Position numbers and translations under genes: made by a program
Notes under the pieces: generated by a model
The model's input: the letters and a program-made list of their open reading frames with translations, nothing else
Database searches by the model: none
What the model was told of the DNA's origin: nothing
Assembly: GCF_024505045.1 (NCBI RefSeq)
Contig: NZ_JANIBM010000003.1
Location: 248,001 to 312,000, forward strand
Length of the DNA stretch: 64,000 bases
Direction: 5' to 3'
From: Methylomonas aurea
GTDB taxonomy: Bacteria > Pseudomonadota > Gammaproteobacteria > Methylococcales > Methylomonadaceae
Shown here: piece by piece, positions 1-64,000 of the stretch
Position numbering within the stretch: position 1 is the first letter of the stretch
How the letters are laid out: every line of letters starts with the position of its first letter

Positions 1-3000
1 TAAATCCATGGTACTGCCGCAAGGCGATTTCGCTGCGTTTTTGAACGCCCTGGATAGCGAGCGCATGGACATTCTGGAAAAAATCAGCGGCACGGATATT
101 TACCAGGAGTATCGGCAACAGGTGGAAGCCAATTACCAATCGGCTCGTGCCGGCTTGGCCCAGTTGCAACAGGATATCGAATCGATTCCGGTGTTGAGCC
201 CGGAGGCTGTAGAAGCTGCCGAACACGATTTGGACGATTTCAAACAGCAGGCGGAGGAATTTAAAGCACAGCACAATGTGGTCGAAAAACAATTGCGCGA
301 CGTGAAAAATGTCCGGGTTTTGCAAAATCGGCAAATTCAACTGACGAGCCAGCTTCGCCAAATCGACGATCAGATTCAACAATTACAGATGGCCTTGGAG
401 GAGATTGCCGGTTTGGAGAATGCGGAGCAATTCCGGGAAGAATTGAATTCGTTGGATGCGAAGCAAATCCAGCTCGAACAGAGTCAAGCCAATCTCGCTG
501 CTTACCGACAGGAACTTGAAATGTTACGCCGGCAATTGGGGGAGGAAGCGGCCAGCGTCGTCCTTTCGGAGCTGGACGGCAAATCTGTGGCGTCGCAAAA
601 ACAGGCAATCGATGCGCTGAAATTGAAAATCAGCGACCTGAAGTTAATGCTGCCCAGCGAATCCGAGCTGGCGCAGGCGTTGGAGTCGCAACTGGCCGAA
701 AAGAAAGCTGCGTTGGCGGAAGTCGAAACCTGGTTGCAACAGCAGAGTCGCGATGCGTTATTGCTGAGCGATTTTCCGGACATTCCGCGTTTGCGTAACC
801 TTCGTGCGGAGTTGGCCGAGTTGTCCGGCAAGCAGAAGAACCAAGCCAGTTGGAGCAAGACTACGACGACGGCCATGCAAAAGAACAAGTCGGCGTTAAG
901 TGCTACCAAAGGCGAGATCGCGGAATTAGAAGTCAAGGTCGACGGCGCGAATAAAGCTATGGCCGATCTCGCGCAGGGCAAAAGTTTCGATGAGCTGAAA
1001 GAATTGGCGGTTGAGCAACAGGGGAGGGTTAACGATTTTCGCGAGCTGTTGTCGATAGCCGAAGTCAACGCCAAATTCAGCAAGAAAGGTTTTTTTAATT
1101 GGTTTTCAGGAAGCGGCAAACAAGTGGATTTGCCCGAAACCGATCAGTTAAAAGCGCGTCTGGATGAACTGCGCGAAGAATTAAGCCGGGAAGACAATAT
1201 CGGGAAAGCATTGGAGCAAGCGGTAGCCAACGAAGCTTTGCTGAAAAGATTTGCCGGCGAGCGCAGCAAACTGGTGGAGGGTCAGCCGTGCTATTTGTGT
1301 GGCTCGCTGCATCACCCCTATCTGACCAAACCGCCGGCGCAGACCAATGCCAAAAAAGCCTTGGTTGACCAGCGCGGTAAGATGCAGACCTTAAAAGCCG
1401 CGATCGAAACACTGTCTTCTCAACTGGTAGCGGCGGAAAGGAAGGGAGCGCAAGTTTCCGCTCGAGAACAGCGATTGCAGCAAATGCGTTCCGATTGGCA
1501 GTTGCTGGTCAATCGGCTTAACGTATTCAGCCCGGAGCTGACGATCGAGAATCTTTCATTGCAAAAACGTTTGCTGGCCAACGAGACTGAAGAATCGGAG
1601 AAAATAAAGAATCTGGTCAGCCAACATGCGCAATTACAGCGTAATGTGGCGAAGTGGTCGGCGGAAATCGACACAAAAAAAGTGGCGTTGGAAAAGTTGG
1701 CCGCGTCCGTCCTGCAACTGGAAGAAGCATGGAATAATCGGCCCTCCGAATTTGTGGAAGTGGAACAGCGTTTTGCTGGTTTGAAAGCCGAGGAGAAAGC
1801 GCTAACCGAAAAATTGGAAAAGCAGCTTGAACAGTTGGGTGAAAAGTTTCCTGCTAAAGGTAAGGAAAACCTACTATTCGATAAACTCAACACCCGGCGG
1901 CAGGATTATCAAATTCGTGAGCTGAGACAAAGCGGTTTGTCGGAGGAAATAACAGCACTACAGGAAAAGTTGCGGGCGGCGCAGGCGAAAATCATCGACT
2001 ACCAAACTAAGCTTGCCGACTACGCCACGGGGTTGCAGAACGAAGAATCTGTGGGTCTGCATTTGGCGATCATTGAAAAGCAAAAGTTGATCGTCGATTG
2101 CGAAAAGGTGCTGTCGGCGCAGCAAATCGAGTTCGAGGCGATGTATCGCTTGGTGGTCGGCAAGCTGGCTGGAAGCGACTTTGCCGATATCGACGATTTG
2201 CGAGCTGCTTTGACGCTAATCGACAACCGCCAGCAAATCGAGGCTGCACTAGAGCATCAGGCCGGCCTCAGAGTATCGGCTGCGGAATCGTTAGCCAAAC
2301 TAAGCGACGAGTTGCAACGGGAAGCCGGCGTGTTGGCGGCGATGGCTGATACCGACGAAGAAAGTCTGGTGGCCTCGTTGCAGAGTTTGGTGCGGCAAAT
2401 CGAAATCGCCGAACAAGAAATCCAAAGCCTGGAAAACAAATTGGATAAGCAGCAAGCCTATAGGGAGAAACTCCAGGCATTGCAAGTTCGCTTGAGCGAG
2501 CAGTTGGCGCTGTACAGTCAGGCAGAAGCCGATATGAAATTGATCGCCGACGAGCCGGGCGGCTTGCGCAGGCGTATTCAGCAATTGTTGGTCGACAAGT
2601 TGATGTCCAAGGCGAATCAAATTCTGGAGAAGCTCAGCGGGCGTTATTACGTCAGAAGTGCAGTAAACGACCACGGTTTAGCGTTGGAAATCGAGGATAC
2701 CAAGCACAGAAACCTGCGTCGCTTGCCGAAAACGTTATCGGGTGGCGAAAGTTTCGTCGTCAGTTTGGCGTTGGCTTTGGCCTTGGCGGAAATCGCCAAT
2801 AACGGTAAGGCTATCGATTCGTTATTTTTGGACGAAGGCTTTGGCAATCTGGATGCCGAGGCGCTGTATCTGGCAATGAGCGCGTTGGAAGGGTTGTCGA
2901 CTCAAGGCAAAACAGTTGGTGTGATTTCCCATGTCGATGCCGTGAAAAAACGCATCAAAACGCAAATCGAGTTGGTGAAAAAAGCCAACGGCTTGAGCGA

Positions 3001-3019
3001 ATTGAAGCTGGTGGCTTAA
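1..3019 (+). CDS. sbcC: Exonuclease subunit SbcC, 5' truncated by window edge
   Basis: SbcC is the ATPase subunit of the SbcCD (Rad50/Mre11-type) nuclease that cuts hairpins and protein-blocked DNA ends. The frame is open from the first bases, and the opening residues (K-S-M-V-L-P-Q-G-D-F-A-A-F-L) are an internal SbcC motif, so the ATG at 8 is not the start; the N-terminal Walker A part lies outside. Seen here, numbering from that ATG: long coiled coils, a zinc-hook C-Y-L-C at about 428-431 that dimerises the arms, the ABC signature L-S-G-G-E-S at about 910, and a Walker B segment ending L-D-E-G-F-G near 940. sbcD is expected just upstream. A GC-rich hairpin follows the stop. Confidence 0.95.
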   Translation, partial: KSMVLPQGDFAAFLNALDSERMDILEKISGTDIYQEYRQQVEANYQSARAGLAQLQQDIESIPVLSPEAVEAAEHDLDDFKQQAEEFKAQHNVVEKQLRDVKNVRVLQNRQIQLTSQLRQIDDQIQQLQMALEEIAGLENAEQFREELNSLDAKQIQLEQSQANLAAYRQELEMLRRQLGEEAASVVLSELDGKSVASQKQAIDALKLKISDLKLMLPSESELAQALESQLAEKKAALAEVETWLQQQSRDALLLSDFPDIPRLRNLRAELAELSGKQKNQASWSKTTTTAMQKNKSALSATKGEIAELEVKVDGANKAMADLAQGKSFDELKELAVEQQGRVNDFRELLSIAEVNAKFSKKGFFNWFSGSGKQVDLPETDQLKARLDELREELSREDNIGKALEQAVANEALLKRFAGERSKLVEGQPCYLCGSLHHPYLTKPPAQTNAKKALVDQRGKMQTLKAAIETLSSQLVAAERKGAQVSAREQRLQQMRSDWQLLVNRLNVFSPELTIENLSLQKRLLANETEESEKIKNLVSQHAQLQRNVAKWSAEIDTKKVALEKLAASVLQLEEAWNNRPSEFVEVEQRFAGLKAEEKALTEKLEKQLEQLGEKFPAKGKENLLFDKLNTRRQDYQIRELRQSGLSEEITALQEKLRAAQAKIIDYQTKLADYATGLQNEESVGLHLAIIEKQKLIVDCEKVLSAQQIEFEAMYRLVVGKLAGSDFADIDDLRAALTLIDNRQQIEAALEHQAGLRVSAAESLAKLSDELQREAGVLAAMADTDEESLVASLQSLVRQIEIAEQEIQSLENKLDKQQAYREKLQALQVRLSEQLALYSQAEADMKLIADEPGGLRRRIQQLLVDKLMSKANQILEKLSGRYYVRSAVNDHGLALEIEDTKHRNLRRLPKTLSGGESFVVSLALALALAEIANNGKAIDSLFLDEGFGNLDAEALYLAMSALEGLSTQGKTVGVISHVDAVKKRIKTQIELVKKANGLSELKLVA

Positions 3020-3021
3020 AG

Positions 3022-3055
3022 CCGGCGGCGCCTGCGTATTGCTCGAAGCCGCCGG
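3022..3055. terminator. GC-rich hairpin between convergent genes
   Basis: CCGGCGGC at 3022-3029 pairs with GCCGCCGG at 3048-3055 across an 18-base loop. It lies between the converging sbcC and the small exosortase-associated gene. No clear T-run flanks it, so it may be a weak bidirectional terminator or simply a transcript-end hairpin. Confidence 0.45.
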
Positions 3056-3067
3056 AAACAGATCGGC

Positions 3068-3448
3068 TTATTGGTTGGGACGAAACGCTTTGCCGTAAGT
3101 GGTTTCGGCATCGAAATTGTCCCAGACATACAGCGGGTAAACGATCGGCTGGGTGGGGATCGGTGCCGATACCAGATCCAAAACGCCAACACCGATCCGG
3201 CCGCCCATGTTGAGCAAGCCTTTCAAAGTCCCGCCGATAAAACCGTATATTACGTTGCTCTGATTATTGACGATGATAATGTTTTTCGGGATTTCTAGCG
3301 ATGAGGTGGCGATATTGGCCAAGCCGGTACTCAATTTCCGGCCGAAGGTTTGGCCGTAACTTTCCTGATCGTCGGCTTGTGCCGGGTGGCTAAAGCAAGC
3401 GCTGGCTGTTAACAGCAACACTGCTACGTTACGGGTAGCTTGTTTCAT
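3068..3448 (-). CDS. Exosortase system-associated protein, TIGR04073-like
   Basis: A 126-residue exported protein. Residues 1-25 form a signal peptide (charged start, hydrophobic core, A-Q-A-D cleavage region). The mature part has the glycine-rich stretch G-F-I-G-G-T-L-K-G-L and the motif P-L-Y-V-W-D-N-F that I recognise from the TIGR04073 family. That family is found in genomes with exosortase/PEP-CTERM systems. The molecular role is unknown. It stands alone here, convergent with sbcC and about 97 bases upstream of the tex stop on the same strand. It fits with the PEP-CTERM protein and sugar transferase found further on. Family assignment is by memory of the pattern. Confidence 0.7.
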   Translation of the reverse strand: MKQATRNVAVLLLTASACFSHPAQADDQESYGQTFGRKLSTGLANIATSSLEIPKNIIIVNNQSNVIYGFIGGTLKGLLNMGGRIGVGVLDLVSAPIPTQPIVYPLYVWDNFDAETTYGKAFRPNQ

Positions 3449-3545
3449 GGTATGTCCTGTAAAAATCCCATTTCGCGTCGCGGCAGGCTTGGCGCATGCT
3501 AGGCCCGCCGCGGTTCAGCCAAAATTATAGCAGAGCTTAATCGGA

Positions 3546-5822
3546 TTACTTTTTCAAGGCCTTCGCAAACGCAGAGCTCATGGAGTTCTGTAATACGGGC
3601 TGCGGTTTCGGCTTCTGGTTGCTTTTGACGGACTTTTCGCTACGCACGAAGTCGCTGCTGTCTATGTCTTTTTTCATGCTCAAGGAGATGCGCTGGCGGG
3701 CGACGTCTACCTCCAGTACCCGCACCTTTACCGTGTCGCCGGCCTTGACGACACTGCGCGGATCTTTGACAAACTCGTCAGCTAAATGCGAGATGTGTAC
3801 CAGTCCGTCCTGATGGACGCCAATGTCGACAAAGGCGCCGAAGTTGGCGACATTGGTGACTACGCCTTCCAGGCTCATGCCCGGTAGCAGGTCGGTGATT
3901 TTCTCCACGCCTTCCTTGAATTGAGCGCTCTTGAATTCCGGTCGCGGATCACGTCCAGGTTTCTCCAGTTCCTGCAGAATATCGCTGACGGTCGGCAAGC
4001 CGAATTCGGCATTAGTGTAGTTCGCCGGATTCAGGCTGCGTAGGAATTGACTTTGGCCGATCAAGTCACGGATCGATTTGCCGGTGTCGTCCAAAATAGC
4101 GTTGACGACCGGATAAGCTTCGGGATGCACCGCAGAGGCATCCAGCGGATTGTCGCCGTTCATGATGCGTAAAAATCCTGCCGCTTGCTCGAACGCCTTG
4201 TCGCCCAGGCGCGGCACCTTTTTCAATTGGGTGCGATTGCTGAATGGGCCGTTGGTGTCGCGAAATGCGACAATATTCTCGCTGATGGTGGTGTTCAGGC
4301 CGGAAACTTGTTTCAACAAGGCGGCAGATGCGGTGTTGACGTCGACGCCGACCGCGTTTACGCAGTCTTCGACTACGGTGTCCAGCATGCGCGCCAATTG
4401 CGACTGGTTGACATCGTGTTGGTACTGACCGACTCCGATGGATTTGGGATCGATTTTAACCAACTCCGCCAATGGGTCTTGTAATCGGCGCGCAATCGAT
4501 ACGGCGCCGCGTAGCGAGACGTCGAGATTGGGAAATTCCTTGGCCGCCAACTCCGAAGCTGAATACACCGAGGCACCGGCTTCGGATACGACGATTTTCT
4601 GGAAATGCAATTCCGGGTGGCGTTTCATTAAATCGGCTACCAGCTGATCGGTTTCTCGGGAGGCCGTGCCGTTGCCGATGCTGACCAGTTGCACGTTGTG
4701 TTGCGCCATGAGCTTGGCTAATGTCGCAATTGATTGATCCCACAGGTTTTTGGGTTGGTGCGGGTAAATAGTGTCGGTCGCCAGCAATTTACCGGTTGGG
4801 TCAACAACAGCCACTTTTACGCCGGTACGAATCCCAGGATCTAGCCCCATGGTTGTTTTCGGACCTGCGGGTGCCGCCAACAATAAATCGCGTAGATTGC
4901 TGGCAAACACTTTAATGGCCTCCTGCTCTGCGGACTCTCTCAATCGCATCTTCAAGTCCATGTCGATGCGGGTGAACAATTTGATTTTCCAGGCGAAACG
5001 GGCAGTTTCTGCCAACCAGGCGTCGGCGGGTTTCTGGACGTCACTGACTTGAAGATGGCGGCAGACAAACTGGGTACAAAGCTGGTGCTCGTCTTGGTCG
5101 TGCTCTGCCGGTTTTAGCGTCAGTGTGAGTAGGTCTTCGTTCCGGCCGCGAAATAGTGCCAGAGCCCTATGGGACGGAATTTTATTAATCGCTTCGCCGT
5201 ACTCGAAATAGTCCTTGAATTTGGCGGCTTCGGTTTCTTTGCCCGACACAACAGTTGCGTGCAGGATGCCTTTATTCCAGATGCGTTCGCGCAACTCGGC
5301 CAGCAATTCGGCATCTTCGGAAATTCGTTCCATTATGATTTGCCTTGCTCCATCCAAAGCGGCCGTAACATCAGACACTCCTTTTTCAGGATCGAGGTAA
5401 GCGGCGGCGGCGTGTTCCGGAATTAATTCGCGATCTTGCAGCAAGGCGTCCGCTAGCGGTTCAAGTCCCGCCTCCCGGGCGATTTGCGCTTTGGTACGGC
5501 GTTTGGGTTTGTAAGGCAGGTACAAGTCTTCCAGCAGCGTTTTGGTGTCGGCATCCCGGATTGCTCGCTCTAATTCAGGAGTCAGTTTGCCTTGGGAACG
5601 GATGCTGTCGAGAATCGAGTCGCGGCGGTCGTTGAGCTCCCGCAGGTAAACTAAGCGTTCTTCCAGATTTCGTAGTTGGGTATCGTCCAAGCCACCAGTA
5701 ACTTCTTTGCGGTAACGGGCGATGAACGGGACGGTGGCGCCTTCGTCCAGTAATGCAGCGGCGGCGGCGACTTGTTGCGGTTTTACGGAGAGTTCTGCGG
5801 CGATAACTTGGATGACATCCAT
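3546..5822 (-). CDS. tex: RNA-binding transcription accessory protein Tex
   Basis: A 758-residue Tex protein, close to the normal family length. Tex binds nucleic acid and influences transcription and RNA turnover in the cytoplasm. The order of parts fits: N-terminal helical region (1-130), YqgF/RNase H-like domain around 325-450 with the conserved [11 protein letters not shown] segment, helix-hairpin-helix region near 490-560, and a C-terminal S1 domain (about 645-715) with [18 protein letters not shown] lysine-rich tail follows. It is a single gene on the minus strand. The chosen start opens with [11 protein letters not shown], as is usual for Tex; no strong ribosome binding site is seen. 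Confidence 0.95.
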
Positions 5823-5906
5823 CAGTGTTTTACTCGATTAGGTAAAACTGGCGATTTTATCGTAGCGGTAGCGGATGAAAAAGCTGTGGAGGGAAAATGG
5901 CGGGCA

Positions 5907-5940
5907 TAAAAAAGCGCCAGCTACAAGGCAGCTGGCGCTT
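5907..5940 (-). terminator. Rho-independent terminator for the small 5960-6157 gene
   Basis: AAGCGCCAGCT at 5912-5922 and AGCTGGCGCTT at 5930-5940 form a perfect 11-bp stem with a 7-base loop. On the minus strand it is followed by a run of T (the A-run at 5908-5913 on the plus strand). It lies just past the stop of the 65-residue membrane protein. Confidence 0.85.
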
Positions 5941-5959
5941 GAAGTCTAAAGCAAATTAA

Positions 5960-6157
5960 TTATTTTGCTTGGCTCAGTACGTCGTTGTTGAAATCTTTAT
6001 GCTTAGCCAAAACTTGAGCTTCAGCAGCAGCACTGGTTTCGCCGCTGTATTTCAAGTGTTTGGTTTCGTCTTGTTTCAACATTACGACGCCGGCAATAGC
6101 AATTGCAGTAACAACAGCAACTACGGTAAAGGTATTGTCTTTTTCTTGTTCAGCCAT
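5960..6157 (-). CDS. Small single-pass membrane protein, unknown function
   Basis: A 65-residue protein that I do not recognise. It has a charged N-terminus (M-A-E-Q-E-K-D-N), one hydrophobic segment at about 10-28 (T-V-V-A-V-V-T-A-I-A-I-A-G-V-V-M-L), and a polar tail rich in Ala, Lys and Gln. The tail includes an H-L-K-Y-S-G-E segment. The gene has a well-formed terminator of its own directly downstream and an AGGATTAG-type purine stretch before the ATG on the minus strand, both of which argue for a real monocistronic gene. Topology and role are open. It could be a small regulatory membrane protein. Confidence 0.6.
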   Translation of the reverse strand: MAEQEKDNTFTVVAVVTAIAIAGVVMLKQDETKHLKYSGETSAAAEAQVLAKHKDFNNDVLSQAK

Positions 6158-6558
6158 TTTCTAATCCTCATCTTGTTGTTGTAATAATTAGCCCTAAACA
6201 GGGGCAACTCGAGTTGTATGTCGAATTTAGTATTATTGTTAGTCGACGGCGCATTTTTTACACTTAAATTTGTTTTGTGTCAAAACAATATTTTTCGGCG
6301 GCGAAATTTTTGTGTGGTATCAGTGGATTGAGTGCATTCTCTGCCGGCTTCGACTAGTTCGGCCGAGCGTGGCGAATCGCTTCGCTGGTTGGGAGCAGGG
6401 TGTTGAAGTCAAGTTTTCAATCGGCAGGCGACGAATCAGTGCGGCTGAATCGTTATTGCTAACCGGAAACGCATGTTAGCATTAGCCGCTTACCGAATGG
6501 CATTGAGTCTTTAAAATCGATGCTAGAACCTTACGAGCACAACATTACGGGACGGGCT
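6158..6558. other. Intergenic region of about 400 bases
   Basis: This stretch lies between the divergent small membrane protein and the SirB-like gene. The left third is AT-rich and holds an inverted repeat: TGTTTTG (6271-6277) and CAAAACA (6281-6287) with a 3-base loop. I see no convincing gene, tRNA or clear sigma-70 promoter in the rest. The open frames here lack a ribosome binding site and family resemblance. Confidence 0.5.
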
Positions 6559-6921
6559 ATGGTCAAACATTTACATTTGCTTTTTGTAGCATTGGTTGCA
6601 GTAAGCTTTATTGCCAGAGTGGTCGCGGCGCAAGTCAAGCCGGATTTGCTGCTGCGCCCGCTATTGAAGATAGCACCGCACATACTGGCGAGCCTGTTGT
6701 TGCTTAGCGGCATTGTTTTGGTGTTTCAAGGCAGTTGGTTGGCCGGTAGTTTTGGTTGGATTGTCGCCAAGCTGCTTGCGCTGCCGGTTTTCATCGGGCT
6801 GGGCATGGTTGCGATTCGGCGTGGCGGGCAGCAACGTTGGTTGGCATTTTCCGGTGCAGTGCTGGTTTTCTTTTACATCGCCGGGGTGGCGGTGCATAAG
6901 CAGGCGTTTTTCTTTTTATGA
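6559..6921 (+). CDS. SirB2-like small integral membrane protein
   Basis: About 120 residues with four hydrophobic segments. The start M-V-K-H-L-H-L-L-F-V-A-L and the later P-H-I-L-A-S-L-L-L-L-S-G match the SirB2/invasion-gene-expression-upregulator family, a small four-helix inner-membrane protein of unclear biochemical role. A longer frame opens at 6520 but adds a polar leader (M-L-E-P-Y-E-H-N) not typical of the family, so the ATG at 6559 is preferred. A purine stretch (GGGACGGG) lies just before it. It ends with a phenylalanine-rich tail. No operon partner is visible. Confidence 0.65.
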   Translation: MVKHLHLLFVALVAVSFIARVVAAQVKPDLLLRPLLKIAPHILASLLLLSGIVLVFQGSWLAGSFGWIVAKLLALPVFIGLGMVAIRRGGQQRWLAFSGAVLVFFYIAGVAVHKQAFFFL

Positions 6922-6974
6922 AGCTATTTAATATCAATGCCTTAAGAAGTGTTTGTGGTGTATAAAAATAAGTC

Positions 6975-7079
6975 TTGACAGGCGCAAAATACTGAGGACT
7001 AACGAAAAAAGCTTGTCATGTCTCACCTGTTGGGTTAGTCTCTGAACCTCCTGTCAATACTTAACGAAAGGAGGGTAGG
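6975..7079 (+). promoter_or_regulatory. rlpA leader: possible -35 box and Shine-Dalgarno hairpin
   Basis: A TTGACA hexamer at 6975-6980 could be a -35 box, though no good -10 follows at the right spacing. Close to the start, CCTCCT (7047-7052) is the exact complement of AGGAGG (7069-7074), which is the strong ribosome binding site for the gene at 7080. Pairing would hide the site in a 6-bp stem with a 16-base loop. Whether this regulates translation is an inference. Confidence 0.35.
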
Positions 7080-7484
7080 ATGCGAAAAGCGAAAGGGATA
7101 GCTTTTTTAACGCTATCAGCTAGCCTAGCGTCTGTTAGCTCTGTTAGTTATGCGAAAACAGAGAAGCATGGTTTGCTTTCCATTGAACAAAGCGGCATTG
7201 CGTCGTATTACAGCGACAGAATGCATGGTCAGCGGACAGCGAACGGTGAGGTTTACGATAAAAATGCGCTTACGGCGGCTCACCCGTCGTTGCCTTTCGG
7301 CTCGTTGGTGCGAGTTGTCAACTTGTCCAATAACCGCAGTGTCGATCTACGCATTAATAGCCGGGCAAGCCACAGCAACAGGCGACTGTTGGATGTGTCC
7401 AAGCAGGCTGCAAAACAGCTTGGCTTCGTACAGGCCGGTTTGGCTAAAGTGAAGTTGGAAGTGTTGCGTTTCGGCGACGCTTAG
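7080..7484 (+). CDS. RlpA-like double-psi beta-barrel protein
   Basis: A 134-residue exported protein of the RlpA family, whose members are peptidoglycan lytic enzymes or septal-ring proteins acting in the periplasm. A signal peptide covers about 1-25. The double-psi beta-barrel core covers about 38-130: G-I-A-S-Y-Y-S, H-G-Q-R-T-A-N-G-E, L-T-A-A-H-P-S-L-P-F-G, and V-R-V-V-N-L-S-N-N-R-S-V. Glu57 and His68 of the usual active cleft are present. The normal N-D-R-G-P motif instead reads N-S-R-A-S at 93-97, so the conserved Asp is Ser94. There is no lipobox and no SPOR domain. The ribosome binding site AGGAGGG ends four bases before the ATG. The protein may bind glycan without cutting it. Confidence 0.8.
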   Translation: MRKAKGIAFLTLSASLASVSSVSYAKTEKHGLLSIEQSGIASYYSDRMHGQRTANGEVYDKNALTAAHPSLPFGSLVRVVNLSNNRSVDLRINSRASHSNRRLLDVSKQAAKQLGFVQAGLAKVKLEVLRFGDA

Positions 7485-7496
7485 CTGTTGCAATAC

Positions 7497-7534
7497 CCAG
7501 CTTACCCGTGCGGCGGTGCTGCCGGATAAGCTGG
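7497..7534. terminator. Hairpin between convergent rlpA-like and purD
   Basis: CCAGCTTA (7497-7504) and TAAGCTGG (7527-7534) form an 8-bp stem in the 69-base gap between converging genes, with a possible smaller GC-rich stem inside the loop. A short T-rich stretch follows on the plus strand. It is a likely shared transcript end. Confidence 0.5.
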
Positions 7535-7553
7535 TTATCTTGTCGGTTACCGG

Positions 7554-8840
7554 CTACCCCTGCGTATTGCGGATGGCTTTATAACCGATATCGTCCCGGT
7601 AATATACGTCCTGCCAATCAATTGTGTGAGTCAAGGCATAGGCTTTATGTTGGGCTTCCGCTATATCGGTGCCTAAAGCACATGCGCAGAGAACTCGTCC
7701 TCCCGCCGTGACGATTTGCCGGCCTTCCATCTTCGTGCCCGCGTGAAAAACTTTGGCGTCATCGGCGTGTTCAGTTGGCAAGCCGTTGATCGGCCGGCCT
7801 TTGGCGTAAGCGTCGGGATATCCGCCCGCCGCCAGTACGACCCCTAAAGCCGCTCGTTGGTCCCACTCGGTATCGATTCTGTCCAGCGTTTTCTGCAATG
7901 CCGCTTGGCACAACTCGACCAGATCGCTTTTCAAACGCATCATGATCGGTTGTGTTTCCGGATCGCCAAACCTGCAGTTGTATTCCAATACTTTGATTGT
8001 GCCGTTTTTGCCGATCATCAGACCCGCGTAGAGGAAGCCGGTATATTCGTTGCCGTCTTCGCGCATGCCGCGTAGCGTGGGCATGATGACTTCGTTCATT
8101 ACCCGTTGGTGGATTTCCGGAGTCACTACCGGGGCGGGAGAATAGGCGCCCATGCCGCCGGTATTTGGGCCTTGGTCGCCATTGTCGCGGGCTTTGTGGT
8201 CTTGCGATGTCGCCATTGCCAGCGCGTGTTCGCCGTCCGCGATGACGATAAAGCTGGCTTCCTCGCCCGCTAAAAACTCTTCGATCACCACCCGATGGCC
8301 GGCTTCGCCGAAACTGTTGCCTGAAAGCATGTCTTGCACCGCTTCGATGGCTTGATCTTCGGTCTGGGCAACGATGACACCTTTTCCGGCAGCCAAGCCG
8401 TCGGCCTTAACCACGATTGGCGCCCCTTGGCTACGAATGTAGGCAATGGCTTGATCGGTGTCGGTAAAGGTCTGGTAGGCGGCGGTAGGGATGCCGTGGC
8501 GGGCCATAAAATCTTTGCAAAACGATTTCGAACCTTCCAGTTGCGCCGCTTTTGCGCTGGGGCCGAAACAGGCTAGGCCCGCGGCTTGGAATTGGTCGAC
8601 GATGCCCAGCACCAGCGGTACTTCCGGGCCGACGATGGTCAAATCGATGGCCCGAGCTTGGGCAAAATTCAGCAAGCCATTAATGTCGTCGGCTTGAATG
8701 TCGACGTTGTCTATGCCGGGCTCCAGCGCGGTGCCCGCATTGCCGGGGGCTACGAACACATGGGTGGCTTTGGGAGATTGTTTGGCTTTCCAGGCCAGGG
8801 CGTGTTCGCGCCCGCCGCTACCGACGATCAGGATTTTCAT
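7554..8840 (-). CDS. purD: Phosphoribosylamine-glycine ligase PurD
   Basis: PurD joins glycine to 5-phosphoribosylamine using ATP, the second step of purine synthesis in the cytoplasm. The 428-residue length is normal. The N-terminal domain starts M-K-I-L-I-V-G-S-G-G-R-E-H-A-L-A-W-K. The ATP-grasp region contains G-P-N-T-G-G-M-G-A-Y-S-P and, at about 285-300, the metal-binding E-Y-N-C-R-F-G-D-P-E-T-Q. It is the last gene of a leftward set dusB-fis-purH-purD, 81 bases after purH. The ATG at 8840 gives the typical family N-terminus. Confidence 0.97.
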   Translation of the reverse strand: MKILIVGSGGREHALAWKAKQSPKATHVFVAPGNAGTALEPGIDNVDIQADDINGLLNFAQARAIDLTIVGPEVPLVLGIVDQFQAAGLACFGPSAKAAQLEGSKSFCKDFMARHGIPTAAYQTFTDTDQAIAYIRSQGAPIVVKADGLAAGKGVIVAQTEDQAIEAVQDMLSGNSFGEAGHRVVIEEFLAGEEASFIVIADGEHALAMATSQDHKARDNGDQGPNTGGMGAYSPAPVVTPEIHQRVMNEVIMPTLRGMREDGNEYTGFLYAGLMIGKNGTIKVLEYNCRFGDPETQPIMMRLKSDLVELCQAALQKTLDRIDTEWDQRAALGVVLAAGGYPDAYAKGRPINGLPTEHADDAKVFHAGTKMEGRQIVTAGGRVLCACALGTDIAEAQHKAYALTHTIDWQDVYYRDDIGYKAIRNTQG

Positions 8841-8921
8841 GAGACTTACCGAAAATGTGTTGGGAAAACAGGGCCGGTATCGCCGGCCTATCTTGGTATG
8901 AATCGGAGAGGCTGCAGTGCA

Positions 8922-10478
8922 TCAATGCCGAAAATGGCGCATGCCGGTCAATACCATCGCAATATTATGCTCGTCCGCAGCGGCGATTACTTCGGCGTCG
9001 CGCATGGAACCGCCCGGATGTATCACCGCGGTAATGCCGGCCGCCGCCGCAGCGTCAATACCGTCGCGGAACGGGAAAAAAGCGTCTGAGGCCATGACCG
9101 AGCCTGTCACTTCCAGTCCTTCGTCAGCCGCTTTGATGCCGGCAATCTTTGCCGAATAGACCCGACTCATTTGGCCCGCACCGATGCCGATGGTCCGGCC
9201 GTGTTTGCCGTAAACGATGGCGTTGGACTTGACGAATTTGGCAACCTTCCAGACAAATAACAAGTCGGCCAATTCTTGTTCGGTCGGTTCGCGTTTGCTG
9301 ACGATTCTCAGGTCCGCCGCGGCGATATTGCCGGTGTCCTTGTCCTGCACCAACAAGCCGCCGCCCACCCGTTTGAAATCCAACTGCGTGCCTGCCGAGT
9401 CGTGCCAATAACCGCAGTTCAATACCCGGACGTTCGGTTTTTTGGCCAGAGCGGCTATTGCATCGGCACAGATTGCCGGAGCTATGATGACTTCGACAAA
9501 CTGACGGCCGACGATTTCGGCGGCGGTGGTTGGGTCCAGTTCGCGATTGAAGGCGATGATGCCGCCGAATGCCGAGGTAGGGTCGGTTGCGTAGGCCGAA
9601 TTGTAAGCATCGCCAATATCGGCTCCGACCGCCACGCCGCAGGGATTGGCGTGTTTGACAATCACGCAGGCCGGCTCGGAAAACGCTTTAACGCATTCCA
9701 GTGCGGCATCGGCATCGGCGATGTTGTTGTAAGACAGTTCCTTGCCTTGCAATTGTTTAGCCGCGGCGATGCTGCCGGCAGGCGGCGTCTTATCTCGGTA
9801 AAACGCCGCGGTTTGATGCGGGTTTTCGCCGTAGCGCATGGTTTGCAAGCGGTGAAACTGCAGGTTTAGCGTTTCCGGAAAACCGCTGTCCAGTATTTTT
9901 CCTAAATAAGCCGAAATCGCGGTGTCGTAGCGGGCAGTGTGTTCGAAGCTTTTCAATGCCAGTCGAAAGCGGCGTTCGTGGCTTAGAGTCGCGTTACCGG
10001 TTTGCAGTTCTTCGAGAACGGCTGCGTAGTCGGCCGGATCCACCACGATTGCGACATCTGCATGGTTTTTGGCTGCGGCGCGGATCATGGTCGGGCCACC
10101 GATGTCGATGTTTTCGATCGCGGTCTCCAAATCGCAATTCGGATTGGCGATGGTTTGTTCGAAGGGATAAAGATTGACGACGACCATGTCGATCGGTTGA
10201 ATAGCGTTTTCCGCCATCACCGCGTCATCGATTCCGCGGCGGCCCAAAATGCCGCCATGTACTTTAGGGTGCAGAGTTTTGACGCGGCCGTCCATCATTT
10301 CCGGAAAACCGGTGTAGTCCGAGACTTCGGTGACGGCGATATTGTGCTCGGCCAGTAATTTCGCGGTACCGCCAGTGGAGAGCAATTCGATTCCCAGGCC
10401 GTTCAGGCCGCGGCAAAATTCTAAAATGCCGGTTTTATCGGAGACGCTGACCAACGCGCGGGTCACTTTTTTGTTCAT
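8922..10478 (-). CDS. purH: Bifunctional AICAR transformylase / IMP cyclohydrolase PurH
   Basis: PurH catalyses the last two steps to IMP: formyl transfer from 10-formyl-tetrahydrofolate to AICAR, then ring closure. At 518 residues it is of normal length. The N-terminal MGS-like cyclohydrolase domain (1-150) has [14 protein letters not shown] and S-T-G-G-T-A. The transformylase domain includes [13 protein letters not shown] and [10 protein letters not shown]. The ATG at 10478 has a GAGG ribosome binding site. It lies 29 bases after fis, as in many gammaproteobacteria, so purine synthesis and Fis probably share transcripts. Confidence 0.97.
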
Positions 10479-10507
10479 GCAAACCTCAAAAAAGGTAAAA
10501 GAAGACG

Positions 10508-10771
10508 TTAACTGATGCCGTAATGTTCGAGCTTTTTGCGCAATGTGCTGCGGCTTAAACCCAGAATAATTGAGGCTTTACTTTGGTTGAAATCGCAATG
10601 TTTCAAAGTGGTTTCAAGTAGCGGCTTTTCGACTTCGGCCAAAACCAAATGGTAAAGACCGGTAGAATCATGGCCGTTTAGATGCTCGAAATATTCCTCG
10701 ACGCAATCGCGGACATGGTCAGAAAGGGTGAGGTCGCTAGCGGCATCTTTGGGAGAGGGCGGTGTTACCAT
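10508..10771 (-). CDS. fis: Nucleoid-associated DNA-binding protein Fis
   Basis: An 87-residue Fis protein. Fis bends DNA and tunes transcription and recombination according to growth state. The N-terminal beta-hairpin arm region is at about 10-30. The C-terminal helix-turn-helix contains [27 protein letters not shown], the hallmark of the family. The ATG directly follows the dusB stop with no gap, the classic dusB-fis arrangement, so translation is likely coupled. purH follows. Confidence 0.95.
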
Positions 10772-11749
10772 CTAGGTGGCTCTTGGCGAAAATAGGTTAA
10801 AAGATGCGTCGACCAGATCAAGTTGTAGCCTGGTATCTTGAGCCTGATTGATCGCCAGTTTTTGCGCGGCCGGCAATGCACCTAAACGATCGAAATACCA
10901 ACCGATGTGTTTACGGGCGATTCTAACACCAGTGTCTTTGCCGTAGAAACTGTATAAATTCTCCAGATGCCTGGCGATGACGGTTTTGATTTCGGTCAAA
11001 CTCAGCGGTGTCTGTGGCGTACCTTGCAGGTTTGCCGTGATTTCTCTGAAAATCCAGGGGCGTCCCTGCGCGGCGCGGCCGATCATCACTGCGTCGGCAC
11101 CGGTGTAGTCCAGGACCTGTTTAGCTTTATCGGCGCTGTCGATATCGCCATTGGCGATGATGGGAATCTTGGCTATTTGTTTTACACTTTTGATGGTTTC
11201 GTATTCGGCATGGCCTTCGAATTTACAAGCCCTGCTGCGGCCGTGTATCGTGAGTGCCTGGATTCCGCTTTGCTCGGCTATTCTGGCAATCTTCACGGCA
11301 TTGCGATTCTGTGGGTTCCAGCCGGTACGGATTTTTAAGGTCACCGGTATGTCGACCGCAGCGACAACGGCTTCCAGAATCCGCGCTACCAGCGGTTCGT
11401 CTCTTAATAGCGCCGACCCTGCGGCAGTCGAGCAGACTTTTTTGGCCGGGCAGCCCATGTTGATATCAATGATTTGCGCGCCGCGCTGCTGGTTAAGCTT
11501 GGCGGCTGCCGCCATTTGCGCAGGGTCGGCACCCAAAATTTGCACCGAGCGGAGCCCGGTGTCTGCGGAGAGGTCGGCTTTCTTAAGCGTTCGCGGATGG
11601 TTCTGCAGGGTAGTATTGGAAATTAGCATTTCCGAGACAACCAGCCCGGCACCAAATTCGCTGCACAACTGCCGGAACGGCCTGTCGGTGATGCCCGCCA
11701 TCGGGGCTAAAATGACGTTGTTGGGAAGTATGTATGGGCCGATCTTCAT
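10772..11749 (-). CDS. dusB: tRNA-dihydrouridine synthase DusB
   Basis: DusB reduces uridine to dihydrouridine in tRNA D-loops using FMN and NADPH. It is a TIM-barrel flavoprotein of about 325 residues. Visible family marks are L-A-P-M-A-G-I-T-D-R-P-F-R, the catalytic-loop N-M-G-C-P-A-K-K-V, T-L-K-I-R-T-G-W, H-G-R-S-R-A, and the late A-D-A-V-M-I-G-R-A-A-Q-G-R-P-W. The frame opens ten codons earlier at 11779, but M-K-I-G-P-Y-I-L-P-N-N at 11749 matches the usual start. It is the first gene of dusB-fis-purH-purD. The promoter should lie in 11750-11850. Confidence 0.95.
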   Translation of the reverse strand: MKIGPYILPNNVILAPMAGITDRPFRQLCSEFGAGLVVSEMLISNTTLQNHPRTLKKADLSADTGLRSVQILGADPAQMAAAAKLNQQRGAQIIDINMGCPAKKVCSTAAGSALLRDEPLVARILEAVVAAVDIPVTLKIRTGWNPQNRNAVKIARIAEQSGIQALTIHGRSRACKFEGHAEYETIKSVKQIAKIPIIANGDIDSADKAKQVLDYTGADAVMIGRAAQGRPWIFREITANLQGTPQTPLSLTEIKTVIARHLENLYSFYGKDTGVRIARKHIGWYFDRLGALPAAQKLAINQAQDTRLQLDLVDASFNLFSPRAT

Positions 11750-11960
11750 GAATCGCCGGGCTAGCCGAAAGGGCCGCAAATGATACCTTAAAACACGGCG
11801 TTGGCGAAATCTCTGCGGGGATCGGCGATTTCGCCGAGCGAAGCGTTTCGGGTGCGAAACGTGGCGGATGGAATGCGAGCCCCTGCGCCGGGTCTTGGTG
11901 TGTCCGGCTCTTGAGTCCAGTCAGGGAGCAAGCGGTTTTATATGGAGAAAGCGAGTGGTT

Positions 11961-12599
11961 ATGGAAAATACGGATAAGCATGTGGTTTGGCACCATGCCG
12001 GGATTAAGCGGGCGCACAGGGAGGTCCTGAATGGGCATAGGTCGGCGATTTTGTGGTTCACCGGCTTATCGGGCTCCGGTAAATCGACCTTAGCTCACGC
12101 GGTTGAGGAGCGTTTGCACCAGCTTGGTTGCCGTACGTTCGTTTTGGACGGTGATAATGTCAGGCAGGGTCTATGCACGGATTTGGGGTTCAGCGACCAT
12201 GATCGCCGCGAGAATATCCGGCGCATCTCTGAGGTCGCCAAATTGATGTTGGAGGCTGGAGTAATCACGTTGACGGCGTTTATTTCCCCGTTTCAGATGG
12301 AACGTTTGCAAGCCAGGCAATTAGTGGCAGAAAACGATTTCATCGAAATTTATTGCAATTGCGAATTGGCTGTTTGCGAGCGGCGCGATACTAAGGGACT
12401 TTACCGAAAAGCCAGACTGGGTGAAATCAAATGGTTTACCGGAATTTCATCACCTTATGAGGTACCGCAACATCCAGATTTAGTAGTAGAAACCGGGCGG
12501 GACAGCTTGGCAGACTGTGTGGACACAGTGATGCAGTTCTTGGTCCTACGCGGCGTGATCGAACTGCCACGGGTAAGGGAACGGGCGGATGAATATTGA
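11961..12599 (+). CDS. cysC: Adenylylsulfate (APS) kinase CysC
   Basis: CysC phosphorylates adenosine 5'-phosphosulfate to PAPS, the donor for sulfotransferases and for PAPS reductase. The protein has 212 residues. The P-loop G-L-S-G-S-G-K-S-T is at 35-43. The D-G-D-N-V-R-Q-G-L motif, the G-F-S-x-x-D-R-x-E-N-I-R-R segment and a C-terminal G-L-Y-R-K-A-R loop also fit. The frame is open from 11868, but the ATG at 11961 gives the family-like N-terminus. No cysD/cysN or PAPS reductase is near. Its 3' end overlaps the following DHH phosphoesterase by 11 bases. This suggests a PAPS supply for sulfation rather than sulfate assimilation, an inference from context only. Confidence 0.93.
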   Translation: MENTDKHVVWHHAGIKRAHREVLNGHRSAILWFTGLSGSGKSTLAHAVEERLHQLGCRTFVLDGDNVRQGLCTDLGFSDHDRRENIRRISEVAKLMLEAGVITLTAFISPFQMERLQARQLVAENDFIEIYCNCELAVCERRDTKGLYRKARLGEIKWFTGISSPYEVPQHPDLVVETGRDSLADCVDTVMQFLVLRGVIELPRVRERADEY

Positions 12600-13542
12600 C
12601 GTATTCAACGGAGATGCCGATGGCATTTGCAGTCTGCTGCAATTGCGGCTGGCATATCCGCGAGAATCTAAGCTCGTGACCGGGGTTAAGCGTGATATCG
12701 GGCTGCTTAGCCGGGTGGTGGCTGAATCCGGCGACGAGGTGGTCGTGCTCGACGTGTCGCTGGATCGCAATCGAGATGCGCTGATGCGGTTGTTGGTTAA
12801 CGGTGTCGAAGTTTTTTACATGGACCACCACTTTTCCGGGGAGATACCCAGCCACCCTGGTCTGAAGGCCGCAATCGATACCGGTGCGAACGTTTGTACC
12901 AGTCTATTGATGGACCGGTTTTTGGGCTCGCGTTATACCGCCTGGGCAATAACAGGGGCTTTCGGCGACAATTTGGAGCCCGTAGCCAGTGAGGCGGCCA
13001 AAACGTTGAATATCTCGGCTCGAGAATTGCATGATTTAAAGCAATTAGGAATATGTATCAATTACAACGCATACGGTAACGATATTTGCGATCTGCATAT
13101 AGCGCCCGATTTGTTGTACAAGGAATTAATAGGCTATCGTTCTCCATTGGAGTTTATCGGCGATAAACCGCAGTTGTACGAACAGTTGCTGGATGGTTAT
13201 GCCCAGGACATGTTGTCGGCCGCCCAAATCGAAGCGTGCTTTGAAACCGATAGCATTGCGGTATTCATGTTGCCTGATGAGAAATGGGCACGGCGTGTCG
13301 GTGGCGTTTGGGCGAACGAATTGGCGAATCGCCGTCCGGACAGGGCGCATGCCATTTTGAGCCGGAATCGGAATGGAGGATTTCAGGTAAGCCTGCGTGC
13401 CCCTTTGAATAATAAAACGGGAGCGGACGAGTTGTGTAGGCAATTCCACGGCGGAGGGCGTAAAGCCGCTGCAGGAATAGACAATCTTTGTGAAGAGAAT
13501 ATCGGCGATTTTATTTTGGCGCTCCAGGCTAAATACCCATAA
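12589..13542 (+). CDS. DHH/DHHA1-family phosphoesterase
   Basis: A 317-residue protein of the DHH phosphoesterase superfamily. Metal-binding motifs are visible: F-N-G-D-A-D-G at 6-12, L-D-V-S-L-D at 54-59, M-D-H-H at 78-81, G-A-F-G-D-N near 122-127, and the DHHA1 glycine motif G-G-G-R-K-A-A-A-G at 288-296. In the motif usually written GGGHxxAAG, Arg replaces His. Relatives cut nanoRNA, cyclic dinucleotides or pAp (3'-phosphoadenosine-5'-phosphate). The start overlaps cysC by 11 bases, so the two are almost certainly co-translated. Because pAp is the by-product of PAPS-dependent sulfation, pAp removal is an attractive guess. Substrate is not shown by sequence. Confidence 0.8.
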   Translation: MNIDVFNGDADGICSLLQLRLAYPRESKLVTGVKRDIGLLSRVVAESGDEVVVLDVSLDRNRDALMRLLVNGVEVFYMDHHFSGEIPSHPGLKAAIDTGANVCTSLLMDRFLGSRYTAWAITGAFGDNLEPVASEAAKTLNISARELHDLKQLGICINYNAYGNDICDLHIAPDLLYKELIGYRSPLEFIGDKPQLYEQLLDGYAQDMLSAAQIEACFETDSIAVFMLPDEKWARRVGGVWANELANRRPDRAHAILSRNRNGGFQVSLRAPLNNKTGADELCRQFHGGGRKAAAGIDNLCEENIGDFILALQAKYP

Positions 13543-13715
13543 TTTATGCCGATGGAATCTTGAAAAATCTTTATCATCTTATGGGGAAGGTAAAGATAAA
13601 GATATTCTTAAAATAAGGTTCTATATTGTCATTGTAGGTGTTGTAGTTGGAATGGTGGCTGAAGTTTTCACGCTTTGTGGTATTCTTTTTATTTATTGCC
13701 TCCGTGCGGAGAATA

Positions 13716-14654
13716 ATGTTTTATTTTTTATATTCTATTTTTTCTTCTTGCCTGGCATCGCGGCAGTGCGTGTCTGGCAAGCGTGATCGTGCGTTTTTCA
13801 ATGCCTGTAGCAATAAGGGCTACTGTTTAGTGCTTATAGGAGTTTTGATCTCGTTTGGTTTAGAGGCGGATACCCAAATCGTTAAACCGATATCGGTCAA
13901 AGAAAACACAGAAGTAAATAAGACGGCAGACAGTTTTAAGAATAGTGCAGCCGGCACCATAAACAATCATGAATGGCATAAAGATAGAATTGTTAAAGCG
14001 GGAGAGCCCGAACCCGCTCCCGATGCGACGCTCAGACGAGTCGCTTTGCCACAAGAAAGTTATATATCGATTGAGTCGGTGTTTGCCGGCAGAATGGCTA
14101 GGCCTTCTGCTTACCAATTCGGATTGGCTAGAGAAAAACTTATTGCTACTCCACCTTATTCCGAACCCAGTGTGGAAGTTTTTTATGAAGACGTACTCGA
14201 TTCGGTTCGCGATACGATAGGGGCTGCTACATATAGCAAGCTTTTGTGGACTTATTACGATATCAAAGAAATTGATAACTTAATTTATGCAAAGATGGCG
14301 CAATACGACTTTAGCCACAGTATTTTCTCGGACGGATACAGGGGTATTGACGGGTTGAATCATCAATTCGGTGCGAGCATTATGGTGAGCAATGCGTCAG
14401 GCGCGCCGAACAGAAATTCAATGTTTCAGGATGATCTGGATAAACCGTCGCCTGGCAGCAGTGGTAAAGCCGTATTAAACATCCCAGAGCAGAATTTCGG
14501 GAACCTCGAGCATGAATTTGTTGGTAATAGTTATTTCGGTCTAATCCTAAGGATTATGACGGTAAAGAATATTATATATGCTATGTTGGCTATTTTTATG
14601 AGTGGCTTAATCTGGCGTGTCTTCAGGTTTTTTATCAAGCAAGATTTGAGCTAA
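13716..14654 (+). CDS. Unrecognised membrane-anchored protein
   Basis: About 312 residues, family unknown to me. The ATG at 13716 has a GGAG ribosome binding site six bases before it; the frame is open from 13647. Two hydrophobic segments lie in the N-terminal 60 residues (F-Y-F-L-Y-S-I-F and Y-C-L-V-L-I-G-V-L-I-S-F-G-L). A polar domain follows, with two P-E-P-A-P / E-P-S-V-type proline stretches. The C-terminus has one more membrane segment (I-I-Y-A-M-L-A-I-F-M-S-G-L-I-W) ending in a basic tail. The large middle would sit on one side of the membrane. Base composition is AT-rich compared with cysC. It follows the DHH gene in the same direction and converges on the DevBCA-like exporter; a link to that exporter is speculative. 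Confidence 0.55.
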   Translation: MFYFLYSIFSSCLASRQCVSGKRDRAFFNACSNKGYCLVLIGVLISFGLEADTQIVKPISVKENTEVNKTADSFKNSAAGTINNHEWHKDRIVKAGEPEPAPDATLRRVALPQESYISIESVFAGRMARPSAYQFGLAREKLIATPPYSEPSVEVFYEDVLDSVRDTIGAATYSKLLWTYYDIKEIDNLIYAKMAQYDFSHSIFSDGYRGIDGLNHQFGASIMVSNASGAPNRNSMFQDDLDKPSPGSSGKAVLNIPEQNFGNLEHEFVGNSYFGLILRIMTVKNIIYAMLAIFMSGLIWRVFRFFIKQDLS

Positions 14655-14664
14655 ATATCACCGC

Positions 14665-15660
14665 TTAATTCAACTCAATTTTAACGTTGACTTCAAGCCC
14701 AACCGGCGCCTGTAAAGGCGATTCAGGGTCGATAAAAACTTGAATAACGTCGATATCCTTGCGTTCGGTAGCTGTTTTGGCGAAAACGGTCTTTTTGCCC
14801 ATGATTTGTTTAACTAAAGAAACGCGAGCGGGAATTTCTTTTTCACCCAATCCTCGGCCAAACAAAGTTGCTTTTTGGCCGGCACGAAGCAATAACGCAT
14901 AGTTCTCGTCCACTTCCGCGCGCACGCGCAATTTGCTCAGATCGCCCAGTAATAATACCGGCTCCGGGCTGCTGGTCGAAAATGTCGACTCGCCGACGCG
15001 CAATATATTTTCCAGCACGGTGCCATCGATCGGGGCAATGAGAAATGTTTCAGCGAGACTTTGCTGAGCCGCTTTTAACCGCGCTTCGGCAACCGTCACT
15101 TGCGCCAGGGCGGCTTGTTTGTCGACGTCGCGGACGTAGTTTGTCAGATAGCGGGTTTCCGATAATAGGCGAAGACTGTCAGCTTGCTTAAGCCTAGCAC
15201 TGGTTTCCGCCAGATCGCGCTCGTCTTCCGAAGCGAATTTGCTATTCTGTAGCCGGTCGATCCGTTCGAGTTTGCGGCGCGCATACTCGGCATCCAAGGC
15301 CGATACCTTTTGCGCGTTTTTTTTGGCTTCGATTTCGTAGGGATTAATGCCTGCCATCACTTTTTCCAAATCGGCTTTCGCGGCGGCTAATTGGGCTTCC
15401 GCTACGGTCACCGCGAGTTGCTCTTCGGCGTTTTTTTGAGCGGCGAGGATATCGCCGGCCTTAACCCGTTGGCCTAGTTCGACTTTATATTCACCAAGAA
15501 TTCCGGGGTGTTTGAATGCCACTCGGCGAATTTCGTTGGCCGGCTCAACGTAACCTATACCTTGTATCCTTCGCGGTTCCGGTCCGGACTGGTCGGCTTT
15601 AAGCAAAGGGCTGCCGAGAGTCATCAGCAAAGCGGTAATCAATGAGGCAGAACGTCGCAT
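14665..15660 (-). CDS. Periplasmic adaptor (membrane fusion) subunit, DevB/HlyD-like
   Basis: A 331-residue membrane fusion protein for an ABC exporter. A signal-like N-terminus (1-23) is followed by a lipoyl/biotinyl half near 45-75 (G-Q-R-V-K-A-G-D-I-L-A-A-Q). A long coiled-coil hairpin covers about 75-205. The second lipoyl half contains I-A-P-I-D-G-T-V-L-E, followed by a beta-barrel region. It is the last gene of a three-gene leftward set with the ATPase (2-base gap) and permease. The order permease-ATPase-adaptor, read 5' to 3', is permuted against devB-devC-devA of cyanobacteria. Substrate is unknown; the PEP-CTERM neighbourhood suggests an envelope or surface component. Confidence 0.8.
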   Translation of the reverse strand: MRRSASLITALLMTLGSPLLKADQSGPEPRRIQGIGYVEPANEIRRVAFKHPGILGEYKVELGQRVKAGDILAAQKNAEEQLAVTVAEAQLAAAKADLEKVMAGINPYEIEAKKNAQKVSALDAEYARRKLERIDRLQNSKFASEDERDLAETSARLKQADSLRLLSETRYLTNYVRDVDKQAALAQVTVAEARLKAAQQSLAETFLIAPIDGTVLENILRVGESTFSTSSPEPVLLLGDLSKLRVRAEVDENYALLLRAGQKATLFGRGLGEKEIPARVSLVKQIMGKKTVFAKTATERKDIDVIQVFIDPESPLQAPVGLEVNVKIELN

Positions 15661-15662
15661 AT

Positions 15663-16406
15663 TTAAAGTCCGGGAGGGTGGTCCAAATTGGTTTCAGTAT
15701 AGAAAGTATTTTCCGTTGCCGCAGTTTGCTGACGCTCAACCAATAGGCCGTCGGCAATTGACAGAATTCTATCGAACAACGGCAGCATTCTGGTGTCATG
15801 AGTCACGACGACCAGGACTGCATTTTCAATTCGGGCTTGCTCCAGTAATAGCTCGACTACCGTTTTACCAGTATTCCAGTCGAGCGCCGCAGTCGGTTCG
15901 TCGGCCAATACAATAGAAGGGCGATGCAGCAATGCCCGGGCGATCGCTACGCGTTGGCGTTGTCCACCGCTCAATTGCGTCGGATACTTATGCCGAAGAG
16001 GTTGAAGTTGCAGCCTATCCAGTAGTTTGTTCACACGCTGGTCGATATCGGTTTGTTCCATACCGGCATTGCGTCCGACCACCGATAAATTATCATCAAT
16101 CGTCAGAAAAGGTAGTAGTTGGGCCTGTTGGAAAATAAAACCCAATTTTTGCCGGCGCACCTCGGTTAGGCTGCTCTTGTCGGAAAAATTGACAGCACTA
16201 TTTTCGACCAGTAACTCGCCGGAACTTGGCTCCAAAAGGCAGCCAAGAATCGACAGTAACGTGGTTTTTCCGGAGCCCGATGGGCCGACTAGCACCGATG
16301 CCTCGCCTTGAGAGAATTCCAGATCGACGCGCTTTAACACCTGTTCGACAAGGTTGCCGCTGCCGTAACTCTTGGTTATTCCCCGGCAGACCAAAACGTT
16401 TTTCAT
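15663..16406 (-). CDS. ABC exporter ATPase, LolD/DevA-like
   Basis: A 247-residue ATPase of the MacB/LolD/DevA group, which drives FtsX-type permeases. Walker A V-G-P-S-G-S-G-K-T-T is at about 38-47. The Q-loop F-I-F-Q-Q-A-Q-L-L-P-F, signature L-S-G-G-Q-R-Q-R-V-A-I-A-R-A-L and Walker B I-V-L-A-D-E-P-T-A-A-L-D are intact. The start codon overlaps the permease stop (ATGA), showing translational coupling. It serves the FtsX-like permease and HlyD-type adaptor that flank it. Confidence 0.9.
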   Translation of the reverse strand: MKNVLVCRGITKSYGSGNLVEQVLKRVDLEFSQGEASVLVGPSGSGKTTLLSILGCLLEPSSGELLVENSAVNFSDKSSLTEVRRQKLGFIFQQAQLLPFLTIDDNLSVVGRNAGMEQTDIDQRVNKLLDRLQLQPLRHKYPTQLSGGQRQRVAIARALLHRPSIVLADEPTAALDWNTGKTVVELLLEQARIENAVLVVVTHDTRMLPLFDRILSIADGLLVERQQTAATENTFYTETNLDHPPGL

Positions 16407-17539
16407 CAGTGAAATACCGAGACTGGATCTAATTTAAAAACGGCACGGATCGAGAACCAGGAGCCGGCGACGCAAAATAACATCGAAAACAAAGTTAGGC
16501 AGGTCGAAACAAGGGGGGTTGTTTCTAAAGGGATCGGGCTGAGTGCGGTTAATTGGCAGGAGATCACGAACAGCAAAGAGCCAATTGTGATGCCTCCCCC
16601 CCCTAAAATAAGGCTTTGGGTCAAAATTATGCTTCTAAGCGATTTTTGATGAAATCCGAGTGCTAGAAGCGTGGCATAGTTGTTGATGTGGTCTTGAGTG
16701 ATGGAAAACAACGTTTGGCTCATGATTACTACTCCGACCAGCAGACCCAATGACGCAGTAATAATGACCGTGATGCCCACACCCGTTTCCAGCATCCAGT
16801 ATTTTACCGAGCGATCGGCAAATTCCTCGGTGGTCAGAACTTCGACATCGTTAATCTCCATAGCGATTCGGTCGCGAACGGATTTCACCTCCGCAGCGTT
16901 TTCGCAATTGACGAGAACAAACGAAATTTCGTCGTCTCGGTAGTAGGGAACGTAATCCAGGGCGTTTTCGATTGATGTGAACACGAACGGCGCAGCAGTA
17001 AAGGTCCGAACTCCTTGAGAAAATCCTCCAATTATCACGCGTTTTCCTTCCATTTCCGTCTCTTGACCAAGCTCTATAATCCCTAGTGCCTGTCTGGACA
17101 ATTCGTCCACGATCACCGTTTCAGGCAAATGTACTGCGGAAATGTCACCTTCGGACATCCGCCAAGGGCCTCCGGCGTTGCCGTTATCCAAACCGATAAC
17201 CTCAACTGTGATGCGCTTCCCTTCGGGGTGTTGCCAATTAACCCACCCAACTAGCATGCCCTCTGCCCATTTGACTCCTGGCACGCTCAGTGTTTGCTGG
17301 ATACGTTGTCTGGGAATAGCTGTGCCGTAATCCAACGTTCTGGTGCCTTTGGACATGACCCAAATATCGACCCCGGCGTGATTTATAATCGCACTATTGG
17401 TGTGAATCCAGCCGACCAACAGGCCGACTTGTGCTGCGGCAAGGAAATAGGCAAGCGATATACCGAGAATGGTCATGGCGAACCGAGAACGGTTGTAAAG
17501 CAACATCCTTCCCGCGGTCAGTATGATTGTAGATGTCAC
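16406..17539 (-). CDS. ABC exporter permease, FtsX/DevC-like
   Basis: A 377-residue inner-membrane permease. One N-terminal membrane segment (about 20-42) is followed by a large periplasmic domain (about 45-245). Three further segments lie at about 255-280, 310-335 and 345-370. This is the FtsX/MacB topology. The start of the C-terminal block (T-A-S-L-G-L-L-V-G-V-V-I-M-S-Q-T) resembles DevC of heterocyst glycolipid exporters. It is the first gene of the exporter set and divergent from the PEP-CTERM gene, with about 285 AT-rich bases between them. Confidence 0.85.
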   Translation of the reverse strand: MTSTIILTAGRMLLYNRSRFAMTILGISLAYFLAAAQVGLLVGWIHTNSAIINHAGVDIWVMSKGTRTLDYGTAIPRQRIQQTLSVPGVKWAEGMLVGWVNWQHPEGKRITVEVIGLDNGNAGGPWRMSEGDISAVHLPETVIVDELSRQALGIIELGQETEMEGKRVIIGGFSQGVRTFTAAPFVFTSIENALDYVPYYRDDEISFVLVNCENAAEVKSVRDRIAMEINDVEVLTTEEFADRSVKYWMLETGVGITVIITASLGLLVGVVIMSQTLFSITQDHINNYATLLALGFHQKSLRSIILTQSLILGGGGITIGSLLFVISCQLTALSPIPLETTPLVSTCLTLFSMLFCVAGSWFSIRAVFKLDPVSVFH

Positions 17540-17762
17540 GATATTTGAGACTAATTAGGTTTCTGGGTTGCTACGTAATTAAATCAAGTATATATCTGAA
17601 TCTCACAGTCTGAGCGGCTAAAACATGGGCTGTTGGTCTATAGGGGCTTATACGAATTCCTAGCTGGGGTTGTCAGAATCATTTACACAAGAAGGCATTC
17701 TTTTTTGGGTGCGGCTGGGGGTAGTGTTATAAATTATTGAAATTATTATAAAAATAAATATA

Positions 17763-17779
17763 TGGCATCTGTTGTGCTT
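17763..17779 (+). promoter_or_regulatory. Sigma-54-like promoter of the PEP-CTERM gene
   Basis: TGGCAT-CTGTT-GTGCT matches 9 of 11 specified positions of TGGCAC-N5-TTGCW, with GG at 17764-17765 and GC at 17776-17777, ten bases apart. Transcription would begin near 17789, giving a leader of about 37 bases. PEP-CTERM genes of exosortase systems are known in several bacteria to depend on RpoN with the PrsK/PrsR pair, so this fits. Neither prsK nor prsR is in the window. Confidence 0.55.
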
Positions 17780-17825
17780 ACTGTTATTGTGCATTCACTA
17801 AACATTGTCTTTGAGGGGAAATCTC

Positions 17826-18872
17826 ATGAAAACTAGTAAATTGGCGGCGATAATTTCAACGCTGTTGTTAGGCGGCTTGACCGCCACTTCCGCGCAGGCT
17901 GTACCCGTGGCTTCAGCGCAATCTATTGTCGCTTTTGAGAATTTTAAGATTTTTAAAGCGGATGGCACGACTCAGCTTGACGCGGCAACTGATTTTGACG
18001 TGCTAACCGTAAACAGCTCGCAAAGAACTACTGCTTTTGTAGGCTTGGCTTCGGATACAGACACTGCTTCTTCAAGCACCGGTGAAACTCTTGCAATTAA
18101 TTCCAGCGTAGGTGTAATTCAACCAGCATCGTTGAATGCTGATATTACAGGCAATACTGCAGCCTCTCCAACAGACTTTAAGGTTGTATCACTGCCTATT
18201 ACTGGCGGGAATTTTTCGGCAACCGGTTCAAATGAGATTGGTGCGCCGATTCTGAACTTTGAAGGACTTGCTGCTACTTCGGCAAGTTTGCATAATGCTT
18301 CTTATGCGTCTCTGGATAGTACCACGGGTACTGCAGGTACCAATAGCACTAGTAAGCTGACGGCCGAGTTTACATTTGTGCCGACTACAGATGGTGAGTT
18401 GGTGTTTTCTTTCGACGCAGGGACTTATTTAGCTGCTTACTTGACTGCTGGTGCTGATCAGCGTTCAAATGCGGGTTTTTCGATCACGTTTACGTTGGTT
18501 GAAACTAACGGTCCAGGTGATGGTTTGTTTCAAGTTAATCCATTTATTAATCCTTGGGTTAACGCGCTCGGTAACTATGTCTTCAATAACGGCGTTACCG
18601 ATGACGCGCCGGGTGATGGCATAGTCAGAACTAGAAACACAAATGCAGCAGTAAATCCAGATGGAACGCTGGTTACAACCAATCAAATAATCAGGACACA
18701 GGCCTTGACTGCTGGAGTCAGCTACAATCTTTTTGCTGAAATTACCACCAGCGCAGATGTTGAATTAAGAACAGTCCCAGAGCCGCAATCACTGGCGTTG
18801 TTAGGTATCGGTTTGCTTGGTTTTGCTGCAAGCTCGTCACGTAAGATGCGCCGGCAATCTATCGCAGCATAA
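17826..18872 (+). CDS. PEP-CTERM sorting-domain surface protein
   Basis: A 348-residue exported protein with a signal peptide (M-K-T-S-K-L-A-A-I-I-S-T-L-L-L-G-G, cut near A-Q-A). It has a Ser/Thr/Ala/Gly-rich beta-type body and a C-terminal exosortase signal: V-P-E-P-Q-S, then L-A-L-L-G-I-G-L-L-G-F, then a basic tail R-K-M-R-R-Q. Exosortase cuts at the PEP motif and attaches or releases the protein at the surface. The ATG at 17826 has a GAGGGG ribosome binding site; an in-frame codon at 17805 does not. The gene is followed by a strong terminator and preceded by a sigma-54-like promoter. Composition is AT-rich. Its ligand or structural role is unknown, but such proteins often pair with exopolysaccharide. 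Confidence 0.9.
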   Translation: MKTSKLAAIISTLLLGGLTATSAQAVPVASAQSIVAFENFKIFKADGTTQLDAATDFDVLTVNSSQRTTAFVGLASDTDTASSSTGETLAINSSVGVIQPASLNADITGNTAASPTDFKVVSLPITGGNFSATGSNEIGAPILNFEGLAATSASLHNASYASLDSTTGTAGTNSTSKLTAEFTFVPTTDGELVFSFDAGTYLAAYLTAGADQRSNAGFSITFTLVETNGPGDGLFQVNPFINPWVNALGNYVFNNGVTDDAPGDGIVRTRNTNAAVNPDGTLVTTNQIIRTQALTAGVSYNLFAEITTSADVELRTVPEPQSLALLGIGLLGFAASSSRKMRRQSIAA

Positions 18873-18900
18873 ACACAACCCGATTTTAGGTTGTCAATTG

Positions 18901-18937
18901 ACCGCCTGTCTGGAGGAGTCCGGGCAGGCGGTTTTTT
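18901..18937 (+). terminator. Rho-independent terminator after the PEP-CTERM gene
   Basis: ACCGCCTG (18901-18908) pairs with CAGGCGGT (18925-18932). The stem continues through a T-G wobble into CTGGA/TCCGG, closing on a 4-base GGAG loop. Six T follow. This is a textbook intrinsic terminator 28 bases after the stop codon. Confidence 0.92.
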
Positions 18938-19215
18938 GTTGTCATTGTGTGTCAGTATTTCTTACAGGTGCGGATAGTCTGGAATTGCTCGCAATTCAAT
19001 CGATTTCGGTCCAGTTTGGCTACACAGCTGGCTGGTTTACTTTATCGCAAACTGCCCCTGCTTAAGGCAGAAAAAGCTGTCCGACAGCGAATCGTAACGG
19101 ATCAAGGCGTCGCCGTATTTTGCGCTGTCGAGCATGTTTACGGTTTGTTTTGACAGTTAGGGTGAACGCGGTTATGTTTAAGTCCAGTTACACGTACATA
19201 GGGCGATTTCAAATT
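18938..19215. other. Intergenic region upstream of the TPR gene
   Basis: About 280 bases without a convincing gene. It holds the likely sigma-70 promoter of the TPR gene at 19150-19178. No sigma-54 motif was found here, in contrast with the PEP-CTERM gene. Confidence 0.5.
19150..19178 (+). promoter_or_regulatory. Sigma-70-type promoter of the TPR gene
   Basis: TTGACA (19150-19155), a 17-base spacer, then TATGTT (19173-19178, four of six matches to TATAAT). Transcription would start near 19185. This decides against the in-frame ATG at 19174 as a start and favours 19216. Confidence 0.5.
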
Positions 19216-21039
19216 ATGAATCCAGATAAGAAACAATACATAATGTTTAGTTTGCTTGGCAATGCAATATCGCTTCGTCGTATGAAGGTTGTAGCATTGA
19301 TCTTCAATCTAGCTTTTCTACCTCTATCAGGCAATTCTGCAACCGCGCCGATTGTAACGGACGTCTTTGACACTTCAACGTTCAAACAAGGATTTGATTC
19401 GTCGTTTGTGGATTATTTTAGTGCTAGTGATTTAATGAGTGAGCTTAGTGACAGTAATGCCGTTCGTGAAATGATTGAACAAGGGGTAAGTGAATTGGCC
19501 GCCGGTAAATTGCAATCGGGACGAGAAAAGTTAAACCGGGCTTGGTTAATGGATTCTTCATTACCAGTAGCTGGAGTTGTATTGGCTCAAAGTTATCTGA
19601 GTACAAAAGAATTCGCATTAGCGTTGGAAGTTGCAACTAAAATCCAAAAATATTCGCCTAATGTCCCTGAAGGATACACTTTAGCTGGGATTGCTAATGG
19701 TGGCTTAAAGCAATTTGACAAGGCACAAGCATCGTTCGAAAAGGCACTCGAAATCAGACCCTACGATGCTGACGCTGGCATTAACTTGGCGCAACTTTAT
19801 CTTGAGAAAAAGCAAAAGGATAATGCGAGGGCATTGTTAAATGATATAGTTTTAAATAATCCTGATAATTTGGTTGCTTTATATAGCCTAGTTAATTTAG
19901 ATGTCAAAAACGGGAAATTTGAAAGCGCGGTTTCCACTTTGGAATCTTCCATTTCTAAGAAACCCGATGATTTTCGTAGGCAAATGGCTTTGGTACAAAT
20001 TTACTTAAGCGCGAATCAAGCGGCAAAGGCGTTGGCGGTTTTGTCTGGAACGCTAAATCGCTTTCCGGAGCAAGTTGACGTAGTGGAATTGGCTGGTGTG
20101 GTTCATATGCAAAACGGAGATTTTGGAAAGGCGTTGCCACTTTTGGAGTCAGCCGTAAAGCTTTCTCCTGACAGGGTAAGCGCTCATTACAATTTAGCGC
20201 TGCTATATGAAAATCTTAAGCAAAGCGATCTTGCAGTTACTGAAATTGAAAGCGCCCTTAAACTCAAGCCCGATCACGAACCATCTAAATTTGTCCGCGC
20301 AAGATTGCTGGCTGCTACCGGACAACTGCAATTAGCTCAAAACATTATCAAAGAATTGGAATTGTCTAATGCTGACGGTGTACAAATTCCAGAATTGAAA
20401 GGTAGAATCGCTGTAGGCCAAAATAAGTTCGAAGAAGCTGTTACTCACTTTAAATCAGCATTAAGCAAACAGCCTGATAATCCACAGCTGGTAATACAGC
20501 TCGCATTTGCATTAATTGCAGGTAAGAAATCTGATGCTGGATACGGGGTATTACGAGATTGGATTGGAAAACATCCAAATGATATATCCGTAAAGATTAC
20601 TCTTGCTGATATGTTGCTAGGTAAAAATCAATTAGATGAGGCAGAAAAATATTATACCCAAGTGTTGGAATTGCAGCCTGGAAGGCTCGATGTTTCAAAT
20701 AACTTAGCGTGGTTGTTGTCAGAAAAGGGTGAGTTGAATAAAGCTATTGATCTTGCCGAAAAAAACTATAACAGCGCATCTAAAAATCCGTTGTTCATCG
20801 ATACTTTTGCTATGGTCCTTTTGAAGAAGGGTATGGCTGAAAAAGCTACTGAATTATTGCGCGATGCAGTGAGTTTGGCGCCTGATAATACTGCTATAAA
20901 ATATCATTTGGCGAAATCCTTGGTAGGTACTAATAACGAGGAAGCTAAAGAACTGTTAAGAAAAATGTTGGCTGACAAGCGGGATTTTAAGGAACGTGAA
21001 TTGAGTAATCAGCTTCTTAATAAATTAGAGGTGCAATAA
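19216..21039 (+). CDS. TPR-repeat protein, PrsT-like (PEP-CTERM system)
   Basis: About 607 residues. A hydrophobic signal-like segment (M-K-V-V-A-L-I-F-N-L-A-F-L-P-L) starts about 22 residues in. It is followed by a continuous array of tetratricopeptide repeats through to the C-terminus, seen as recurring A-x-x-x-L-A-x-x-Y and K-P-D-x-P/D-N motifs every 34 residues. The arrangement resembles PrsT, the TPR lipoprotein of PEP-CTERM/exosortase loci, though PrsT is usually longer. TPRs serve protein-protein contacts, here probably in the envelope. Start choice is uncertain: the frame is open from 19120, with weak ribosome binding sites everywhere; AGGGCGA before 19216 is the best placed. It is AT-rich like its neighbours. 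Confidence 0.75.
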   Translation: MNPDKKQYIMFSLLGNAISLRRMKVVALIFNLAFLPLSGNSATAPIVTDVFDTSTFKQGFDSSFVDYFSASDLMSELSDSNAVREMIEQGVSELAAGKLQSGREKLNRAWLMDSSLPVAGVVLAQSYLSTKEFALALEVATKIQKYSPNVPEGYTLAGIANGGLKQFDKAQASFEKALEIRPYDADAGINLAQLYLEKKQKDNARALLNDIVLNNPDNLVALYSLVNLDVKNGKFESAVSTLESSISKKPDDFRRQMALVQIYLSANQAAKALAVLSGTLNRFPEQVDVVELAGVVHMQNGDFGKALPLLESAVKLSPDRVSAHYNLALLYENLKQSDLAVTEIESALKLKPDHEPSKFVRARLLAATGQLQLAQNIIKELELSNADGVQIPELKGRIAVGQNKFEEAVTHFKSALSKQPDNPQLVIQLAFALIAGKKSDAGYGVLRDWIGKHPNDISVKITLADMLLGKNQLDEAEKYYTQVLELQPGRLDVSNNLAWLLSEKGELNKAIDLAEKNYNSASKNPLFIDTFAMVLLKKGMAEKATELLRDAVSLAPDNTAIKYHLAKSLVGTNNEEAKELLRKMLADKRDFKERELSNQLLNKLEVQ

Positions 21040-21213
21040 ATAACGGTAAGCTTGCTGCATGTTTTTTAATTAATTAACTCGCCGCAATGCCTATATATTA
21101 ACTATATGAATTTTCACAAAGTTTGCTAGCTTTTACCTTGTTTCTGCTAATACAGTGAATTTTGTGGTGGATGTGCTTTGTTAAAGTACATTCCTGCTTT
21201 TTTGGTGATCAAT

Positions 21214-22089
21214 ATGCCTAGCAGTACAGTTATTAAAGCTTTTTTTCGAGAATTTTTTGTAAAACAAACTGCGCTACGGGAAACTGAGCCTGATTTGGTC
21301 ATGGATGACCCTGAAAAAGTCGACGCTTATTCTCGTGCTGGCCGCGAAGATGGTGTGATGGCTCCGGTGTATCTTTTTCATTGTGCCCAAATCTGTGAAG
21401 TTATAAAGCCGGGGGATACCGTGCTTGACCTGGGTTGTGGCCCTGCAACTCAACTCGCGATGGTTGCTCGTTTGAATCAGAACACAAATTTTATTGGGAT
21501 GGATTTGTCGGACGAGATGCTCAGTCGAGCTCGGAAGTATACAACTGAGCAAAATTTAAAAAACATGGAATTCCAGCAAGGCGACATCACTCGCCTTGCT
21601 GGGATTTCAGACCAAAGTATTGATGCGGTTATGAGTACGGTTGTGTTGCATCATTTGCCAGATCTTGATGCGTTGGAATGTACTTTTTCGGAAATTAAAC
21701 GTATTTTAAAACCGGGAGGGGGGATTTATTTGGTCGATTTTGGGCATTTAAAATCCGAGCAATCGATTCGAGATTTTGCGTATCAATATGCTGATAGGCA
21801 GGCTGAGTTGTTTACGCTAGATTACCTATATTCATTGCGGGCAGCCTTTTGGCCTAATGACTTTAAAGAGCTCTATCAAAAGCATTTGGCTGGAGCAGGT
21901 AAATTTTATAAAACATTAGCAATGCCTTATATGATGGCTATTAAATCACCTGCTCGTCGAGAGCTTGATCCGGATTTACGAAATCAATTTAAGGCAATGG
22001 TGAAGAGCATGCCAGATTTTCATCAAACCGATTTAAAGGATCTAATGCTATTTTTCAGATTGGGTGGGCTTAAAACAAACTATTTATAA
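21214..22089 (+). CDS. Class I SAM-dependent methyltransferase
   Basis: A 291-residue methyltransferase of unknown substrate. The Rossmann core carries motif I V-L-D-L-G-C-G-P-A-T-Q-L at about 70-81 and an acidic end of strand 2 (G-M-D-L-S). The post-I region is D-A-V-M-S-T-V-V-L-H-H-L-P-D-L-D-A-L, followed by I-L-K-P-G-G-G-I-Y-L-V-D. A family-like N-terminus begins at ATG 21214 (GGTGA seven bases before). The frame also opens with a TTG at 21178. Its 3' end overlaps the convergent nitroreductase gene by 6 bases. Position beside the ThiF-like and nitroreductase genes suggests, without proof, work on a shared small molecule or peptide. Confidence 0.85.
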   Translation: MPSSTVIKAFFREFFVKQTALRETEPDLVMDDPEKVDAYSRAGREDGVMAPVYLFHCAQICEVIKPGDTVLDLGCGPATQLAMVARLNQNTNFIGMDLSDEMLSRARKYTTEQNLKNMEFQQGDITRLAGISDQSIDAVMSTVVLHHLPDLDALECTFSEIKRILKPGGGIYLVDFGHLKSEQSIRDFAYQYADRQAELFTLDYLYSLRAAFWPNDFKELYQKHLAGAGKFYKTLAMPYMMAIKSPARRELDPDLRNQFKAMVKSMPDFHQTDLKDLMLFFRLGGLKTNYL

Positions 22090-23148
22090 GGGGTTGGCAG
22101 GTTTTCTGTATGTCCGTGTCGCAATGGGGCGCGCTTTACCTATTCGAAAGCCAAATACTAATAATTCTTGAGAGCCGATATTAAATAAATTAATTAGATT
22201 TCGTTCGGCCGCTCGAATCTTTTCTAAATGGTTGATGGATACGTTGGGGGTATGTTTCTGGTTTAGTTGAAACATTAACAACGGTAATCCAACTATTGGC
22301 TGGAAAGCCAGTTCTTGACGTGTTGCCTCTAGCCAAATTCGTTGTACAGCTTGTCCGCACCGTATTAGGCTGGTTTTGTCTGTTGTTTTTACTGTAATCA
22401 TTCCCAGAGCTGAAGCGCTCCTGCAATTATATCTCCCTTTTAGCCCAATTATTCTAGACAGTCCAGCGTAATTAAGTAGTCTAACTACTGACCAGTTCTG
22501 TATTAACGGGAATAATTTTTTTTCCAGAAAATTAAGTCCTAACGTATCAATATGCATTCCATCAAGCGTAGCTTTGGCATGAGCGTTACTCCACCGAATT
22601 TGTTTAAATACGAATTCATGAAGTAGTTTGTTTTCAAAGACCAACTGGTCGTTGAATCCAAGTATTTTAGCTAACTCATTTACAAATGAATGATCGGAAG
22701 TTATGTGTATTTTTATTTCGTCAATATCGTTTCCGATTTCTGAAAGCGCCTTAATGTTCTCCGTTGGAATGTTATAGGCTTTAAATGGGTATCTATTGGT
22801 GCATCTTTTGAATATGGCATCGTAAAGAAGGCTCTTTTCCTCAGATGCTTCCGAGAGCTTTATTTTTGCGACAAAATTTGAGTCGGCTTTATCTGGGAAT
22901 AGCTTTATATCAGTTGAGTACCCAAAGTATTTTGCTGAAATAATGATGTTCTCAATGAGTGCCCCGTGTGCAATATAGGAGGCATTTTGTTGGTAGTTGT
23001 AAACGGATTGGTCTTTGTCTGGTAAGTTATATACATCAATTGTAAAAGGAGGATAAGATGATGTTTTAAGGGTCCATGGTTGAATATTATCACCAGAAGG
23101 CGCTCTGATTGCCGCTTCAATTATACTATTTAGATGTTGAGCATTCAT
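22084..23148 (-). CDS. Nitroreductase-fold protein, Acg/Rv3131-like
   Basis: A 354-residue flavoenzyme-like protein. The opening I-I-E-A-A-I-R-A-P-S-G-D-N-I-Q-P-W is the FMN-phosphate-binding start of nitroreductases. The length and two-lobed layout (repeat of the fold with R-S-A-S-A-L-G-M-I-T-V near 255-265) are those of the Acg/Rv3131-like group rather than classic single-domain enzymes. The C-terminal Q-E-L-L-V-F-G-F-R-I-G-K-A-R-P also fits. It lies 8 bases after the ThiF-like gene on the same strand, so the pair is co-transcribed. Nitroreductase-fold dehydrogenases partner E1-like enzymes in azole-forming peptide pathways, but no YcaO gene is here. Confidence 0.75.
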   Translation of the reverse strand: MNAQHLNSIIEAAIRAPSGDNIQPWTLKTSSYPPFTIDVYNLPDKDQSVYNYQQNASYIAHGALIENIIISAKYFGYSTDIKLFPDKADSNFVAKIKLSEASEEKSLLYDAIFKRCTNRYPFKAYNIPTENIKALSEIGNDIDEIKIHITSDHSFVNELAKILGFNDQLVFENKLLHEFVFKQIRWSNAHAKATLDGMHIDTLGLNFLEKKLFPLIQNWSVVRLLNYAGLSRIIGLKGRYNCRSASALGMITVKTTDKTSLIRCGQAVQRIWLEATRQELAFQPIVGLPLLMFQLNQKHTPNVSINHLEKIRAAERNLINLFNIGSQELLVFGFRIGKARPIATRTYRKPANPL

Positions 23149-23156
23149 CGTTTATG

Positions 23157-24035
23157 CTACTTTTTTCGGATTTGTTGGTTTAAGAATTGCTTTTTTGCCA
23201 AAGCGATTCCAAGTCTCTGGATCGGGTTTTTGTTGCCTCCTGGCCGCCAAGTTTTTACGAGTTTATTCCTGTATGCATCAAATTGTAGTCCCCAGGGAGC
23301 AGAAAGAATCGGGCCTCGATTTAAGAGTATCTTCAAAACTTGGGTGCCGACCACTCCGGCACAGAGGTCACAAGCCATTGGGGTTGATGGGCCTTTGTGA
23401 TTGATCAAGTCAACCGCGCTTGGATCGACAAGATACCCACGCTGCAGCATAGCTGGCGATAGGCCCAACAGAAAATAAAATATTTTTTCTACTGGGGATT
23501 TGTCGTGCAATTGAAAATATTCCTCGAAAGTCATTTTTCCAGGGATGAAGTTCAGCAACGAAGTACTCATACCTAGAGGAGCGGCAGTGATAGCAGGAAT
23601 ATTATTTTCTGCACAATAAGCGAATACTCTTTCTCTGGCATCAAAAGCAAAAAAATCTAAAGCATCTACGTATATATCTACATCTTTGAGAAATTCTTCC
23701 AGGTTTTGTTCATTAATACCGTGTTCAAATTTTTTAATTTGTAATTCAGGATTTATATCTAGCGCCATCGCTTCTAGAGTATCAGTCTTTGGTTTGTTCA
23801 AATTAGATATGCTGGCGCCGGCTTGCCGGTTAAAATTGGCTAATTCAAACTTATCGTAATCTGCAATGTTGAACGAGATAATCCCTAGTCGAACTAGAGT
23901 CAGCAGATGGCTTCCGCCAACTCCGCCCAAACCTGCGATGGCTATTTTTTTTTGCCGCAAACATGATTGTTCATTTTCCGTAATCCATCCAATGTTTCTA
24001 GAAAACGCTAGATTGTAGTTAAATTCGTTAGACAT
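23157..24035 (-). CDS. ThiF/MoeB/HesA-family E1-like adenylyltransferase
   Basis: A 292-residue protein with the E1-like fold that activates C-terminal carboxylates with ATP. The nucleotide loop G-L-G-G-V-G-G-S is at 35-42. An acidic D-Y-D at 59-61 is followed by the conserved N-R-Q at 69-71 (with R for the adenylation site). A single C-D-L-C at 222-225 replaces the two CxxC zinc pairs of MoeB/ThiF. No rhodanese domain is present. The frame opens earlier at 24140, but M-S-N-E-F at 24035 has a TGAGA ribosome binding site and is chosen. It sits between the PEP-CTERM-type sugar transferase (129-base gap) and the nitroreductase (8-base gap). No ubiquitin-like or ThiS/MoaD partner is visible nearby. 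Confidence 0.85.
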   Translation of the reverse strand: MSNEFNYNLAFSRNIGWITENEQSCLRQKKIAIAGLGGVGGSHLLTLVRLGIISFNIADYDKFELANFNRQAGASISNLNKPKTDTLEAMALDINPELQIKKFEHGINEQNLEEFLKDVDIYVDALDFFAFDARERVFAYCAENNIPAITAAPLGMSTSLLNFIPGKMTFEEYFQLHDKSPVEKIFYFLLGLSPAMLQRGYLVDPSAVDLINHKGPSTPMACDLCAGVVGTQVLKILLNRGPILSAPWGLQFDAYRNKLVKTWRPGGNKNPIQRLGIALAKKQFLNQQIRKK

Positions 24036-24164
24036 AAATCTCAGATTATTAACAATAATTGTTGGCTTGATTTCGAGGTAACTTGCCGCGGTTTTTTTAC
24101 CCGAAAATGATTGCCAACGTTTAGTACGGGTACCATGCAAATGCCTTGCGGTTATCAGTTTGAC

Positions 24165-25553
24165 TTACCTCGCTCCTTTACCCCACAAGATCACCTCGAC
24201 CGTGCTCAGCATTATCGTCAAGTCTAGAAACAGGCTGTAGTTTTTGACATAGTAAAGATCGTACTGTAGCTTCTGCCGAGTGTCGAATTCGCTGGCGCCG
24301 TAAGGATAACAAAGCTGGGCCCAGCCGGTGATGCCGGGTTTTACCCGGTGCCGTTCCTTATAGTAGGGGATGGTGTCCTCGAAACCTTTGACAAATTCCG
24401 GTCGCTCCGGACGGGGGCCGACGAAGCTCATATCCCCTTTGAGCACATTCAACAATTGCGGTAACTCGTCGATCCGGTATTTTCTGATGAACTTGCCGAC
24501 TTTGGTGACGCGGTCGTCGCTTTGGCTGGCCCATTGCGCTCCGTTTTTTTCCGCATCCACCCGCATGCTGCGGAACTTGATGACATAAAACGGGACATCG
24601 CGGTAGCCAACACGTTTTTGCCGGTAAAACACCGGCGCGCCGAACCCGCTTTCGATATAGATGGCCAGTGCGGTCAGCAGCATTAACCACCAGCTCACGG
24701 CCAGCAGCAACAGGCTGGCGATAATATCGAAGCTGCGCTTGACTATAGGCCGCATACCGTTATTGACGAAGCCGTCGGAAAACATCAGCCAACTTGGGGT
24801 GAGGGCGGCAAGAAACACCAGCCGCTGTTCCCGTTCGTAGAAGGTCTGCAAATCCATTACCTGTACACCAGACATTTTGATGTCTAGTAGTTCCTCGACC
24901 GGCAACTTTTTGCGCCTATCGTCGACCGCGATCACGATTTCGTCGACATTCGCTGCCTCGACGATGTCGGTCAATCTAATTTTATCGTTCAGGGCGATGG
25001 CATGCGGCACTGCGACCGGTTCGTCTTCCAATGTTATGTAACCGACGATTTCGAATCCTTTATAAACGTAACTGGAATTAACCACGCTCAACTCGCCGGC
25101 TCGTTCTCCGCAGCCGATTACCAGGACTCGGCGCTTTAGGTTTTCCAGATTTACAAAGCGGTAAAACAGATAGCGGGTAAGCAGTAGGCCGGCAAAAGAA
25201 AATAAGATTGCCGAAATCAACACGCTGCGGGCCAGCATGAGTTCCGGAATGATGTAGTAGGTAAATGCCAGGATGAATACTGCGACCGCAAAGCTGACGC
25301 TAATTCTTTGGAGGATATTGTATTCCTCTTTGTCCAGGGTTTTTCGGTAAAGGCCTAGAGCGGAACAACTGGTTGTCATGATAACTGAAAATACCGAGGC
25401 AGATGACGCCAATTCCGGTTGCGAATACCACGCAGCAGTGTAAAGGAAACGGACCGCAGCGCCGATGTACATCGCCGAGTAAAACACCAAGGCTTCAGCG
25501 AATAGTAGCCATAGGTACGCGGTCGATATGTAATGCCGAAAAATTCTAATCAT
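24165..25553 (-). CDS. PEP-CTERM-system sugar transferase (TIGR03013-type)
   Basis: A 462-residue polyprenyl-phosphate sugar-1-phosphate transferase that starts exopolysaccharide repeat synthesis at the inner membrane. Four to five N-terminal membrane segments (1-140) precede a Rossmann-like domain (V-L-V-I-G-C-G-E-R-A-G-E at about 142-153). A further segment at about 275-298 leads to the WbaP-type catalytic domain: F-Y-R-Q-K-R-V-G, K-F-R-S-M-R, R-K-Y-R-I-D-E-L-P-Q-L-L-N-V, D-M-S-F-V-G-P-R-P-E-R-P. The C-terminus V-K-P-G-I-T-G-W-A-Q-L-x-Y-P-Y-G-A fits the exosortase-linked subfamily. A 30-base gap separates it from the protease upstream, suggesting one transcript. Confidence 0.9.
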   Translation of the reverse strand: MIRIFRHYISTAYLWLLFAEALVFYSAMYIGAAVRFLYTAAWYSQPELASSASVFSVIMTTSCSALGLYRKTLDKEEYNILQRISVSFAVAVFILAFTYYIIPELMLARSVLISAILFSFAGLLLTRYLFYRFVNLENLKRRVLVIGCGERAGELSVVNSSYVYKGFEIVGYITLEDEPVAVPHAIALNDKIRLTDIVEAANVDEIVIAVDDRRKKLPVEELLDIKMSGVQVMDLQTFYEREQRLVFLAALTPSWLMFSDGFVNNGMRPIVKRSFDIIASLLLLAVSWWLMLLTALAIYIESGFGAPVFYRQKRVGYRDVPFYVIKFRSMRVDAEKNGAQWASQSDDRVTKVGKFIRKYRIDELPQLLNVLKGDMSFVGPRPERPEFVKGFEDTIPYYKERHRVKPGITGWAQLCYPYGASEFDTRQKLQYDLYYVKNYSLFLDLTIMLSTVEVILWGKGAR

Positions 25554-25583
25554 GGTTCAAGTTTTCGCGCTTTCGGGGTAGGG

Positions 25584-26363
25584 TTATTGGGCCGCATTTT
25601 GGTTCAACAGTGTCTTGATGTGTTCGGAAGGAATTGCATAAGTAATGCCGCTAGGGTTCGAAATCGCATTCTCTTTGCTGCCCTGGACGAACACCTTGTT
25701 GATGATGCCGATGACCTTACCTGACTTTATGTCATACAGAGGGCTGCCGCTATTGCCCGGATAGGCAGTCGCGTCTAATTGAAACACATCGAATGGGGTT
25801 TGCAGGCGTTTCAACATGTTGACATTCAACTGGTTGCTGGCAATAGCCGGGATGGCATTAGGCGATATCGCGGCGATAATGCTGCGGTGCGTGACCGGAT
25901 AAAGACCCAATACCATGCCGATTGGGTAGCCGGTGAACGCATACTGTTCGCCCTCGCGGACACGCTGCGAATCGCCGATTTCAAGCGCCGGCAGGGCTCG
26001 GCCCTCGACACTCAGCAGTGCCAGATCGTGGTCTTCATCGGTCGCGCGGAGTTCGGCAACCTGCATCTGTTCTTTTTGTTCGTCCCGGTAGAACACCGCA
26101 AAGCGCTCTAGATGGGCTCCATCCAATTTTTTCGCTGTGACATGGGCATTCGTGATTACTTTACTGCCATCGGCAACAACAAAACCGGTGCCGAGAAACA
26201 CCCCCCGCGGATTGCGGCTGGGCATATAGGTGCCTATCGCCACAATCCCAGGTTTAATTCGGCTTAATATGTCCGGTAGGTTAAATTCGCTGGCGTAGCC
26301 CCCAGCGGAAAATAGTAACAATGCCAGGAAAGCGATCGGGAAATACGGTGTGCGGTTTTTCAT
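25584..26363 (-). CDS. Exported trypsin-like serine protease without PDZ domain
   Basis: A 259-residue protease of the DegP/S1C type. It has a signal peptide (1-24, ending G-Y-A-S). The catalytic triad is intact: His in T-N-A-H-V (about 69), Asp in D-E-D-H-D-L-A-L-L (about 107), Ser in A-Y-P-G-N-S-G-S-P-L (about 200). The protein ends soon after the protease domain, so the PDZ domains of DegP/DegS are absent. It would act in the periplasm. It heads a leftward run with the sugar transferase and probably the ThiF-like and nitroreductase genes. A role in processing surface proteins of this locus is an inference. Confidence 0.85.
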   Translation of the reverse strand: MKNRTPYFPIAFLALLLFSAGGYASEFNLPDILSRIKPGIVAIGTYMPSRNPRGVFLGTGFVVADGSKVITNAHVTAKKLDGAHLERFAVFYRDEQKEQMQVAELRATDEDHDLALLSVEGRALPALEIGDSQRVREGEQYAFTGYPIGMVLGLYPVTHRSIIAAISPNAIPAIASNQLNVNMLKRLQTPFDVFQLDATAYPGNSGSPLYDIKSGKVIGIINKVFVQGSKENAISNPSGITYAIPSEHIKTLLNQNAAQ

Positions 26364-26614
26364 GGTTTATGGATGCCGAGGCCCCTGTGGGACATGTTTT
26401 CGTTAGAGTGTAGCGCAACTTAATGTGATTGGCATTGCGCTGGGGCGTATTCGTTTTCGTGTGCGGCTAGCCGCTCCTGATCTTAGCGGGTTGCACCGAC
26501 CATTCTCGGTCGGCGGATGAACTTGTCGCTAATTTGCCGGTCTTTGCAGACGGAGATAGTAATCCGTTTTCGGCGGTTCGACGCTAAATTCGGGAATCGG
26601 TTTCGATACAACGA
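26364..26614. other. Intergenic region with small palindromes
   Basis: About 250 bases between lpxH and the protease, both on the minus strand. It contains an inverted pair CCGACC/GGTCGG with a 6-base loop and a GCGGCTAGCCGC palindrome. These may end the lpxH transcript. No gene or clear promoter is seen. Confidence 0.35.
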
Positions 26615-27364
26615 TTAACGACGAACTGCCGGGTTTTTTGATCCGATTTCCTCTTCGATAAAAGCCCCGTTTTTCCAGCACAACACTCCCGCCGATTCGG
26701 GGCGCCAATCCGCTAACACGTAACGTTTTGCCGGTAAGTCGTCCAGCCTAAATTCGTGTAAACCCGGCCGGTGTGTGTGGCCGTGAACCAGTATCCGGCA
26801 ATCATAGTCGCGCATGGCTGCGATGACGGTGTCTTGGTTGACATCCATGATTTCGTAGGATTTACCCCGTTTATGAAAATAACTGCGCAAACGGTACCAG
26901 CGGGCGGCTATCAGTCTTAACCAAAGAGGTTTGTTCAGTACTGCGTCTTGCCATGCGCGGCTGCGAGATTTGATCCGGAACGCCTGATAAGCCTTGTCGT
27001 CGCTGCACAGTAAATCGCCGTGGGTCAATAATACCCGCTGGCCGTCCAGTTCGATGACGGCGAAATCGTCCAACAGCGAAACACCGGTGTCGGCGCAGAA
27101 GGCCTGGCCCAATAGAAAGTCGCGGTTGCCTTGTTGGACATAGACTTTGACACCGGAAGCGGTGAGCTGCTTCAGCGCGCGTTTGATGTCTCGGGTGGGC
27201 CGGGTATTATCGTCGTCGCCTATCCATGCGTCGAACAGGTCGCCGAGTATATATAAGGTATCGGCTAAGCTGGCGCGGTATTGCAGAAAATGAAAAAAGC
27301 GCCGGAGAATTTCAGGTTTCTCCAGCGCTAGATGCAGGTCGGATATAAACAGTATGTCTTTCAC
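26615..27364 (-). CDS. lpxH: UDP-2,3-diacylglucosamine diphosphatase LpxH
   Basis: LpxH hydrolyses UDP-2,3-diacylglucosamine to lipid X, the fourth step of lipid A synthesis, as a peripheral inner-membrane metallophosphatase. The 249-residue protein has the expected metal motifs F-I-S-D-L-H-L, L-G-D-L-F-D-A-W-I-G-D-D, G-N-R-D-F-L-L-G, L-T-H-G-D and H-G-H-T-H-R-P. It follows the cyclophilin gene by 39 bases on the same strand, an order seen in other gammaproteobacteria. Confidence 0.95.
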   Translation of the reverse strand: MKDILFISDLHLALEKPEILRRFFHFLQYRASLADTLYILGDLFDAWIGDDDNTRPTRDIKRALKQLTASGVKVYVQQGNRDFLLGQAFCADTGVSLLDDFAVIELDGQRVLLTHGDLLCSDDKAYQAFRIKSRSRAWQDAVLNKPLWLRLIAARWYRLRSYFHKRGKSYEIMDVNQDTVIAAMRDYDCRILVHGHTHRPGLHEFRLDDLPAKRYVLADWRPESAGVLCWKNGAFIEEEIGSKNPAVRR

Positions 27365-27403
27365 GAATGTTGCCGCGCCAACAGATGGGGCGCGGCGAGT
27401 TCC

Positions 27404-27985
27404 TTATTCGACAATTTCTGCTTTCTCGATCACGATGTCGGTTTTCGGTACATCTTGGTGCATGCCGCGATTTCCGGTCGGTTGTTTTGCCATCGCGTCG
27501 ACCACGTCCATGCCTTCGGTGACCTCGCCGAACACGGCATAACCCCAACCGCTGGGCGTCGGGCTGGTGTGGTCCAGGAAGGAGTTGTCCTTATAATTGA
27601 TGAAAAATTGTGCGGTGGCGGAATGCGGATCGTTGGTACGCGCCATTGCCAGGGTGCCGCGTTTATTTTTCAGGCCGTTGTCGGCTTCGTTTTTGATCGG
27701 GGCATTGGTCGCTTTCTGGTTGAACGAGGTATCGAAACCGCCGCCTTGGGCCATGAAGCCGGGAATTACCCGATGAAAAATGGTCCCCTCGTAAAAACCT
27801 TGTTTGACGTAGGCCACAAAGTTTGCGGCTGATGCCGGGGCTTTTTCGTCCTCCAGCTGGATGGCGATGGTGCCGAGAGAGGTGGTTAATTTGACTTTGG
27901 TATGTGTGTTGGACATTTTATTTTCTGTTGCAAATGAAAGAGTTGAGATTGAAAACAGCATCAAGTAAACCAGAGTTGCGCGCAT
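27404..27985 (-). CDS. Cyclophilin-type peptidyl-prolyl isomerase, likely periplasmic
   Basis: A 193-residue cyclophilin that isomerises X-Pro bonds. The ATG at 27985 has a GGGAG ribosome binding site six bases before it and yields a signal peptide ([19 protein letters not shown]). The frame is open further to 28084, and a Met near residue 24 would give a cytoplasmic PpiB-like form. Core motifs include [29 protein letters not shown] and V-F-G-E-V-T-E-G-M. The cysS gene diverges from it. Confidence 0.92.
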
Positions 27986-28097
27986 GACCGCTCCCAAAAA
28001 TAGCAGCAAGCCTTGAATTCTATGTGTTTTTATCTTGAAAGAGAAGTTCGAATCTTGGTAGATTGCTGGGTGTTTTGCCGTCATTACGCCTTCTTAC

Positions 28098-29471
28098 ATG
28101 TTAAAAATCTACAATACTCTAACCCGTAGTAAGCAAGAATTCGTTCCGAAACAGCCCGGCAAAGTCGGTATGTACGTCTGCGGCATGACCGTTTATGACT
28201 ATTGCCACATCGGTCACGCCCGGGTCATGGTCGTGTTCGATACCGTGGCGCGGTACTTGCGGCATTCCGGTTACGAGTTGACCTACGTCCGTAACATCAC
28301 CGATATCGACGATAAAATCATTCAGCGCGCCAACGAGAACGGCGAAGAATTTACCGCGCTGACTGCACGCTTTATCGAGGCAATGCACGAAGACGAGCGG
28401 GCGCTGGCAGTATTGCCGCCCGACCGCGAGCCCAAAGCCACGCAATCGATTTCGGACATCATCGCGATGATCGGTGCGCTGATTGCGAAGGATTATGCGT
28501 ATGTCGGCGCCAATGGCGACGTGTTTTATGCCGTCGCTAAGTTTGAGGGATACGGTAAGTTGTCCGGTAAGAACATCGAAGATCTGAATGCCGGCGAACG
28601 CGTCGACGTCGACAACGCCAAACGCGACCCGTTGGACTTCGTATTGTGGAAGATGGCCAAGCCCGGCGAACCGGCTTGGGAGTCGCCCTGGGGATTGGGC
28701 AGGCCGGGCTGGCATATCGAATGCTCCGCGATGTCGACCTGCTGCCTGGGCGCCCATTTCGACATTCACGGCGGCGGTATGGATTTGCAGTTCCCACATC
28801 ACGAAAACGAGATCGCCCAATCGGAGGGTGCCACTGGAGAAACCTTCGTCAACTACTGGATGCATAACGGTTTCGTCAGGGTCAACGAAGAGAAAATGTC
28901 CAAATCGCTGGGCAATTTCTTTACCGTGCGCGAAGTGTTGAAACAGTACCGGCCGGAAGTGATCCGCTTTTTCATTCTGTCCAGCCACTACCGCAGTCCG
29001 TTAAATTATTCCGATGAGCATCTGGACGAAGCCGGAACGGCATTGACCCGGTTGTACACCGCGCTGAGGGGCGTCGATGTGGTCGATGTCGATATCGACG
29101 CCGATTTCAAACAGCGCTTCGAGCAGGCGATGGACGACGACTTCAATACCCCGGTGGCGCTGGCGGTGTTGTTCGAATTGGCGCGGGAATTGAACAAAGC
29201 CGAGGACAAAACCCTGTTGGCTGCGACCTTGAAACAACTCGCGGCGATCCTGGGCCTGTTGCAAGACGATCCGGAACAATTTCTCAAGGGTGGGGCCGGG
29301 CAGGGCGGTTTGGACGAAGCGGAGATCGAACGCTTGATCGAAGCTCGCAAAGCCGCAAAAGCCGAAAAAGATTGGGCCCAAGCGGATGCCATTCGCGACC
29401 AATTGAAATCTCAGGGCATATTGCTGGAAGACGTGGTCGGCGGCAAAACGACTTGGCGCCGGGAAGCTTGA
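28098..29471 (+). CDS. cysS: Cysteinyl-tRNA synthetase
   Basis: CysS charges tRNA-Cys with cysteine. It is a class I, zinc-dependent monomer of 457 residues, the usual length. The first zinc Cys is in V-C-G-M-T-V-Y-D, followed by H-I-G-H-A-R. Further zinc ligands are in H-I-E-C-S-A-M and H-H-E-N-E. The K-M-S-K-S-L-G-N-F loop is at about 264-272. The C-terminal DALR-type anticodon region is intact. fchA follows after 7 bases, so the two are likely co-transcribed. Confidence 0.97.
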
Positions 29472-29478
29472 GGAAAAC

Positions 29479-30108
29479 ATGAGCGAAATTAAAGACAAAT
29501 CGATAGAACTTTTTCTCGACGAACTGGCTAGTAAACAAGCCACGCCCGGCGGCGGTAGCGCCGCGGCAGTAATGGGGGCTCAAGCTGCGGCTTTGGTCAG
29601 CATGGTGTGCAATCTGACGATAGGTAAGCCCAAATATGCCGCAGTGGAACCGGAGTTGAGAGATTTGCTGGTCGAAGCCGAAACCTTGCGGCAAACGCTG
29701 ATCGGCATGATAAAAGCCGATGTCGACGTCTTCGACAAATTGATGGCGTGTTATGGGCTGCCGAAAAACAGCGATCAGGAGAAGGCCTATCGTAGCGAGC
29801 AAATCCAATCGGTGTTGAAAGAAGCGACTTTGGTGCCGTTGGCGTGCGCCAAGGCCTGCGCTAAGGCCGTTGAATTGAGTCGGATTGCCGCCGAGAAAGG
29901 CAATCTGGGCGTGATTAGCGATGCCGGCGTCGCGGTTATGGCCGCCTACGCCGGCTTAAAGAGTGCGGCATTGAACGTCCAGATTAATGCCGCCAGCTTG
30001 AAAGATCGCGTTTTTGCCGAAGCGCAATTGGCCGAACTTGGCGGTTTGCTTGAATCCGCAGAGCGCGCCGCCGCAGACATTTATCAGACTGTTAGGGATA
30101 AGCTCTAA
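29479..30108 (+). CDS. fchA: Cyclodeaminase/cyclohydrolase family protein, FchA-like
   Basis: A 209-residue protein of the formiminotransferase-cyclodeaminase family, same length as methenyl-tetrahydrofolate cyclohydrolase FchA of methylotrophs. FchA interconverts 5,10-methenyl- and 10-formyl-tetrahydrofolate in one-carbon metabolism. Seen: T-P-G-G-G-S-A-A-A-V-M-G near the start, I-G-K-P-K-Y, D-V-D-V-F-D-K-L-M, and the late D-A-G-V-A-V-M-A-A-Y-A-G. It follows cysS by 7 bases. An insertion element begins on the base right after its TAA stop, and the stop lies inside a CTAA target-like site; length suggests the protein is complete. Confidence 0.85.
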   Translation: MSEIKDKSIELFLDELASKQATPGGGSAAAVMGAQAAALVSMVCNLTIGKPKYAAVEPELRDLLVEAETLRQTLIGMIKADVDVFDKLMACYGLPKNSDQEKAYRSEQIQSVLKEATLVPLACAKACAKAVELSRIAAEKGNLGVISDAGVAVMAAYAGLKSAALNVQINAASLKDRVFAEAQLAELGGLLESAERAAADIYQTVRDKL

Positions 30109-30342
30109 CAGGCTGGTGAAAAAACCGCCGATAATCCCCCTCACCCACGGTTGCCGTGATTTTTTGCGTTCACATGAGCGCTGAAGTCCTAGTTTCGACA
30201 AATGCGCCCTCGTTTCAAGGGCTTTTTATCCGTCTGAAGCCGTCCTTGAACGGTCTTCAGGCGCACTTCGCCCTAAGTACCGGGGCGCACGCCGGTTTTG
30301 GTGTGAACGCCAGCAGGTTGAGCAACCGCGTCAAGTTATACC
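30109..30342 (-). mobile_element. Remnant (3' end) of an older IS5-type element
   Basis: It begins with the terminal repeat CAGGCTGGTGAAAAA (30109-30123), directly after the fchA stop. It is clearly related to, but diverged from, the corresponding end of the complete element at 30347-31701. Near its inner end, the minus strand still reads the C-terminus of a transposase (Y-N-L-T-R-L-L-N-L-L-A-F-T-P-K-P). The rest of this older copy lies on the other side of the complete element, at 31706-31870. Confidence 0.8.
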
Positions 30343-30346
30343 CTAA
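30343..30346. repeat. Target-site duplication CTAA, left copy
   Basis: CTAA lies immediately before the left terminal repeat of the complete element, and an identical CTAA lies immediately after its right terminal repeat at 31702-31705. It matches the YTAR target preference of the IS5 group. Confidence 0.8.
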
Positions 30347-31701
30347 CAGGCTGGTGAAAAACTCGCGCCTATTTTCCCTTACCCACGGTTCTCGTGATTT
30401 TTTCGCGTTGAAATCAGTCATAAAATCGAGTTTCAACGGTTAGGCCTCTGTTTCGAGGACTTTTTATCCACCTGAAGCCGTCCTTGAGCGGCCTTCAGGC
30501 ACACTTCGCCCTAGGTGGGCTTAGCCCACGCCGGTTTCGGCGTGAATACCAGTAAGTTCAGCAGCCGTGTCAGGTTGTACGCGGCAAAGCAAAATAAGGC
30601 TTGGCCTGCCACTTTGGCTAAACCAATGTGGCGGGTTTTGCGCAGGCCTCCGACAGTCTTGATCCAGCCGAAGGCTTCTTCGACGATTTTGCGGCGCTTG
30701 AGGCTTTGGGCATAGCCTTTGCCGCGAGCGGTGCGGCCATCGACAGCACTGCCGGTCTTTTTGCGGGCCACATGGGCTTTGATGTCTTGCGCGTTGAGTT
30801 GGTTGACGAACGCCGGTTGGTCGTAGCCTTTGTCGGCACCGACGCTGCCGCCTTTGGGCACGCGGCGTTTGATCATTTTTTGGGCGGCTTCGATTTCGGC
30901 GGTGCCGGTGGCTTGGGTGGTTTCGACATCGACAATCAGGCCATTGCGGTTCTCGGACAAGGCATGCGTGATGTAGCGCAGTTTGGCTTCGGTGTATTCA
31001 CCTTTCTTGTAGAGCCGCGCTTCGGGATCGGTCGTGCTTTGGTGGGTGGCGTTGCTGCGCTTTTCGCCGCTGAAGTCGACCTCGGGATTGCGGCCGGCGG
31101 GCTTATCTGAGCCGCTACCGTCTTTTTTTACCAAGCTTTTGTGCGAGGCCCAGGCTTCGATCAGACTGCCGTCGACACTGAAGTGTTCGTCGGACACCAG
31201 GTTTTGCCATTCCGCTATGGCCAGCACTCGGGTGAAAAATTCGCGGCTGAGGGATTCAGACAATAGGCGCTCGCGGTTGGCGCTAAAGACGCTGCGCTCC
31301 CAAACGGCGTCATCAATGCCCAGACCGACAAACCAGCGAAACAGCAGGTTGTAGTCCAGTTGTTCCATCAACTGTCGCTCACTGCGAACGGTATAGAGCA
31401 CTTGCAACAGCAAGGCGCGCAGCAATTTTTCAGGGGCAATCGACGGGCGACCGGTGTGGGAGTAACGCTCGGCGAACACAGCATCCATTGCGACCAAGAC
31501 GCCATCGACCAATAGCCGTAAGCGGCGTAGCGGATGCTGTTTGGGAATACGGTCTTCCAGGCTGACATAGCTGAACCAGCTGTGTTGGATGGCATCGTGT
31601 CCGCGCATTGGAGCATCTCCAAATTTAGGTAGCCTATTTTACCAGTTGCCGGCAGCTTCCGACCTTGAATTGCTTGCCTTTCTGAGTTTTTCACCAGCCT
31701 G
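30347..31701 (-). mobile_element. Complete IS5-family insertion sequence, about 1.36 kb
   Basis: The element is bounded by inverted repeats CAGGCTGGTGAAAAA (from 30347) and TTTTTCACCAGCCTG (to 31701), and flanked by CTAA duplications. It carries one intact transposase gene on the minus strand. It inserted into an older, related element, splitting that copy's transposase close to its 3' end. The matching duplications and intact gene suggest a relatively recent insertion. Confidence 0.88.
30511..31608 (-). CDS. IS5-family DDE transposase
   Basis: A 365-residue transposase with an N-terminal DUF772-type domain (F-S-Y-V-S-L-E-D-R-I-P near 12-22) and an RNase H-like catalytic domain. The probable catalytic residues are Asp146 (F-S-V-D-G-S-L-I-E-A-W), Asp259 (V-G-A-D-K-G-Y-D) and a Glu at 310 or 311 (K-I-V-E-E-A-F-G-W-I-K-T). 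All are present and the frame is unbroken, so the enzyme may be active. It lies within a complete element with terminal repeats and target duplications. Confidence 0.93.
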   Translation of the reverse strand: MRGHDAIQHSWFSYVSLEDRIPKQHPLRRLRLLVDGVLVAMDAVFAERYSHTGRPSIAPEKLLRALLLQVLYTVRSERQLMEQLDYNLLFRWFVGLGIDDAVWERSVFSANRERLLSESLSREFFTRVLAIAEWQNLVSDEHFSVDGSLIEAWASHKSLVKKDGSGSDKPAGRNPEVDFSGEKRSNATHQSTTDPEARLYKKGEYTEAKLRYITHALSENRNGLIVDVETTQATGTAEIEAAQKMIKRRVPKGGSVGADKGYDQPAFVNQLNAQDIKAHVARKKTGSAVDGRTARGKGYAQSLKRRKIVEEAFGWIKTVGGLRKTRHIGLAKVAGQALFCFAAYNLTRLLNLLVFTPKPAWAKPT

Positions 31702-31705
31702 CTAA
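31702..31705. repeat. Target-site duplication CTAA, right copy
   Basis: This is the direct repeat of 30343-30346, immediately outside the right terminal repeat. Confidence 0.8.
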
Positions 31706-31870
31706 AGGGCATAAACAGGCGGCGATGCAAAATAAGGCTTGACCAGCGACTTTGGCTAAGCCGATGTGACGGGTTTTACGCAGACCACCGACCGTTTTGA
31801 CCCAGCCAAAGGCTTCTTCGACGATTTTGCGTCGCTTGAGGCTTTGGGTATGGCCTTTGCCGAGAGCGGG
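31706..31870 (-). pseudogene. Disrupted IS5-type transposase fragment (older copy)
   Basis: On the minus strand this reads K-I-V-E-E-A-F-G-W-V-K-T-V-G-G-L-R-K-T-R-H-I and on to F-C-I-A-A. It is nearly identical in protein to the intact transposase around its third catalytic residue, but diverged in DNA. It continues across the complete element into 30342. The upstream two-thirds of the gene are missing, replaced at about 31871 by unrelated IS256- and IS30-type pieces. Confidence 0.8.
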
Positions 31871-32044
31871 AGGGTGTCCTGAATTTTGAGTAAACGGGGT
31901 TTTAACGGTTCAGCATCTGGTCTTCAAATTGAATGCTAAACCGATTTAAAGCCGCTTTCCAGTCATGTAATGGCATGGTCCATTTTTTACTGATATTCAT
32001 CAGCGCCAGATAAAACAGTTTCGATAATGCTCGATCGTACCGTT
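31871..32044 (-). pseudogene. IS256-type transposase C-terminal fragment
   Basis: A minus-strand frame ending at 31902 reads R-Y-D-R-A-L-S-K-L-F-Y-L-A-L-M-N-I-S-K-K-W, then T-M-P-L-H-D-W-K-A-A-L-N-R-F and a stop. This is the characteristic C-terminus of IS256/mutator transposases. Nothing upstream of it survives. The bases at about 31874-31890 (GTGTCCTGAATTTTGAG) probably include that element's terminus. Confidence 0.75.
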
Positions 32045-32240
32045 ACACCGAAGCCCTCGACTAATGGTGCTGGTGGAGCGTTGTAGAAATCGCGCTATCG
32101 CTCGGATACTGTAGTTTTGTTGCTTCAGACTGCTGATTGTGACTCGATCTTCAGGATGAAGCTGTTGATAGTGTTTTGAAGTCATTTCCATGTGCATACC
32201 TTACTGGCTTTTGGGTGTTGCACTTCACTTTTGAATCAGC
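32045..32240 (-). pseudogene. IS30-type transposase N-terminal fragment
   Basis: From the ATG at 32185 the minus strand encodes M-T-S-K-H-Y-Q-Q-L-H-P-E-D-R-V and I-R-A-I-A-R-F-L-Q-R-S-T-S-T-I-S-R, the N-terminal helix-turn-helix of IS30 transposases. After about 47 residues the frame runs into the IS256-type piece and stops at 32000. The sequence GTGTTGCACTTCACTTTTG near 32213-32232 is probably the element's end. It is not functional. Confidence 0.75.
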
Positions 32241-32280
32241 CTTCTTGGATTGCTTGGCTTTGGGGTTTTTCACCAGCCTG
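32241..32280. mobile_element. Right terminus of an IS5-type element
   Basis: The bases before 32280 (TTTTTCACCAGCCTG at the end) repeat the right terminus of the complete element. The flank after it is TTAG, not the CTAA found beside the left outer terminus at 30105-30108. The two outer ends therefore may not come from a single insertion event. Confidence 0.65.
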
Positions 32281-32292
32281 TTAGCGGTTGCA

Positions 32293-33369
32293 TTACTTGC
32301 TATTAAGCGAGTAGGGTTTTTCAACGTAAACAAATAGCAAAGCTGACGGAATTAACGTTAGGAAAAACCCTAGCGGAAGAAACGCCCAAAATAGCCAGGT
32401 TTGTTCGTTGAGTGGCGGATAAAAATGTTTAATAACCAGGAATATGAATTTCAATGCCAGTCCGTGTATAAGATAATACGAATAACTCATGTTTCCCAGC
32501 CAGCGCATTGGGTTCAAGGAGAACAGTCGGGCAGTAAAATTAGGCGGAGAAAAACATTCCAGGCAAAAAAGATAAAAAAGTACAAATATGATCGGGTAGC
32601 GCCAGTAATCGTTAATATTCAAATTGTCGATTACGGCAATTGAAGCGATTGCCAGCAAAAGCGCCGGAAAGCCCAGGTGCAAAGTTTTTTGCGGGGGATG
32701 GTTGCTGACCGTTTCGTAGAGTAATATACCGGAAACGAACATCAGCAACCGAACGTGCCCCGGATAATGGTTAAAATAAAAGAAAAACAATATGCTAAGC
32801 AGCAAGAATAAGGTAATCCTCAGCTCGCTTGGCCAGGATCTTAAGTTTAGGCAAAATATTATAAACGGCGTTATTAAATAATAGAAAAACTCGTAACTCA
32901 ACGACCAGGCGACGGTTATTATCGGCTGAATGTCGAACAGTCCCGGCATTAACAAATAGTTCTTTGCAATATAAATTGCGCCCGGGATCAGTCCTTGTGG
33001 TATTTTCGATTCGCTTGGAAAAACTGCGGACAATAGCAGATAAATAATAAATACTACGGTAAATGTCGGATAAATTCTCTGTATTCGACGTTTGATATAG
33101 GTCAGGAAAGGCTTTCTTTTTTTAATCAGCATTCCATATATCAAAAAACCGCTCAGCACAAAGAATAAATCGACGCCGATATGTCCTACGCCAAGCAGAT
33201 ATTTAGAAAGGTTAAAAGTCAAGCTGTTCGGATCAATCCAGGGGTTTGCGAGCGTGGTGTAATGCACTAAAAAGACTAAAAATACCGCAAAGCCGCGAAT
33301 CCCTTCCATCGAAACTATCGTGTTATGGTCGGCATGAGTTAGCGTAAACGGGTTGTTGGGCCAATTCAT
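32293..33369 (-). CDS. Membrane acyltransferase (acyltransferase-3 family)
   Basis: A 358-residue polytopic protein of the OafA/NodX type, which adds acetyl or other acyl groups to surface sugars. About ten hydrophobic segments are visible. Family marks are E-G-I-R-G-F-A-V-F-L-V-F-L-V-H-Y near 22-37, H-I-G-V-D-L-F-F-V-L-S-G-F-L-I near 63-77, R-R-I-Q-R-I-Y-P-T, V-A-W-S-L-S-Y-E-F-F-Y-Y, and near the end L-G-N-M-S-Y-S-Y-Y-L-I-H-G. The stop is only 13 bases from an IS terminus, yet the end V-Y-V-E-K-P-Y-S is normal for the family, so it seems complete. AT-rich composition and an IS border suggest transfer. Confidence 0.88.
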   Translation of the reverse strand: MNWPNNPFTLTHADHNTIVSMEGIRGFAVFLVFLVHYTTLANPWIDPNSLTFNLSKYLLGVGHIGVDLFFVLSGFLIYGMLIKKRKPFLTYIKRRIQRIYPTFTVVFIIYLLLSAVFPSESKIPQGLIPGAIYIAKNYLLMPGLFDIQPIITVAWSLSYEFFYYLITPFIIFCLNLRSWPSELRITLFLLLSILFFFYFNHYPGHVRLLMFVSGILLYETVSNHPPQKTLHLGFPALLLAIASIAVIDNLNINDYWRYPIIFVLFYLFCLECFSPPNFTARLFSLNPMRWLGNMSYSYYLIHGLALKFIFLVIKHFYPPLNEQTWLFWAFLPLGFFLTLIPSALLFVYVEKPYSLNSK

Positions 33370-33718
33370 GGATGTTGTCTAATATTGAAAAATGCGAATA
33401 TTTTTATCCGGAATTCGAATCCGGACCGGTTGAGTGGGTTTATCTGCCTGAGTCGGCTGAAGTAGTCAGCAGAGTATAGGCAAACAAGTTACGCCTTGTA
33501 GCGCTTGGACTATAACAGAAGGCCTGGGCGAAGCGAAAACGGTAGGCGAAAAATTGCCGTTTGCGTGATCAAGCATTGGAGTTGGGTTATTAAGACGGCA
33601 CGGCAGGGACAGCCTTCGTCGGTCATGGTTGTCTTGCCAATATGATGTGTTTCCGCTCGCCTGATGGGTAGAGTTCACCGTTCGGGGCGCTCTGCTCCAT
33701 CAGGAATTCGGTCACGAA
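33370..33718. other. Intergenic region between nifA end and acyltransferase start
   Basis: About 350 bases. Two TCCGGA sites (33407-33412, 33420-33425) form a small inverted repeat upstream of the acyltransferase. No terminator with a T-run is evident after nifA. Open frames here look like chance. Confidence 0.4.
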
Positions 33719-35237
<1,519 letters not shown>

Positions 35238-35245
<8 letters not shown>

Positions 35246-36875
35246 GGATGCTCACCATGGCCGAATTTTTTTGACAGGGAAAACTGAGTTTGAAACTGCA
35301 GCCGTTTTGGTAATCGGGATCGATCTCGATCATGCCGCTGTGCTGGTTGACGATTTCCTTGACCATCACCAAGCCCATGCCGGCCTGCGCGCCTTTCAGA
35401 TTCTGCGAGGTGGTGAAGAAAGGTTCGAATACCTTGCTGCGCTGGTTGGCCGGAATCCCCGGCCCGCTGTCGGAAATGCTGACGTTGACCCAGTCGCGAT
35501 CGGTCGCCGTGGTGATTTTGATCAACCGTTCGCGGCTACCGGCGCGGTTCATCGCATCGACCGCGTTATCGATCAATTGTTTGAACAACATCCGCAGTTT
35601 GTTCTCCGAGCCCAATACGCTGGGCAACACCGGATTCGGCAGCCAATCGACCACGACGCCGTTGGCCAGGAATTTATTGCTGTGTAACAGCATGACTTCG
35701 TGCAACAGTTGGTTCAGATTGACCGGAACCACGGCCGCTTCCGGAATTTCCGGCACGCAGCGCTGCAGCGTTTCCAGGGTTTCTTCGCCCATCTTTTGCA
35801 CTTGACCGAGCAACTCGCGCAGCGGGCGGTTGCTGGCATCGTTGCGCTGGCCCATTATCTGGATCGCCGCGTTGATTTGATTCAACGGCTGGCGGATCTG
35901 GTGCATCGCTCCCAGCAAGGTCTCGCGAATACTGCGGATGTGTTCCTCTTCGGCCAGCAGGGTTCTGAGCGACTGTACCTGCAGCTTTTCCTGTTGTCGC
36001 CTGAGGGTGGTGATGTCGTTGATCGTCAATAACAAGTAATCCTTGGATTGGCGGGCAAAAAAACTGTCGGCGCAGACGTCGTTTTCGATGAACCAGTTGC
36101 CGGAGCAGGAAAACCAGCGCGCCCCGCGCAGGCCGCTGCCTTCGATACGGATTTCCCGGTTGGAGAAACCGTGTTGGCGGTTGACGTTGCCGCCCCACAG
36201 ATCGCCCATTTCCTGCTCCAGTGCATCCAGAAAAAACAACGCCGGCTCGTCCTTGTCCAATTCGCTGATCAGCATCTTGTACATTTGATTGTCCAGCACC
36301 ACGCGTTTGTCGCTGTCCAAAACCGCCATTGCTACCGGCGATGCGTTCAGCACCGATTCGATCAATTGCTTCTGGTTATTGACCTGTTGTTCGGCATAGT
36401 GGGCCTGGGTTACGTCGCGGTGCATGCCGATGTAATGGCTGATCGCGCCCCTTTCATCGAGCATCGGCGCGATGGTCAAGTCGGCCAAGTAACGCTGCCC
36501 CAGCTTTTGCCGGTTGACCAATTGCCCGTGCCAGACCTGTTTGCGAGAAATGGTGTGCCACAAATCGTAATAGATCTGTCTCGGCGTGGATTTGTCGGAC
36601 AGTTGCGATTCGTTTTTACCCAAAATCTCGGCGGCGTTATAGCCGGTGACTTCGGTGAATGCATCGTTGATATAAAGAATATTGGCTTTCTTGTCGGTAA
36701 TCGAAATCGCTACCGGAGCCTGCTCGACGGCCTTGACGAACAACGAAAACGGTAACGTTTTACTTGGATTTTTGGCAATCGCCATCGCGGGAGCGTTTCC
36801 GGCGCTTGCCGTTAACAGTTCGGCGGTGTCGCTGGCGATCTGGCTTTGCAGAAAGTCTGGAGTCGATTTGCTCAT
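35238..36875 (-). CDS. nifL: Nitrogen-fixation regulator NifL
   Basis: NifL inhibits NifA under oxygen or fixed nitrogen by direct binding. The 545-residue protein has a first PAS domain (about 45-165; V-K-A-V-E-Q-A-P-V-A-I-S-I-T and Y-I-G-M-H-R-D-V-T), expected to bind FAD. A second PAS-like domain follows (about 175-310). The H-box region has M-H-Q-I-R-Q-P-L-N-Q-I (His325), and the GHKL ATPase domain has I-S-D-S-G-P-G-I-P and G-M-G-L-V-M-V-K-E-I-V. NifL does not act as a classic phosphotransfer kinase. The frame stays open 177 codons upstream, but M-S-K-S-T at 36875 gives the family start and lies 30 bases past a sigma-54 promoter's expected start site. Confidence 0.95.
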
Positions 36876-36913
36876 GCGCACGGGTCTCGGCTGATTTATG
36901 AATTCACAAAAAG

Positions 36914-36932
36914 CTAGCAATTTGAGCGCCAA
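36914..36932 (-). promoter_or_regulatory. Sigma-54 promoter of nifLA
   Basis: Read on the minus strand: TTGGCGCTCAAATTGCTAG. GG (-24) and GC (-12) are ten bases apart, and 10 of 11 specified positions of TGGCAC-N5-TTGCW match. The expected start site is near 36905, about 30 bases before the nifL ATG. NifA sites lie about 70-125 bases upstream of that start site. Confidence 0.8.
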
Positions 36933-36973
36933 ATACAAATTTGCCCGGTGTCGCCGCCTAAATCCCGACGATT

Positions 36974-36989
36974 TGTGCGGTTTGCGACA
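36974..36989. promoter_or_regulatory. NifA upstream activator site 1
   Basis: TGT at 36974-36976, ten bases, ACA at 36987-36989: the exact NifA consensus TGT-N10-ACA. It lies between the divergent nifL and rnfA promoters, about 70 bases from the first and about 135 from the second. Confidence 0.75.
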
Positions 36990-37014
36990 ATTTTGAACCC
37001 GGTTGTTTCGCCTC

Positions 37015-37030
37015 TGTATTTTTTGACACA
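37015..37030. promoter_or_regulatory. NifA upstream activator site 2
   Basis: TGT at 37015-37017, ten bases, ACA at 37028-37030, inside a longer dyad CTCTGT...ACAGAG. It is about 41 bases from site 1 (roughly four helical turns), so both would face the same side of the DNA. Confidence 0.8.
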
Positions 37031-37095
37031 GAGTTTTTCGGAGCCGATTTTGGTGTTTTTGCACTAAAACGGTGAGCTGGCGGACGTTTGCGACG

Positions 37096-37113
37096 TTGGC
37101 ACAAATGATGCTG
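37096..37113 (+). promoter_or_regulatory. Sigma-54 promoter of the rnf operon
   Basis: TTGGCACAAATGATGCTG: GG at 37098-37099, GC at 37110-37111, ten bases apart, 10 of 11 consensus positions matched. The start site would be near 37123, about 20 bases before the rnfA ATG. Both NifA sites lie upstream at normal enhancer distance. Confidence 0.8.
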
Positions 37114-37143
37114 CAGAGTAAGCAAAACACCAGGTTCGAAGCG

Positions 37144-37725
37144 ATGAGCGAATACTTACTTCTGATATTGGGTACGGCGTTGGTCAATAACGTCGTGCTG
37201 GTCAAGTTTCTCGGATTGTGCCCGTTCATGGGCGTTTCCAACAAGCTCGACACGGCGCTGGGCATGGGCTTGGCCACCACCTTCGTGTTGACGCTGGCGT
37301 CGGCCGCCAGTTGGGTATTGGAACACCGGCTGCTGATACCGTTCGATATCGGTTTTTTGCGGGTGTTGGGATTCATTCTGGTGATTGCCGCCGTGGTGCA
37401 ATTCACCGAAATGGTGATTCATAAAACCAGTCCGGTCATGTACCAGGTGCTGGGGATTTTCCTGCCGCTGATTACGACCAATTGCGCGGTACTGGGTGTG
37501 GCCTTGCTCAACATCCAGCAGAAATACGATTTCGTGCAAAGCCTGCTATTCGGCTTTGGCTCGGCAATGGGTTTTACCCTGGTGATGGTGCTCTTCGCCG
37601 GTCTGCGTGAACGCTTGGCGCTCATGGCGGTACCGGCGCTTTTTTCGGGGACGCCCATCGCTTTTATCACCGCCGGCATTTTATCGCTGGCATTCATGGG
37701 GTTTGCGGGTCTTTATACTAAATAA
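37144..37725 (+). CDS. rnfA: Rnf electron transport complex subunit RnfA
   Basis: RnfA is a six-helix inner-membrane subunit of the Rnf complex, which couples ion movement to electron transfer between NADH and ferredoxin or flavodoxin. At 193 residues it has the usual length. Typical segments are [18 protein letters not shown] and the mid-membrane [12 protein letters not shown], whose Cys residues help hold the intramembrane iron-sulfur centre shared with RnfE. The frame is open from 37072, but the start at 37144 is the family start and lies just after the sigma-54 promoter. It is the first gene of rnfABCDGEH. Confidence 0.97.
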
Positions 37726-37735
37726 GAGGCGCATT

Positions 37736-38269
37736 ATGTACGTACTGTCCGCCATCGTTGTTTTGACTGCGCTGGGGTTACTGCTGGGATTGGCGCTGGG
37801 GATTGCCGGAAAGTATTTGAAAGTAGAGGCCGATCCGCTGATCGAAAAAGTGGAGGCGTTGATGCCCGGTTCGCAATGCGGCCAATGCGGTTTTCCCGGC
37901 TGCCGGCCCGCGGCCGAAGCCGTCGTGTCGGGTGCCGCGCCGGTGACTTTGTGCCCGCCGGGCGGTACGTCGCTGGTGGAACAACTGGCCAAGTTATTGG
38001 GCGTGGAAGTCGATTTGAGCCAGACTCAGGACCAGGAGCCGATGGTGGCCCGGGTCAGCGAGGAAACCTGCACCGGTTGCACCCGCTGCTTCAAGGTCTG
38101 CCCGACCGATGCGATCGTCGGCGCGCCGAAACAAATCCATGCCGTTGTCGCCGATGCCTGTATCGGCTGCAAAAAATGCGTCGAAGTCTGCCCAACCGAA
38201 TGTCTGCAAATGTATCCGATCGAAGTGACCCTGCGCAATTGGCGCTGGCCGAAACCGCTGGCCGCCTGA
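37736..38269 (+). CDS. rnfB: Rnf complex iron-sulfur subunit RnfB
   Basis: RnfB has 177 residues, anchored by an N-terminal helix (1-25), and passes electrons within the complex. The first Fe-S domain has C-G-Q-C-G-F-P-G-C and a later Cys in L-C-P-P-G-G. Two ferredoxin-type 4Fe-4S motifs follow: C-T-G-C-T-R-C-F-K-V-C-P and C-I-G-C-K-K-C-V-E-V-C-P. The ATG at 37736 has an AGAGG ribosome binding site and lies 10 bases after rnfA. Confidence 0.96.
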   Translation: MYVLSAIVVLTALGLLLGLALGIAGKYLKVEADPLIEKVEALMPGSQCGQCGFPGCRPAAEAVVSGAAPVTLCPPGGTSLVEQLAKLLGVEVDLSQTQDQEPMVARVSEETCTGCTRCFKVCPTDAIVGAPKQIHAVVADACIGCKKCVEVCPTECLQMYPIEVTLRNWRWPKPLAA

Positions 38270-38280
38270 CGGAGTAGCCT

Positions 38281-39819
38281 ATGTTCGCATTGTTCGAAAA
38301 TCCCCGCTTGCGCGGCGGCATTCATGCCGAGGAGCATAAAACCGAGACCTCGTCGCTGCCGATTGCGACCGATTTTCCGTTGCCGAAGAAACTCTATATC
38401 CCGGTGCAGCAGCATGTCGGCAAACCGGCCGAACCGTTAGTCATGGTCGGCGACAAGGTGTTGAAAGGCCAATTGCTGGCTTACAGCCAAGGCACGATTT
38501 CGGCGCCGGTGCATGCGCCGACCTCGGGTACCATCGTCGATGTCAAGGACTTTCCGGCGCCGCACCCGTCGGCCTTACCGATACGCACCGTTGTGCTGGA
38601 AAGCGATGGCCTCGAGCAATGGGCGGAGTTGAATGTCGTGGAAGATCCGTTTCAGCTCGATCCGGAAGAAATTTGCCTGCGGGTCGGCGCAGCCGGCGTG
38701 GTCGGTCTGGGCGGCGCGGTTTTTCCGTCGGCCGTGAAGCTGAGTCTGGGCCGCAAAAACAAGATTCATACCTTGCTGATCAACGCCGGCGAATGTGAAC
38801 CCTATCTGACTTGCGACGACCGGTTGATGCAGGAGCGGGCGGCCGAGATAGTGGCCGGAATCCGGCTGATGCTGCGCGGGATGGATGCTCCCAAAGCCTT
38901 GGTCGGTATCGAGGACAACAAGCCGGAAGCCTTTGCCGCGATGCGCGAGGCCACCCGGAATTTACCTAACATCGTCGTCTCGCAAGTGCCTACCCGCTAT
39001 CCGATGGGCTGGGATAGGCAAATGTTGCGCTATCTGACCGGCCAGGAAATACCTGCCGATGGCCGCGCCACCGACATCGGCGTCGTGGTGCATAACGTCG
39101 CCACAGCCTATGCGGTTTATAAAGCCGTATGTTTGGGGCAGCCGTTGATCAGCCGGGTGGTGACGGTGTCCGGTGCGGCGTTGGCAAAGCCGCAGAACGT
39201 CGAAGTGCCGATCGGCACGCTGATGTCGGAAGTTTTGGCCTATTGCGGCCTGGACAAAGCCAAAATGGCGCGACTGGTGATGGGCGGGCCGATGATGGGC
39301 GATGCGTTACCGATTGCCGAGGTGCCGGTGGTCAAAGCCTGTAACGGCATACTGGCTCTGTCGCATGCCGACATCGAAGAGCCGGAAGTGCAACCGTGCA
39401 TTCGGTGCTCGAGCTGCGTGACGGCCTGTCCGGTCGGGCTGTTACCGTTGGAGATGGCCAGCCGGATTAAGGTCAACCAACTCGATGCGGCGGTGGATTT
39501 GGGATTGAAGGATTGCATCAGTTGTGGCAGTTGTTCTTACGTCTGTCCGTCCAATATACCGTTGGTGCATTACTTCAAATTCGCGTCCGGCGAACTGGTC
39601 AAGCGCCAACAAGCCGAACATAAAGCCGAGCAAACCAAGCGCTTGATCGAAGACCGCAACCACCGGATGGAACGCATTCGCTTGGAGGCCGAAGCCGAAG
39701 CCCAGCGTGCCGCCGAGGCCCGCGCCGCCAGGTTGGCCGCCCAACAGCAGGCGCAGCAAGCTAAAGCAGAAGGTACCGAAAAAACCGCCCCAGGCGTTGC
39801 CGCCGAGGAGACCGCATGA
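38281..39819 (+). CDS. rnfC: Rnf complex NADH/FMN subunit RnfC
   Basis: RnfC is the peripheral NADH-oxidising subunit carrying FMN and two 4Fe-4S clusters. The 512-residue protein has G-L-G-G-A-V-F-P-S-A-V-K-L (about 141-153) and the Complex I 51-kDa-like region I-N-A-G-E-C-E-P-Y-L-T-C-D-D. Cluster motifs are C-I-R-C-S-S-C-V-T-A-C-P and C-I-S-C-G-S-C-S-Y-V-C-P. A C-terminal Ala/Gln/Glu-rich stretch (about 445-512) is much shorter than the repeat tail of E. coli RsxC. A GGAG site precedes the ATG. Its stop overlaps the rnfD start (ATGA). Confidence 0.96.
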   Translation: MFALFENPRLRGGIHAEEHKTETSSLPIATDFPLPKKLYIPVQQHVGKPAEPLVMVGDKVLKGQLLAYSQGTISAPVHAPTSGTIVDVKDFPAPHPSALPIRTVVLESDGLEQWAELNVVEDPFQLDPEEICLRVGAAGVVGLGGAVFPSAVKLSLGRKNKIHTLLINAGECEPYLTCDDRLMQERAAEIVAGIRLMLRGMDAPKALVGIEDNKPEAFAAMREATRNLPNIVVSQVPTRYPMGWDRQMLRYLTGQEIPADGRATDIGVVVHNVATAYAVYKAVCLGQPLISRVVTVSGAALAKPQNVEVPIGTLMSEVLAYCGLDKAKMARLVMGGPMMGDALPIAEVPVVKACNGILALSHADIEEPEVQPCIRCSSCVTACPVGLLPLEMASRIKVNQLDAAVDLGLKDCISCGSCSYVCPSNIPLVHYFKFASGELVKRQQAEHKAEQTKRLIEDRNHRMERIRLEAEAEAQRAAEARAARLAAQQQAQQAKAEGTEKTAPGVAAEETA

Positions 39820-40877
39820 GCAGCAAACCGATCAGCGGACCGCATACTGCGGTCAGCCGCCGCGTGGATCAAATCATGTGGCTGGTGATAAAGGCCATGG
39901 CGCCGGCGATCGCCTGCGGCATATTTTTGTTCGGTTGGCCGGCCTTATACCTGCTGGCAACAACCGTGGCGGCTGCGCTGCTATTCGAAGCGTTTAGTCT
40001 GAAAGTGAAAGGAGTTGCCGCGTTGCCGTTTCTGCGCGACGGCTCAGCTATCGTCACCGGCTTGTTGGTAGCGATGACGTTACCGCCCTGGGCGCCGTGG
40101 TGGATAGGCGTGGTCGGCGCGGCGATTGCAATCGTGTTGGGCAAACACGTCTACGGCGGTTTGGGACAGAATTTGTTCAACCCGGCCATGCTGGCGCGGG
40201 TGGCTTTGTTGATTTCTTTTCCGATTGAGATGACGACCTGGGCCAACGTTTCGCCGCTGTTTACCGGGCCAGGGGTAATCGAGAGTTTGGGTATTACCTT
40301 CGGCAGTTTGCCGAATGCCGATGCCGTGACCGGCGCCACCACGCTAGGTTACGTTAAAACCGAATTCTCCCAAGGCCGCTTGCTTCCCGGCAGTTTGTTG
40401 GAATATTCCGGTTTTCTGGCCTTCATCGGCTGGGAGCGGGGTAGCCTGGGCGAAACTTCGTCGTTGCTGCTTTTGGCGGGCGGCATCTGGTTGATGTGGC
40501 AGGGCGTAATCAAATGGCATATTCCGGTATCGTTATTGCTGAGTATTGTTCTGTTGTCGAGCCTGTTTCATTTACTGGATAGCCAGCACTATCTCGGGCC
40601 CTGGGTGCATTTGAATTCCGGTGCGGTGATGCTGGTAGCTTTTTATATCGCCACAGATTACGTCACCTCGCCGAATACGCCGTTGGGTCAAATTATTTTC
40701 GGTGCCGGCTGCGGCATGTTGATTTACGTGATCCGCACTTGGGGCGGCTATCCGGAAGGCACCGGCTTTGCAATCTTGTTGATGAATGCCGTGACGCCGT
40801 TGATCGACCATTACATCCGTCCGCGGATTTACGGCCGTTACCGTAACGGCAAGCCGCTCGACATTTCCAACTCCTGA
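39816..40877 (+). CDS. rnfD: Rnf complex membrane subunit RnfD
   Basis: RnfD is a polytopic inner-membrane subunit (353 residues, about nine to ten helices) thought to take part in ion movement. The Thr of D-A-V-T-G-A-T-T-L-G (about 165-174) is the covalent FMN attachment site of the NqrB/RnfD family. The late G-A-V-M-L-V-A-F-Y-I-A-T-D-Y-V-T-S-P and G-G-Y-P-E-G-T-G-F-A-I-L-L-M-N segments are conserved. It overlaps rnfC by four bases. Confidence 0.96.
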   Translation: MSSKPISGPHTAVSRRVDQIMWLVIKAMAPAIACGIFLFGWPALYLLATTVAAALLFEAFSLKVKGVAALPFLRDGSAIVTGLLVAMTLPPWAPWWIGVVGAAIAIVLGKHVYGGLGQNLFNPAMLARVALLISFPIEMTTWANVSPLFTGPGVIESLGITFGSLPNADAVTGATTLGYVKTEFSQGRLLPGSLLEYSGFLAFIGWERGSLGETSSLLLLAGGIWLMWQGVIKWHIPVSLLLSIVLLSSLFHLLDSQHYLGPWVHLNSGAVMLVAFYIATDYVTSPNTPLGQIIFGAGCGMLIYVIRTWGGYPEGTGFAILLMNAVTPLIDHYIRPRIYGRYRNGKPLDISNS

Positions 40878-40885
40878 GGCCGGCC

Positions 40886-41629
40886 ATGAGTTCCGAACCC
40901 GTAAAACCTCAAGCTAGGCTGAAAGCCGGCGAATTGTTGGCTTTGGCATTGCAACGTTGGGCGTCGTTCCGGCAGCAGCTGGCGCAGTGGCTGCAACCCG
41001 ACAACCTGCAGCAATTAAGGCCGCAAGTTAAATTTCAGGCCGGCGTATTAGCCGGGTTTGCGCTGTTGGCTGCGATTCTGTTGGGTGTTGCCGACCTGGC
41101 CACCCGCGGCGTGATCGAATTGCGCTTGCGCGAAGATTTGCAGGCCAATTTGGCCCAGGTAGTGCCGGCCGAATTGCACGATAACGATCTGCTGCAGGAC
41201 AGTGTGATGCTGGATGCCCGCGATAACAATCTTGGAAGCGAGCAAATCGAGGTGTATTTAGCCAAGCAAGCTGGGATCGTCAATGCGGTATGTTTTAAAT
41301 TCGTCGCGCCGGACGGCTATGCCGGGCCGATTACTCTGGTGATGGGCGTCGACCGCAACGGCGAAATTCTCGGCGTGCGGGTCATTTCTCACGTCGAAAC
41401 TCCCGGCCTGGGCGACAAGATCGAAGTCACCAAATCGAAATGGGTATTGGGATTCAACGGCAAATCGCTGGATAACCTGACCGTCGAACAATGGGCCGTG
41501 AAGAAAGACGGCGGCGTGTTCGACCAATTCAGCGGCGCGACGATCACGCCGCGCAAAGTGGTGCAGGCGATCAAGCGCGGTTTGGATTTTTACAAGTTGC
41601 ACCAGGCGGAATTGCTGGCTGCCGGTTAA
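40886..41629 (+). CDS. rnfG: Rnf complex FMN-binding subunit RnfG
   Basis: RnfG has 247 residues: one membrane segment at about 52-72 (A-G-V-L-A-G-F-A-L-L-A-A-I-L-L-G) and a periplasmic FMN domain. The flavin is attached through phospho-Thr in F-S-G-A-T-I-T-P (about 213-220). The N-terminal extension before the helix is about 50 residues, longer than in E. coli RsxG. GAGG before the ATG supports the start. A 90-base gap with a small hairpin (CCGAC-TGC-GTCGG) separates it from rnfE. Confidence 0.94.
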   Translation: MSSEPVKPQARLKAGELLALALQRWASFRQQLAQWLQPDNLQQLRPQVKFQAGVLAGFALLAAILLGVADLATRGVIELRLREDLQANLAQVVPAELHDNDLLQDSVMLDARDNNLGSEQIEVYLAKQAGIVNAVCFKFVAPDGYAGPITLVMGVDRNGEILGVRVISHVETPGLGDKIEVTKSKWVLGFNGKSLDNLTVEQWAVKKDGGVFDQFSGATITPRKVVQAIKRGLDFYKLHQAELLAAG

Positions 41630-41719
41630 CCGTCTGTTAGCAAGCTCGCCGAGCGCCGACTGCGTCGGTGCCGATTAGGCACAAAGCGCAAACAGTTTTT
41701 ATAAGGGAGCGTAGCTGTC

Positions 41720-42442
41720 ATGAATCTGTCGATTCTATTCTCTGCACAATATCGAAAAATCGCCCGCGACGGTTTGTGGGACAACAATGTGGTGCTGACC
41801 CAGAACTTGGCGCTGTGTCCGTTATTGGCCGTCACCGGCACTGCGACCAACGGCTTGGGCATGGGCTTGGCAACGATGGTGGTGATGGTGGCTTCCAACG
41901 CCGCGGTTTCGGTCAGCCGGCATTTGATCCCGTCGGAAATTCGGATTCCGATTTTCGTGCTGCTGATTGCGGCGCTGGTGACGCTGGTCGATATTTTTCT
42001 GAATGCCTGGATGCACGAATTGCATAAAGTGTTGGGCTTGTTCATCCCGTTGATCGTGACCAACTGCGTGATTCTGGGCCGTGCCGAAGCCTTTGCTTCC
42101 AAACAACCGGTGATGCCGTCGATGTGGGACGGTCTGATGATGGGCGTCGGCTTTACCGGAGCGATGGTAGTGTTGGGGGCGATGCGCGAGATTAGTTCGA
42201 CCGGTACTTTATTTGCCAACGCTTCGGTTCTGCTTGGCGAAAGTTTTCGCTTTCTGGAGACCGTGTTGATACCGGAATACAAAGGTTTTTTACTAATGGC
42301 GTTGCCGCCGGGCGGCTTTATCATGCTCGGGTTCATGGTTGCCTTGAAGCGGCTGTTGGATCGCAGAATTGCGGTCAAGCCGGCCCCGCTAGTGGAGGCG
42401 GCGGTAGAGGTGGTCGACGAGGATGCGGTCGCGGTGGAATAA
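41720..42442 (+). CDS. rnfE: Rnf complex membrane subunit RnfE
   Basis: RnfE is a 240-residue six-helix inner-membrane subunit, homologous to RnfA and pairing with it. The start D-G-L-W-D-N-N-V-V-L-T-Q-N-L-A-L-C-P-L-L-A-V and the mid-protein V-T-N-C-V-I-L-G-R-A-E-A-F-A are typical; their Cys residues contribute to the shared iron-sulfur site. A GGGAG ribosome binding site is well placed. An acidic tail (E-A-A-V-E-V-V-D-E-D) closes the protein. rnfH follows after 12 bases. Confidence 0.95.
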   Translation: MNLSILFSAQYRKIARDGLWDNNVVLTQNLALCPLLAVTGTATNGLGMGLATMVVMVASNAAVSVSRHLIPSEIRIPIFVLLIAALVTLVDIFLNAWMHELHKVLGLFIPLIVTNCVILGRAEAFASKQPVMPSMWDGLMMGVGFTGAMVVLGAMREISSTGTLFANASVLLGESFRFLETVLIPEYKGFLLMALPPGGFIMLGFMVALKRLLDRRIAVKPAPLVEAAVEVVDEDAVAVE

Positions 42443-42454
42443 CAGGAGTCGAAG

Positions 42455-42718
42455 ATGAATGTAGGGGTATGTTACGCACAGGCCGATCGGCAAATTTGGT
42501 TGCGTCTGGAAGTGCCCGAGGGCAGCACCATCGCCGATGCGATCGAGTTGTCCGGCGTGTTGAAGCAAATTCCGGAGATTGATCTGGAAACGCAAAAAGT
42601 CGGTATTTTCGGTAAACTAGCCAAGCTGGATGCGCCGGTCAAGGAAGGCGATAGGGTGGAGATCTACCGCAAAATCACTGCCGATCCTACCCAAGTTCAG
42701 CGGCGGCGGGTGGCGTAA
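42455..42718 (+). CDS. rnfH: RnfH family ubiquitin-fold protein
   Basis: An 87-residue beta-grasp protein of the RnfH family, often found at the end of nif-linked rnf operons; in Azotobacter it supports nitrogenase maturation. Seen: V-C-Y-A-Q-A-D-R-Q-I-W-L at the start, G-I-F-G-K-L-A-K-L-D in the middle, and the D-R-V-E-I-Y-R-K-I-T-A-D-P end typical of the family. An AGGAG site lies before the ATG. bfd begins two bases after the stop. Confidence 0.92.
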   Translation: MNVGVCYAQADRQIWLRLEVPEGSTIADAIELSGVLKQIPEIDLETQKVGIFGKLAKLDAPVKEGDRVEIYRKITADPTQVQRRRVA

Positions 42719-42720
42719 CG

Positions 42721-42918
42721 ATGTATGTCTGCATTTGCAAAGCGGTGACCGATAGCCAGCTCGATGCCGCGATCGCCAGAGGGCTATGTTCGCGCAAGCA
42801 GTTGTTCCATTGTTTCGGCGTGGGTGGCGACTGCGGCAAATGCAACAAGGACATTGCCAGAATCTTGACCGATAAATCTGCCGGACGCTTGCGCCAAGCG
42901 GCCAACGATCGGCACTGA
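42721..42918 (+). CDS. bfd: Bacterioferritin-associated ferredoxin Bfd
   Basis: A 65-residue [2Fe-2S] protein that reduces the bacterioferritin haem to release stored iron. The four cluster Cys are present: C-I-C near the N-terminus (residues 4 and 6) and C-G-K-C near 38-41, after G-V-G-G-D. It sits two bases after rnfH and 28 before bfr, so it is part of the rnf transcript. Iron supply to nitrogenase is a natural role here. Confidence 0.93.
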
Positions 42919-42946
42919 CCAAACACCACAATCCAGGAGAATAGAC

Positions 42947-43411
42947 ATGCAAGGGGACAAAAAAGTTATCGAATACCTGAACAAGGTATTGGAAAACGAA
43001 TTAACCGCGATCAACCAATACTTTTTGCATGCCCGGATGTTCAAGAACTGGGGTTTGCAAAAACTCAACGAAAAGGAATACCACGAGTCGATCGACGAAA
43101 TGAAACACGCCGACAAACTGATCGAGCGGGTGTTGTTTCTGGAAGGTTTGCCCAATCTGCAAAGCCTGGGCCGCTTGATGATAGGCGAAAATCCGCGGGA
43201 AATGCTGGAATGCGACCTTAAGTTGGAGCTGCTGGCGTTGCCGCTGTTGAAAGAAGCGATCGCTTACTGCGAATCGGTCAACGATTACATTTCCCGCGAA
43301 GTGCTGGAGCACATACTGGAAAGCGAGGAAGAACATGTCGATTGGCTGGAAACCCAGTTGGATTTGATCGAAAAAATCGGCTTGCAAAACTATTTGCAAT
43401 CGCAAATGTAA
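42947..43411 (+). CDS. bfr: Bacterioferritin
   Basis: A 154-residue ferritin-like subunit that assembles into a 24-mer storing iron, with haem at subunit interfaces. The ferroxidase ligands are in place: Glu in [11 protein letters not shown], Glu and His in I-D-E-M-K-H-A-D (Met52 region for haem), and the late [11 protein letters not shown]. An AGGAGA ribosome binding site precedes the ATG. It is the last gene of the rnf-bfd-bfr series and is followed by a hairpin. Confidence 0.96.
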
Positions 43412-43431
43412 CGTCCGATATTCCTGCGCAT

Positions 43432-43465
43432 CGTCTGCGCCGTTTAGCCTTTCCAGGCGCGGACG
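43432..43465 (+). terminator. Hairpin after bfr
   Basis: CGTCTGCGCC (43432-43441) pairs with GGCGCGGACG (43456-43465), a 10-bp stem with one T-G wobble and a 14-base loop, 20 bases past the bfr stop. No T-run follows. It is a probable operon end. Confidence 0.5.
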
Positions 43466-43727
43466 ATTCATCCAGGTAGTATCCCTCAGTGCGTTGTTCC
43501 AAAATTCCGTTTTCAGCGTTTAGCGATAACGCTTTGTCGCTATCTCCCGCGATTACAAGCTAATATTTTCCGCCCGTTGCCAACAGTCGGTCCTAATAGG
43601 TTATCCTTATTCCGACCGGCAGTGGCGCCCTCAGGTTGGTCGATTCAGGGATGTTTTGGCGTATCGCATCCCGCTCGCTGGCGCATAACGGCTAAAGGCC
43701 GCCGATTTTTCAATCCCTATTGCTGGA
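43466..43727. other. Intergenic region upstream of the sigma-54 activator gene
   Basis: About 260 bases with no convincing gene. I found no good TGT-N10-ACA or TGGCAC-N5-TTGC match. Small palindromic stretches are present but nothing diagnostic. Confidence 0.4.
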
Positions 43728-45032
43728 ATGGAGCGTATGCCGCAGAGTGCTTTTACCCTGGAATCCTTGCTGGAAACTCACGACTTGCCGCTGGTCATTA
43801 TCGGTGCCGATTTGAATGTGGTGGCGGTCAATCGTGCTTGGGAATTGGGTTTCGGCGCGACGCGGCAGAGCAGGGTGGGTAAACCTTGCTGTGCAGACAA
43901 CCGTGATTGCCGGCACCGGAAAATGTTCAGGACATTGGAGTCGTACGCCGGGGTTTATCCGGATTACAGTGACGCGGAGGCGCCGTATTCTTTGAATGTG
44001 CGCGGTTTTCCGTTGTTGGATGCCGATGCCACTCTGTATCTCGGCGAAGTGCAGACGCCGCTTCACAAATGCCCGTCCGCCGATTCCGCGGCGATGATGG
44101 TCGGCAAGTCGGCGGTATTCAACGAATTTAGAACCCGGCTGTGCCAAGCCGCGGAAACTCAAGCGGCGGTAATGCTGCTCGGCGAAACCGGCACCGGTAA
44201 GGAACTGGCCGCCGAGTTTGTACACCGGAATTCCAAACAGGCGAACGGCGAATTCGTCATTGTCGACTGTACCATCCTGGGTGAAGACTTGTTCGAAAGC
44301 GAATTGTTCGGCCATGAAAAAGGCGCGTTTACCGGCGCTACGGCGGCAAAGAAGGGCCTATTCGAATTGGCCGACAACGGGACTTTGTTTTTCGACGAAA
44401 TCGGCGATTTGCCATTGTCGCAACAACCCAAACTGCTGCGAGCCCTGGAAAGCGGCCAATTTCGCCGGGTAGGCGGCACTGCGATGCAAAAAGCCAAAGT
44501 CAGGGTGGTTTGTGCGACGCATCGGAATTTGGCGGAAATGGTCAAGCAAGGCCAGTTTCGCGAGGATTTGTTTTACCGACTCTCGGTGTTCCCGGTGGAG
44601 ACGCCGCCGTTACGCCAGCGCAAACAGGATTTACCGGTATTGATCGACTATTTTCTGGGTCAACTCGCGGCAGGAGGTGCCGGCTATAGCTTGACGCAAC
44701 CGGCGTTGGTGAAGATGATCCAATACGACTGGCCGGGGAACATTCGCGAGTTGCGTAACTGTCTGCAATTAGCCGCCGGATTGTGCAAGGATCACAAGAT
44801 ACAGGATGGCGACATTCACTTCATGCAGCGTCCGGTCGAAAATGGCAATAGCGGCAACGCCGTCGACGCGAAACCGGAATCGGCGCAACTCACCGGGCTT
44901 GCCCAGTACGAAGCCGAATTTATCGGTAGTTTGATGAAAAAATATCAGGGCAACCGTAAACTGATCGCGGCCGAAATGAATATCAGCGAAAGAACGCTAT
45001 ACCGTAAACTTAATCGGCTTCACTTGAGTTAG
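43728..45032 (+). CDS. Sigma-54-dependent activator with Cys-rich PAS-like domain
   Basis: A 434-residue enhancer-binding protein. The N-terminal PAS-like sensor domain (about 12-115) has an unusual Cys cluster [13 protein letters not shown] near 54-66 and another Cys at about 112. The AAA+ domain (about 123-350) has G-E-T-G-T-G-K-E, the canonical G-A-F-T-G-A loop and D-E-I-G-D. The Fis-type C-terminus has [19 protein letters not shown]. No kinase is adjacent, so it likely senses its signal directly; the Cys suggest metal, redox or oxygen. Start could also be 43737. The HDOD gene follows after 13 bases. Confidence 0.88.
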
Positions 45033-45045
45033 GCCACCGGATACG

Positions 45046-45975
45046 ATGATGGAATCCAATTTAATCAACTGGACGCTAGACAACATCGGCAACCAGCAGC
45101 GCAACGGCTTCACGCCGCCGCGCGACATGCGGGAAACGATCGCCCAGATCAAAGCCTTGCCGCCGCTGCCGGGTAGTGCGATGCGCATCCTGAATCTGAT
45201 CGGCGACCCGCACGCCGACGTTGCCAAGTTGGCCGAAATTATTGAGCTCGACCCGCTCTTGACTGCCCAGATCATCCGTTGGGCCAGTTCCTCGTTGTAC
45301 GGCTACCGCGGCAAAATCACGACCGTGCATGATGCGATCAGTAGGGTGCTCGGGTTTAATTTCGTATTGGATCTGGCGCTGGGCCTGGCGGTGTTGGCAC
45401 CGCTGAAATCGCCGAAGGAGGGACAGATCGGGACCCGGATGTTTTGGACCCACGCGTTGGCCAGCACCCGGTTGATGGCGCAACTGGCCGCGGCGATGCC
45501 GGAGCCGATGCGGCCGAATTCGCAAGAATTGTTTCTGGCCGGGTTGATGCACAACATCGGTTTTCCGCTGTTGGGCCACCGTTTTCTCGACGAATTCAAT
45601 TACCTGAGCGGCCTGATCAACGCCAATCCGAATCTGGCGATCTTTAATCTGGAAAATTTCGCCTTCGGTTTAAACCATACCGAAATCGGCGCTTGGCTAA
45701 TGAATGTCTGGTCGATGCCGCGGACGATTACCGATATTGTCTACCATCACCACAACCCTTGTTACCGTGGCGAACATCATCTGTTGAACTTGCTGACCTT
45801 CTACAGCGATTGTCTGTTGGGCAAGTTGGGCATAGGCGATGCGGCGAACCAGCTTTGTCCGGAAGACGTGCCTGCGCTACTGGGACTGGACGAAGCGGTC
45901 TGCCAGCGCATTCTCGACAGTCAAAACGACGAGATTAGTTACATTCTGGCAACTGCCGAGCAATTGACTGATTGA
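45046..45975 (+). CDS. HDOD-domain signalling protein
   Basis: A 309-residue protein dominated by an HDOD domain (about 30-230). L-P-P-L-P-G-S-A-M-R-I-L, the L-x-P-L-L-T-A-Q-I-I-R-W-A motif and A-G-L-M-H-N-I-G-F-P-L-L-G are visible. HDOD proteins resemble HD hydrolases but usually lack activity and act in signalling or protein contacts. Here some metal-type His/Asp are altered (H-N for H-D). It lies 13 bases after the sigma-54 activator, so the two probably work in one pathway. Target unknown. Confidence 0.85.
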   Translation: MMESNLINWTLDNIGNQQRNGFTPPRDMRETIAQIKALPPLPGSAMRILNLIGDPHADVAKLAEIIELDPLLTAQIIRWASSSLYGYRGKITTVHDAISRVLGFNFVLDLALGLAVLAPLKSPKEGQIGTRMFWTHALASTRLMAQLAAAMPEPMRPNSQELFLAGLMHNIGFPLLGHRFLDEFNYLSGLINANPNLAIFNLENFAFGLNHTEIGAWLMNVWSMPRTITDIVYHHHNPCYRGEHHLLNLLTFYSDCLLGKLGIGDAANQLCPEDVPALLGLDEAVCQRILDSQNDEISYILATAEQLTD

Positions 45976-46124
45976 GCGGAGGATCGCCCCGTCGAATTGG
46001 TCATGGCGTTGGCGGGTTGGCCTAGGGTTGGCAAGAGCCACCTAAACCCCCGCTGCTTACCACTCGGCCGCGAGTAGGGGCGGCGGCGCAAGGCTATGCG
46101 CCGAACAGGCTGGTATAATCCCGA

Positions 46125-47720
46125 TTAAGTCGATGAATGGTTGGTTTCCACCAAGATTTTTAACTTGGAGCCGGGTTTTATGTCGGCTTTGTTGCGCGGC
46201 ACGTTGTTCCATTTGCGCAATTCGGTGACATTGACGTTGAATTTCTTCGAGATCTGGCCCAGGGTGTCGCCCGGTTTGACCGTGTAGCTGATTTGCTTGA
46301 TGGCTGGAACCGTTGAAGCCACGGTAATGCCGCCGTTGGTCTTTTTGATAGTCAGTTTTTGGCCAGGTTTCAATCCTGTCTTTTTCGGTAGCTTGTTCCA
46401 GCTCACGATGTCGTCCTGATCCACCGAGAAGTGCTGAGCGACTTGGGATAGTGTATCGCCTTTCTTGACGATATACATCTGTTTGGCAATTTGTACCGGG
46501 GCTGGCGATTGTACTGCAGGGGCTGCTGCGGCTACGCTGGTAGCTTCGCCTTTTTGCGACTGGTTCGACGCTGGGATCAGCAAGATTTTGCCTTGCGCCA
46601 CTGATTCGTCTTCGAGATGGTTGACGCTGGCAATTTCTTCGACCGTGGTGTGGTGTTTGCTGGCAATACTCTTCAGTGTCTCTTTCTTACCAACCGTATG
46701 GTGTTCCCAACGGATGCGTTCTTCGTGCGGCAGTTCCGCCAGTTTTTCTTTAAATTTGTCGGCTTTGTCGATTGGGATCAGCAAATGTTGGGCGCCGTTC
46801 GGATCGGTGCTCCAACGGTTGTAGCCTGGATTCAGCTTCAGAAAATCGTCTAGCGGGGTTTGCGCCAATTCCGCGGCTTTGCCCAAGTCAATCTGAGATT
46901 TTACGTCGACCAGTTCGAAGTAAGGCTGGTTAGCGTACTGGTGCAGGTTGACGTTGTACTTCTCCGGGTTGGCGAAAATTTTTGCGATGGCTAATAGCCT
47001 GGGCACATAAGCCGCGGTTTCGCTGTTCAGATCCAGTGACCAGAAATCGGTGGGCTGGCCCCGCTCGATATTCCGATCCAAGGCATTTTTGATGTTGCCC
47101 TTGCCGGCGTTATAAGACGCCAACGCCAGCAGCCAGTCGTTATTGAACGTTTCGCTGAGCTCTTTTAAAAACGTCGTGGCGGCCTGGGTCGATTCGACCA
47201 CGTCGCGGCGGCCGTCGTACCAGCTATTTTGTTTCAGGCCGTACAGCTTGCCGGTCGGCGGAATAAACTGCCACAAACCCGATGCCTGTGCCGGCGACAT
47301 CGCGTCCGGGCGGAAAGCGCTTTCCACGGCCGGCAACAAAGCCAACTCGCCGGGGATATTTTTGGCTTCGATTTCGTTCAGGATGAAATACAAATAGGGC
47401 TCCGCCCGCTGTTGTACACGCGACAGATAGTCCGGATTGCGCAAGTACCAGTTCAGCTCGCGGTCAATCCGAGGGTGGTCGATATCCGGCAACGCATACA
47501 GCGACAGCATTCTGTCCCACAGCGTGTTATGTTCTTTGGCCGCTGCGGGTTTTTTAGATGAGCCTGCACCTTTGCCATTACGGGTAAATACGGAAAACTT
47601 GCTCGTCGAAGACTGGGTCAAGTGGTCTTTCTGAGCTTGTTGGCTACACCCTGTAACCAGCAAAATAGGTAGTAGATAAGACAGATGACGGGCTGATTTT
47701 TTAGAAATTGAGCGGGGCAT
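46125..47720 (-). CDS. mltD: Membrane-bound lytic murein transglycosylase D
   Basis: MltD cleaves peptidoglycan glycan strands from the outer membrane. The 531-residue protein starts with a lipoprotein signal (L-L-V-T-G-C, lipid-modified Cys near 25). It has an SLT domain (about 125-240) with catalytic E-S-A-F-R-P-D-A and G-L-W-Q-F-I-P. Three LysM repeats follow: H-T-V-G-K-K-E-T-L at about 345, Y-I-V-K-K-G-D-T-L at about 425 and Y-T-V-K-P-G-D-T-L at about 485. The divergent methyltransferase and rnhA match the mltD-yafS-rnhA order of other gammaproteobacteria. Confidence 0.96.
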   Translation of the reverse strand: MPRSISKKSARHLSYLLPILLVTGCSQQAQKDHLTQSSTSKFSVFTRNGKGAGSSKKPAAAKEHNTLWDRMLSLYALPDIDHPRIDRELNWYLRNPDYLSRVQQRAEPYLYFILNEIEAKNIPGELALLPAVESAFRPDAMSPAQASGLWQFIPPTGKLYGLKQNSWYDGRRDVVESTQAATTFLKELSETFNNDWLLALASYNAGKGNIKNALDRNIERGQPTDFWSLDLNSETAAYVPRLLAIAKIFANPEKYNVNLHQYANQPYFELVDVKSQIDLGKAAELAQTPLDDFLKLNPGYNRWSTDPNGAQHLLIPIDKADKFKEKLAELPHEERIRWEHHTVGKKETLKSIASKHHTTVEEIASVNHLEDESVAQGKILLIPASNQSQKGEATSVAAAAPAVQSPAPVQIAKQMYIVKKGDTLSQVAQHFSVDQDDIVSWNKLPKKTGLKPGQKLTIKKTNGGITVASTVPAIKQISYTVKPGDTLGQISKKFNVNVTELRKWNNVPRNKADIKPGSKLKILVETNHSST

Positions 47721-47806
47721 TGTCTGAACTCGCTAAAATAAAAAAATTAGATCCTAGCATGGCTTTCCGAAATAGCCAAAAAAACATAGCCTTATCGGTT
47801 GAATAG

Positions 47807-48520
47807 ATGAAAAGACAATTCTTGTTTGCGCTATACCAAACCCCGAGGGGAAAGCTGTTGCAAACCATGGAGGCTAGCTACCTGAAGCGTTCGATTACCG
47901 TCAGTTGCAAACAAAACCAATTGCAAATCGGCGGACTGGGGTGGGAGAGCGAGTTCGTCGATTTTTCGCTTTATCGCAATTATTTGATTGTTGATCGCAA
48001 GGCGCTGGGTGATGCAGATGCGCTTAAAGTCGCCGCCAAGGCTTTTAATTTGCCGATCCAGACCGAGTCGATGGACTTGGTAATATTGCCGCATATACTC
48101 GAGTTCGATGCGCGCCGATTTCAGACTCTGCGCGAGGTGAACCGGGTGTTGAAACCGGGCGGCGAATTGGTGGTATTGAATTTCAGCCCATTCAGCTTGG
48201 CGGTGCGATTCCAGTTTTTGTGGGACAGAAAATTGACCGATTCCTGGCGAGCCCATTTTATAACCAAGGCGCGGATGTTGGACTGGTTAAAATTGATGAA
48301 TTTCGAACTGTTGACCGCCGCTGAGTTCGGTCTTGACAGTTACACTATTTCTCACGGTAAGTTCCAATTCGGCCTCGGATCGTTATTCGCGATGGCCTAC
48401 GGCATCAGGGCTGTAAAAAGGCAATACACTCTGATTCCCCTGACGGTGGAAAAACGGCGGAAAACCAAATTAGCGGCTGCGACGGCAGGCTTGGAGTCGC
48501 GTTCACATGAGGATCATTGA
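47807..48520 (+). CDS. YafS-like class I methyltransferase
   Basis: A 237-residue SAM-dependent methyltransferase-fold protein like E. coli YafS. The start Y-Q-T-P-R-G-K-L-L-Q-T-M-E is typical. The usual G-x-G-x-G SAM loop is not clear. Later parts are present: S-M-D-L-V-I-L-P-H-I-L-E-F and V-N-R-V-L-K-P-G-G-E-L-V-V-L-N-F-S-P. Substrate is unknown. It lies between mltD (divergent) and rnhA (3-base gap), a conserved neighbourhood. Confidence 0.8.
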   Translation: MKRQFLFALYQTPRGKLLQTMEASYLKRSITVSCKQNQLQIGGLGWESEFVDFSLYRNYLIVDRKALGDADALKVAAKAFNLPIQTESMDLVILPHILEFDARRFQTLREVNRVLKPGGELVVLNFSPFSLAVRFQFLWDRKLTDSWRAHFITKARMLDWLKLMNFELLTAAEFGLDSYTISHGKFQFGLGSLFAMAYGIRAVKRQYTLIPLTVEKRRKTKLAAATAGLESRSHEDH

Positions 48521-48523
48521 TAG

Positions 48524-48967
48524 ATGGCGGAAACGGTCAATATTTACACTGACGGTGCTTGCAAGGGTAATCCCGGGCCGGGCGGCTGGGGAGTGTGCAT
48601 GCAATATAAGGCTTATCGGAAAGAATTGTTCGGCGGCGAAGCTGAAACCACCAATAACCGGATGGAGTTGATGGCGGCGATTCAAGCCTTGGAAACGTTA
48701 AACAAACCCTGTAACGTCAGGCTATATACCGATTCCAAATATGTGTTGCAGGGTATTACCGAGTGGATGCCCAATTGGAAAAAGCGCGCCTGGAAAACCG
48801 CAGCTAACCAACCGGTGAAAAACGTCGAATTATGGCGGCGCTTGGATGCGGCTATACAACTTCATCGGATCGATTGGGTCTGGGTTAAGGGCCATGCCGG
48901 CGTTGCCGGCAACGAACGCGCCGACCAGTTGGCAAACCAAGGCATTGTCCGATTATCCGGTTCTTAA
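48524..48967 (+). CDS. rnhA: Ribonuclease HI
   Basis: RNase HI cuts the RNA strand of RNA-DNA hybrids. At 147 residues it is of normal length. Catalytic residues are visible in [33 protein letters not shown] and [14 protein letters not shown]. It follows the YafS-like gene closely. Confidence 0.97.
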
Positions 48968-48989
48968 ACAATACAACAATAGGTGCGAA

Positions 48990-49262
48990 ATGATAGGTTC
49001 GGTAGCGGCAGCATTAATCGCGTTATGGTTTTACAACACGGCACCGCGTTCGGGACGGCCAGCGATCTCCTGGGCGGTGTCGGGCGTAGTGGTTTATTTT
49101 TTGGCGGCGGTATTGTGGACCCTGATCGTGACGCCCGCGATCAAGGATACTGCCAGCCACACCCAGAACGGCGTGTTGGTTTTCATCGTCCAATACGCCT
49201 ACATCGCCTTCGGGGCATCGTCGGCGCTGGCGGTCAATGCCTGGTTGAATAAGGCGGCTTGA
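48990..49262 (+). CDS. Small three-helix membrane protein, unknown function
   Basis: A 90-residue hydrophobic protein that I cannot assign. It has three likely membrane segments: G-S-V-A-A-A-L-I-A-L-W (about 3-16), I-S-W-A-V-S-G-V-V-V-Y-F-L-A-A-V-L-W-T-L (about 26-46) and V-L-V-F-I-V-Q-Y-A-Y-I-A-F-G (about 62-80). The ATG at 48990 has an AGGTG ribosome binding site. It lies between rnhA and the GIY-YIG gene in the same direction, with short gaps, so probably in one transcript. Confidence 0.65.
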   Translation: MIGSVAAALIALWFYNTAPRSGRPAISWAVSGVVVYFLAAVLWTLIVTPAIKDTASHTQNGVLVFIVQYAYIAFGASSALAVNAWLNKAA

Positions 49263-49275
49263 CGCGGTCGGCGCG

Positions 49276-49527
49276 ATGGCGGGTTGGTCGGTTTACATCA
49301 TCGAATGTTGCGATGGTAGCCTCTATACTGGTATCGCTACCGATGTCGAACGGCGTTTTCGCCAGCATCTGGCCGGCACAGGCGCCAAGTATTTCAGAAC
49401 CAAACAGCCCGTTCGGGTCGTTTACACGGAGTCCGAACACGATAGGGTGACCGCCAGCCGGCGAGAGGCTGAGATCAAGCGCATGGCGCGGGCGGAAAAG
49501 CTGGCAATGCTGCAATCGGCCCGCTAA
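49276..49527 (+). CDS. GIY-YIG nuclease-domain protein, YhbQ-like
   Basis: An 83-residue single-domain protein of the GIY-YIG family, like YhbQ. Seen: W-S-V-Y-I-I-E-C, G-S-L-Y-T-G-I-A-T-D-V-E-R-R, H and G-A-K-Y-F-R in the middle, and S-R-R-E-A-E-I-K with the conserved Glu. The first motif is V-Y-I with I-I instead of the full G-I-Y, usual for this group. Relatives act on structured or damaged DNA; a specific role is not established. This is a stand-alone protein, not a homing endonuclease. Confidence 0.85.
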   Translation: MAGWSVYIIECCDGSLYTGIATDVERRFRQHLAGTGAKYFRTKQPVRVVYTESEHDRVTASRREAEIKRMARAEKLAMLQSAR

Positions 49528-49602
49528 GCGAACAAGTTTGTGGTGGGCTTGCAATTACCCGGTGGCTAGGTCCCTGTTAGCCGCAAGTTGGCCGGCTTGT
49601 TA

Positions 49603-51780
49603 TCAAAAATTGACTTTAAAACCGGCCTGGACCAAACGAGGCGAGCCGGGCAGGATGCCGCGGGTTCGATCCACGATATAAGTCTCGTCGAGTAGATTTT
49701 TCAGCGATACGAAGAAATCGGTGTTGATCGGTTTGGCGTGGTAGGTCGTCGCCACGTTTAACACCACGTAGTCGTCGATTTTGCCGATTTGGCCGTTACC
49801 GTTGAGCGGCGCGGTGCCGGTATTGGCAAAATCGCTGAATTGCTCGCCGACGTAAACCGTCTCCAAATGCAGGTCGAAGCCGCTGGCGTGGGCGTAACCG
49901 ATGGTCGTGGTCAGATTGTGCTCCGGCGAGTAGGGCAGGCGGTTGCCGACAAAGTTGCCGTTGGCCATCGCGATTGCCGTGGCGTTGTTGCAATCGGTGC
50001 CGGTCGCCAGGCAGCGGAACGCTGAGGTCATTTCCGCCGTGCCGACCCAAGTGTAAGCCGCTTGCAGGTAGACGTTATGGTCGCTGTCGAACAACGGGCC
50101 GAAATCCTGGCGGGCCGACAATTCCGCGCCTTGGTATAAAGCCTGTCCGGCCGCTAGCGGCGTCGAGCCGCCGGCAATGCTGCCGACTGCGTTTTGCTGC
50201 AAGAAGTCGGCGTGGAACAAGGTGGCATCCAATTTGGCGCCTTTATAAGGCTTGGTCCTGACTCCCACCTCGTAATTCCAGCTTTTTTCCGGCCCTACGT
50301 CCACGACGGTGCCGACATTGCTCAAGGTGTCCTCGGCGCGCGGCGGGGCAAAGCCGCCGTGAAAGCCGAAAAAGGTGGTGATCTTGTCGTTCGGCGCATG
50401 CGAGATACCGAAGGCCGGCAGAATTTCGGTCAGCGTGGTATCGCCGGCGAGATTGGTGCGTTTATCCAGGCGGCGAAAATCGACGTGTTCGATGCGAATG
50501 CCCGGCGTCAAACTCCAATCGCCGAGTATGAACCGGTTTTGGACAAAGCCCGAGTAGGCATCGGTCTCCCGCTCGTTACGTTCGGCGATCGATGTTAACG
50601 TGCCCGTCAAAAATTGCTTATTTTCCTGGGTCCGCTGTTGTTCTTCGAAATGGGCGCGGAAGCCCATGTCGAGTTCGCTGTCGATGCCCAGGGTTTTATG
50701 GTTGACATGCAGGCGCGGTTCGACGCCGTAGCTGTAGTAATCGCGTAGCCGGCCCTGAATCGAGTTGCAACTGTTCGGGTCGACCTCTACGCCGGCCAGT
50801 CTGGCGTTATTGAAACCGCATTGGTTATCGGTCGTCGTGCTGGCCTGGCGCCACCAATCCCGGTGGAAATGCGACCAGTAGACATTGGTGGTCAACGTGG
50901 CGTTGTTATTGATGCTGTACTGGTGGGTGACCGAAGTACCCCAGCGGTCGGTTTTCATCGAGTCGTTTTTAAACGGGTTGTAGCGAATCCCGAAGTTACG
51001 CATTTCGGCGTCGGTGATGCCGGAATACGTCAACTGCGAGTCTTCCTGGAAATAGTTGGCGCGAATGGTCAGGGCGTTGTTCGCGTCGATATCGTAGACG
51101 CTTTTGATGTTGAAGTCGTTGATGTCGGAATGGGTATTGTCGCGGGCGCCGCGGCTCTCTTTATGGGTAATATCGACGAGGCCGCCGAAATCGCCGACCG
51201 TACCGCCGTAGCTGAAATGGCCGTCGTAAAAATCACGGGTACCTCCGGTGAAGCTTAGATAACCGCCGGGTTTGCTGGGCGGATTCGGCGTCAAATAGTT
51301 GATGGTGCCGGTGATGGTTTGCGGTCCGTACAAGATTTGCGACGGGCCCTTCAAGACTTCGATACTGGCGAAACGCTCGATCGGCGGATGGTAATAACTG
51401 GCATTATCGCCGTATGGAGCGTACGACAGCGGGATGCCATCTTCCAATAGCAAGGTTTTGGTGGAGCGGGTGGGGTTCATGCCGCGGATACCGATGTTCG
51501 GCCGCATGCCGAAGCCCTCTTCGTCGCGGGCGTTGACGCCCGGTATTTTTCGCAACGCCTCGTTGACGTTAAATACATGGCTTTCGAACAATTCTTCCTG
51601 GGTCAGTACATTGACGGCGCCGGGGATTTTTTGCATGGTTTCGGCGGATTCGACGATTTCCACCACCGGCATCTCCAGCTCCGTATCTTCGGCGACGGCG
51701 GCCGCGAGCAAAATCGGGGAATGGCCGAGAATCATAGCGATTTGGCCGGGGATCAGTAGGCGTGAATGTTTTTTCGACAT
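49603..51780 (-). CDS. TonB-dependent outer-membrane receptor, FecA-like
   Basis: A 725-residue receptor importing a metal complex across the outer membrane. It has a signal peptide (about 1-28). The plug domain (about 35-155) includes P-G-A-V-N-V-L-T-Q-E-E-L, I-P-G-V-N-A-R-D-E, G-I-R-G-M-N-P-T-R-S and I-E-V-L-K-G-P-S-Q-I-L-Y-G. A 22-strand barrel ends in F-K-V-N-F. The plug sequence resembles FecA (ferric citrate) receptors, but substrate cannot be read from sequence. No fecIR or TonB genes are near. A Fur-like site lies about 85 bases upstream, which fits iron control. Confidence 0.88.
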   Translation of the reverse strand: MSKKHSRLLIPGQIAMILGHSPILLAAAVAEDTELEMPVVEIVESAETMQKIPGAVNVLTQEELFESHVFNVNEALRKIPGVNARDEEGFGMRPNIGIRGMNPTRSTKTLLLEDGIPLSYAPYGDNASYYHPPIERFASIEVLKGPSQILYGPQTITGTINYLTPNPPSKPGGYLSFTGGTRDFYDGHFSYGGTVGDFGGLVDITHKESRGARDNTHSDINDFNIKSVYDIDANNALTIRANYFQEDSQLTYSGITDAEMRNFGIRYNPFKNDSMKTDRWGTSVTHQYSINNNATLTTNVYWSHFHRDWWRQASTTTDNQCGFNNARLAGVEVDPNSCNSIQGRLRDYYSYGVEPRLHVNHKTLGIDSELDMGFRAHFEEQQRTQENKQFLTGTLTSIAERNERETDAYSGFVQNRFILGDWSLTPGIRIEHVDFRRLDKRTNLAGDTTLTEILPAFGISHAPNDKITTFFGFHGGFAPPRAEDTLSNVGTVVDVGPEKSWNYEVGVRTKPYKGAKLDATLFHADFLQQNAVGSIAGGSTPLAAGQALYQGAELSARQDFGPLFDSDHNVYLQAAYTWVGTAEMTSAFRCLATGTDCNNATAIAMANGNFVGNRLPYSPEHNLTTTIGYAHASGFDLHLETVYVGEQFSDFANTGTAPLNGNGQIGKIDDYVVLNVATTYHAKPINTDFFVSLKNLLDETYIVDRTRGILPGSPRLVQAGFKVNF

Positions 51781-51864
51781 GGCATGATTCCGGATTGAAA
51801 ATTTCTTTAAATAAGTAGGGGCTTAACAAAATTTAACCAAAGTATACGTTCGCCGGGGTCAAAG

Positions 51865-51883
51865 GTAAATGATAATGCATATT
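51865..51883. promoter_or_regulatory. Possible Fur box upstream of the TonB receptor
   Basis: GTAAATGATAATGCATATT matches 13 of 19 positions of the GATAATGATAATCATTATC consensus, including the full AATGATAAT core. It lies about 85 bases before the receptor start on the minus strand. Confidence 0.4.
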
Positions 51884-52004
51884 GTTTGCTATTTGGTTTT
51901 GGTGAGATCGAGCCGGCTCGATGCGGTCAGGTGCGGGATTTTTTGCGGTTTTTTGGCGTCGCCTGTACCATGCCCGGTCATTTATTAAGTTTGGGGGGAA
52001 ACCG

Positions 52005-52499
52005 ATGAATAAACATCTACAACAAGTCAGAGCTTTTCACGACAGCTTCGGCATCGCCCAACCGGAAGAGGGCGATAGCGGCCATGTGTCGGATATGGAC
52101 ATCGTCCTGCGCCAAGCCTTATTGCTGGATTGCGCCAGCGACACCTTCAAAGCCATCGCCGCCGGCGATCTGGAAAAGATCCTGGCCGGTCTGTTGGACT
52201 TGGCGTTCAACGCGTTGGCGGCGATCGCGACCCGCGGCGATGATGTAGTCGCTGTTGCCGCCAATTGGCGGCAGGACGGTTCGGTGTTATCGGTGGTCAG
52301 GGTTTTGTCCGATAAGGTCAACCAATGCGCATCCGGCGAAACTGTGCATTACTCGGGTTTGTACTCGATCTGCGTGCATCTGGCGCAACGTTTCGTCAAT
52401 GCCGACTTCGACCAGGCGTTCCAAATTTTGCAGCGCCATTTGCTAAGCGGGCAGGGCGATGCGGTACGGATCGATTTGAGTCCGGCTTTGTTCGAATAA
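52005..52499 (+). CDS. MazG-like all-alpha NTP pyrophosphohydrolase family protein
   Basis: A 164-residue helical protein resembling the MazG-related group: V-R-A-F-H-D-S-F-G-I near the start, then L-R-Q-A-L-L-L-D-C-A-S-D-T-F-K-A-I and a later D-L-A-F-N-A-L-A-A-I-A. In active members the second motif is E-E-x-x-E; here it is D-C-x-x-D, so metal binding may be altered. The ATG at 52005 has a GGGGGGAA site; the frame is open from 51921. It heads a rightward set with the GarR-like and Hyi-like genes. Assignment is by pattern and moderately sure. Confidence 0.6.
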   Translation: MNKHLQQVRAFHDSFGIAQPEEGDSGHVSDMDIVLRQALLLDCASDTFKAIAAGDLEKILAGLLDLAFNALAAIATRGDDVVAVAANWRQDGSVLSVVRVLSDKVNQCASGETVHYSGLYSICVHLAQRFVNADFDQAFQILQRHLLSGQGDAVRIDLSPALFE

Positions 52500-52509
52500 T
52501 CCAGCTGCG

Positions 52510-53388
52510 ATGCTAGAACAACGCTACAAGTTGGGTTTCGTCGGCATCGGTCTAATGGGCCGGCCACTGGTGTTGCGTCTGCTGCAGGCCGGCTATGCAG
52601 TGAGGGTGTGGAATCGGGACCCGGAAAAAACCCATCCGGTCGCCGAGGCTGGCGCTGAGGTTTGCGGTTCCGTTGCCGAACTGGTTCGCGCTACCGACGT
52701 GACGATTTTATGTCTAGCCGATACGGCTGCGGTGGAACAGGTGGTGGTGCAACAGGTGCTGAATTATGGCGGTTCGGGCAAATTGCTGATCGACTTGTCC
52801 AGTATCGATCCGGAAACCACGCGGCGGCTGGCCCGGGAGTTAAAAGCCGCTTGCGGCATGGCTTGGGTCGATGCGCCGGTTTCGGGAGGCACCGCGGGAG
52901 CTGAGCAAGGAACCTTAGCCATCATGGCGGGAGGCGATGCCGCCGATATTGCCGTTGCGCGCGAAGTGTTGCGGCCTTTGTATAGCCGCCTGACGCACAT
53001 GGGGCTGGTCGGTAGCGGCCAGACTACCAAGATTTGCAATCAAATGATCGTCAGTTGCAATGTGCTGGCCATCGCCGAAATGATGGCTTTGGCCAAAGCG
53101 GCCGGCGTCGACGCGGCCAAAATTCCGGAAGCCTTGGCCGGAGGCTTCGCCGATTCCAAGCCGCTGCAAATCGTCGGGCCGGAAATGGCCGCGGAGTGCT
53201 TCGAGCCGGTGAAGTGGCGGGTGAAAACCTTGCTGAAGGATTTAAACATGGCCGTCGAACTGGCTGCCAAGCAGGGCAGTGCGGTGCCGATGTCGGGCTT
53301 GGCCGCGCAATTGATGCAATTGCACGGCAGCCGCGGATTTCTTGAACAGGACCCTGCGACTTTGGTCAAGCAATACCTCCAATCCTGA
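52510..53388 (+). CDS. NAD(P)-dependent beta-hydroxyacid dehydrogenase, GarR/GlxR-like
   Basis: A 292-residue enzyme of the 3-hydroxyisobutyrate dehydrogenase family, most like tartronate semialdehyde (2-hydroxy-3-oxopropionate) reductase. The dinucleotide loop F-V-G-I-G-L-M-G-R-P is at about 10-19. The substrate loop is D-A-P-V-S-G-G-T-A-G-A, and the catalytic Lys lies in G-S-G-Q-T-T-K-I-C-N-Q. The next gene, a hydroxypyruvate isomerase, overlaps its stop by one base (TGATG). Together they interconvert hydroxypyruvate, tartronate semialdehyde and glycerate, useful in glyoxylate or serine-cycle side metabolism. Exact substrate is inferred from the pairing. Confidence 0.88.
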   Translation: MLEQRYKLGFVGIGLMGRPLVLRLLQAGYAVRVWNRDPEKTHPVAEAGAEVCGSVAELVRATDVTILCLADTAAVEQVVVQQVLNYGGSGKLLIDLSSIDPETTRRLARELKAACGMAWVDAPVSGGTAGAEQGTLAIMAGGDAADIAVAREVLRPLYSRLTHMGLVGSGQTTKICNQMIVSCNVLAIAEMMALAKAAGVDAAKIPEALAGGFADSKPLQIVGPEMAAECFEPVKWRVKTLLKDLNMAVELAAKQGSAVPMSGLAAQLMQLHGSRGFLEQDPATLVKQYLQS

Positions 53389-54185
53389 TGCTGCAGTTCT
53401 CTGCCAATCTCAGCCTGCTATTTAACGAATATCCGCTGGCGCAACGGTTCGCGGCCGCCAAGGCCAGCGGATTCGATGCGGTAGAAATTCAGTTCCCCTA
53501 CAGCGTTCCGGCCGCGGAATTGGGGCAGCTGTTGGATGACAACGGCTTGCGGCTGGTGTTGTTCAATGTCGATGCCGATACCTTGTTGCAAGGCGGCGAA
53601 GGTCTCGCCGCGGTGCCGGAAAAGCGCCAGGATTTTCAACGGGCAGTGGAACAGGCGCTACGCTATGCCGAGGTGTTGCGGCCTGGAGCGATAAACGTGT
53701 TGCCCGGCCGCTGCCTGAACTCGGAGCGGCTGGCCCAATACCGGGCAACCTTTCTGGAAAACCTGGATTATGCGGCCCGGGCCTTTGCCGGCCAGGGTAT
53801 CGTCACGGTTTTCGAAGCGGTGAACAGTTTCGATATGCCGGGATTTATTGTCGATAGCAGCGCGCAGATGCTGAAAATACTGCACGACTTGAATCATCCG
53901 CAATTGCGCTTGCAATACGACATTTACCACATGAGCCGGATGGGCGAGGATTGCGCCGATTTTCTGCGCCGCCACATCGGCCAGATCGGCCATATCCAGT
54001 TTGCCGACTGTCCGGGGCGGGGCCAACCTGGTAGCGGCTCGCTGGATTTTCCGGCTTTGTTCCAAATCATTCGCAAGTCCGATTATTCCGGTTGGACCGG
54101 GGCCGAATACCGTCCTGGCGCAGCAACCGCCGACAGCCTGGCTTGGCTGAAAAGCTGCTCGGCAGGCGGAACTGGCGCGGTATAA
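53388..54185 (+). CDS. hyi: Hydroxypyruvate isomerase family protein
   Basis: A 265-residue TIM-barrel isomerase that converts hydroxypyruvate to tartronate semialdehyde. Seen: the start F-S-A-N-L-S-L-L-F-N-E-Y-P, F-D-A-V-E-I-Q-F-P-Y, the metal-binding Glu in V-F-E-A-V-N and R-L-Q-Y-D-I-Y-H-M-S, and late H-I-Q-F-A-D-C-P-G-R-G-Q-P-G-S-G. The start codon overlaps the stop of the reductase gene, so the two are translationally coupled. Confidence 0.9.
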   Translation: MLQFSANLSLLFNEYPLAQRFAAAKASGFDAVEIQFPYSVPAAELGQLLDDNGLRLVLFNVDADTLLQGGEGLAAVPEKRQDFQRAVEQALRYAEVLRPGAINVLPGRCLNSERLAQYRATFLENLDYAARAFAGQGIVTVFEAVNSFDMPGFIVDSSAQMLKILHDLNHPQLRLQYDIYHMSRMGEDCADFLRRHIGQIGHIQFADCPGRGQPGSGSLDFPALFQIIRKSDYSGWTGAEYRPGAATADSLAWLKSCSAGGTGAV

Positions 54186-54214
54186 TCGCCCTACCTAATT
54201 TGATAGTCCAGCGT

Positions 54215-54589
54215 ATGTCCAAGCATAACTTCACGATTCACCATGCTAGTTTGATTGTTTCCGATACCGAGCAGTCCCTGCATTTTTATCGGGATGTCCT
54301 CGGCATGCAACCTATAGAACGCCCACCATTGCCGTTTCCAGGCGCCTGGCTGGCAATTGGCGACCAGCAGATTCATTTGCTGGAGCTGGAAAACCCGGAT
54401 CCGACAACGGGTCGCCCGGCCCACGGCGGCCGCGACCGCCATGTGGCGATGCATATCGATTCGGTTGACGCGTTACGCAGCGATTTGGGGACGGCCGGTG
54501 TTGCTTATACCCTGAGCATTTCCGGGCGGCGGGCCTTGTTTTGCCGCGATCGCGACGGTAATGCCTTGGAGTTCATCGAGCGGGTTTGA
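54215..54589 (+). CDS. VOC (glyoxalase/bleomycin-resistance fold) protein
   Basis: A 124-residue vicinal-oxygen-chelate protein: I-H-H-A-S-L-I-V-S-D-T-E-Q-S-L-H-F-Y near the start, D-R-H-V-A-M-H-I-D-S-V-D-A-L in the middle and C-R-D-R-D-G-N-A-L-E-F-I-E at the end. His near 9, His in V-A-M-H and the final Glu are the usual metal ligands. Reaction unknown. The frame opens earlier, but the Met at 54215 gives the family start. It lies 29 bases after hyi in the same direction. Confidence 0.85.
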   Translation: MSKHNFTIHHASLIVSDTEQSLHFYRDVLGMQPIERPPLPFPGAWLAIGDQQIHLLELENPDPTTGRPAHGGRDRHVAMHIDSVDALRSDLGTAGVAYTLSISGRRALFCRDRDGNALEFIERV

Positions 54590-54593
54590 GCGG

Positions 54594-55127
54594 ATGCCGT
54601 TCGGGCGCATTTTGTACGGCGGTTTGGCGCTAGGCAGTCTGGCGATGTTTTTGTTCGTTGCCGGTTTTTTCTGTTTTCGGCTCGGCTTGGCTTTGCTGGC
54701 CGGTTTCTTTTATGCCGTAGCCGGCAAGTTTTTGTTACTTGCGCTGGTTGGGATGGGCTTGCTTGGTCTGGCTGCCCTGGCAAAAGCGCTGTACCGGGAG
54801 TTGCGCGGCTATTTTCGGCGCGATGCGGCGGAAATTCGCTGTTGGTGGGCGTTGCGCAACCAAATCCGCGACGCCGGCTTGCGCGCCGGCTCTGAGGCGC
54901 GACAAATGCGTTATCGGATCCAAATCGAACGCGGACGCCTCTCGGCTGCAAACCAGCGCAAACATTTGCGGCAATTGCGGCAGGCCATCGAAGCTGAACT
55001 GACTGCCGCTCGCGAGTATGTGCCCGCCGCGACCTATCGGTCCCTGCGCAAATCCTTACGCCAGCATTACAAACGGGCGGATGCGGCGGCGATGCTGGCG
55101 TTACGCAAACAATTGTCATGTTCGTGA
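54594..55127 (+). CDS. Unrecognised membrane protein with basic helical tail
   Basis: A 177-residue protein. Two long hydrophobic segments lie at about 8-30 and 34-62 (G-F-F-Y-A-V-A-G-K-F-L-L-L-A-L-V-G-M-G-L-L-G-L-A-A-L). A cytoplasmic, Arg-rich helical region follows (R-R-D-A-A-E-I-R-C-W-W, R-Q-M-R-Y-R-I-Q-I-E-R-G-R). I do not recognise a family. It begins 4 bases after the VOC gene and overlaps the next gene by 10 bases. The two likely form a membrane-bound pair. Confidence 0.6.
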   Translation: MPFGRILYGGLALGSLAMFLFVAGFFCFRLGLALLAGFFYAVAGKFLLLALVGMGLLGLAALAKALYRELRGYFRRDAAEIRCWWALRNQIRDAGLRAGSEARQMRYRIQIERGRLSAANQRKHLRQLRQAIEAELTAAREYVPAATYRSLRKSLRQHYKRADAAAMLALRKQLSCS

Positions 55128-55669
55128 TGCGGCGCTGGTTGGCGGAAGTCCTGACCTTTTGGCGCCGTAGCGCAGATGAGAATTTACATTGGCGCTTGTC
55201 CCGACAGGACGACCTCGAGCAACTGCGCCGGGAGCAGGCTTTGGCCGAGCAGGAGTTGGTCGCCGAATTAAAAAAACGCAGCCAGCAACTCGCCCATGAA
55301 CTGGCTTTGAACAAGGCGCGGAATCAGAACGAACTGGCGATGCTGAAAACGCGTTGCCGACAAGACTTGCAGGATTACCAGCAGTACTTGCAATCGTTGG
55401 ACAGATTGAAAGATTCGCTGCGCCGCAGCTACAGCCATTTGCCGGAAGCGGTCGCATTCACGATCCATCATCACGCGAAGCAGTTGCTGAACCGGATGTG
55501 GGAAGCGGACGAACCGCAGCAGAAGTTGAAGATCGAGATGCAGTTGCTGCAATTGATGACAGCGGTGCATGAAGACAGCCGGGCTAGGTTACAGTCGGAC
55601 GTCGCCGAAGGCCTGCCGCAAAGGGCTTTGGCCTGTATCGACGCCGATCTCGATAATCAGATCGGCTGA
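55118..55669 (+). CDS. Unrecognised coiled-coil protein
   Basis: A 183-residue soluble protein, predicted mostly alpha-helical, with heptad-like coiled coil over about 28-100 (L-E-Q-L-R-R-E-Q-A-L-A-E-Q-E-L-V-A-E-L). A conserved-looking H-H-H-A-K-Q-L-L-N segment is near 118. No family recognised. The start overlaps the preceding membrane protein by 10 bases, and the end overlaps trkA (convergent) by 13 bases. An alternative Met is three codons in. The overlap argues that this and the preceding protein are produced together. Confidence 0.6.
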   Translation: MFVMRRWLAEVLTFWRRSADENLHWRLSRQDDLEQLRREQALAEQELVAELKKRSQQLAHELALNKARNQNELAMLKTRCRQDLQDYQQYLQSLDRLKDSLRRSYSHLPEAVAFTIHHHAKQLLNRMWEADEPQQKLKIEMQLLQLMTAVHEDSRARLQSDVAEGLPQRALACIDADLDNQIG

Positions 55670-57021
55670 AAATATTCCTCGATATCCTTAATCAATTTTT
55701 TGTTCAACGCGAACATCACAACGTGGTCGCCCTCCGCGAACACGGTATCGTGATGCACCGGAATCACTTCCTTTTCCCGAATCAAAGCGCCGAGAATCAC
55801 GCCGTCCGGCAAGTTGACTTGGTCGACGCGTAAGCCGACTACCGACGAGGAATTCTTGCTGCGGTGGGCGATGGCTTCGATGGCTTCGGCGCTGCCGCCG
55901 CAAACCGAACTGACGCCGACCACATCGCCTTTGCGGACGTGCTTTAAAATGCCGCCCAGGGTTTCCAGTTTGGGTTGAATCGCCAGATCGATGTCGCTGC
56001 CGTCCAGTAGTTTCAGGTAAGAATTGTTGTTGACCAGGCAGATCGATTTTTTCGCGCCCAGTTTTTTCGCGAGGCCGGCGGCGATCAGGTTGATGCCGTC
56101 GTTATTGGTAATGGCGCAGAACAGATCGATGTTTTCGATCATTTCTTCCTGCAGCAAGGATTCATCGGTGCAATCGCCGTGCAAAATCAAGGTATGGCGC
56201 AGATCGTTGGCGATTTCCCGGGCGCGGTTGATGTCTTTCTCGATGATTTTGACCTGGTAATTGTGTTGTAACGCAATGCCCAGCCGCTTACCGACATGGC
56301 CGCCGCCGGCCAGCATGATGGTTTTGATCGGCGATTCCAGTTTGTGCAGGTCGACCAGGGTTTTCAGGACTTTTTCGCGCGGGCAGACGAAAAACACTTC
56401 GTCGCCCGTCGCAATCACCGCCTCGCCGTTCACTGGTATGGCCTTGCCGTCGCGGAAAATCGCGGCAACGCGGATCATGCTATCGGCCAGTTTTTCCTTG
56501 ACTGCGTGGATGCGTTTGCCGGTCAGAAAGCCGGTGGGCACCACCCGGATCGAGAACAGTCTGACCAAGCCGTCGGCGAACTCGGAGACGTGTAAAGCGC
56601 CGGGATATTTGATCAGATTATGGATAGATTCGGTGACGACCTGCTCCGGGCTGATGACGATGTCGATGCCGCCGGGTTGGAATAGTTGTGGATGGTTGAG
56701 AAAGTCGATCGCCCGCACCCTGGCGATGGTTTTGGGCTTGCTGTACAGCGTATTGATTACTTGACAGGCCAGCATGTTGGTTTCGTCGCGGTCGGTGACG
56801 GCGATAACCATGTCGGCGTCGCGGATTCCGGCCTGTTCCAAGATGCTGGGGTGGGCGGCATTGCCTTCGATCGTGGCGATATCCAGGCGGCCTTTCAATT
56901 CCGTCAATAAACTGGGATTTTTGTCGATAACGACAATGTCGTTCTCTTCGCTGGCCAAAGCGCCGGCAACCGATGAGCCGGTTACGCCGGCACCAAGTAT
57001 CACTATTTTCATATAACTCAA
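55657..57021 (-). CDS. trkA: Trk potassium uptake regulatory subunit TrkA
   Basis: TrkA is the cytoplasmic NAD-binding subunit that gates TrkH/TrkG potassium channels. The 454-residue protein has two repeats of an RCK N domain with G-A-G-V-T-G-S-S-V-A (about 10-19) and G-G-G-H-V-G-K-R-L-G (about 242-251). Each is followed by an RCK C domain. Start could be 57021 or the Met three codons in. No trkH is adjacent. The 3' end overlaps the convergent coiled-coil gene. Confidence 0.95.
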   Translation of the reverse strand: MSYMKIVILGAGVTGSSVAGALASEENDIVVIDKNPSLLTELKGRLDIATIEGNAAHPSILEQAGIRDADMVIAVTDRDETNMLACQVINTLYSKPKTIARVRAIDFLNHPQLFQPGGIDIVISPEQVVTESIHNLIKYPGALHVSEFADGLVRLFSIRVVPTGFLTGKRIHAVKEKLADSMIRVAAIFRDGKAIPVNGEAVIATGDEVFFVCPREKVLKTLVDLHKLESPIKTIMLAGGGHVGKRLGIALQHNYQVKIIEKDINRAREIANDLRHTLILHGDCTDESLLQEEMIENIDLFCAITNNDGINLIAAGLAKKLGAKKSICLVNNNSYLKLLDGSDIDLAIQPKLETLGGILKHVRKGDVVGVSSVCGGSAEAIEAIAHRSKNSSSVVGLRVDQVNLPDGVILGALIREKEVIPVHHDTVFAEGDHVVMFALNKKLIKDIEEYFQPI

Positions 57022-57347
57022 CGCCGGAAATATGGGCTCTCAGGCTATTTTCCGCGAGACCGAACGCCTGTTGGTTTAAAGGCCGCGGATTATACGCCGA
57101 TCGCATGGCATGTCCATGGCAAAACCGAGACTTGAGAGGGGAGATAACCGCTGCCGCAGTTCAAAAGTCCTGCAGTGGAGTTGAAGAGCGAATGCATCTG
57201 CGCGTTGCGAACAGATTCGGCCTGAATACCAGGTGCGCCAATCGCAGCCGGTCTGCCGGCCTGTTACGTTAGGCGTGTTTTCTGGTCATTGCCGCCTCAT
57301 AGCGTTTATAATCGCAAACTTTGGTTCACTCTCACACTGGAAGTATC
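57022..57347. other. Divergent trkA-secA intergenic region
   Basis: About 325 bases. The secA promoter lies at the right end (57283-57312). The remainder shows no gene and no clear SecM-type leader peptide. Confidence 0.45.
57283..57312 (+). promoter_or_regulatory. Sigma-70 promoter of secA
   Basis: TGGTCA (57283-57288, four of six matches to TTGACA), an 18-base spacer and a perfect TATAAT (57307-57312). Transcription would start near 57319, giving a leader of about 29 bases. Confidence 0.6.
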
Positions 57348-60092
57348 ATGCTGGGTAAGCTGGTTAAAATGGTAGTTGGCAGCCGCAACGACAGGCTGGT
57401 CAAAAAGAAACGCAAGCTGGTCAAGAAAGTCAATGCGCTGGCCGCCGAGTACGAAAAATTATCCGACGCCGCCTTGCAAGGCAAAACTCAGGAGTTCCGC
57501 GACCGCCTAGCCCAGGGCGAAACACTCGACGATCTGTTGCCGGAAGCGTTTGCCGCAGTCCGCGAAGCTTCCACCCGCGTTTTCGGCATGCGCCATTTCG
57601 ACGTGCAGTTGATCGGCGGTATGGTGTTGCACAGCGGCAAGATCGCCGAGATGAAAACCGGTGAGGGTAAAACTCTGATGGCAACATTGGCGGCATACTT
57701 GAACGCGCTACCCGGTAAGGGTGTGCACGTCGTTACCGTTAACGATTACCTGGCGCGGCGCGACGCCGAATGGATGGGCCGGCTATACGGATTTCTGGGT
57801 TTGACCACCGGCGTCATCGTCAGCGACTTGACCCATGAACAGCGCAAATCCGCTTATGCCGCCGATATCACCTACGGCACCAACAACGAATTCGGTTTCG
57901 ACTACCTGCGCGACAACATGGCTTTCAGCTTGGAGCAGAAAGTCCAACGCGAACTGCATTTTGCCATCGTCGACGAGGTGGACTCGATTCTGATCGACGA
58001 GGCCAGAACGCCGTTGATCATTTCCGGCCAGGCTGAGGGCAGCACCGACATCTATCTGACCACCAACAGCATCATTCCGCATCTGACCAAGCAGGAAAAA
58101 GCCGAAGATCCTGAGCAGCAGGACAAAATGCCCGGCGATTACGCGGTCGATGAAAAGCAGCGGCAAATTCATCTGACCGAAGCCGGTTACGAAAAAGTCG
58201 AACGCTTGCTGGCCGAGCGAAACTTGATTCCGGAAGGCTCTACCTTGTACGACCCGGTCAACATCCGCTTGATGCATTACTTGAACGCCTCATTGCGGGC
58301 CCATGTATTGTTTCAGCGCGACGTCGATTACGTGGTCAAAGACGGCCAAGTCATCATTGTCGACGAATTTACCGGCAGGATGATGCTGGGCCGGCGTTGG
58401 TCCGAGGGCTTGCATCAGGCGATGGAGGCCAAGGAGGGGGTGCCGATTCAAAACGAGAACCAGACCCTGGCTTCAATCACCTTCCAGAACTATTTCCGCC
58501 TGTACCACAAGCTGTCCGGCATGACCGGAACCGCCGATACCGAGGCGTTCGAACTGAACAAAATCTACGGACTGGAAGTGGTGGTGATTCCGACCCACCG
58601 GCCGATGATCCGCAAGGATATGGGCGACTTGGTCTACCTGTCGGCCCGCGAGAAATACAAAGCCGTGATCGAAGATATCAAGGATTGCGCCAAACGCGGC
58701 CAACCGGTCTTGGTCGGTACCACCTCGATCGAAAATTCCGAGCGGATCTCGGCGATGTTGCGCGAGCAGGGCATCAAGCACGAAGTACTGAACGCGAAGC
58801 AGCATGAGCGCGAAGCGCACATTATCGAAATGGCCGGTTTGCCCGGTGCCGTGACGATTGCCACCAACATGGCCGGCCGCGGTACCGACATCGTCCTGGG
58901 CGGCAATTTGAATGCCGAACTCGAGGCGTTGGGGCCGGATGCCAGCGAAGCCGACAAGGAGCGCGTGCGCGGCGCCTGGCTGGATCGGCACGAGCAAGTC
59001 CTGGCCAGCGGCGGCCTGCACGTGATCGGCTCCGAACGCCACGAATCGCGGCGGATCGACAACCAATTGCGCGGCCGTTCCGGCCGGCAGGGCGATCCCG
59101 GTTCGACCCGGTTTTATTTGTCGCTGGAAGACGATTTGATGCGGATTTTCGCTTCGGAACGGGTAGCTTCTCTGATGCAGAAGCTGGGCATGGAAGAGGG
59201 CGAAGCCATCGAACATCCCTGGGTGACGCGTTCGATCGAAAGCGCGCAGCGCAAGGTAGAAAACCGCAACTTCGATATCCGTAAGGAAATTCTGGCTTAC
59301 GACGACGTTGCCAACGACCAGCGTAAAGTTATTTACGCCCAACGCAATGAATTGATGGCCGCCGAGGATATCAGCGACATCATCACCGCGATTCGTGCCG
59401 ACGTGTTGAACGAGGCGGTCACCCAGTTCATTCCGCCGAAAACGATGGAAGAGCAATGGGATGTGCGCGGCCTGGAAGCCCATTTGCAGCAGGAGTTCCA
59501 TTTGGATTTACCGCTGGTCGAGTGGCTGGATCGGGATCGCAGCTTGAACGAGCAGAAGTTGCGCCAGTTGATCGTGGAGAAAGCCGCGGAGGAAAGTTTG
59601 CGCCGCGAACAAACCGTAGGCGCCCAAGTCATGCGCCATTTCGAGAAATCGGTCATGCTGCAAGTGCTGGACAACGCCTGGAAAGAACATTTGGCGGCCA
59701 TGGACCAATTGCGCCAAGGTATCCATTTCCGCGGTTATGCGCAAAAGGACCCGAAGCAGGAGTACAAGCGCGAATCTTTCCAAATGTTCAACAGCTTGCT
59801 GGATCATATCAAGCACGAAGTGGTGACGATTTTGGCCCGGGTGCAGATCGCGCGGGAAGAGGATGTGCAAGCTATCGACGAACAGCGCCAAGCACCACAG
59901 GAAATGCATTTCGAGCACGCCGAAGCGCACTCGGTATTCGAGGATACTCAGGCGGCGCCAGCCGTGCCCGAGCCGGAATCCGAGTTGGCCGAACAGCCCT
60001 TCGTCCGCCATGGCGCCAAAGTTGGACGTAACGACCCCTGTCCCTGTGGTTCCGGCAAAAAATACAAGCAATGCCATGGTAAGCTAGATTGA
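57348..60092 (+). CDS. secA: Preprotein translocase ATPase SecA
   Basis: SecA drives preproteins through SecYEG. The 914-residue protein has Walker [10 protein letters not shown] (about 103-111) and the [12 protein letters not shown] motif. The second helicase domain has [14 protein letters not shown]. The helical scaffold has [14 protein letters not shown]. The zinc-binding tail [13 protein letters not shown] contacts SecB and phospholipid. The ATG at 57348 with a GGAAG site is preferred over the upstream in-frame GTG at 57321. No secM-like gene is upstream. Confidence 0.98.
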
Positions 60093-60098
60093 TATGGA

Positions 60099-60129
60099 TT
60101 GCGGTGCCGCCCAAGCTGCGGCACCGCAA
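60099..60129 (+). terminator. Strong hairpin after secA
   Basis: TTGCGGTGCCGC (60099-60110) and GCGGCACCGCAA (60118-60129) form a perfect 12-bp stem with a 7-base loop, starting 6 bases past the secA stop. There is no T-run, so it may act with Rho or as an mRNA-end stabiliser. Confidence 0.55.
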
Positions 60130-60220
60130 CGATTCGGTGCCCGGAGTTTAGAAGTCGGCTCGCCGTTGCCAATCCTGCGGCACCAGGCTTAACAGTCCAC
60201 TAGTTGCAAAGGTAATCACT

Positions 60221-62722
60221 ATGCCGCATAGAGTTTTTCATAAAAGCAGTCCCGCCGCCGACATCACCAAGCTGCCGAAACTCGGCATGGAAAAAAAGCA
60301 TTTCATCGCCGATTTCAAGCACTACTACAGCCACCGGCTCGGCCGCGACGAAAATTGCCGCTCGCCCCATTACGCCTACGAAGCGCTGTCGCTAGCCATC
60401 AGCGACCGCTTGGTCGAGCGCTGGAAAAAGACTTACAACGTCTATCGCGACTCGGATTGTAAAAAAGCGTTTTACCTGTCGATGGAGTTTCTGATCGGCC
60501 GATCCCTGAGTAACGCGATGTTGAATCTAGGCGTCGATAACGTCGTCAAACAGGCTTTGTACGATTTGGGCCTGGAGATGGAAGAATTGGTGGAAAGCGA
60601 GCCGGATGCCGGGTTGGGCAACGGTGGTCTGGGCCGATTGGCCGCCTGTTTTATCGATAGCTGCGCCACCTTGCAACTACCGGTCACCGGCTACGGTTTG
60701 CGCTACGAGTACGGCATGTTCTCGCAGCAAATCGTCAACGGCGAACAGGTCGAGCGTCCCGACCATTGGCTGCGCATGGGCAACGTCTGGGAAATCGAGC
60801 GTCCGGAATACATGCACCGCATCAAATTCGGCGGCCGCACCCAAAGCCATATCGACGAAAAGGGCCATAAACGCACGAGTTGGATTGACACCCACGACGT
60901 GTTGGCCATGCCGTACGACACGCCGGTGCCGGGTTACAAAAACGGCACGGTAAATACCTTGCGGCTATGGAAAGCGATAGCCACCGAAGAATTCAATCTG
61001 CAGGAATTCAACGCCGGCGACTATGCCGAGGCCGTCGCCGAGAAAAATACCGCCGAAAATATCACGATGGTGTTGTATCCGAACGATGCCAACGAGAACG
61101 GCAAGGCCTTGCGCCTGCAGCAACAGTATTTGTTGGCTTCCGCTAGTCTGCAGGACGTGATCGCCAACTGGGTGGGCCGCCACGGCAACAACTTTGCCAA
61201 ATTTGCCGAGAAGAACTGTTTCCAACTCAACGATACCCATCCCAGCATTGCCGTTGCCGAATTGATGCGCTTGTTGATGGATATTCATGGCCTGTCCTGG
61301 AAAGAGGCCTGGAATATCACGCGCAGTACCATGGCCTACACTAACCACACGCTGTTGCCGGAAGCGTTGGAAAAATGGTCGGTCCGGCTGATGCAAACCC
61401 TGCTGCCGCGGCTGATGGAGATCATTTTCGACATCAACGCCCATTTCATGGCCGAGGTTTCGGCGCGCTGGCCCGGAGACGGCCCACGGATGGCGCGGAT
61501 GTCCATCATCGAGGAAGGCCCCGAAAAACAAGTACGGATGGCCTTCCTGGCTATCGTCGGCAGCTTTTCGGTCAACGGCGTCGCCGAGTTGCACTCCAAA
61601 TTGCTGAAGGAAGGCCTGTTTAAGGATTTTTACGAACTATGGCCGCATAAATTCAACAATAAAACCAATGGCGTAACCCCGCGGCGTTGGCTGGCGGGCT
61701 GCAATCCGGAATTGGCGGAATTTATCACCGAAACGATAGGCGATGCCTGGGTCACCGATCTGTCGCAACTGGCCAAATTACGGCCCTACGCCGAGGATGC
61801 TGCATTCCGCAAGAAATGGTACGAATTGAATCGGGCCAGCAAGCAGCGACTAGTCGATTACAAGAAAGAAGAGCACGACATCGAAATCAATGTCGACGCG
61901 CTGTTCGATGTGCAGGTTAAACGGATCCACGAGTACAAACGCCAGATTCTGAACGTGTTGCACGTGATTCATCTGTACGACCGGATCAAGCGCGGCGATA
62001 CCGCCAATTGGGTCGATCGTTGCGTGCTGATCGGCGGCAAAGCAGCGCCCGGCTACGTGATGGCCAAAAAAATCATCAAGTTGATCAACAACGTGGCGAA
62101 TGTGATCAACGACGACCCCGACGTCGGCGATAAACTGAAACTGGTGTTCATGCCGAACTACTGCGTATCGGCCATGGAAAAAATCTGCCCCGGCGCCGAT
62201 TTATCCGAGCAGATTTCGACGGCCGGCAAAGAGGCCTCCGGCACTGGCAATATGAAGTTCATGATGAACGGCGCGTTGACGATAGGCACGCTGGACGGCG
62301 CTAACATCGAGATTCGTGAGGAAGTCGGCGCGGAGAATTTTTTCCTGTTCGGCCTGACCGAAGCGGAAGTCGAAGCCTTACGGCCCCATTACGATCCGCA
62401 ATCCTACATCAACCAGGATCCCGATTTGCAAGGCGTGATGCGCTTGCTTGAATGCGGCCATTTCAACCAGTTCGAGCCGGGCATCTTCGACGACATTATC
62501 GGTTCGGTCAAAAGTCCGCACGATCCGTGGATGACGCTCGCCGATTTCCGTAGTTATATCGATGCCCAGCGCCGGGTGGATCTGGCCTACCGCGACCAGG
62601 AACGCTGGACCAAGATGAGTATCATCAATACCGCCGCCAGCGGCAAGTTCTCCACCGACCGGACCATCAGCGAATATAACCGCGATATCTGGAAGCTGGA
62701 GCCGGTCAAGGTTGACAACTAA
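60221..62722 (+). CDS. glgP: Glycogen/alpha-glucan phosphorylase
   Basis: GlgP releases glucose 1-phosphate from glycogen using PLP. The 833-residue protein is of normal length. It has L-S-M-E-F-L-I-G-R-S-L near 87-97, G-L-G-N-G-G-L-G-R-L-A-A-C, the F-Q-L-N-D-T-H-P region, and T-N-G-V-T-P-R-R-W-L. The PLP-Lys segment is E-A-S-G-T-G-N-M-K-F-M-M-N-G-A-L-T-I-G. An AAAGG site lies before the ATG. It stands alone rather than with glgA/B/C. It supports glycogen storage, common in type I methanotrophs. Confidence 0.96.
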   Translation: MPHRVFHKSSPAADITKLPKLGMEKKHFIADFKHYYSHRLGRDENCRSPHYAYEALSLAISDRLVERWKKTYNVYRDSDCKKAFYLSMEFLIGRSLSNAMLNLGVDNVVKQALYDLGLEMEELVESEPDAGLGNGGLGRLAACFIDSCATLQLPVTGYGLRYEYGMFSQQIVNGEQVERPDHWLRMGNVWEIERPEYMHRIKFGGRTQSHIDEKGHKRTSWIDTHDVLAMPYDTPVPGYKNGTVNTLRLWKAIATEEFNLQEFNAGDYAEAVAEKNTAENITMVLYPNDANENGKALRLQQQYLLASASLQDVIANWVGRHGNNFAKFAEKNCFQLNDTHPSIAVAELMRLLMDIHGLSWKEAWNITRSTMAYTNHTLLPEALEKWSVRLMQTLLPRLMEIIFDINAHFMAEVSARWPGDGPRMARMSIIEEGPEKQVRMAFLAIVGSFSVNGVAELHSKLLKEGLFKDFYELWPHKFNNKTNGVTPRRWLAGCNPELAEFITETIGDAWVTDLSQLAKLRPYAEDAAFRKKWYELNRASKQRLVDYKKEEHDIEINVDALFDVQVKRIHEYKRQILNVLHVIHLYDRIKRGDTANWVDRCVLIGGKAAPGYVMAKKIIKLINNVANVINDDPDVGDKLKLVFMPNYCVSAMEKICPGADLSEQISTAGKEASGTGNMKFMMNGALTIGTLDGANIEIREEVGAENFFLFGLTEAEVEALRPHYDPQSYINQDPDLQGVMRLLECGHFNQFEPGIFDDIIGSVKSPHDPWMTLADFRSYIDAQRRVDLAYRDQERWTKMSIINTAASGKFSTDRTISEYNRDIWKLEPVKVDN

Positions 62723-62729
62723 CGGTGCG

Positions 62730-63212
62730 ATGCTGGATATCGTCCTGTTCGAGCCGGAAATTCCGGCCAATACCGGCAATATCATCCGGCTTTGCGCCAA
62801 CACCGGCGCTCATCTGCATTTGATTCAGCCGCTGGGCTTCGATCTGGACGACAAGCGCTTGCGCCGGGCCGGTCTGGATTACCACGAGTGGGTTAATATC
62901 CGCCAATATGCGTCCTTGGCGGATTACGTGCAAAAAGCCAAGCCCAGCCGCTTGTTCGCATTAACCACTAAAGGCTCGGTGGTCTACAGCGAGGTTAATT
63001 TCCAGCCGGGCGATGCGTTGTTGTTCGGCCCGGAGACCCGCGGTTTGCCGGCTGCGTTTCTCGGTGTGCATCCGGCCCAACTTCAGCTCTATCTGCCGAT
63101 GCGCAAGGAAAGCCGCAGCCTGAATCTTTCCAACACCGTTGCGATCGTGCTTTACGAAGCGATGAAGCAATTGCGTTTTCCGGACGCCGTGATCAAACCG
63201 CGTTTGGTTTGA
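62730..63212 (+). CDS. trmL: tRNA (cytidine/uridine-34-2'-O)-methyltransferase TrmL
   Basis: TrmL methylates the ribose of the wobble base in certain leucine tRNAs. The 160-residue SPOUT protein has P-E-I-P-A-N-T-G-N-I-I-R-L-C, F-A-L-T-T-K-G, F-G-P-E-T-R-G-L-P and the knot motif M-R-K-E-S-R-S-L-N-L-S-N-T-V-A-I-V. The ATG at 62730, 7 bases after the glgP stop, gives the usual N-terminus. Confidence 0.95.
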   Translation: MLDIVLFEPEIPANTGNIIRLCANTGAHLHLIQPLGFDLDDKRLRRAGLDYHEWVNIRQYASLADYVQKAKPSRLFALTTKGSVVYSEVNFQPGDALLFGPETRGLPAAFLGVHPAQLQLYLPMRKESRSLNLSNTVAIVLYEAMKQLRFPDAVIKPRLV

Positions 63213-63260
63213 ATCCCCTGCTAGCGACTTAAAAGCTCGCCGGCGCTTGCCTACTTATTC

Positions 63261-63638
63261 TTAAGCGTTCTTATTTTTGCGATAAGTTTGCGCAGCGTAA
63301 TTCTTGGCTTGATCTTTCGAATTCTCAGAAAAGAAGTTCTTGTAACAGCCGCCGTTTCGATCGGCAACCGCCCGGCATATATCCTTGAATAGGCTGGTAT
63401 TGTCGAGCACTGCTCGCGGGCTCAGGCCGTGCTGGTTGGTCAGGTAATAAGAAACGCCCATCAGATAAGCCTTTTCCCGGCCGTTGAGTTTGATCAAAGT
63501 CTTTTTCTGCTTGTCGTATACATAATACGACGTCAAGGCCAACAGGCTCAGGCCCAGAAATTTGGTCCACAACAAGATGTAGGAATGGTCTTCGAAAAGC
63601 GTTTGGCCCTTATTCAGAATGGCTTCGGTTCTGGTCAT
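63261..63638 (-). CDS. Small membrane-anchored protein, unknown function
   Basis: A 125-residue protein that I do not recognise. One hydrophobic segment is at about 24-41 (W-T-K-F-L-G-L-S-L-L-A-L-T-S-Y-Y-V-Y), followed by a Lys-rich polar part. The C-terminal half has two Cys (D-I-C-R and G-G-C-Y) that could form a disulfide if exported. The protein converges on trmL with a 48-base gap. Base composition and the absence of a competing frame suggest a real gene. Confidence 0.55.
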   Translation of the reverse strand: MTRTEAILNKGQTLFEDHSYILLWTKFLGLSLLALTSYYVYDKQKKTLIKLNGREKAYLMGVSYYLTNQHGLSPRAVLDNTSLFKDICRAVADRNGGCYKNFFSENSKDQAKNYAAQTYRKNKNA

Positions 63639-64000
63639 GATGATCCTCGTCAGAAATATCCGCCCATATTAATTTAACCGGCTGGCGCTGTCCAAACTGC
63701 CATGCCGGCCTTCGGACGGAAGCATAAAAATTGAGTCTGCCAAATCTAACCGCGATAGCTGGGTGTTGCCGACTCAAATTTAGAATATCCGGCAGATGCG
63801 AGGCGCTGGTATCGGGGAATACCCGCTCCGTTCGAGTCGAAGATTGGTTTTGGTGCAAGATTCGACTGATTTTGCCTGCTTGTGGTGCATTTAGGGTGCG
63901 AGATTGGCCGGATATCGGCGGAAAAAGGCTGCTAGCGGCGTATTTTCGTTTTGGCACCAACTTTGCATTATTGATGTTGTGTGTTGTTACTCCTACCTGT
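63639..64000. other. Right-edge region without a confident gene
   Basis: About 360 bases upstream of the small membrane protein gene. A minus-strand frame here resembles no family and has no ribosome binding site. The last 50 bases carry a full-consensus sigma-54 promoter. No TGT-N10-ACA site was found, so NifA control is not shown. Confidence 0.5.
63951..63967 (+). promoter_or_regulatory. Full-consensus sigma-54 promoter at right edge
   Basis: TTGGCACCAACTTTGCA: TGGCAC, five bases, TTGCA, with GG at 63953-63954 and GC at 63965-63966; all 11 specified positions match. Start site near 63978, pointing out of the window. The gene it serves is not visible. Confidence 0.8.

Follow-up and report, generated by a model that had tools for sequence, protein, structure and literature searches.

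A ThiF/E1-like enzyme and a nitroreductase-fold protein beside PEP-CTERM genes: likely enzymes for ring closure and desaturation of N-acyl amino acids, with a putative tailoring methyltransferase

What do an E1-like adenylating enzyme, a nitroreductase-fold flavin protein and a methyltransferase do together among genes of the PEP-CTERM system? The question is raised by the window, a stretch of 64,000 nucleotides of Methylomonas aurea, probably a methane eater. The genes for the E1/ThiF-like protein of the PRK08223 family (23157-24035, minus strand; ATG at 24035, frame open to a TTG at 24140) and for the Acg/FDO-type nitroreductase-fold protein (22084-23148, minus strand) are separated by 8 bases (23149-23156) on one strand. 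The gene of a SAM-dependent methyltransferase (21214-22089, plus strand; frame open to a TTG at 21178) is convergent with that of the nitroreductase, the 3' ends sharing 6 bases (22084-22089); the ORF coordinates thus confirm the layout described in an earlier note on this DNA. The flanks named there, a PEP-CTERM sugar transferase and a PrsT-like TPR gene, were likewise recovered. The gene of the EpsB-type PEP-CTERM system glycosyltransferase (24165-25553, minus strand; TIGR03013, 572 bits) shares the strand of the E1 gene and lies 129 bases upstream of it; it is context and at most a putative pathway member, and is adjoined by a trypsin-like protease (25584-26363, minus strand; PF13365 Trypsin_2, 90.7 bits), which is context only. 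The PrsT-like TPR protein (19210-21039, plus strand; TIGR02917, 379.7 bits) covers model positions 393-898 of 899, being shorter than the model, and an EDSAP-1 family PEP-CTERM protein is encoded at 17823-18872 (plus strand; NF041538, 124.9 bits, cut-off 100).

The E1-like protein matches ThiF (PF00899, 140 bits) and, with 426.5 bits, the NCBIfam family PRK08223 (NF006077, cut-off 266), of which it is the single match in the host genome at E<=1e-70. The ATP loop and N-R-Q, previously called intact, are indeed so: all 81 E1 proteins have GxGGxG, N69-R70-Q71 and D127, the last of which aligns to an aspartate in ThiF. The presence of only one CxxC also holds; Cys222 (70 of 81) and Cys225 (74 of 81) are the sole conserved pair, and besides column 141 no further Cys column reaches 25 of 81, so that the single CxxC is a family trait. 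The solved E1 structures closest by sequence include TcdA. In NCBIfam, PRK08223 is labelled 'hypothetical protein'.

Azole-forming RiPP systems also have ThiF-fold proteins and FMN oxidases, and the pair could in principle belong to such a pathway or activate a sulfur carrier of the ThiS/MoaD type, but several observations leave this with an almost negligible probability. Between residues 142 and 221, where ThiF and MoeB have their catalytic Cys, the E1 has no conserved Cys, and MoeB (342 bits) is encoded separately in the genome, as is a TcdA-like protein, which at 170 bits misses its cut-off of 304. A sulfur-carrier E1 was rejected on the single CxxC, the separate MoeB and scores under the cut-offs for MoeB (PRK05690, 72 bits of 266 needed) and ThiF (TIGR02356, 80 of 275). 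The protein falls outside MoeB and TcdA, so that the grouping with a known MoeB/ThiF which would have spoken against the earlier reading was not seen; a ThiS/MoaD-like partner is not supported. Among 16 window proteins scanned with Pfam, there was no YcaO. A comparison of the 56 small ORFs between 20900 and 24300 with the E1 loci gave matches for 15, each of which overlaps one of the four protein genes (methyltransferase, nitroreductase, E1, EpsB), and none for the two mainly intergenic ones; a peptide precursor was rejected since no intergenic small ORF had a match. The earlier statement that no precursor peptide is seen therefore stands, and the idea of an azole-type peptide pathway does not, lipid chemistry fitting instead. 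From the guess that the target is a surface peptide, lipid or sugar, the lipid is retained as the likely option, the peptide pathway being unsupported.

The nitroreductase matches PF00881 (34.5 bits) and, over about 345 residues, the C-terminal parts of PRK14851 (219 bits) and PRK07877 (203 bits); both scores are below the cut-offs (1170 and 476), which apply to whole proteins. The PRK07877 match, to the 'Rv1355c family', spans model positions 374-715; over its length the protein corresponds to the FDO part of this (TrzS) family, one point in favour of chemistry of the Oxz/Tyz/Trz kind. The Acg family model NF047509 gave 132 bits (cut-off 199), and the predicted structure (pLDDT 91.8) has the Acg homologue 2ymv as its top fold match. 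Residues S18, D20, N21 and Q23 are invariant; Val170 stands where 73 of 85 aligned proteins have Arg, and the protein sits in a divergent clade. E1 and nitroreductase were counted with separate domain models, since many ORFs are fusions: in 59 of 81 loci, the nitroreductase domain is fused to the E1 or lies within 2.5 kb of it (26 single ORFs, 22 same-strand neighbours and 11 pairs on opposite strands). No nitroreductase was found near the E1 in the examined stretch, sometimes short, of the other 22, nor anywhere in 13 of 47 E1-carrying genomes at E<=1e-12, with three further genomes matching weakly; the E1 can thus do without this partner.

The missing partner of the two enzymes is an amino acid N-acyltransferase (TIGR03694). 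It occurs in 37 of 44 genomes of the class that carry the E1, compared with 18 of 326 that lack it, and within the host's order in 36 of 37 compared with 31 of 84. The seven E1-carrying class genomes with no match were searched for the TIGR03694 type only, as distinct from FeeM. In 20 of the 37 class genomes that have both genes, E1 and acyltransferase are no more than 1 kb apart. The host genome has three TIGR03694 genes over the cut-off (226.7, 176.7 and 176.2 bits), the amino acid acceptor being only predicted, and the nearest copy is 50.8 kb from the E1, so that the acyltransferase is unclustered here; of the 36 further class genomes in which both genes occur, four carry the acyltransferase on a different contig from the E1, and in one the distance is 22.5 kb. 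An acyltransferase ORF was seen in the examined flank of 66 of 81 E1 loci, 45 TIGR03694-like and 21 FeeM-like, and the three FeeM-like ORFs that were profile-scanned were all FeeM (PF21926). In a locus from the same family as the window (L143), a stretch of 4.9 kb encodes two TIGR03694 acyltransferases together with the E1, the nitroreductase and the methyltransferase. FeeM-like, E1 and nitroreductase genes stand in a row in Massilia kyonggiensis JCM 19189 (L032), the producer of kyonggic acid in PMC12479983.

The E1 and nitroreductase fit the published acyl-oxazolone and N-acyl-dehydrotyrosine chemistry of TyzB/TyzC, TrzS, OxzB and the NasY-ThiF-nitroreductase clusters, and the two proteins are likely to carry out ring closure and desaturation in an N-acyl amino acid pathway like those of Oxz, Tyz and Trz. 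The basis for this is gene identities, conserved residues and co-occurrence; acylation, cyclisation and desaturation are taken over from others' work with homologues, and we infer catalysis by these very proteins as well as the amino acid used, the site of methylation and the role at the surface. The pathway could proceed in the following manner: A TIGR03694 acyltransferase, encoded elsewhere in the genome, would N-acylate an amino acid, probably an aromatic one, with a fatty acyl group. The E1 is predicted to use ATP to adenylate the carboxylate of the N-acyl amino acid, which the amide oxygen would then attack, closing a 5-oxazolone ring. The flavin enzyme may, with O2, oxidise the bond between C-alpha and C-beta to yield an acyl-oxazolone; ring opening after oxidation would give an N-acyl-dehydroamino acid as the other possible product. 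In TrzS, both cyclase and desaturase activities were found by experiment (PMC12856293).

Several published systems resemble that of the window. A ThiF-like cyclase with intact ATP site, an adjacent FDO nitroreductase and an N-acyltransferase in the genome, as in acyl-oxazolone systems, are all present; clustering of the acyltransferase, usual in these systems and not needed for function, is absent here and seen in many relatives. Mycobacterium tuberculosis TyzA/TyzB/TyzC likewise combines adjoining, separate genes for a ThiF-like cyclase and an FDO nitroreductase with an N-acyltransferase partner; TyzA is encoded next to them on the opposite strand, whereas the acyltransferase here is of the TIGR03694 type and 51 kb away, and the window adds the methyltransferase and the PEP-CTERM setting (PMC10404671). 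The same two domains recur in TrzA/TrzS (Rv1356c/Rv1355c) and in Pseudoalteromonas rubra OxzA/OxzB, where they are fused but in the window split (PMC12856293); the E1, furthermore, is nearer to PRK08223 and PRK14851 (426 and 290 bits) than to the Rv1355c family (65 bits). The NasY-ThiF-nitroreductase(-methyltransferase) clusters of Stieleria, Thalassotalea and Massilia kyonggiensis contain the same enzyme kinds, and the Stieleria regions also have a methyltransferase near the ThiF gene, alike to the window's by enzyme kind; unlike these clusters, the window has no linked acyltransferase gene (PMC12479983). With the PEP-CTERM-linked N-acyl amino acid synthases, finally, the host shares TIGR03694 in a PEP-CTERM genome, here in three copies (PMC7293339, PMC11072679).

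The oxazolone might also be no more than a transient activated intermediate in which the alpha carbon is made acidic for desaturation, with an open-chain N-acyl-dehydroamino acid like thalassotalic and kyonggic acids as the final product. This is compatible with the pathway, and we give it somewhat less than an even chance: TrzS closes the ring before desaturating, and acid or alcohol opens it (PMC12856293), but ring-closed compounds were found in P. rubra, M. tuberculosis (tyrazolone), and M. smegmatis and R. jostii (tryptazolone). For the producers of thalassotalic acids, kyonggic acids and stieleriacines, PMC12479983 records no acyl-oxazolone, which counts against the pathway.

The methyltransferase (PF13847, 88 bits) looks like a putative tailoring enzyme from a conserved family found with the E1, and may modify the acyl-oxazolone or the N-acyl-dehydroamino acid. 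Its top fold matches are the C-methyltransferases CouO and NovO, and 12 of 13 aligned relatives share 47-75% identity, the other one 31%. Among 370 class genomes it was detected in nine (E<=1e-40), all of them among the 44 E1 carriers, from which it follows that the gene grouping is not due to chance; the hypergeometric p of 2e-9 is indicative only, since the genomes are related. In eight of the nine, it lies within 2.8 kb of the E1. What is new here is that the methyltransferase, at E<=1e-30 in the order and E<=1e-40 in the class, never turned up without the E1; the loci set, chosen by E1, is not usable as evidence on that point. That the methyltransferase is an unrelated neighbour, with E1 and nitroreductase cooperating alone, would agree with its presence in just 11 of 81 E1 loci and four of 37 E1-carrying genomes of the order, and with 18 changes of state for 20 carriers on the E1 tree. 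It is nevertheless quite improbable in view of the complete overlap with the E1 (nine of nine class and four of four order carriers), the short distances and the convergent position beside E1 or nitroreductase in nine loci (L013, L034, L055, L068, L082, L143, L150, L175 and L180). The co-occurrence that the earlier note proposed to test for was thus found, the grouping recurring in other genomes, though with the methyltransferase in a minority of loci.

More specifically, the methyltransferase of the proposed pathway might act on the oxazolone itself rather than on a finished amino acid, methylating either the alpha carbon, which the ring makes acidic, to give N-acyl alpha-methyl amino acids, or the ring oxygen, to give a 5-methoxyoxazole; the methylated or reactive lipid would then supply a small-molecule partner that is missing for the EDSAP-1 PEP-CTERM surface proteins. 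This proposal is speculative and rather unlikely as a whole, but it would explain why the methyltransferase was found only with the E1, also in one genome (G390) that has both and in which no nitroreductase was detected. None of the 18 class genomes with a TIGR03694 acyltransferase and no E1 has the methyltransferase.

The lipid would be made in a cell with an XrtA/PEP-CTERM surface-protein system and would probably act at the surface or in the matrix. The host's XrtA exosortase (TIGR03109, 329.4 bits) is encoded on another contig (C2). Within the order, XrtA occurs in 28 of 37 genomes with the E1, being absent from nine, compared with 21 of 84 without it. EDSAP-1-like proteins were found, after removal of eight duplicate loci, in eight of 20 methyltransferase loci compared with one of 130 others, or in six of 18 compared with one of 130 when two loci chosen for having the methyltransferase (L166 and L182) are left out. 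On the tree, about 4.5 of 12 independent pairs agree and practically none oppose (median p 0.125); the leaning of the methyltransferase to EDSAP-1 loci is thus suggestive only, not being significant after this correction. Absences are soft, because most stretches are E1-centred and many are broken by contig ends. The association, together with the fact that classical E1 enzymes target protein C-termini, could mean that the enzymes directly modify a PEP-CTERM protein or glycan, such as the EDSAP-1 protein of the window. Yet exosortases work outside the cytoplasm, no conserved small peptide was found at 20900-24300, 12 of the 20 methyltransferase loci have no detected EDSAP-1, and the E1 is accompanied more often by the acyltransferase (36 of 37) than by XrtA (28 of 37); direct modification is therefore highly improbable. 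In the open-licence literature, nothing was found tying ThiF or a nitroreductase/N-acyltransferase to PEP-CTERM or exosortase, on a fused E1-like nitroreductase ThiF, or on EDSAP PEP-CTERM proteins, and nothing relevant on PEP-CTERM with oxazolone.

The conversion of fatty-acid-tagged amino acids into ring-shaped or unsaturated lipids is already known in other bacteria; here the genes predicted for such a pathway are joined by that of a methyltransferase and lie beside PEP-CTERM genes. The results suggest a function for PRK08223 and point to the next enzymes after the PEP-CTERM amino acid N-acyltransferases, namely the E1, the flavin oxidase and the E1-associated methyltransferase, and to possible exporters, and so predict what kind of lipid should be sought. 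In Methylomonas sp. LW13, disruption of a gene predicted to encode a PEP-CTERM N-acyl amino acid synthase led to loss of the normal polysaccharide band and stopped growth in the gradient syringe, and complementation restored both (PMC11072679), making the question testable in a tractable methanotroph.

Other neighbours recur around the E1. The examined flanks of the 81 loci, window counted, include a PrsT-like ORF in 50 and a protease-like ORF in 25, and EpsB plus protease accompany seven of nine other same-genus E1 stretches (L136, L137, L138, L141, L144, L150 and L164; not L146 and L161). At some loci, LolA-like, outer-membrane-like and MMPL ORFs form a trio that is a possible lipid exporter and that did not turn up in either the window or L090-L093; its members occur in 23, 22 and 18 of the 81, respectively, and all three in 13.

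The E1-like protein (23157-24035, minus strand) clearly belongs to PRK08223 (426.5 bits against a cut-off of 266), with further matches to the E1 portions of PRK14851 and PRK14852; the nitroreductase-fold protein (22084-23148, minus strand) matches, over its whole length, what remains of PRK14851 and of PRK07877, the Rv1355c family, outside their E1 portions. What other genomes encode as a single chain is thus represented here by two neighbours, one for each half. Rv1355c is also known as TrzS; according to PMC12856293, experiments tested it as a ThiF-like cyclase and flavin oxidase that yields N-acyl tryptazolones. Whereas TrzS combines cyclase and oxidase in one chain, the window encodes them as two genes, as for TyzB and TyzC, the separate proteins described for similar chemistry in PMC10404671. 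ThiF and nitroreductase genes are also reported from the N-acyl amino acid synthase regions of thalassotalic acid, kyonggic acid and stieleriacine producers (PMC12479983). The earlier note had suggested a possible unreported modification system acting on a surface peptide, lipid or sugar; we consider known acyl-oxazolone/N-acyl-dehydroamino acid chemistry in a new setting the likely reading. The new element is the methyltransferase associated with E1 (21214-22089, plus strand), for which assignment of a methyl acceptor is far more tentative than that of the pathway.

The relatives of E1 were collected in one scan of species genomes, of which the best 80 of 91 loci, together with the window, form a set of 81. 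Invariant in these proteins are the GxGGxG glycines, N69, R70, Q71 and D127; Cys141 is present in 80, and of the CxxC pair one cysteine is kept in 70 and the other in 74. D127 lines up with the later of the two Asp residues in the DCTD stretch of ThiF and is presumably equivalent to TrzS Asp217. That residue had been selected on the model of one conserved in ThiF, and when it was changed to Ala, only uncyclised acyl-tryptophan remained (PMC12856293). The window nitroreductase keeps P17-S18-x-D20-N21-x-Q23, and its model (pLDDT 91.8) has as first fold match the Acg homologue 2ymv, which the authors of TrzS also found (PMC12856293). In a quick tree, it groups with other proteins of the Methylomonas group in a clade of 10 rows (support 96), separate from the clade of 53 rows to which the fused forms belong. 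Residue 170, an Arg in 73 of 85 related nitroreductases, is Val in the window protein and in those members of its small clade whose alignment rows were inspected; the substrate may possibly have shifted.

Within the 81 loci (best 80 of 91 plus window), E1 and nitroreductase are fused in 26, on the same strand in 22 and on opposite strands in 11, and no nitroreductase was found in the locus stretches of 22. An amino acid N-acyltransferase flanks E1 in 66 of the 81 (45 TIGR03694-like, 21 FeeM-like). All three FeeM-like proteins scanned match Pfam FeeM at 177-182 bits, and the one from Massilia kyonggiensis (L032:9158-9934) also matches the N-terminus of PRK14852 at 46 bits. Since this FeeM-matching part is followed by E1 and nitroreductase parts, PRK14852 seems to unite three domains of the pathway in one chain. 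Across 121 Methylococcales genomes, E1 scores above its cut-off in 37, TIGR03694 in 67 and the exosortase XrtA in 49; TIGR03694 occurs in 36/37 E1-positive and 31/84 E1-negative genomes, XrtA in 28/37 and 21/84. The acyltransferase is thus a closer companion of E1 than the exosortase is; the p values of co-occurrence are indicative only, because related genomes are not independent. In 370 gammaproteobacterial genomes (E1 in 44, TIGR03694 in 55), 37 carry both, at distances of up to 1 kb in 20, up to 5 kb in 27 and up to 12 kb in 31, and on different contigs in four.

The genome itself (4.8 Mb, 99.98% complete; window at C3:248001-312000) has three TIGR03694 genes: C3:219655-220356 (226.7 bits), C3:214807-215430 and C4:200191-200817. 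The first lies 50.8 kb from E1, flanked by a cyclic-nucleotide-binding-domain gene and a PrsT-like gene (locus L090) that scores 303, slightly below the cut-off of 312. Other genomes of the genus have their best copy ~49-50 kb from E1 (G024, G060, G073), 69 kb (G106), ~2.5 Mb (G040), on another contig (G115) or less than 3 kb away (G083, G110). One locus of the window's family (L143) holds two acyltransferases, E1, nitroreductase and methyltransferase within 4.9 kb. As the closest named E1 comes from Methylomonas sp. WSC-6 (74%), a Methylomonas-like methanotroph is the probable host.

The methyltransferase is found in 9 of the 370 class genomes, the own genome included (E<=1e-40), all nine with E1, at a distance of at most 2.8 kb in eight and on another contig in G429; in the order it occurs in 4/121 genomes (E<=1e-30), all E1-positive. 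Identity to its aligned relatives is 47-75% for 12 of the 13 and 31% for the remaining one. Nitroreductase accompanies it in 11 of the 12 distinct genomes from both sets; in G390 (methyltransferase 45% identical), no nitroreductase was detected at E<=1e-12. Because the E1 tree requires 18 presence changes for 20 carriers, the methyltransferase is an accessory that is often gained or lost. Its model (pLDDT 90.1) first matches the C-methyltransferases CouO and NovO, a hint, not proof, that it may methylate carbon. O- and ring-C-methylated N-acyl tyrosines are described in PMC12479983, and an alpha-methyl N-acyl tyrosine is named in a reference title within PMC7293339.

The earlier note's coordinates, 8-base gap between E1 and nitroreductase and 6-base methyltransferase overlap agree exactly with the ORFs. 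Beyond the methyltransferase lie a PrsT-like TPR gene (19210-21039, plus strand) and an EDSAP-1-like PEP-CTERM gene (17823-18872, plus strand). Such EDSAP-1-like proteins occur in 8/20 methyltransferase loci versus 1/130 E1 loci lacking it, and their genes stand right beside the methyltransferase gene, in the same orientation, in L034 (2395-3402), L055 (13090-14007), L150 (5736-6713; a locus of the window's genus that also groups nitroreductase and E1) and L175 (8309-9316). The association is weak after tree correction, the trend being one-sided and not significant.

LolA-like, outer-membrane-like (assigned by eye; the one protein scanned had no Pfam match) and MMPL ORFs were not found in the window or in loci L090-L093; of the 81 loci (best 80 of 91 plus window), 23, 22 and 18, respectively, have them near E1, among them L027 (10908-15776), L040, L009, L013 and L067. 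All three occur together in 13; eight of these 13 are without nitroreductase, and six of those come from Thioalkalivibrio, where the LolA-like gene adjoins E1. MMPL proteins transport lipids in other bacteria, so their presence near E1 suits a lipid product, and the three genes are a candidate lipid exporter.

On the other side of E1, an EpsB-type glycosyltransferase (24165-25553, minus strand) lies next to a trypsin-like protease (25584-26363, minus strand), and a DDE transposase (DUF772 + DDE_Tnp_1; 30511-31608) lies ~6.5 kb from the E1 gene. In L058 and L063 (Salinimonas, Alteromonas), whose locus stretches gave no nitroreductase, E1 has a trypsin-like protease on one side and, on the other, several PEP-CTERM proteins in a row that resemble one another, an arrangement read by eye. 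A trypsin-like protease is present in the flank of 25 of the 81 E1 loci.
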